Shown here piece after piece: positions 1 through 21,308 of a stretch of 21,308 nucleotides of DNA. The stretch comes from a virus, in IMG/VR virus record IMGVR_UViG_3300006924_000253, positions 1 through 21,308 of that record, one strand, 5' to 3'. Each line of letters starts with the position of its first letter. Position 1 is the stretch's first letter. The notes under the pieces were generated by a model, which was not told the origin of the DNA, did no database searches, and saw only the letters and a program-made list of their open reading frames with translations. The position numbers and the translations under genes were made by a program.

Positions 1-815
1 ACGAAACGGCTTACATAGGACTTGCAGACAGCACTGGCTCTGTTCAATTTATTACTTATTCAAGTGGTGCCTTGAGGATTGCTACAGGTGGAGCTGCTGG
101 GGGAGGGAGTGTTGGAACATCTGGATTGTTTATAGACCAAAGCCAAAATGTTGGCATTGGAGATGATACACCTTCTTACAAGTTGGACGTAAATGGCACT
201 GGCAGATTTGTTGGTGAGCTAACTCTTGATGACCATGTACTTCATAATATTAGCGGAACACAAACAAGGCAGCCAGGGTATTATGCTGGGACTTACGGCC
301 TTGAAATAGAGCAGACTGCTCAAGGTTCAACTATTCACATGGGAAGAAGTAACGGCAACTGCATGAATATTGGTGCAGATGCCACTGCTGCTGGTACAGA
401 TGTTAATGTTGTATACTTTAGGGATACGGGTGCTGGTAGTCCTGTTGCTAATGAGGTTGGAAAAATAATTATAGACACAACTTCTACTAACTACGAAACT
501 TCATCTGACTACAGGCTAAAGGAAAACGAGGTAGACATTACAGATGGTATTGATCGCCTAAAAGAGCTTAAGCCTTATAGGTTTAATTTTACACGTAACC
601 CAAGCAAAGTAGTAGATGGGTTCTTTGCTCATGAAGTGAGTCCAGTGGTTCCAGAGTCTATCAGCGGTGAAAAAGACCAAGTAGACGATGAGGGGAATCC
701 AGTATATCAAGGCATTGACCAATCTAAACTAGTACCGCTTTTGACAGCAGCACTACAAGAGGCTGTAGCCAAGATCGAATCATTGGAAGCTAGAGTGCAA
801 ACACTGGAAGGATAA
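1..815 (+). CDS. Tail fibre C-terminus with peptidase-S74 chaperone (5' partial)
   Basis: The frame is open from position 3, so the gene begins upstream of the window; a TTG at 72 is only an internal codon. The visible 270 codons hold a typical fibre repeat (NVGIGDDTPSYKLDVNG, about 140-190 nt) and then the intramolecular chaperone (peptidase S74) domain. Its SSDYRLKEN motif carries the expected Ser-Lys dyad (Ser codon at 504-506, Lys five residues on). It is followed by FFAHEV, an IDQSKLVPLLTAALQEA helix and a final coiled coil ending in LEG. In this family the C-terminal domain drives trimer folding of the fibre shaft and then cuts itself off before the serine, which here would release about 103 residues. 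This is therefore the receptor-binding tail fibre or spike. The next gene starts 2 nt after the stop, so it is co-transcribed with the virion genes downstream. The receptor cannot be told. Confidence 0.93.
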   Translation, partial: ETAYIGLADSTGSVQFITYSSGALRIATGGAAGGGSVGTSGLFIDQSQNVGIGDDTPSYKLDVNGTGRFVGELTLDDHVLHNISGTQTRQPGYYAGTYGLEIEQTAQGSTIHMGRSNGNCMNIGADATAAGTDVNVVYFRDTGAGSPVANEVGKIIIDTTSTNYETSSDYRLKENEVDITDGIDRLKELKPYRFNFTRNPSKVVDGFFAHEVSPVVPESISGEKDQVDDEGNPVYQGIDQSKLVPLLTAALQEAVAKIESLEARVQTLEG

Positions 816-817
816 AG

Positions 818-2662
818 ATGTTTTACGGAGATTACGAAGACGACTACGAAGATCTTACCGACGAAGAGTTCGAAGAGCTTTACGGGTATAAAAGGGAGCC
901 GTTTTTTGAGAATCCTTTTGGAATATTCAGTGGGGAGCCTTTAGGTCGTCTAGGTGATCTTGCGGATTTTTTAGATATAATTGGCATCAGGGCTTCTGAG
1001 ATGTCAAAGGGAAGCTACGAAGATTCAGATGGAGATGGAATAGCTGACGATATTTATAGTGGACGGGGAGCATTATCGGGTGAACCTGTTAACATTATTC
1101 AACGTAATGAAGCTGGTGAACAAATAGGAACAATTCTAGGAATTAGAATTGGATATGGGGATAATAAAAGGGTTGTTACTCTTGATGAACTAGCATCAAT
1201 TAATAAAGCAAGGAAAAGGGCAGGACAAGATGAAATAACTACACGTATGACTGGGTATGTTCCAGTTTTTGTTGACGAATCAGGTGCTACTGTTAGCAAT
1301 GAAACTAGTAATGTTAGGACTCCTAGTACTACTACTACTACTACTCCTACCCCTCCTGCTCTTCCTGCTACTTCTACTTCTGCTCCTGCTGGTACTTCTG
1401 CTAGACCTACTACTCCAACTCCTTCAATTTATGGTATTGAGGGTGGAGGCGGAGGAACGCGCATAATTACACTTCCAGGTGGAAGGACAATACCTGTTCC
1501 AGAAGGTTTAAATCCACTTCAGTTACTTACTCAAGGGTTAATAACTAGAGAAATTTATAAACAAGAAACTGGGGAGGACGCTCCAGATACTATCTCTCCA
1601 GATGATACAGATACTGATATAGATACTGATATAGATACTGATGTAGATACAGATACTGATATAGATACAGATACTGATGTAGATACTGATATAGATACTG
1701 ATGTAGATACCGACACCAATACCGAAATAGATACAGACACAGATAAAGACATGAATGAAGAAGAAGAAACTATAGACGAAACTATAGACGATGGTGTAGA
1801 CGATGGCACAGGCACAGGCACAGGTACAGGTACAGGTGCAGGTACTGGTACTGGAGAAGGATTTGACTACGAAAAGTTTTTCCAGATGCTTAGTGCAATT
1901 CCTGCATTCCAATCAGGAGCATCATTTGAAGCAGGAGAAGTCCCAGGAATATATCCTACGGCAATAGAATCTCTTCCTCAAGCATCAGCATTTATTCAAT
2001 CTATACTGGAGCTTGATCGTCCTGTTTCAGAACAGCAAGCAGGGCTTAAGACAGACATTTACGGAAACATAATTGAAGACGTACGTGAAGCACAAGGCCC
2101 ATTGATGCAATCACTTGCACAAAGGTCTGATATGCTTGGCGCAAGAGCTGAAGGACTAATGGGTCAGTTGTCATTCCTTGAAAATCGAGCTGCTACCCAA
2201 GCTGGTTTTGGTCAGGCTTCTGCACTTGGTAGAGAAATAGATCCTTTGCTTCGTGAGCAGCAAGCAGGACGTTTGCGTGAGGAACAAAAGAACATTAACT
2301 TGCAACTTGCAAGTAATCTTCTTGGTCAGCAAAGAGCTACTGCTGGACTAATGGCAGATATTGAGGGTGGTATTTATAGTCAAATAGCTCCTGAAATTGG
2401 AGTAGATCCTGGACAAGTTCTTGGAATTACTGGAATGGACATTGGCAACATCCTTGGCGAAAGGCAAGGGACTAGAGCCGCTGAAGCTATTTCTAGAGGA
2501 GCCGAAAGGCAACTATACGCTCAGGCTATACCTTATGCTGGACAAGCTGTACAATTTGGTTATGATATGATAAGAAATCTTTTAAATAGAAATAAAGATA
2601 GTGCTGGTTTTTCAATAAATCAAGACACAAGGCCCATGGCTAATGTAAACCCTATCGTTTAA
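818..2662 (+). CDS. Large acidic virion protein with Asp-Thr and Gly-Thr repeats
   Basis: This 614-aa protein is not assigned to a named family. Residues 1-35 are strongly acidic (DYEDDYEDLTDEEFEELYG). Residues 69-78, DSDGDGIADD, match the calcium loop of thrombospondin type-3/dockerin-like repeats. Residues 168-203 are a Thr/Pro/Ser/Ala linker. Residues 262-311 alternate Asp with Thr/Ile/Val, followed by an acidic run and a Gly-Thr run (330-346). The last 240 residues are predicted helical and rich in Gln, Ala and Leu (QAGLKTDIYGNII, LREEQKNINLQLASNLLGQQ). The ATG at 818 has AAGGAT just upstream, in the end of the fibre gene. Its place between the fibre and the two following virion genes argues for a structural protein, perhaps an adaptor or internal protein; this rests on context. 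The low-complexity middle probably acts as a flexible or Ca2+-binding spacer between two folded ends. Confidence 0.72.
   Translation: MFYGDYEDDYEDLTDEEFEELYGYKREPFFENPFGIFSGEPLGRLGDLADFLDIIGIRASEMSKGSYEDSDGDGIADDIYSGRGALSGEPVNIIQRNEAGEQIGTILGIRIGYGDNKRVVTLDELASINKARKRAGQDEITTRMTGYVPVFVDESGATVSNETSNVRTPSTTTTTTPTPPALPATSTSAPAGTSARPTTPTPSIYGIEGGGGGTRIITLPGGRTIPVPEGLNPLQLLTQGLITREIYKQETGEDAPDTISPDDTDTDIDTDIDTDVDTDTDIDTDTDVDTDIDTDVDTDTNTEIDTDTDKDMNEEEETIDETIDDGVDDGTGTGTGTGTGAGTGTGEGFDYEKFFQMLSAIPAFQSGASFEAGEVPGIYPTAIESLPQASAFIQSILELDRPVSEQQAGLKTDIYGNIIEDVREAQGPLMQSLAQRSDMLGARAEGLMGQLSFLENRAATQAGFGQASALGREIDPLLREQQAGRLREEQKNINLQLASNLLGQQRATAGLMADIEGGIYSQIAPEIGVDPGQVLGITGMDIGNILGERQGTRAAEAISRGAERQLYAQAIPYAGQAVQFGYDMIRNLLNRNKDSAGFSINQDTRPMANVNPIV
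1601..1750 (+). repeat. In-frame Asp-Thr codon repeat
   Basis: This is a degenerate 6/12-nt tandem repeat, mostly gatact, gatata and gatgta units. It encodes about 50 residues in which nearly every second residue is Asp, with Thr, Ile or Val between. Synonymous and Ile/Val variation between units suggests the repeat is kept for protein composition and is not a fresh slippage product. Such a tract is prone to length change by replication slippage. Confidence 0.9.
1805..1855 (+). repeat. Gly-Thr codon repeat
   Basis: A ggcaca/ggtaca/ggtact hexamer repeat encodes alternating Gly and Thr (residues 330-346 of the same protein). It gives a flexible uncharged linker right after the acidic segment and before the helical C-terminal part. 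Confidence 0.88.
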
Positions 2663-2667
2663 ATATT

Positions 2668-3657
2668 ATGGCACTTAAATCAGGAACCCCCGTAAATCTT
2701 TCTGCACTTCGCCAAGATTACTCAGCACTCCCACAGATAGCTGCTGTAAAGGCACAGGCTAATCAACAGTTATTTAATACTATTAGCGAGGGCATAGAAA
2801 AGCGTAAGCAGAAGAAAATAGAAGCAGACGAAAAAGCTTCAAACATTAGAGTAATTGAGCGTGTCTTAAATTCTCCTTTAGGGGAAAGAGTATTTGGTCA
2901 AGATAGACCTAGTGCTGAAGATGTGTACTCTTCTATGGGCAAAGGCGGGCAAGGAGAACTTGTTAAGTTGCTAACCACTATGCAGAATGCTGAGATTGCT
3001 CAAACGGAAGAGCAGCGCAGGTTGGCTTTGCTTAAGGCTGAACAGTTAAAGGCTAGAAAAGAAGCAATATTTGAAGATGTTAGGACTAATTTTAAGGGCC
3101 AAGCCCAAACAGAAACTGGAGCATTTAGAGCAACTCCAGAAGTAATAAGTCGTGTTGCTGAAGATTACAAAGGCATTTTAGCCCCAGAAGAAGTGGCTGC
3201 AATAGGAGCTGACCTTACCAAAGAATATAACCTTCGTGGAAGAGAATTAATACAAAAATTTTCTAAGGACGATCCTCAGTTTGAGGAGTACCTTACTGCG
3301 TTGAGCAAGCTTCCAGAAGACACTAAACTTCAAAGAGATTTGTTTGGCATTAAGTCTGGCCTGGATCTAATTCCAATGTATGCAATTACCAAGGCAATAC
3401 GTAATTACTTTCAAGGCAAACAGGAATTTGAAGCAGGCCCTTTTGATCTTGAATCAATAGAAAAATACAATGAACGCATTAGGAGAAATCCAGAAATTGC
3501 TCAAGCGGCAGGTCTTCCAGAACGTCTTTATGATCTTATTAAATCTGGGAGAATGTCAGAAGAAGTTCAAGAAAAAAAAGAAGTTAACCTGGATGATGGA
3601 ACTAGTGTTTATATTTACGGCAATCCGCAAGCGGCTACTGCATTAGGATCATTTTAA
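2668..3657 (+). CDS. Helical virion protein, possible internal/ejection protein
   Basis: This 329-aa protein is not recognised by family. It is rich in Lys, Glu, Ala and Gln and should be mostly alpha-helical; residues 30-60 and 105-140 (AEIAQTEEQRRLALLKAEQLKARKEAIFEDV in part) look like coiled coil. No signal peptide or membrane segment is visible. The ATG lies 5 nt after the preceding stop, with no clear Shine-Dalgarno, which suggests translational coupling. Its place between the Asp-Thr repeat protein and the 1189-aa ejection-type protein resembles the order small internal protein then large internal protein in T7-like and related podoviruses. An inner-core or ejection-complex role is therefore an inference from order and composition only. 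Confidence 0.7.
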   Translation: MALKSGTPVNLSALRQDYSALPQIAAVKAQANQQLFNTISEGIEKRKQKKIEADEKASNIRVIERVLNSPLGERVFGQDRPSAEDVYSSMGKGGQGELVKLLTTMQNAEIAQTEEQRRLALLKAEQLKARKEAIFEDVRTNFKGQAQTETGAFRATPEVISRVAEDYKGILAPEEVAAIGADLTKEYNLRGRELIQKFSKDDPQFEEYLTALSKLPEDTKLQRDLFGIKSGLDLIPMYAITKAIRNYFQGKQEFEAGPFDLESIEKYNERIRRNPEIAQAAGLPERLYDLIKSGRMSEEVQEKKEVNLDDGTSVYIYGNPQAATALGSF

Positions 3658-3710
3658 CAGTTAATAAAACTTAATCATTTTAATTTCAGAATGTTTCGTC
3701 GAAAGAAATA

Positions 3711-6700
3711 ATGCCAGACTACGTATTCAGGTCTAGAGATGGTCAAACTGAAAGAGTATATTCTGAAAAAGAACTTACTCAAGACCAGTTAGAAGAGTTA
3801 AGCTACCAGCTCTTTGAAGATATTTCCATGACTCCTGGGGATATTCTTCGCAGTCAACGTGCTAATGTCAGTGACATGAAGTACTCCTTGGGAGAGTCTG
3901 CTGTAGATTTTGCTGCTTTAGGCAGAGGAGCTGAAGGACCTCCTTTGGTGTACACTACTCCACAAGCTAGACAAGTTATTGCTGAACTTGAACCTGAGTA
4001 CAGAGAAGCAGCTAAGGTTGCTGAACTTGAAAGACAGGCTGATTTAAATAAAATATCAGACTCTTTGAATCAAGCCAGAAGAGAAGCCAGAGAAGAGATA
4101 ACTGCTCCTACTCCTCAACGTGTACAAGAAGATTTCGCTTATCAAGTTGTAGACACTATTGGTCAAATAGGAACTCAGCTTGCAGGATCAGGTCTTGGAG
4201 GTTTAGCTGCTGGCCCAGTTGGTGCAGGTGCTGTTTTTACTGGCAGTACTATTCCATTAGGATATACAGTTGGCAAAGATGATTACTACAGAAGCATAGA
4301 TAAAACTCCATCTACAGCTACACCTGAAGAGCGAGATACTGCTGAGGCTGTTGGGGCTATAAATGGTATAAAGACCTACGCTCTTGAAAAAATTGGTATT
4401 AAGGGAATACAAAAAGTATTTCTTAAGAACAAGGAAATAAACAAGAATCTTTTTAAATTAGCAGAAGAGGGTAAGCTTACCAAAGATTCCTTTAAGGAAA
4501 TTACTAAGGATGTAGGCAAGGCCGCACTTGGCGAAGGTTTTACTGAAGCTGCTGATGAAGCTGGTTTAAATATTCTTGCTAACAGCTTATTTGGCTACGA
4601 TCCTGAAAGAGAAACCTTAGAGGGAACTGGTAGGTCGTTTGCCCTTGGAGCTATTGGTGGCGGTGCTTTTGGTACTGCTGGAGCTTCACCTAGAATAGCT
4701 AGGGAAACTGCTGCTGTTCCACTTAAAGCTATTACCAAAGCGAATAAGGCTTTATCTGGTGTGAGCGAATCTTTAGCCAAGGGAACTTTAAAGGCCAAGG
4801 ACATGGTAAAAAATGCACCTCTTACGGCTAAGGTTCTTGATGGGTTGATGAAGAATGGAATAGATGTTAGAAAAATTACTGAAAGTGTTTCTAAAAAAAT
4901 AGTTCCAGTTACTAAGGACCTTATTAAATCCATAAAGGATAGTTCTTTTTTCCAGAAATCAATGCCAGTTGTTGATGATATTATTACACCAATATCATCT
5001 AAAATTAGATCAATAAATAAAAATGCTTTTATAGCATTAAATAGCTACAAGTCCGAAAGCAAAAACAAACAATCAGATTATTTTAAAAAGATTTTTCCTT
5101 ATCTTTCAAAGCTTAATGAAATAGAAAAAAGCAATCCAGAAGATTATCAGTTAATTTACAATTCTTTTCATAAGACTAACAATCGTAATTTGCTAAATCC
5201 TATCCACGAAAAATACGAGATTAAAAAAGAATTTGATGAATACGTAAAAGCCCTTGAGGATCTACGATCAGAGGCATTATCCTCTGGTGTACAAGTTGGA
5301 GAGATAGAAGATTTTCTGCCCAGGAACATGAAGGACTACGATGGGTTTAGAAAGTATTTAGGTCTTCAAGGAAATGATGATATAGTTGAAAAGGCTCTGA
5401 AAAAAATGGCAGAGTCTGATGAAGATTATAGCGTTGATAAGGTTGGTGAATTTTTTGAGAAGATAATAATTGAAGATCTAAAAAAAAGCAACAATCCAAA
5501 GTATAAGGGCATTGGGACAAACCCATTAAAGAAAAGGGTAATTGATAATGTCTCTGATGAAGCTGTAAAGTTTTACCATACTCCTCAAAATGCCTCTGTT
5601 TATTACGTAAACAAAATGGTTAAATCTATTGCGGATGCTAATCTTCTCAGGGATTTTAATGCTGTAGATAGGTCTGAATTTAAAGACATTGAGCAGAGGG
5701 AAACCCAAGCTGAAGAAGTACAGGACAGGATTGTAGTTCAAAGCATTAACGATGAGAAATCTCCTAAGGGCATGGGTCCAACTCCAGTCGATCAAGGAGA
5801 TGCCACCACCAGAACAAGAGATAAAGTTTCTTCCGATGAACTTCCTTATGTATTGGGGTCTAGCTTTGAGGTCAAGGGCATACCGATAAAGTTTGAGTCT
5901 AATGTAGATAAAGCTTTGTACGCCTATAATAAGTTCAAAGACTCCAGAAAGGATCAAAGTTTACGTACCTATCTTCGCAGACAACTAGACCTTGAAGAAG
6001 GAAAAAAGTCAGCAAGAGAAATACTAAGCAAAAGCAAAGAAGTTGTAAGTGCTGTAGGGAAAGCTGAGAGAAAATTCAAGAAAAAGGGAGGCGTTCCACC
6101 CCACTTGTCTAAATCTTTAGGAAGCGGAAGAATTGTAAAGGTTCTTAGAGATGAGCTTATTGAAGGAAGATTAGATCAAAAGGGTTACGACGATATCATT
6201 AGACTTTTGAGAGGGGCATTTAAATCAAACGCTAATTTTGTTTCTGAATCTTCTGCTGCCTATGGCAGAAAAGACTTTGCTAACTTTTCTAGGGGTGTTA
6301 AAAGCTTTACTACCTTAGCGTTTATGAGCAACCCTATGAGTACAGTTACCCAACTTGGTGACTTTGCCTATAATTTGTTTGAAAATAAACAGGCTGCTTT
6401 CCAGGGAGATAAAGACATTTCTTTTAGCTTAGAAGATCTTAACTTAGCTGGGCAGTCTGTCGGCTTTGAGTTTACGTCAGATGGAAGTATTCCAGATAAA
6501 CTTCAAAAAGCCATTGATACTGTTTTTACATTGACTGGATTTCGTAAACTCGACGAAAAGATGAAAGAAAAATTCATCAATAGCACTTACGTAAGAGTCA
6601 AGAACCAACTTGGGAAGTCTGCCAACGAAAAATCTGCAAAAGTTTTTGATGAAATTTCGGATCTTATGGGTCCAGAAAATGCTCAAAAGGTTGTAAACGA

Positions 6701-7280
6701 CATCCGAGCAGGAAGTAAGACTGATTTAGTTTCAGAGTTTTTATTTTACAAGCTTTCAGAAATAGCTCCACTCAGTAGATTGGATATGCCTTACGCTTAT
6801 CTAACTAATCCAAAAATTAGGATGGCTTACGCACTAAAGAGCTACACAATGAAACAGTTGGACTACGCCAGAAGAAACGTATTTAAAAAGATTCTTTCTG
6901 GAAATGAAGATGAAGTTCAGGAGGGATTGCAGAATCTTTTTCAAATGCTAATATCTCTTATGATTGCTAATGCTCCTGTAGAATTTATTCATGCCTTCTT
7001 TAAAGAGGGATCTCTTCCTACTCTCTCAGACCTAACTACTGAAAACCTTTGGAGAGTTTTTGGTTTAAACTCATACACTGGTATGGTTGCCCAAAGAGAA
7101 GGCGTTGGTAGTGCTGCTGTTGGAATGTTGATTCCTCCTGCTGTTTCTTTGGTAGATGCTGCTGGTAAGGACATCGCTGGATTCAACTTCCCAGGAACTG
7201 AAGAATCTAAAACAACTCAGTTCATTCCGATAATAGGTAAGAATTTGAGCTGGGCTATGAAGCAGTCCAAAGAAGAATAA
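3711..7280 (+). CDS. Giant internal virion (ejection-type) protein
   Basis: This 1189-aa protein starts at an ATG preceded by cgaaagaaata. Residues 1-40 form a small N-terminal module (MPDYVFRSRDGQTERVY). Two Gly/Ala-rich hydrophobic patches follow: about 148-187 (GQIGTQLAGSGLGGLAAGPV onward) and 275-325 (GEGFTEAADEAG, then ALGAIGGGAFGTAG). These could insert into or cross a membrane. The remaining 850 residues are charged, Lys/Glu-rich and largely helical, with a hydrophobic helix near 1065-1085. I see no convincing lysozyme or transglycosylase motif. Size, composition and its place as last gene of the rightward arm fit the large ejection protein that enters the cell ahead of the DNA in podoviruses (gp16-like in role, not shown to be homologous). 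A tape-measure-like role is the main alternative. The stop codon overlaps the A-run that forms the T-run of the convergent terminator. Confidence 0.75.
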   Translation: MPDYVFRSRDGQTERVYSEKELTQDQLEELSYQLFEDISMTPGDILRSQRANVSDMKYSLGESAVDFAALGRGAEGPPLVYTTPQARQVIAELEPEYREAAKVAELERQADLNKISDSLNQARREAREEITAPTPQRVQEDFAYQVVDTIGQIGTQLAGSGLGGLAAGPVGAGAVFTGSTIPLGYTVGKDDYYRSIDKTPSTATPEERDTAEAVGAINGIKTYALEKIGIKGIQKVFLKNKEINKNLFKLAEEGKLTKDSFKEITKDVGKAALGEGFTEAADEAGLNILANSLFGYDPERETLEGTGRSFALGAIGGGAFGTAGASPRIARETAAVPLKAITKANKALSGVSESLAKGTLKAKDMVKNAPLTAKVLDGLMKNGIDVRKITESVSKKIVPVTKDLIKSIKDSSFFQKSMPVVDDIITPISSKIRSINKNAFIALNSYKSESKNKQSDYFKKIFPYLSKLNEIEKSNPEDYQLIYNSFHKTNNRNLLNPIHEKYEIKKEFDEYVKALEDLRSEALSSGVQVGEIEDFLPRNMKDYDGFRKYLGLQGNDDIVEKALKKMAESDEDYSVDKVGEFFEKIIIEDLKKSNNPKYKGIGTNPLKKRVIDNVSDEAVKFYHTPQNASVYYVNKMVKSIADANLLRDFNAVDRSEFKDIEQRETQAEEVQDRIVVQSINDEKSPKGMGPTPVDQGDATTRTRDKVSSDELPYVLGSSFEVKGIPIKFESNVDKALYAYNKFKDSRKDQSLRTYLRRQLDLEEGKKSAREILSKSKEVVSAVGKAERKFKKKGGVPPHLSKSLGSGRIVKVLRDELIEGRLDQKGYDDIIRLLRGAFKSNANFVSESSAAYGRKDFANFSRGVKSFTTLAFMSNPMSTVTQLGDFAYNLFENKQAAFQGDKDISFSLEDLNLAGQSVGFEFTSDGSIPDKLQKAIDTVFTLTGFRKLDEKMKEKFINSTYVRVKNQLGKSANEKSAKVFDEISDLMGPENAQKVVNDIRAGSKTDLVSEFLFYKLSEIAPLSRLDMPYAYLTNPKIRMAYALKSYTMKQLDYARRNVFKKILSGNEDEVQEGLQNLFQMLISLMIANAPVEFIHAFFKEGSLPTLSDLTTENLWRVFGLNSYTGMVAQREGVGSAAVGMLIPPAVSLVDAAGKDIAGFNFPGTEESKTTQFIPIIGKNLSWAMKQSKEE

Positions 7281-7314
7281 AAAAGGGCAGCAGGTTTTTA
7301 AGCCCACTGCCCTT
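7277..7314 (-). terminator. Rho-independent terminator of the leftward operon
   Basis: Read on the minus strand, AAGGGCAG (7314-7307) pairs with CTGCCCTT (7290-7283) across a 16-nt loop, and six T's follow directly (7284-7279). A shorter alternative pairs GGGC with GCCC inside the loop. On the plus strand the hairpin is followed by GAGG with no T-run, so it should stop leftward transcription well and rightward transcription poorly. It sits exactly between the convergent arms. Confidence 0.8.
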
Positions 7315-7340
7315 GAGGTGCTGTGCGTGAGGAGAGCAGA

Positions 7341-7535
7341 TCACTCTGGATCTGATGTATCGGGAGGGATAATTTCTTCTTCCTCTTTAGATGATAGAAA
7401 CTCTTCTATTCTATCTCTAAGAGATCCAATGACGGAAAGTTCTTTGCCGTGGAATGCTCCACGTTTAGCAGCCAGGTCTATAATATTAACTGCTTGGGAT
7501 AAGTCTTGGTACGAAATGGTAGGTTCTTCTGACAT
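7341..7535 (-). CDS. Small conserved-type phage protein
   Basis: A 64-aa protein, last gene of the leftward operon, 26 nt before the terminator hairpin. The core (LSQAVNIIDLAAKRGAFHGK, then ELSVIGSLRDRIEEFL) has the pattern of a small helical protein I recall from many phages, always short and without a known function. The C-terminal 15 residues are acidic (SSKEEEEIIPPDTSDPE). It starts 2 nt after the stop of the EndoVII-like gene with no visible Shine-Dalgarno, so it is likely translated by coupling. The frame on the opposite strand over this region is a shadow. Confidence 0.8.
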   Translation of the reverse strand: MSEEPTISYQDLSQAVNIIDLAAKRGAFHGKELSVIGSLRDRIEEFLSSKEEEEIIPPDTSDPE

Positions 7536-7537
7536 GA

Positions 7538-7966
7538 TTAAGACTGTAGTGATTTTGGCTTCTTTGTCAACTCCCTTATCAGGACTCTGTACTTCTCTTT
7601 TGTCTGAGGTCGTTTAGCTCTCTTGATCCTACGCCTGTACTCCCTGACTACCTTATCTGTGTCCGTTCTGTGCTTAGGATGGATAGGATTTGATGAGTAA
7701 TCTTTGCTCCAGTACTCTATGATAGCAATGAGGACATCCTCATAAGAGGCTCCCAGAGGCCGTATAAAGCGTTTGTACGCGTTCCATACCTTACCCTCGA
7801 ATGAATTGACTTCACGCTGTAGAACGCATCTGACGTGTCCTGAGACATGATCGTGGTCTAAGACCGCATCTTTGATCTGCAATCCTGTAATGGGATCTCG
7901 TCCTCCTTGTCTGGCTAGGAGTTCCTTCCTGAATGATTTGATCTCGGACTGTTTAAGCTTTTTCAT
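7538..7966 (-). CDS. Endonuclease VII-like (HNH/beta-beta-alpha-metal) nuclease lacking zinc cysteines
   Basis: A 142-aa protein. Residues 35-60 read VLDHDHVSGHVR...REVN-SFEGKV, matching the recombination endonuclease VII core: the DHDH metal/catalytic site (residues 37-40) and the following Asn (N54) are present. In the family this domain cuts branched DNA such as Holliday junctions before packaging. The usual two CxxC pairs are absent: the first is DPIT at 24-27 and the second is QREV in front of the Asn, so no structural zinc is expected. The C-terminal third is very basic (YRRRIKRAKRP), fitting DNA binding. It lies near the end of the leftward arm, downstream of helicase and SSB. It could resolve replication or recombination intermediates. 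The assignment rests on motif recall, not a search. Confidence 0.78.
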   Translation of the reverse strand: MKKLKQSEIKSFRKELLARQGGRDPITGLQIKDAVLDHDHVSGHVRCVLQREVNSFEGKVWNAYKRFIRPLGASYEDVLIAIIEYWSKDYSSNPIHPKHRTDTDKVVREYRRRIKRAKRPQTKEKYRVLIRELTKKPKSLQS

Positions 7967-7975
7967 GTTAGATTA

Positions 7976-8296
7976 CTACGGCAAATCTACCTTATACCCG
8001 TTTTCTAATTTATCAATCCATACCTTGCCGTACAATTCCATCTCCATGTTGTCCCATAAAAATTTAAGTAAATCTTTTTTAAGTTGTTCATCGTTAGGCA
8101 AAATGTACCTTTCGTATCTACCATTATATCCAAAGTCAGCATATTGTCGCATATCGTTAAATTCCCGACCTTCGTAAAAATCATTAGGCATTACTCCCAT
8201 TGAAAGAACGTAGCCAAAGAACTTTTCGTCTCCTACTTTTAAAAGGGGCCATTCCTTTATCTCAAGCTCTTGGTAAATTAGTTCTGTATAGCTCAT
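7976..8296 (-). CDS. Hypothetical acidic protein
   Basis: A 106-aa protein of unknown function. It is rich in aromatic and acidic residues (FFGYVL, EFNDMRQYADFGYNGRYERY), with no membrane segment, Cys pair or known motif. Its ATG overlaps the TGA of the gene before it (ATGA), and AAGAAAGG lies upstream, so the start is well supported. The stop is 9 nt before the EndoVII-like gene. Confidence 0.78.
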   Translation of the reverse strand: MSYTELIYQELEIKEWPLLKVGDEKFFGYVLSMGVMPNDFYEGREFNDMRQYADFGYNGRYERYILPNDEQLKKDLLKFLWDNMEMELYGKVWIDKLENGYKVDLP

Positions 8297-8643
8297 TTCT
8301 GATTAACCTTTCTTACATCCGAAAGAAGAAGCCATCGGCAGCCGTGGTCATTTTTCTCAAGAGTCCTACCTAGGTATTTAGCCATGTCCACATATGCAGC
8401 CCTATGTAGACCCTCTCCAGTCACTTCAAGCACCCTTATAGGCTTTCTCTGGAGCATCTGAACCTCTCGATGCCAGTACGGAAAGTTCATCCTGGCTCTG
8501 CGGATCATTGGATTACAGTATCTTGGGTTTTTAGACGGGTTATTTTCCCAAGTTTTTAAGACAATCATATCCCCCTCTTCGATGTCATCCATTATAGGTA
8601 CTGGATGCTTTAGTCTGTACGCCAAAAGTGGATGAGTCCTCAT
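8293..8643 (-). CDS. Hypothetical protein, basic
   Basis: A 116-aa protein from the ATG at 8643. A TTG two codons upstream gives a 118-aa form but is less likely. It is rich in Arg, Met and Trp (RRARMNFPYWHREVQMLQRKP) with an internal EEGDMIVLKTWE strand-like stretch and a V-L-E-V-T-G-E-G turn, suggesting a small beta-rich fold. No family is recognised. The 29-nt AT-rich gap upstream holds no clear Shine-Dalgarno. It is joined to the next gene by an ATGA overlap. Confidence 0.75.
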   Translation of the reverse strand: MRTHPLLAYRLKHPVPIMDDIEEGDMIVLKTWENNPSKNPRYCNPMIRRARMNFPYWHREVQMLQRKPIRVLEVTGEGLHRAAYVDMAKYLGRTLEKNDHGCRWLLLSDVRKVNQK

Positions 8644-8672
8644 AATCAAATTAATTTATTTGTTTAGTTCTA

Positions 8673-8909
8673 TCAAAGCTTTAGTTCTTGGCTGTACTTT
8701 TCCCAGCTCTGTACCTCTTCAACAATCCATTCAACGGATTCTTTATTGAGAACAGCTTGGTCTACTAGCTCGTGGATCAAGTCATCCTTAACTCCACCCA
8801 TCAGTCTAGTGATCTTGGCCGTTATTACATCTATCTGACTTTGAAAAGTCTGAGCAGCAGTCAGCAACTCAATTGCTTCTGACACCTCACTGACTGTTAA
8901 TTTTTTCAT
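8673..8909 (-). CDS. Small helical hypothetical protein
   Basis: A 78-aa protein starting MKKLTVSEVSEAIELL. I chose the ATG at 8909 because it forms an ATGA overlap with the preceding stop and GAGGAG lies 14 nt upstream. The longer frame begins at a TTG (8948) inside the previous gene. The sequence is helical and amphipathic (ELLTAAQTFQSQIDVITAKI), with a C-terminal acidic/aromatic stretch. Function unknown. Confidence 0.78.
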   Translation of the reverse strand: MKKLTVSEVSEAIELLTAAQTFQSQIDVITAKITRLMGGVKDDLIHELVDQAVLNKESVEWIVEEVQSWEKYSQELKL

Positions 8910-9250
8910 AGCTCGTACATTGTCTCCTCTAGGAATCTCTGCATCCAACTCTCAAGAATCCGAATGGTTTCATTAGGCAGGAGAGATGACTCAGCGTACA
9001 CGATCACAGTGTTATCATCGTCTATGTCTATTACCTTTTGGTGAAACATAGTGACCTCATCCATTAGAGTTTTCCCTAGCTCAGTCCTGCATACCTGCCT
9101 TGCTGGAAAAACGTGATAGCCTACTGGCATTAGATCGCCAGTAAAACCACCACCGATCATCGGGGCTACGCTTTCTTTTACGTACCCTGAATCAGATGAG
9201 AGCATCTCTTTAACTTGTAGTGCTAACTCTTTAAAATCTTCTTGAATCAT
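8906..9250 (-). CDS. Hypothetical protein
   Basis: A 114-aa acidic protein with no recognised motif. An N-terminal helix (EDFKELALQVKEML) is followed by a glycine-rich turn (APMIGGGFTGDLMP) and a C-terminal helical half (LPNETIRILESWMQRFLEE). The ATGA overlap with the gene before it and the one after it places it in the same translational unit. Its neighbours are the zinc-ribbon-like 66-aa protein and the 78-aa protein. Confidence 0.76.
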   Translation of the reverse strand: MIQEDFKELALQVKEMLSSDSGYVKESVAPMIGGGFTGDLMPVGYHVFPARQVCRTELGKTLMDEVTMFHQKVIDIDDDNTVIVYAESSLLPNETIRILESWMQRFLEETMYEL

Positions 9251-9447
9251 TCTTCTCTGTAAAAAACGTCTATGTGTCCTGGTTTTACTACGTATCCCAC
9301 TCCTTCTATAGCAGGAACAACAAGTTCATCAAGCACTTCATGGAGCATCATGTCAACTTCATCAGAAGATACAGTGCAGGTTTTGTACGGGGTCTTAAAG
9401 GTAATCGTGTACCTTTGTTGACATATTGGGCAGGTTTCTTCGTTCAT
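9247..9447 (-). CDS. Small protein with one CxxC
   Basis: A 66-aa protein beginning MNEETCPICQQRYTI. One CxxC (residues 6 and 9) and a third Cys at 24 suggest a small metal-binding or half zinc-ribbon fold, but a full four-ligand set is not visible. The C-terminal half alternates hydrophobic and acidic residues (LDELVVPAIEGVGYVV). ATGA overlaps at both ends tie it to its neighbours. Function unknown. Confidence 0.76.
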   Translation of the reverse strand: MNEETCPICQQRYTITFKTPYKTCTVSSDEVDMMLHEVLDELVVPAIEGVGYVVKPGHIDVFYREE

Positions 9448-9773
9448 GGGTAATCAATGTGGTTGTCTTTCTTTTCTTTAATCATTGCTAAAGCTATTGT
9501 GCAGTACCCGATAATGTCCTCGAAGGCATCCTCAACGTGCTCATCCTCCACTGCTAGTGATTTAGTTTTGCAGAACGTCTGCACTCTCTTTATCTTGTCT
9601 CCCATGCGGACGCAAAGTCCAATAAGAGGATCTACTCCGTAATCCCTAGCTTGCTCGAAGTTAGCGAAAGCATCAGTGCTCATTGCGGTGTAGTCGTTGT
9701 TCTTGTCCTTTAGAACATTAGACATCTTGGCGAATAAAGCCTTAGTAAACTCTTCAAACTTTTCTTTTGTCAT
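9444..9773 (-). CDS. DUF1599-like (nucleotide-modification-associated) protein
   Basis: A 109-aa all-helical protein. The pattern KNNDYT...DAFANFEQA...GVDPLIGLCVRMGDKIKR, then acidic EDEHVEDAFEDIIGY, is the one I know from DUF1599 / Nmad1-type phage proteins. These are MazG-like in look and found near DNA modification or nucleotide metabolism genes. The conserved acidic residues could bind Mg2+ and a nucleotide, but no activity is established here. No modification enzyme is visible beside it: the neighbours are the metallophosphoesterase (ATGA overlap) and the 66-aa CxxC protein. Family assignment is fairly confident; the role is not. Confidence 0.75.
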   Translation of the reverse strand: MTKEKFEEFTKALFAKMSNVLKDKNNDYTAMSTDAFANFEQARDYGVDPLIGLCVRMGDKIKRVQTFCKTKSLAVEDEHVEDAFEDIIGYCTIALAMIKEKKDNHIDYP

Positions 9774-10417
9774 AATTCCATTAAATAATTAGTAGCTACC
9801 TTACCGTGCTGTACTACTCCACATCCGATAGCTGGATGAGGGCCGTACTTACCGTAAGCCATAGCGTAACTGTCCTTGTCTATCCCAGATCCTAACTGCA
9901 TACCGAACACTTTGCACTTAGCTCCTGTATGCCACTGAACGTAGCACTCAGAGTGATAGTGTCCCTGTACAACTGATTGCATATCCTGCTTGGCTCTTTG
10001 GATAGCTTTCTTACCATCGCCATGACAGTACACTACGTTGTCTATCGTAACGCTTTCAACGAACTCCCAGCCAGGAGCCTCAAGGACTTCACTGTAATCT
10101 CTTACCCAGCGTTTAGATATTCCTGCTGTGTAAGCCTTACGATGGACTAGCCTATCGTGGTTTCCTATACAAACGTAAGCCTCAGGGAAAGCCCTGTACC
10201 ACTTACCTATTCTCTGTATAGCCCTGTCTAGTTCTTCGCCAGCAGAGTAGCCATCGGGGTCTGTCTCGTGATAAGAGCTGTAATGGTTGTCGATGACATC
10301 ACCGATCAGTACAACTTTGTTGCATCCAGCTTTACGATCCACGTTCTTACAGAACCTGAGGTATTTGTCTAAGCAAAAAGGCTCATGCAAATCCCCGATG
10401 GCTAACACTTTTGACAT
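9770..10417 (-). CDS. Calcineurin-like metallophosphoesterase
   Basis: A 215-aa protein with the complete metallophosphoesterase signature in order: GDLHEP (residues 8-13), GDVIDNH (39-45), GNHD (85-88), HGDG (132-135) and GHYHS (152-156). These supply the Asp, His and Asn ligands for a two-metal site. The family covers protein phosphatases, nucleotide phosphodiesterases and Mre11/SbcD nucleases. At 215 aa with no extra domain, this is the short phage type and its substrate cannot be told. It starts 3 nt after the stop of an unknown gene and overlaps the DUF1599-like gene by ATGA. Being within the helicase-SSB operon it may act on nucleic acid ends or nucleotides, but a protein phosphatase is equally possible. 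Confidence 0.93.
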   Translation of the reverse strand: MSKVLAIGDLHEPFCLDKYLRFCKNVDRKAGCNKVVLIGDVIDNHYSSYHETDPDGYSAGEELDRAIQRIGKWYRAFPEAYVCIGNHDRLVHRKAYTAGISKRWVRDYSEVLEAPGWEFVESVTIDNVVYCHGDGKKAIQRAKQDMQSVVQGHYHSECYVQWHTGAKCKVFGMQLGSGIDKDSYAMAYGKYGPHPAIGCGVVQHGKVATNYLMEL

Positions 10418-10420
10418 ACG

Positions 10421-10840
10421 CTATACAGAAAGTTTCTTAAACGCTAGTTCCTGAATAAGTACCCTAACTTGTTGAACCTCTATGTCAAGCGATCTGACTA
10501 ACAACAGCTCAATCCCAGCGAGCGTAAGCTCTTCGGTAGTGAGTTCACGTACCGTTGGAGTTGGCTGGACTTCACCCTGCTTATCAATGCAGGTTGTAGT
10601 GTCTTCCTTGAACTTGAACTTAGGTGGGTCATCCGTCTTGTACACCTTAACCTTACCGTCTATGTATAGACTGGCGTCAGTAGCGTACACCTCAGTCCCC
10701 CTCTCGTATTTACTGAGAGGAGAACCTTTGTATATAAGGCCGAAAGTTGAACCATCTTTACGCTCAAGCTGGAAGTTGTTAGCGGAGTCTTTGTACACCT
10801 GCTTAACAAGCTTCCCCTGAATCCATTTAGTTTCACTCAT
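10421..10840 (-). CDS. Hypothetical protein downstream of SSB
   Basis: A 139-aa protein of unknown function, started at the ATG 2 nt after the SSB-like stop. A GTG three codons earlier would overlap that gene by 7 nt. The first 85 residues look beta-rich (WIQGKLVKQVYKD, GSTFGLIYKGSPL, EVYATDASLYIDGKVKVYK) and could be an OB- or SH3-like barrel. A linker with QPTPTVRELTTEEL leads to a C-terminal helix (LLLVRSLDIEVQQVRVLIQE). Its position directly after the SSB-like gene suggests a partner in replication or recombination, but nothing in the sequence proves it. Confidence 0.78.
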   Translation of the reverse strand: MSETKWIQGKLVKQVYKDSANNFQLERKDGSTFGLIYKGSPLSKYERGTEVYATDASLYIDGKVKVYKTDDPPKFKFKEDTTTCIDKQGEVQPTPTVRELTTEELTLAGIELLLVRSLDIEVQQVRVLIQELAFKKLSV

Positions 10841-10842
10841 GC

Positions 10843-11583
10843 TTACCACGGTAGATCGTCATCGCTATCGTCAGCAGCATTAGCTGTGACAGGAATGTTC
10901 TTAGGCTCTTGACTTTCCTGTTCAGCAGGAGTCGCGGAGCGATTAGCCTTACGTTCCTCAAAGACAGATTGATTATCTTGGATGAAACGATTAACCGTGT
11001 CCACGAAGAAGTCGTTCTGCTTAGAGAAGTCGAAGTACGTCTTGTCCCCGATCTTAGCAGAATCTGCTTCAGGAACTCCAACGTACTTACCGTTCTCATA
11101 AGGGAACGCTGAAGCAACGCTAGCTCCACCTTGCTGAATCGTGATGTAGATCGGTACGATTGTACGCTCATTGCCCTGTGGATCTTTGAACGTGTAAGCT
11201 CCCTTATGGTTCATCCAAGTAGCTGCACTCAGGGGAGAATGAACAGAGATGTTAGGAATTTTCTTAGCGATACCCTTGAAGTCAACAGATAGCTTACCGT
11301 TGGCCTTGTCTTTCCATACAGGTACGCTAAGTACATCTACTCCTTGGTCGTGCTGAAGTCCTATGTTTAGAACCTCACCGTACATTCCGTTGTCGATGTA
11401 AACGGATTCGATATTACCGAACAGTTTATCTGTAGTGTACTGCCATCTCTCGCCAGGTGAAGGCTTAGTGTACTTGTGTAGTACTCTGCCGTCATTGGCT
11501 TGCTCGTTGCTTATTTGGTCACGGCATTTACTCCAGTAACCTCCCTTTGCGTTGTCTTTTTTCCAGTATCGTGTGTCTCTCAT
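10843..11583 (-). CDS. SSB-like single-stranded DNA-binding protein
   Basis: A 246-aa protein. The best evidence is the extreme C-terminus: a disordered Gln/Glu/Ser-rich linker, then DDSDDDLPW. This copies the acidic tip ending in Pro plus an aromatic that bacterial and phage SSBs use to recruit partner proteins. The body (residues 20-200) is rich in beta strands and aromatics (ERWQYTTDKLFGNIESVYI, VLSVPVWKDKANGKLSVDF), fitting an OB-fold ssDNA-binding core, though I cannot match it to a named family. It follows the helicase gene by 5 nt. Likely job: coat ssDNA made by the helicase and recruit partners. An ssDNA-annealing protein is the main alternative. Confidence 0.75.
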   Translation of the reverse strand: MRDTRYWKKDNAKGGYWSKCRDQISNEQANDGRVLHKYTKPSPGERWQYTTDKLFGNIESVYIDNGMYGEVLNIGLQHDQGVDVLSVPVWKDKANGKLSVDFKGIAKKIPNISVHSPLSAATWMNHKGAYTFKDPQGNERTIVPIYITIQQGGASVASAFPYENGKYVGVPEADSAKIGDKTYFDFSKQNDFFVDTVNRFIQDNQSVFEERKANRSATPAEQESQEPKNIPVTANAADDSDDDLPW

Positions 11584-11588
11584 ATGTT

Positions 11589-12965
11589 TTATTGGTTTCT
11601 TGTTTTGTACTCGTAGCTAAACTCGTACTGTTGATGGTGAAAAGAAGCGGAAACGTCGCTCCATATATCGTACATTTGCAGATCTCTGGATAATGTCAAG
11701 TCAGAGAACGATTTGATTCTAGATAAAGCTGTGTAAGTTAGACCTGGAGCCATAGGTACTTGCCTTGGTAGCTGTAGATGTACCTTGTTCAGTGTACTTC
11801 CTTGGCTGGAGTGGATCGTCATGCTGTACCCTAGCTGAATAGGGAATTGAATGTACTGACCCTTGCTCTCGTCGATAACCTTTTCCTCTCCATCCTCGAC
11901 CGTAACCTTTGGCGTACTGTCTTGGTACTTCTTAGGCTTCAGATAAATTATACTGTTGTCGGAGTCCCTGTGAATAATCATACGGCTACGCTTATCAATT
12001 CCGTAGAACGTACCAGTGTCTCCGTTCACAATCCTTTGCGTAACTCCCATCACCTTATACGTCATGTTTGCTTTCACAACTACGCGGCAATATTCCTTCA
12101 AGTATATCTTCTCTTCGATGGGAAGATCCTTGTCTTTCTTCTTCTTGAACGATCCAGTTCGAGTGGCGGAAAAGCACAATAGCCTTCCTTGTAAGTCATT
12201 AAGTTTTTTCTTATTGATCTCGTCACGTATCTTCCTGAGAGGAGTCAGTATAACTGCTTTACTATCAGGTGCTTGCACACGTGTATTCAGATAGTCAATA
12301 TCTATTTTAGTCTGAGCACCTACTCTAATTCTGTTCAAGATGTTAGCTTCGATAGGATTTTCCTGACGTATTACTTTCGTAAGACTAACCTGATGGAAGT
12401 CAGTGTTCAGTACATTACTCTGAAATAATCCGAACGGAGCTTTGTAACCGTACCGCTTTAATGTACTAGCATCTCTGCCCTGGGCAACTGGTGGAAGCTG
12501 GCCGACATCTCCAACGCACAGAATCTTAGCTCCTCCGAATGGCTCGAAAGATCCACGAGCTTTACGTAACGCTGCTTCGATGAAGTCAAGGTGATCGCAT
12601 CGCACCATACCGATTTCATCCAAGATAATCCACGAGCAGTGCTTCAGCACTTCTTTGCGTTGTCCTCCGAAGTACCTGCAAGATGGATCGTTGAATCTCT
12701 GCCTGTGTACTGGCTGCTCCTTGAAGTCTGGATTGATTGGATGAGTTGATGGTATCCCGAACAACTTATGTATTGTACTGCCTCCAATGATAGTAGCTGC
12801 TCTGCCAGTAGGTGCTGCTAAGATCGAGCAATCGAATGTCTTAACTATTTCTTTAATCAGAAATGACTTACCTGTACCTGCTGATCCAAAGCATATCAGT
12901 CTACTGCCTTGTCTGCCAGTAAGCATACAGTCCATCACGTGTTGTTGTTCTATCGTTAGTCCCAT
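11589..12965 (-). CDS. Pif1/RecD-like SF1B DNA helicase
   Basis: A 458-aa helicase with the SF1 motifs in order: Walker A GSAGTGKS (27-34), the Pif1/RecD-type motif Ia APTGRAATIIGGSTIHKLF (51-69), Walker B DEIGM (116-120), motif III GDVGQLPPV (152-160), an Arg in LTKVIRQ near 200, motif V GYSMTIHSSQGSTL (379-392) and motif VI YTALSRIKS (411-419). The family unwinds DNA 5' to 3' using ATP; phage relatives such as T4 Dda help start replication and displace bound proteins. The start ATG has GAGGAGAG about 10 nt upstream, the best ribosome site in this operon. A promoter-like element lies about 75-100 nt upstream. It is followed at once by the SSB-like gene, a sensible functional pair. No polymerase or primase gene lies in the window. 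Confidence 0.95.
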   Translation of the reverse strand: MGLTIEQQHVMDCMLTGRQGSRLICFGSAGTGKSFLIKEIVKTFDCSILAAPTGRAATIIGGSTIHKLFGIPSTHPINPDFKEQPVHRQRFNDPSCRYFGGQRKEVLKHCSWIILDEIGMVRCDHLDFIEAALRKARGSFEPFGGAKILCVGDVGQLPPVAQGRDASTLKRYGYKAPFGLFQSNVLNTDFHQVSLTKVIRQENPIEANILNRIRVGAQTKIDIDYLNTRVQAPDSKAVILTPLRKIRDEINKKKLNDLQGRLLCFSATRTGSFKKKKDKDLPIEEKIYLKEYCRVVVKANMTYKVMGVTQRIVNGDTGTFYGIDKRSRMIIHRDSDNSIIYLKPKKYQDSTPKVTVEDGEEKVIDESKGQYIQFPIQLGYSMTIHSSQGSTLNKVHLQLPRQVPMAPGLTYTALSRIKSFSDLTLSRDLQMYDIWSDVSASFHHQQYEFSYEYKTRNQ

Positions 12966-13015
12966 AGTTTAATCTCTCCTCTAATCCCTTAATAGATCGT
13001 TGTATCTGGGTACAA

Positions 13016-13036
13016 TTAGCCCCTACAAGGGACTAA
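13016..13036 (-). promoter_or_regulatory. Hairpin at predicted 5' end of the helicase mRNA
   Basis: On the minus strand TTAGTCCCT and AGGGGCTAA form a 9-bp stem (one G-U) around a TGT loop. It begins at the predicted start of transcripts from the promoter at 13039-13068 and lies about 50 nt upstream of the helicase start codon. A 5'-terminal stem of this kind often protects phage mRNA from decay. Confidence 0.55.
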
Positions 13037-13038
13037 CC

Positions 13039-13068
13039 ATTCTATCCTTGATCCCTGTAATGAGTCAA
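13039..13068 (-). promoter_or_regulatory. Sigma70-type promoter upstream of helicase
   Basis: On the minus strand TTGACT (13068-13063), an 18-nt spacer, then TAGAAT (13044-13039): each hexamer is one base off consensus. The predicted start is near 13033, giving a leader of about 68 nt to the helicase ATG. It would drive helicase, SSB and the genes down to 7341. Confidence 0.6.
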
Positions 13069-13079
13069 TGTAGAGCTGG

Positions 13080-13126
13080 TGCCTGAGAGGACTCGGTACG
13101 TCACTATAATCCTCTTTGGTCAGGCA
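13080..13126. other. Imperfect inverted repeat in the helicase upstream region
   Basis: TGCCTGA (13080-13086) pairs with TCAGGCA (13120-13126), and directly inside it GAGGA (13087-13091) pairs with TCCTC (13110-13114). Further along the same 316-nt gene-poor gap (12966-13281) are GTACCG-TTT-CGGTAC (13193-13207) and ATTGC-TTTC-GCAAT (a GAAA loop on the minus strand). Apart from the promoter, its hairpin and an uncertain short frame, I see nothing else in this gap. Confidence 0.5.
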
Positions 13127-13248
13127 TTAGCCATTGCTTTCGCAATCCTTTTTACAACCAGATGGGCAATTTCTGGCAACCGATGTCCCTTGTACCGTTT
13201 CGGTACGCCTGATTTAAAGGCCAAGGGTGCAACTTTCTTTGATGGTAT
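13120..13248 (-). CDS. Possible 42-codon ORF without a normal start codon
   Basis: This frame continues the frame of the 84-aa gene past its TGA (13284-13282) and stays open for 53 codons to a TGA at 13122-13120. The product looks protein-like and basic: IPSKKVAPLAFKSGVPKRYK, then GHRLPEIAHLVVKR and IAKAMANA. There is no in-frame ATG or GTG before the last few codons. An ATA at 13248 with AGG 5 nt upstream, readthrough of the TGA, or a +1 shift from the ATG at 13285 in the T6 run could each give access. It may also be chance, since the stretch holds inverted repeats. Confidence 0.28.
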   Translation of the reverse strand: MPSKKVAPLAFKSGVPKRYKGHRLPEIAHLVVKRIAKAMANA

Positions 13249-13281
13249 TACTACCTGAAAAAAGAATTGGACAAACTTTCT

Positions 13282-13536
13282 TCATTTGTCAAGCCGCCCC
13301 TCTTTTTTGTACAGGTAATCAAAGATTTCCTTGAGTTCATTCCTAGCATCCTCGATGTCATCAATCACTATACGAGATAGTGCGTGTGGTAACCTGTTCT
13401 CTACCAGGTAAGAGACCATCCTGTCTAGGTGGTACTCCACCTTCTCTATCTCCCAGTGGCAGTACAATGTTGTACTGAGGTCATTAGGATCTATCCCTAT
13501 TGACCGTATCTTTTCTGTGCTGTACTCTTTAGGCAT
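13282..13536 (-). CDS. Hypothetical acidic helical protein
   Basis: An 84-aa protein of unknown function. It is helical with many charged residues (WEIEKVEYHLDRMVSYL, then DDIEDARNELKEIFDYLYKKE). The ATG overlaps the end of the preceding gene by 8 nt, so it is translated in the same unit. It ends in LDK-TGA; an ATG overlaps that TGA but opens only a 23-codon frame. Confidence 0.75.
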   Translation of the reverse strand: MPKEYSTEKIRSIGIDPNDLSTTLYCHWEIEKVEYHLDRMVSYLVENRLPHALSRIVIDDIEDARNELKEIFDYLYKKEGRLDK

Positions 13537-13963
13537 GGATCGTCCCCCAAGGTATGGCTTCTATTACTGCCTTCTTCATCAGGTTGTCTAGTGCTACCTC
13601 CTTAACAGCTTCAACTTCCTCATCATTGACTGGGTTCAGAAGATCTGTGATCCTCTTAATCTCAGCGTGGTAATTTTCTTTACCGACCGCCCTGAGAATC
13701 TTCTCACCGTCTGGCCCCTCCATAAGTTCTCTATGATCCTGCACTACCTTCTCAAGTGGCACGATCTTAACTGCCTTTATTTCAAACTTGTTTCGGAACC
13801 GATTCCTGGCTTGCTCCGCAGCGAATGGTGTAGAGCTTGTGCCTAGCACGTGCTTCCCGTATTTAAGGGCGAACTTTTTGCCCAAGTAGTACGCACAGCT
13901 AACGTCAGCGTAGCACATACTCTGATCTTCTATCTTCTTTAGTTTCTTTTGTCTTTTAGTCAT
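13529..13963 (-). CDS. Hypothetical protein, basic N-terminus
   Basis: A 144-aa protein from the ATG at 13963 (MTKRQKKLKKIEDQSMCYAD), which starts 8 nt after the previous stop. An ATG nine codons upstream (13990) would overlap that gene by 19 nt and is less likely. Residues 2-11 are strongly basic. The middle holds KFALKYGKHVLGTSSTPFAA and an Arg-rich helix (EQARNRFRNKFEIKAVK). The C-terminal half is acidic and helical (NPVNDEEVEAVKEVALDNLM). No family is recognised. Confidence 0.75.
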   Translation of the reverse strand: MTKRQKKLKKIEDQSMCYADVSCAYYLGKKFALKYGKHVLGTSSTPFAAEQARNRFRNKFEIKAVKIVPLEKVVQDHRELMEGPDGEKILRAVGKENYHAEIKRITDLLNPVNDEEVEAVKEVALDNLMKKAVIEAIPWGTIHA

Positions 13964-13971
13964 AATATTAT

Positions 13972-14163
13972 TTAAAAAAGTTGCTTCCATACTAGCTCGT
14001 ACACAAAATGACTATCGTCATTCAATTCATCGAGCTCCTCTTCAGTGGCTTCACGGCCATCAATTTCTGCGTAGCTTATGTAAGCATCGCAGAAATCAGG
14101 ATAGTCAGAGGGATCAATGCCCTCCACCTCCACCGATTCTATCTTTGCATATTGAGGAATCAT
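13972..14163 (-). CDS. Small acidic phage protein
   Basis: A 63-aa protein starting MIPQYAKIESVEVEG. The ATG at 14163 forms an ATGA overlap with the preceding gene and has GAGGAG 11 nt upstream; the longer GTG form (14175) is not needed. The core DPSDYPDFCDAYISYAEIDG, then EATEEELDELNDDSHFVYE, has the look of a widespread small phage protein of unknown function. It is very acidic, so a DNA-mimic or partner-binding role is possible but unproven. Confidence 0.8.
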   Translation of the reverse strand: MIPQYAKIESVEVEGIDPSDYPDFCDAYISYAEIDGREATEEELDELNDDSHFVYELVWKQLF

Positions 14164-14405
14164 GATCCTATACACTCCTCCATGTATCTCTCAATCGCAC
14201 CGTCGTATTGCCTGTCGATGATCTCTTGACGTGCTGCCTCCTCGATCTCATCGCATATCTTAGGGTCTAGTACGCACGATAGCTCCTGAACAGAGCCAAC
14301 GAGCCATACTCCATCCATGTATATCTCTTGTGGATCGTCTCCATCCATAGAAACATCGAATCGAATATCCTCTACCGTAACTGTAAGCGTATTGTTTGGT
14401 TTCAT
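14160..14405 (-). CDS. Small acidic hypothetical protein
   Basis: An 81-aa protein. The first half is beta-like (NTLTVTVEDIRFDVSMDG), the second helical and acidic (KICDEIEEAARQEIIDRQ). ATGA overlap with the gene before; AAGGAGG lies 13 nt upstream of the ATG, a strong but distant ribosome site. It ends with an ATGA overlap onto the next gene. Function unknown. Confidence 0.78.
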   Translation of the reverse strand: MKPNNTLTVTVEDIRFDVSMDGDDPQEIYMDGVWLVGSVQELSCVLDPKICDEIEEAARQEIIDRQYDGAIERYMEECIGS

Positions 14406-14683
14406 AGTTTTAGGTTGCCCTCCTTAGGCTCGTAAATTTCTTTCAAATCCTGAAAGAATGTCCCGATTGTGGTGCGTGCGTTCGAGATTGATTCCTGTAG
14501 CTGATCGTCATCCGATGGGCTACGAGCTTCTTCCATATCTAACGGGAGTTCTTCCCGTTTAATCTGCTGTATATCTACGTGCAGATCCTTCAATAACATA
14601 TGCGTGTGACGTTCCTCCGTCATCGCTGCTATGCGGTTAATCTCCATTGCTAGAGAGTTTAGTGCTTTTTGTGTGTGTTTCAT
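14402..14683 (-). CDS. Hypothetical helical protein
   Basis: A 93-aa protein, mostly helical (KALNSLAMEINRIAAMTEE; ISNARTTIGTFFQDLKEIYE) with an acidic centre. A strong ribosome site, AGGAGG with 8-nt spacing, precedes the ATG. That site lies just after the TAG of the 54-aa gene upstream. Function unknown. Confidence 0.8.
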   Translation of the reverse strand: MKHTQKALNSLAMEINRIAAMTEERHTHMLLKDLHVDIQQIKREELPLDMEEARSPSDDDQLQESISNARTTIGTFFQDLKEIYEPKEGNLKL

Positions 14684-14695
14684 TTCTTAATCCTC

Positions 14696-14860
14696 CTATG
14701 CTTTTGATACGAACGGGAACCGTACAGGGCGTACTGCTCCCTCAGTGATTGCAAGTACGGTAGCTCTGCCATTGGATGGCTCGCCCTTGCCTATGTAAAT
14801 AGCAGCAAGTTTAGCTGCTGTTTTGTGTAACTTTACTGTGATTTTGTCTCCGAACTTCAT
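14696..14860 (-). CDS. 54-aa basic protein, easily missed small gene
   Basis: The ATG at 14860 opens a 54-codon frame ending at TAG 14698-14696. The product starts MKFGDKITVKLHKTAAKLAA, continues IYIGKGEPSNGRATVLAITE and ends in VSKA. It is basic, with a strand-turn-strand look, and fills an otherwise empty 215-nt gap in a close-packed operon. The stop sits 12 nt before the next start. No clear Shine-Dalgarno is seen (AT-rich leader), as for several neighbours. Function unknown. Confidence 0.72.
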   Translation of the reverse strand: MKFGDKITVKLHKTAAKLAAIYIGKGEPSNGRATVLAITEGAVRPVRFPFVSKA

Positions 14861-14899
14861 ATTATTTTGTGTGTTTTTAGGTTTTTGTTTCAGTTAAAT

Positions 14900-15190
14900 T
14901 CATATCAATTCCCTTTCGCATTCGAGGTATCTCTCGTAGTTTTCAATGTACCTATCGACCTTGTCCTCCACCATTTGCTCGTGGTTGTAGATGTCAGTCT
15001 CTACTGTTGCCTCGCTTCGATCAATGATTTCCGATATTAGCTTATTGCTAATGAAGTCAGCGAGACGATAGCAAACCATCTGTCTCATAAGGACTAACTC
15101 CTCGTCAGATCTGTTTTGTAAATCATCTCTGCCAATTCCCCATGCCCAATAGGCTGCCTCTACCGCGTCAGTTTCGTGTAAGTTTTCCAT
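14900..15190 (-). CDS. Hypothetical acidic helical protein
   Basis: A 96-aa protein, highly acidic and helical (MENLHETDAVEAAYWAWGIG; DKVDRYIENYERYLECEREL). The N-terminal third has an AYWAWGIGRDDL motif that recalls short conserved phage proteins, but I cannot name one. The start ATG follows the stop of the 39-aa gene by 6 nt. Function unknown. Confidence 0.78.
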   Translation of the reverse strand: MENLHETDAVEAAYWAWGIGRDDLQNRSDEELVLMRQMVCYRLADFISNKLISEIIDRSEATVETDIYNHEQMVEDKVDRYIENYERYLECERELI

Positions 15191-15196
15191 TTTTCT

Positions 15197-15316
15197 TTAG
15201 AATATAATTATCACGAGCTTCCACTCGTCTTTTTTAGTTTTAAAACCCACTGCTTGATCTTGAAGTGCCTTTACTACTTCAGCGAATAGCTTTGCTTCTG
15301 ATATATCGAACTCCAT
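15197..15316 (-). CDS. 39-aa small gene
   Basis: The ATG at 15316 is preceded by GAAAGGAAATAAAT, a good ribosome site with normal spacing. The frame runs 39 codons to TAA at 15199-15197. The product is MEFDISEAKLFAEVVKALQD followed by a Lys-rich centre and a hydrophobic end (KLVIIIF). It fills the gap between the HhH gene and the 96-aa gene with small spacings on both sides. Function unknown. Confidence 0.68.
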   Translation of the reverse strand: MEFDISEAKLFAEVVKALQDQAVGFKTKKDEWKLVIIIF

Positions 15317-15329
15317 ATTTATTTCCTTT

Positions 15330-15935
15330 CTACATTTTTACTGCTTGCACGTGATACCGTGACACCAGGTCACCAGTATCTAAATCCCTGTTGGCTTTGT
15401 TACCAGCTACGTACTCGCACCACGTATCCCACCAGTACTCACTACCCCTCTCTTGACAGAACGTCACGTAGTGTACGATCTTCCTTCGCTTAGTCTCTGG
15501 CTTTAATCCTTTAGGCAAGCTCACGAAAGCTGGCCCCTTTCCTAGTCTCTTAAGGTTGTGACTATCGAGACACGCTACGTTGAACCCTAGCATCTGTGCC
15601 ACGAATGATGCTTTCACTAAGCCTAAGTTGGGTACCTTTAGTAGGATCTCTATCGCATCGCATATCGCTGTGATGTCATCCGCTGGACACTCTCTCAAAG
15701 CGACTAGCTTACTCCACATTCTTTCCCTATGCTTCAAAGCGTAACGCCAACCGCTTCGCTTATTTCCCCACAGGAATCTAGATGATTCCCCTTGCTCCGC
15801 AATGTCCTTGCGTTGCAATTTGATTGTACTCAATCCAGCTTGAATTGAACACAATGTGAATTCGATCACGTCAACTAGTCCCGCTGGACTAGCTAGGGCG
15901 TGATGCTCTATTTCCTTACAATCTCGTTGATACAT
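15330..15935 (-). CDS. Helix-hairpin-helix protein, possible DNA glycosylase-like fold
   Basis: A 201-aa protein. Residues 98-133 read LLKVPNLGLVKASFVAQMLG, then FNVACLDSHNLKRLG. This matches the helix-hairpin-helix plus loop of HhH-GPD DNA glycosylases, where the Asp of the (V/L)D(S/T)H motif is catalytic (D124 here). The iron-sulfur Cys cluster of EndoIII/MutY is not present. The rest is helical, Arg/Lys-rich and ends with SEYWWDTWCEYVAGNKANRD. The ATG has AGGGAGAG 9 nt upstream. It could remove damaged or modified bases, or simply bind DNA structure. I am fairly sure of the HhH motif, less so of enzymatic activity. Confidence 0.7.
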   Translation of the reverse strand: MYQRDCKEIEHHALASPAGLVDVIEFTLCSIQAGLSTIKLQRKDIAEQGESSRFLWGNKRSGWRYALKHRERMWSKLVALRECPADDITAICDAIEILLKVPNLGLVKASFVAQMLGFNVACLDSHNLKRLGKGPAFVSLPKGLKPETKRRKIVHYVTFCQERGSEYWWDTWCEYVAGNKANRDLDTGDLVSRYHVQAVKM

Positions 15936-15936
15936 T

Positions 15937-16134
15937 TTATTTATCTCTCCCTAGCAATGCTAAGCTGATCTTGTCCTCCATGTCTTGGAAGCTGTCAATT
16001 GTTTTTTGAAGCTCCCCAATTTTCTCTCTAATCATAGAGAATTCCGCAGTTACGAAATCGTGCAATCGTGCCTCGATATCGGACGTCATGTCGTGAAGCG
16101 TAAGGATTTTACGCTTGTTTTTGTCGATTTCCAT
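15937..16134 (-). CDS. Small coiled-coil protein
   Basis: A 65-aa protein, almost wholly helical with heptad-like hydrophobics (DIEARLHDFVTAEFSMIREK; IGELQKTIDSFQDMEDKISL). It probably forms a dimeric coiled coil. It starts 4 nt after the previous stop and ends 1 nt before the HhH gene. Function unknown. Confidence 0.78.
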   Translation of the reverse strand: MEIDKNKRKILTLHDMTSDIEARLHDFVTAEFSMIREKIGELQKTIDSFQDMEDKISLALLGRDK

Positions 16135-16138
16135 TTTT

Positions 16139-16348
16139 CTAAAAGTCTACAAGTTCATCCAAGTAATCGGGCTCTAATCCGAAGTGATCATAGCAAATGT
16201 CATAGGCTAGGTGAAGATTTTCTAGACCTCCGCTATTGAGTATTTCCTCAAGCTCCGCTTTCGCTTCACTCTTTAAGGCTTCCGCCTCGCTTCTACTTAT
16301 ACCGTCACGCTTCATTAGCGTTTCTACGATTGGCTTTCTTTGCCACAT
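16139..16348 (-). CDS. First gene of the leftward operon, small conserved-type phage protein
   Basis: A 69-aa protein with KRDGISRSEAEALKSEAKAE, then DICYDHFGLEPDYLDELVDF. I recall the pattern RDGIS..EAE...EA..EL...GLEPDYLDEL from small proteins in many unrelated phages; no function is known. AAAGGAAAA lies upstream of the ATG. It is the promoter-proximal gene of the leftward arm, about 80 nt from the predicted start site at 16431, so it would be among the first proteins made from that promoter. Confidence 0.82.
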   Translation of the reverse strand: MWQRKPIVETLMKRDGISRSEAEALKSEAKAELEEILNSGGLENLHLAYDICYDHFGLEPDYLDELVDF

Positions 16349-16365
16349 TTGTTTTCCTTTCGTTA

Positions 16366-16387
16366 ATGCTTAACTAATTTTAAGCAT
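16366..16387. repeat. Perfect hairpin ATGCTTAA/TTAAGCAT
   Basis: An 8-bp perfect stem (16366-16373 with 16380-16387) closes a 6-nt loop, just upstream of the ribosome site of the first leftward gene. It would lie in the 5' leader of leftward transcripts. The word TTAATGCT recurs at 16432-16439. Confidence 0.7.
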
Positions 16388-16391
16388 ACAG

Positions 16392-16431
16392 GAGCAACCT
16401 AAGCAAAGCGTGATGCCTTGCTCGGTTGCTC
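16392..16431 (-). promoter_or_regulatory. Stem-loop at predicted 5' end of the leftward mRNA
   Basis: GAGCAACC (16392-16399) pairs with GGTTGCTC (16424-16431), and inside it AGCAA (16401-16405) pairs with TTGCT (16418-16422). On the minus strand the outer stem begins at 16431, the base where transcription from the TTTACA-N17-TAGCAT element should start. It is a likely mRNA-stabilising or regulatory 5' hairpin. Confidence 0.65.
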
Positions 16432-16434
16432 TTA

Positions 16435-16463
16435 ATGCTAAAAAGTAAACACTTAAGTGTAAA
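16435..16463 (-). promoter_or_regulatory. Candidate leftward promoter with overlapping palindrome
   Basis: On the minus strand TTTACA (16463-16458), a 17-nt spacer, then TAGCAT (16440-16435): five and four matches to sigma70 consensus. The perfect palindrome ACACTTAAGTGT (16449-16460) covers the inner half of the -35 and the start of the spacer, the usual place for a repressor operator. The repressor is not identified. Confidence 0.5.
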
Positions 16464-16502
16464 CAGCTCGCAACCTATCCGCTTTAAAGCTCGGACTCAG
16501 TA

Positions 16503-16565
16503 TTGAGAATGAGCGCCAGTTCAAATCCTGTGTAAGTTCATCACCTACTTTGAACCGAATCTCAA
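16503..16565. repeat. Nested inverted repeat (three levels)
   Basis: TTGAGA/TCTCAA (16503-16508, 16560-16565) encloses GTTCAAA/TTTGAAC (16519-16525, 16549-16555), which encloses GTG/CAC. In RNA of either strand this makes a long interrupted stem. The GTTCAAATCC inside resembles a tRNA T-loop, but its flanks do not pair as a T-arm. Confidence 0.65.
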
Positions 16566-16610
16566 CAATCCCTTGCAAATTCAGCTTGTAAGACTTATTG
16601 CAATAAAACC

Positions 16611-16650
16611 ACGGTTCGACCTTATAACTTCATAAGGCTAGTGGAACCGT
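16611..16650. repeat. Nested hairpin ACGGTTC-CCTTAT/ATAAGG-GAACCGT
   Basis: ACGGTTC (16611-16617) pairs with GAACCGT (16644-16650); inside, CCTTAT (16620-16625) pairs with ATAAGG (16632-16637) around a 6-nt loop. All 13 pairs are perfect. It forms part of the structured block and lies outside any gene. Confidence 0.7.
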
Positions 16651-16703
16651 TTCGGAATATATCTTTCCCGCGTTTCGAAGATTTCCCGTCAATCTACAAG
16701 CTC

Positions 16704-16806
16704 CGCTTTCGCGGCATCTTAACGCTATTTTGAAGGCTAAGACCCGCCCTAAGTTTAAGAGCCCGCCCTTGCGATTCGCTCTAAGTGACACTCCCCTTTG
16801 CAAGGG
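16704..16806. repeat. Short hairpins and CCCGCCCT direct repeats
   Basis: CCGC-TTTC-GCGG lies near 16705-16716 (a GAAA tetraloop on the minus strand), CCCGCCCT occurs twice (near 16743 and 16772), and CCCTT-TGC-AAGGG spans 16794-16806. This part is clearly more GC-rich than the AT-rich promoter part to its right. Confidence 0.6.
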
Positions 16807-16852
16807 CATATCCGCTTAAGACAAAACCACTAAGAGATACCAGAAAACCAGA

Positions 16853-16868
16853 GTCAAGCGATTTTTTC
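16853..16868 (+). repeat. Left arm of a 16-bp perfect inverted repeat
   Basis: GTCAAGCGATTTTTTC is the exact reverse complement of 17150-17165. A shorter copy, GTCAAGCGA, occurs at 16939-16947. Read on the minus strand, this arm supplies a TTGACT -35-like box. Confidence 0.85.
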
Positions 16869-16899
16869 GAAAAAGTGAAAAAAAGTTTTTATGCACCAT

Positions 16900-16927
16900 T
16901 TGACAAAATTTCGGCATATGGTATACT
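16900..16927 (+). promoter_or_regulatory. Strong rightward promoter P1
   Basis: TTGACA (16900-16905), a 16-nt spacer, then TATACT (16922-16927): perfect -35 and a one-mismatch -10. The start would be near 16934. The minus strand carries its own TTGACA at 16943-16938 with only a weak -10 (CATATG), so an overlapping divergent promoter is possible but not well supported. Confidence 0.7.
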
Positions 16928-17149
16928 TGAAAAACAATGTCAAGCGAAAAAGTGAAAAATCGTTTTCAAGACTTTTAGATACCAGCATACCAGTAGGGTA
17001 TACAAAATAGATTTAAAGGGCATATAAGAGGCTGAAAAGGACATTCAAAGGGTACCATTAAAAGAGGGTAGAAATATATTCGCAAAGGCAGAAATAAAGA
17101 TTGACTCGATAAGAGAATCTGATATTTGAAAGACCGACGAAAAAAAGTT

Positions 17150-17165
17150 GAAAAAATCGCTTGAC
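17150..17165 (-). repeat. Right arm of the 16-bp inverted repeat
   Basis: GAAAAAATCGCTTGAC, exact inverse of 16853-16868; its last five bases are the first five of the -35 box of promoter P2. Confidence 0.85.
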
Positions 17166-17189
17166 AAGTCTCAAACGGTATGCTATAAT
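17161..17189 (+). promoter_or_regulatory. Perfect-consensus promoter P2 for the terminase arm
   Basis: TTGACA (17161-17166), exactly 17 nt, then TATAAT (17184-17189), with TG one base before the -10 (extended -10). Every element matches the bacterial sigma70 consensus. The predicted start is at or near the G-tract G6-A-G5 (17196-17207), about 135 nt upstream of the small terminase candidate. Confidence 0.88.
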
Positions 17190-17248
17190 CCGACTGGGGG
17201 GAGGGGGTTATAACAGCGATTCGCGTCGCACGTGTATTATCATAAACT

Positions 17249-17282
17249 ACCCCTTTAAAAATTATGCAACTCAAGGGGTTTT
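17249..17282 (+). terminator. Attenuator-like hairpin in the terminase leader
   Basis: ACCCCTT (17249-17255) pairs with AAGGGGT (17273-17279), a 7-bp stem with a 17-nt loop, and the transcript continues with four U's counted from 17279. The upstream GGGGT (17204-17208) can pair with the same ACCCC. The two folds exclude each other, the layout of an attenuator. Stem and U-run are short, so termination would be partial at best. Confidence 0.4.
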
Positions 17283-17331
17283 ACTGTACATATTGCTTGA
17301 CATAATTATAATAATATGCAATAAGAATAAT

Positions 17332-17883
17332 GTGCAGCAAGAATTAATCAAGGAAAAGCTTTTATCTGACATAGATGAAAAGATCAAAGAGTTCGTTAAG
17401 AGTTCTGAGCTTGATGGTGTAAAGGCATTAGAAAGATATGATCCTGAGAAGGCTGCTAAGATATTGTTCCTTAGTGCTAGTGGTAAGACTCAGACTCAGT
17501 TAGTACGTAAGTACGGGTTTAAGAGGAATACTATTGTTAGGGTACTAGCTACTTACGCTGATCACTTAGGTAAGTGGAGAGAGCTAGGTGGTCAACTAGC
17601 GTCTTATTCTTATTTGCATATTAGTTCCTTAGAGGAAGATATGGTTCAGAAGGTACGTGAGGACATGGAGTCAGGTGAGATTAAGCCTACCTTTAAAGAC
17701 ATCAAGGATATTAGTATAGCTAAGGCTAACTCAGCTAGGGAGGCTTTATTGGCTAGGGGTGAAGCTACGAGTATTAACAGGGAGGAAAAGGTTTACACTG
17801 ATGAGGACTACAGGGAGCTTATGGAAAAGGCTAAGAATAAAATGAAAGAAGCACAGGTAATAGATTTAGACGATGAACGGTAA
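17332..17883 (+). CDS. Candidate small terminase subunit (HTH protein)
   Basis: A 183-aa protein if started at the GTG 17332. The open frame extends upstream to a TTG that is the -35 box of P2, so that longer form cannot be right. Residues about 43-73 form a helix-turn-helix (KILFLSASGKTQTQLVRKYG, then FKRNTIVRVLATY). The C-terminal half is charged and helical and ends in an acidic tail (DLDDER). Small terminases have an N-terminal HTH that recognises the packaging site and lie just upstream of the large subunit, as here with two tiny genes between. A transcription regulator is the alternative. The GTG has only a weak upstream purine stretch. The stop overlaps the next start by 11 nt. Confidence 0.62.
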   Translation: MQQELIKEKLLSDIDEKIKEFVKSSELDGVKALERYDPEKAAKILFLSASGKTQTQLVRKYGFKRNTIVRVLATYADHLGKWRELGGQLASYSYLHISSLEEDMVQKVREDMESGEIKPTFKDIKDISIAKANSAREALLARGEATSINREEKVYTDEDYRELMEKAKNKMKEAQVIDLDDER

Positions 17884-18079
17884 AGGCGACAGAAATAGGG
17901 TGTCTAACTGGGACAAGTTCTACGAAGGATACAATACAATATTCCGTCCTAAGGAACCTTTTTATACGGACATCAAGGAGTACGAAAGTAGATTCAGAAA
18001 CGTAAACACAGATTCTAGCATTGAAAGTAAGCCCTTTAAAGGTGATCCTATTAAGCACGACATAACAAGAATTATTTAA
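17873..18079 (+). CDS. Small phage protein between the terminase genes
   Basis: A 68-aa protein, MNGKGDRNRVSNWDKFYEGY then NTIFRPKEPF. The start pattern M-x-G-K-G-D-x-x-R with a following Y/F..NYD.IF-like stretch recalls a short basic protein often found beside packaging genes in aquatic phages; its function is unknown to me. It overlaps the preceding gene by 11 nt and the next by 1 nt (TAATG), so translation is coupled. Confidence 0.78.
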   Translation: MNGKGDRNRVSNWDKFYEGYNTIFRPKEPFYTDIKEYESRFRNVNTDSSIESKPFKGDPIKHDITRII

Positions 18080-18297
18080 TGAACAATAACCCTGATTTAG
18101 TTCATAAGTGCTTAGACACTATTACTCCAGGATGGCAAGCTGTTTTAGTTGCTACTGTTACAGAGGATGGCTTCGAGTACGATGTCTTCAACAAAATGGA
18201 TGAAGAGCACTTCCAAGAAAACCTAGCTATCTTATTAGCCTTAGTTGCTAAGAAGTCCATGCAGGAGCTAGAGCAAATAGACTGGACAAATAATTAA
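18079..18297 (+). CDS. Small hypothetical protein upstream of the large terminase
   Basis: A 72-aa acidic protein (MNNNPDLVHKCLDTITPGWQ, then a hydrophobic stretch AVLVATVTEDGF and helix LAILLALVAKKSMQELEQI). It starts by a TAATG overlap. Its TAA (18295-18297) lies over the start of the large terminase coding frame, in the short sequence ATAATTAA. Function unknown; it could be a packaging accessory. Confidence 0.78.
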   Translation: MNNNPDLVHKCLDTITPGWQAVLVATVTEDGFEYDVFNKMDEEHFQENLAILLALVAKKSMQELEQIDWTNN

Positions 18298-19939
18298 GTT
18301 TACTGAACATCCCCTTCTGACTCCTCCTACAGCAGAGGAAATTGTCTGGCTGTACGAGAACGACCTTAATCTTCTTAAAGAGCTGCACAAGGCTCATGAG
18401 AGCAGGATTAAGGCATCTGAGGACGATCCTATCCGTCATGGGTTTAATCTACCTGGATGGGAGCGAATAAAGGATGGGTTGCAGGATTACAATGAGTGCT
18501 TGGTTCTTGGTGGTAACAGATCAGGAAAGACTACAGGATTTGCTAAGATCGTAATGGAAGCAGTGACTGAAAGCAATGATGGTCACTTAGTATGCTTTTC
18601 CCAGAACGAAGATACTTCCATTAAGGTGCAGCAAGCAGCTATATGGGAGATGATGCCTAAGGAGTTCAAGAAGAAGACTAAGAGCATCGAGGGGTACATT
18701 AATTACAGTATGCAGAACGGGTTCACTGCTAAGAGCTTTATCTTTCCTGATACCCGTACCCGTGTAGACTTCAAGACGTACACGCAGTACAGCAACAACC
18801 AGACTATCTTAGAGGGCTTTGAGTTCGGTTTTCCTGATGCTAAGGGCTTGAACATAGGTGCGTGGTTAGATGAGTACCTAGGCGATGCTTCATTAGTAAA
18901 TACCCTTAGGTTCCGACTGGCTACTAGGGACGCCAAGATGGGTATAGGCTTCACTCCTATTGATGGTTATACTCCCTTTGTGGCAGAGTACTTAAAGGAC
19001 GTAGAGACGCTACAGACACGTCATGGTGCATTGATAGATAAGGAAGTGCCTATTAAGCAGTACAGCCCATCTAGAGACGCATCAGTGGTGTACTTGCACT
19101 CAGATGAGAATCCCTTTGGTGGTTATGAGCGTATAGCTAAAGACCTTAGAGGCAGACCAGAAGAAGAGATACTAGTTCGTGCTTACGGGATACCCGTTAA
19201 GAGCATGACTTCTTTGTTGCCCTTGTTTAACACTGAGGTGAACGTATTGAGTGACGAGCCAAATAAGTACGGCATGACCTTTCCTGACATATCTGATCAG
19301 CACAGGTACACTTGTTATCAGGTAGTTGACCCAGCAGGAGCCAGGAATTATGTAGCGATATGGGCAGGAGTAAACGAAAAGGGAGATGTGTACATTCGGA
19401 AGGAGTGGCCTGATAGGGACTACTACGGAGAGTGGGCTGTATTCGGTGATCCTAAGTGGCGTTATGGGCCAGCATCAAAGAAGATAGGTTACAACGTACA
19501 GGGATACGTTGATCTGTTTGAGGAAATAGAGGATGACATTGAGATAGAGGTATTTGAGCGTATAGGTGACAGTAGGTACTTCGCTAAGGAGAACTCCGAC
19601 AATGATGACCTGTTTACTGAGTTCGATGATTGCGGAATGACTTTTATTCCGTCCGATGGGAGAATGGAAGAGATAGGCATTAGTGCTATAGATGAGTGGT
19701 TCAGCTACAACCCTAACGTGCCAATAGATTCTGCTAACAGACCACGGTGCTACATACATGAGGACTGCGGTAACCTTATAGACTCTTTAATTAACTACAA
19801 CGCTTCAGGCAAGGCTGATGAGCCGTTAAAGGACTTCTTCGACATTATTCGTTATTTGCGAATGGCGAATGGAGGCGATGGCCCTGACCACGTTCTTTCC
19901 AGAAACATGATGACAACCCGCATAGGATCAGGATATTAG
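18293..19939 (+). CDS. terL: Terminase large subunit
   Basis: The frame has Walker A GGNRSGKTT, Walker B IGAWLDE about 115 residues on, and an RNase H-like nuclease half with VVDPAGARN, FGDPKWRYG and a late DEPLKDFFDIIRYLR. TerL powers DNA packaging with ATP and cuts the genome at the portal. The first standard start codon is a TTG at 18479, only 10 residues before Walker A. The frame is open from 18281, and the upstream 62 codons look coding (EEIVWLYENDLNLLKELHKA; HGFNLPGWERIKDGLQDYNE), as needed for a normal TerL adenine-binding N-terminus. No ATG, GTG or TTG exists there. I place the start at ATT 18293, overlapping the previous TAA, giving 548 aa; ATA 18290, CTG 18317 or frameshifting from the previous gene are alternatives. 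Identity is very sure, start is not. Confidence 0.93.
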   Translation: MKFTEHPLLTPPTAEEIVWLYENDLNLLKELHKAHESRIKASEDDPIRHGFNLPGWERIKDGLQDYNECLVLGGNRSGKTTGFAKIVMEAVTESNDGHLVCFSQNEDTSIKVQQAAIWEMMPKEFKKKTKSIEGYINYSMQNGFTAKSFIFPDTRTRVDFKTYTQYSNNQTILEGFEFGFPDAKGLNIGAWLDEYLGDASLVNTLRFRLATRDAKMGIGFTPIDGYTPFVAEYLKDVETLQTRHGALIDKEVPIKQYSPSRDASVVYLHSDENPFGGYERIAKDLRGRPEEEILVRAYGIPVKSMTSLLPLFNTEVNVLSDEPNKYGMTFPDISDQHRYTCYQVVDPAGARNYVAIWAGVNEKGDVYIRKEWPDRDYYGEWAVFGDPKWRYGPASKKIGYNVQGYVDLFEEIEDDIEIEVFERIGDSRYFAKENSDNDDLFTEFDDCGMTFIPSDGRMEEIGISAIDEWFSYNPNVPIDSANRPRCYIHEDCGNLIDSLINYNASGKADEPLKDFFDIIRYLRMANGGDGPDHVLSRNMMTTRIGSGY

Positions 19940-19941
19940 AT

Positions 19942-20313
19942 ATGGCTAAAGTAAAACTAACTAAAATTGCAGATAGGTTCGAATCAAGCTTTGATTCATT
20001 TCTTAACCTAGCTAAACGAAAGCTGTCCGCTGAAATGCTTACAGGCAAAGGCAGGAACACTTGGGTAAATGAAGAAGGTCAGAAGATTTTAGTTGACTGT
20101 ATGTACATCGAAGAGATCGTTCCTAAGCACTTTAAGGGCAGAGTACTGGCAGAAGCCCCTAACCCTAGCTATGTGTTTGCCTACATAGACGAGATCAAAA
20201 TGAAAGTACCTGTGGTTATCCCTAGAAGATACAAGGGCAAGATGAAGGGAAAGACAATAACCATTGAAATGATAGAAGATGTTAGAGGACGAAGTTACAG
20301 ATACGTTGCATAA
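19942..20313 (+). CDS. Basic hypothetical protein after terL
   Basis: A 123-aa basic protein (MAKVKLTKIADRFESSFDSF; VVIPRRYKGKMKGKTITIEM). The centre and C-terminal half look beta-rich. AGGATATTAG precedes the ATG, which lies 2 nt after the terL stop. The position between terL and portal suggests a packaging or head accessory role, but there is no recognisable domain. Confidence 0.78.
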   Translation: MAKVKLTKIADRFESSFDSFLNLAKRKLSAEMLTGKGRNTWVNEEGQKILVDCMYIEEIVPKHFKGRVLAEAPNPSYVFAYIDEIKMKVPVVIPRRYKGKMKGKTITIEMIEDVRGRSYRYVA

Positions 20314-20506
20314 CCTAGTTGTAGATAAAGCATTTATAGATGAGCAGGTCGATAGACTGCTTGCTTGGGAAATATTTGTTAGGACTATTAAGGGCGAAGA
20401 TCAACAAGATATACCCCCATCAGAATTGTGTGATAGAATAGGTGTTCATAAGTGGTACGTAAACCACCTTCTAGAAGATATTAAAGGCAGATTTTATGCA
20501 GAGTGA
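20279..20506 (+). CDS. Small HTH-like protein before the portal
   Basis: A 75-aa acidic protein. Residues 46-68 (PPSELCDRIGVHKWYVNHLL) read as a helix-turn-helix. The ATG overlaps the previous gene by 35 nt; a TTG at 20306 is an alternative start with less overlap. The stop overlaps the portal start by 11 nt. It could be a DNA-binding packaging accessory or even the true small terminase; the sequence does not decide. Confidence 0.7.
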   Translation: MLEDEVTDTLHNLVVDKAFIDEQVDRLLAWEIFVRTIKGEDQQDIPPSELCDRIGVHKWYVNHLLEDIKGRFYAE

Positions 20507-21308
20507 TTCAGTTTCAGAGTCACTAACCTACGTTAGTGCTGAACCAGACATCAAGTCCCTTCGGTACGCCTACGACCAATCGGTAGTTGAGCTTGAGGCG
20601 TACTTTGATTTGTGCAGAGAGAGTTATGACGAGCGCCGTAATTGGTGGCCTGGAAAGAGCAGAGATCTTCGCAAGCACGGTGCTGATGCTTTCCCCTGGG
20701 AGGGTGCATCTGACATGGAGAGCCATGTTATTGATGAGCGAATTACTAGGCTTGTATCCCTCTTTATGGCTTCTTTGTCTAGGGCTAATATTAGGGCTTT
20801 CCCAGTAGAGGTTCAGGATGTAGGCAGAGCTAAGGTAGTTTCTAACTTCCTTAAGTGGATGATTTCCTCTGGTTACATTTCTCGTTTTAATCGAGAGATG
20901 GAGCTAGGAGCTAATTACTTGCTAGAGCGTGGACTGCTTATAAGCTACGTAGGATGGCACTCAGAGGACAGGAAGTTCCTTCAGAGGCTAGACCTTAACC
21001 AGATAGCCCAAGTAAGTCCTGAGCTAGCTGAGATGATCCTTTCGGGTCAGAACGAAGACCAGATGGTGGCTATGCTGCAACAGACCTTTGATGGCGTTAC
21101 AGTTAAGCGAGCTAAGAACGCACTGGCTGAACTAGCTGACGTTGGATCTGCTGAGTTGCCAGTTGTACGCCGTCAGGTAAATGCACCAGAGGTAAAGACG
21201 TTAGCCCCAGATGGGGACTTTATCTTCCCTCCGTATGTTACCGATCCACAGCGAGCACCTTACTGCTTCTGGAAAACGTACTACACAGCACAGGAGCTAG
21301 AAAACAAA
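20496..21308 (+). CDS. Portal protein (3' partial)
   Basis: The ATG at 20496 opens a frame that runs through the window end (271 codons visible). The N-terminal part has YDERRNWWPGKSRDLRKHGA, then DAFPWEGASDMESHVIDERI: the Pro-Trp-x-Gly-x-(S/A)-D stretch followed by a V-I-D-E-R-I helix is what P22-like and many podovirus and siphovirus portals show after their first helices. It is followed by helical, hydrophilic sequence and by FIFPPYVTDPQRAPYCFWKT. The portal forms the dodecameric ring at one head vertex through which TerL packages DNA. Gene order terL, two small genes, portal is standard. The 11-nt overlap with the preceding gene implies coupled translation. Confidence 0.85.
   Translation, partial: MQSDSVSESLTYVSAEPDIKSLRYAYDQSVVELEAYFDLCRESYDERRNWWPGKSRDLRKHGADAFPWEGASDMESHVIDERITRLVSLFMASLSRANIRAFPVEVQDVGRAKVVSNFLKWMISSGYISRFNREMELGANYLLERGLLISYVGWHSEDRKFLQRLDLNQIAQVSPELAEMILSGQNEDQMVAMLQQTFDGVTVKRAKNALAELADVGSAELPVVRRQVNAPEVKTLAPDGDFIFPPYVTDPQRAPYCFWKTYYTAQELENK

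Follow-up and report, generated by a model that had tools for sequence, protein, structure and literature searches.

Evidence for a large structured RNA with exchangeable 5' domains at the head of a viral early operon

The comparison of related virus records indicated that the minus strand from 16824 to 16378 of a 21,308-base virus record (IMGVR_UViG_3300006924_000253, positions 1 to 21,308; this whole stretch of DNA is called the window) almost certainly specifies a large structured RNA whose fold is under selection. The RNA heads the early operon, close relatives occur with and without this cassette, and its domains are exchangeable. To our knowledge, phage RNAs of comparable size are few, and what even the best-studied ones, GOLLD and ROOL, do is still poorly understood.

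Results

The early genes of the window run leftward from 16348 in an operon of roughly 9 kb, and the late genes run rightward from about 17,300, with the terminase large subunit gene at 18479. Phage C75C1 was the only close annotated relative (terminase identity, 76%). A search of genome contigs with the terminase yielded no bacterial genome relative or prophage, and a search with the mini-tmRNA 3' end yielded no host. The tag-less mini-tmRNA concerned (70-99 nt; tRNA-like domain only, with a CCA end) lies within the plus-strand reading frame immediately upstream of the terminase in related records (Table 1), and the window's copy of this gene is without it. In E. coli, a CDS-less tmRNA from phage DS6A is reported to inhibit the endogenous tmRNA (PMC11915505). 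Elsewhere in the window, a protein encoded at 818-2662 on the plus strand includes an extended stretch in which Asp/Thr/Ile/Val repeats alternate.

A preliminary description of the window, made from its letters, had reported at least seven stems in the gene-free region 16366-16806, and an inverted-repeat search located the listed stems at those places. The upper bound of the region had to be moved, as the structured unit begins at about 16824 and not at 16806; the main long-range pairings, namely the closing helix and the further helix of form A in Table 1, were missed by the plain inverted-repeat list. When the minus strand of 16366-16834 was folded as RNA, the MFE was -155.7, whereas shuffled sequences averaged -128.5 (z -4.8; 0/100 shuffles as low), and the plus strand gave z -3.9 against shuffles. 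The folding of the class 1 alignment against column-shuffled alignments resulted in z -11.3 for the minus strand and -6.3 for the plus strand. The absence of a gene was confirmed, since the longest frames shift between homologs and the homologs differ by 1- and 2-nt indels; a coding role of the RNA region was rejected on these grounds.

The description had also mentioned no tRNA and no known RNA family, in agreement with our data: the window contains no tRNA genes and no match to Rfam 15 at the gathering score, and relaxing the cut-off to E 10 added only weak, chance-level matches. In six homologous loci, the RNA region likewise had no Rfam match. A weak full-length alignment to freshwater-2 (RF02980), also of a cis-regulatory type, at 16346-16420 on the minus strand was rejected as chance (18.3 bits vs. 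a gathering score of 49.9; E 4.5). The DNA similarity of the region and its relatives to annotated phages and plasmids amounted to nothing, or to weak matches of ~40 nt with E of 0.1 or worse.

Terminase searches, together with searches for the first early protein and for DNA patterns, identified a homologous RNA in 11 other viral records, in addition to L004 and L083, which are identical to the window in the RNA region and were not counted. Class 1 (the window, L022, L142, L137, L125, and L146) combines a 5' domain A with a 3' domain X; class 2 (L085, L115, L164, and L157) combines a 5' domain B with domain X where visible, the L157 record being cut off within domain B; and class 3 (L026 and L151) combines domain B with a 3' domain Y. 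A terminal element T closes the RNA in every full-length member; no copy of this element was found in Phage C75C1. The alignments therefore contain two unrelated forms of the 5' domain, swapped over a shared 3' part. A covariance search for distant members in the available loci and 50 whole records returned only the known members.

Covariance searches showed that the RNA is absent from L006, L007, L009, L011, L013, L016, L017, L021, and L027. L026, which has the RNA, and L027, which carries a short leader in its place, are 88% identical across the promoter zone and diverge where the RNA starts. Because these two records differ in the RNA and the searches found none in the relatives listed, the RNA is an optional cassette. 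The gene that follows it varies: the window has one of 69 aa, L026, L151, and L164 have one of 63 aa, and L022 and L146 have inserted genes. Whichever gene comes next, the RNA precedes the early genes in every member in which the downstream flank is present.

The fold was evaluated by covariation in four domains. In domain A, 98.1% of 258 cells were paired and 9 pairs showed double changes; the corresponding values were 98.1% of 259 cells and 10 pairs in the X core, 97.0% of 200 cells and 11 pairs in element T, and 99.3% of cells and 9 pairs in domain B. Neither the paired-cell share nor the covariation score was reached after the letters were shuffled (0/500 in all four). Pairing fell to 28-60% when the partners were slid by 1-3 columns. 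This comparison is biased towards the named structures, as they were derived from the same alignments; the test with L164 described below is free of that bias. One domain A hairpin reads AGAGC/GCUCU, GGAAC/GUUCC, GAAGC/GCUUC, GAAAC/GUUUC, or AGCAC/GUGCU across the members, and GNRA tetraloops are kept while stems change, as from CCGC-GAAA-GCGG to CCCU-GAAA-AGGG.

The L164 record was found only after the models R1 (element T) and R3 (domain B) had been built. It matched R3 with E 9.8e-28 and R1 with E 4.8e-20, and none of the 63 model pairs (25 in R1 and 38 in R3) was broken. Compared with individual other members, both sides had changed in 3-11 pairs of R1 and 7-8 pairs of R3. In its element T, GCAACC-GAGC/GCUU-A-GGUUGC is replaced by GCAAGC-GGGU/ACCC-A-GCUUGC, and the bulged A is retained. 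The wider X domain of L164 fitted more poorly, as 10 of the 68 pairs of the structure predicted without L164 were not kept; most of this misfit probably falls within a hairpin of which there are two forms.

The possibility that the stems arose by chance in a promoter region, or are remains of a gene, was considered, as some of the listed stems are short. However, no shuffle reached the covariation score in any domain, the independent L164 fits the models, and reading frames are not kept. This explanation is ruled out by the covariation, and we give it practically no weight.

The minus strand is the folded one, since at variable pairs the structures derived from it contain 85 G-U cells but only 4 A-C cells; the plus-derived structures contain 9 and 16, respectively. 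The alignment folding scores were better for the minus strand in each domain, and the retained GNRA loops (GCAA and GAAA) sit on this strand. The preliminary description had taken GAAA tetraloops on the minus strand as a hint of a minus-strand RNA and had named, among the conditions that would refute its proposal, homologs of unrelated sequence without compensatory changes in the stems. The homologs keep the stems through compensatory changes, GNRA loops are retained while their stems change, and the G-U pairs are minus-specific, all of which strongly support the suggested RNA.

Two switch-like pairings were rejected. The hairpin 16366..16387 is missing from L022 and L142 in the alignment and therefore lies outside the conserved core, which also rules it out as a general switch partner. 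For the pairing of UAGGUUGC (16477-16470) with an arm of the terminal hairpin, the L164 hairpin now reads GCAAGC/GCUUGC and the upstream copy is unchanged. A candidate pairing of GCUUGU with GCGAGC or ACAAGC, which would close the 3' domain over a long range, shows no variation in most members and is weaker in L164.

Table 1. Positions of the RNA, its parts, and neighbouring features (window coordinates unless a record is named).
Feature	Position	Strand	Description or basis
Structured leader RNA, class 1 (predicted)	16378..16824, read 16824 down to about 16378	-	Alifold z -11.3, covariation, covariance-model matches
5' domain form A	16703..16824	-	Covariation
Form A closing helix	16824-16815/16753-16744	-	
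Form A GNRA hairpin	16812-16802/16797-16787	-	Loop GCAA
Form A hairpin	16782-16778/16762-16758	-	Compensatory change in 4/5 pairs
Form A helix	16743-16734/16726-16716	-	
Form A GNRA hairpin	16714-16711/16706-16703	-	Loop GAAA
3' domain form X, core	16565..16703	-	Covariation
X core hairpin	16695-16691/16683-16679	-	GACNGG loop
X core hairpin	16670-16666/16657-16653	-	AAGAUAUA loop
X core stem	16650-16644/16617-16611	-	
X core helix	16610-16598/16578-16567	-	
Nested three-level hairpin of 3' domain	16503..16565	-	Two sequence forms among homologs (alignments A5, A17)
Terminal element T	16378..16445	-	Flanking stem, internal loop, 17-bp hairpin with bulged A; covariation, model R1 matches
Small hairpin	16366..16387	-	Immediately 5' of the first early gene's ribosome-binding site (AAAGGAAAAC)
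Stem	16366-16373/16380-16387		8 bp, perfect; inverted-repeat search
Stem	16392-16399/16424-16431		8 bp, perfect; inverted-repeat search
Stem	16510-16525/16549-16564		16 nt, 75%; inverted-repeat search
Stem	16611-16620/16641-16650		90%; inverted-repeat search
Stem	16765-16772/16800-16807		8 bp, perfect; inverted-repeat search
CCGC-TTTC-GCGG	16703-16714		
Palindrome ACACTTAAGTGT	16449-16460		Read from sequence
Palindrome GCTTTAAAGC	16481-16490		Read from sequence
Putative promoter-like site	16829..16857	-	TTGACT, 17 nt, CTTAGT (weak -10); read from sequence
First early gene 3' of the RNA	16139..16348	-	69 aa, no known family
Promoter of divergent late genes, sigma-70-type consensus	17161..17189	+	TTGACA-17-TATAAT, 12/12
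Mini-tmRNA	L022:2626-2722	+	
Mini-tmRNA	L085:1102-1198	-	
Mini-tmRNA	L137:3419-3488	+	
Mini-tmRNA	L026:3720-3789	+	
Mini-tmRNA	L125:158-227	-	
Mini-tmRNA	L009:5473-5542	+	Also present at some 20 other loci

The RNA sits immediately 3' of the promoter-like site and 5' of the first early gene. Transcription from this site would begin near 16822, among the first base pairs of the closing helix. In most members of classes 1 and 2, a TTGAC site lies 29-30 nt ahead of the first pair of the closing helix, which is the spacing expected from a -35 box to the start site; the class 3 members are without it. In the divergent promoter zone (16837-17003), CGCTTGAC and GGTATAC-like motifs are repeated in both orientations and are possibly operator or promoter elements. 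On the plus strand, 17196-17285 contains GGGGGGAGGGGG followed by CATAAACYRCCCCUUU..CUCAAGGGG; it is kept in nearly all aligned relatives, even where the preceding promoter differs, and is recognisable in Phage C75C1. This element is a possible cos site or late leader. Between 7000 and 17000, 10 of 12 terminator-like sites lie on the plus strand, antisense to the early genes.

Discussion

Our best guess, a tentative one, is that the RNA functions as a leader that modifies RNA polymerase in cis. It would stand at the 5' end of the early transcript and act on the polymerase that transcribed it through antitermination or pause suppression, like lambda nut or HK022 put sites, so that transcription would reach the end of the early operon. 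The interchangeable 5' domains may represent alternative contact modules. We favour this role because of the position of the RNA, its boxA-like strings, and the proximity of the promoter. At its start, form B carries the boxA-like GTTCTTTGAATTTT, which three of the four aligned members share exactly and from which the fourth differs by one base; boxA-like strings also occur in form A (CTCTTA) and in the short leaders (GCTCTTT). However, the RNA is about 450 nt long compared with about 70 nt for put, the boxA likeness extends over only 6-9 nt, and the scan for intrinsic terminators on the minus strand of the early operon gave, apart from the terminal site (7314), a single weak internal one (10523). 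The poor -10 hexamer (CTTAGT) and the lack of the TTGAC site in class 3 also count against a cis-acting leader, as does the divergent plus-strand leader, which showed nothing comparable, whereas nut and put sites occur in pairs.

Nearly as likely is a stable trans-acting RNA, a large phage ncRNA that would be cut from the early transcript at the terminal hairpin and bind host factors; it might be an ornate RNA comparable to GOLLD or ROOL. Its size, elaborate fold, and optional presence are consistent with such a role, as are the exchange of whole 5' domains over a common 3' part and its independence of any single downstream gene. Nevertheless, it does not form a separate promoter-terminator unit, no U-run follows the terminal hairpin, the ribosome-binding site of the first gene lies closely 3' of this hairpin, and the window has neither tRNA genes nor an Rfam match to GOLLD or ROOL. 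Control of the translation or stability of the early mRNA by a 5' untranslated region, as an RNase barrier, an RNase III site, or a regulator-binding site, appears rather unlikely. Long double-stranded leader hairpins can be RNase III or protective features, and in the window the ribosome-binding site lies within about 30 nt of the terminal hairpin; yet the RNA is much larger than usual for such elements, the hairpin beside the ribosome-binding site is absent in L022 and L142, and the following genes are of different kinds.

The preliminary description had left the choice between a structured RNA and a replication origin. The former has been retained as a minus-strand RNA, and for the latter nothing was found beyond a cumulative GC-skew minimum just upstream, near 16,900-17,000. 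This minimum coincides with the switch in gene direction, and divergent transcription alone can explain it, so the GC-skew check did not bear out an origin. Structured primers such as ColE1 RNA II exist, and an RNA primer for an origin was also considered; but the region has no DnaA-box-like sites, close relatives are without the whole element, and the selection acts on RNA-type G-U pairs. An origin or its primer is thus very improbable.

In broader terms, the RNA could conceivably be a device acting on the host, at the polymerase, the ribosome, or a defence system, and represent a new large modular class in which unrelated 5' domains are exchanged on a common 3' part and the cassette is gained and lost between close phages; we put this forward with reserve. 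Since the cassette is optional, its domains are exchangeable, and it stands at the head of the operon, the role of the RNA can be tested by comparisons with and without it and by domain swaps.

Among known systems, HK022 put and boxA leaders offer the closest candidate parallels in function, and GOLLD and ROOL come nearest in character; the RNA is not assigned to any of them. HK022 putL is located just downstream of its early promoter (PMC9378689), and put likewise folds near the promoter end of an early phage transcript. Each put RNA has about 70 nt and two stem-loops (PMC9378689), and put occurs in both early leaders, whereas the present RNA is about 450 nt, multi-domain, and found in one leader; in these respects it differs from the put type. 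With lambda nut and rrn leaders, it shares the leader position, candidate boxA-like strings (CTCTTA, GTTCTTTGA), and GNRA-capped hairpins, but the boxA likeness is short, the form B string is paired in the closing helix, and no protein resembling N was identified. GOLLD and ROOL are likewise large, elaborate, and phage-borne, and GOLLD has a conserved 3' part and a variable 5' part, as does the present RNA. The present RNA is, however, smaller, lies in an early leader rather than near tRNA genes, and is predicted from sequence; the Rfam covariance models of GOLLD and ROOL matched neither the window nor the six homologous loci. Judged against Rfam 15 and the open-access literature searched, it appears to form a new family of structured phage RNAs, unusual for its exchangeable 5' domains.
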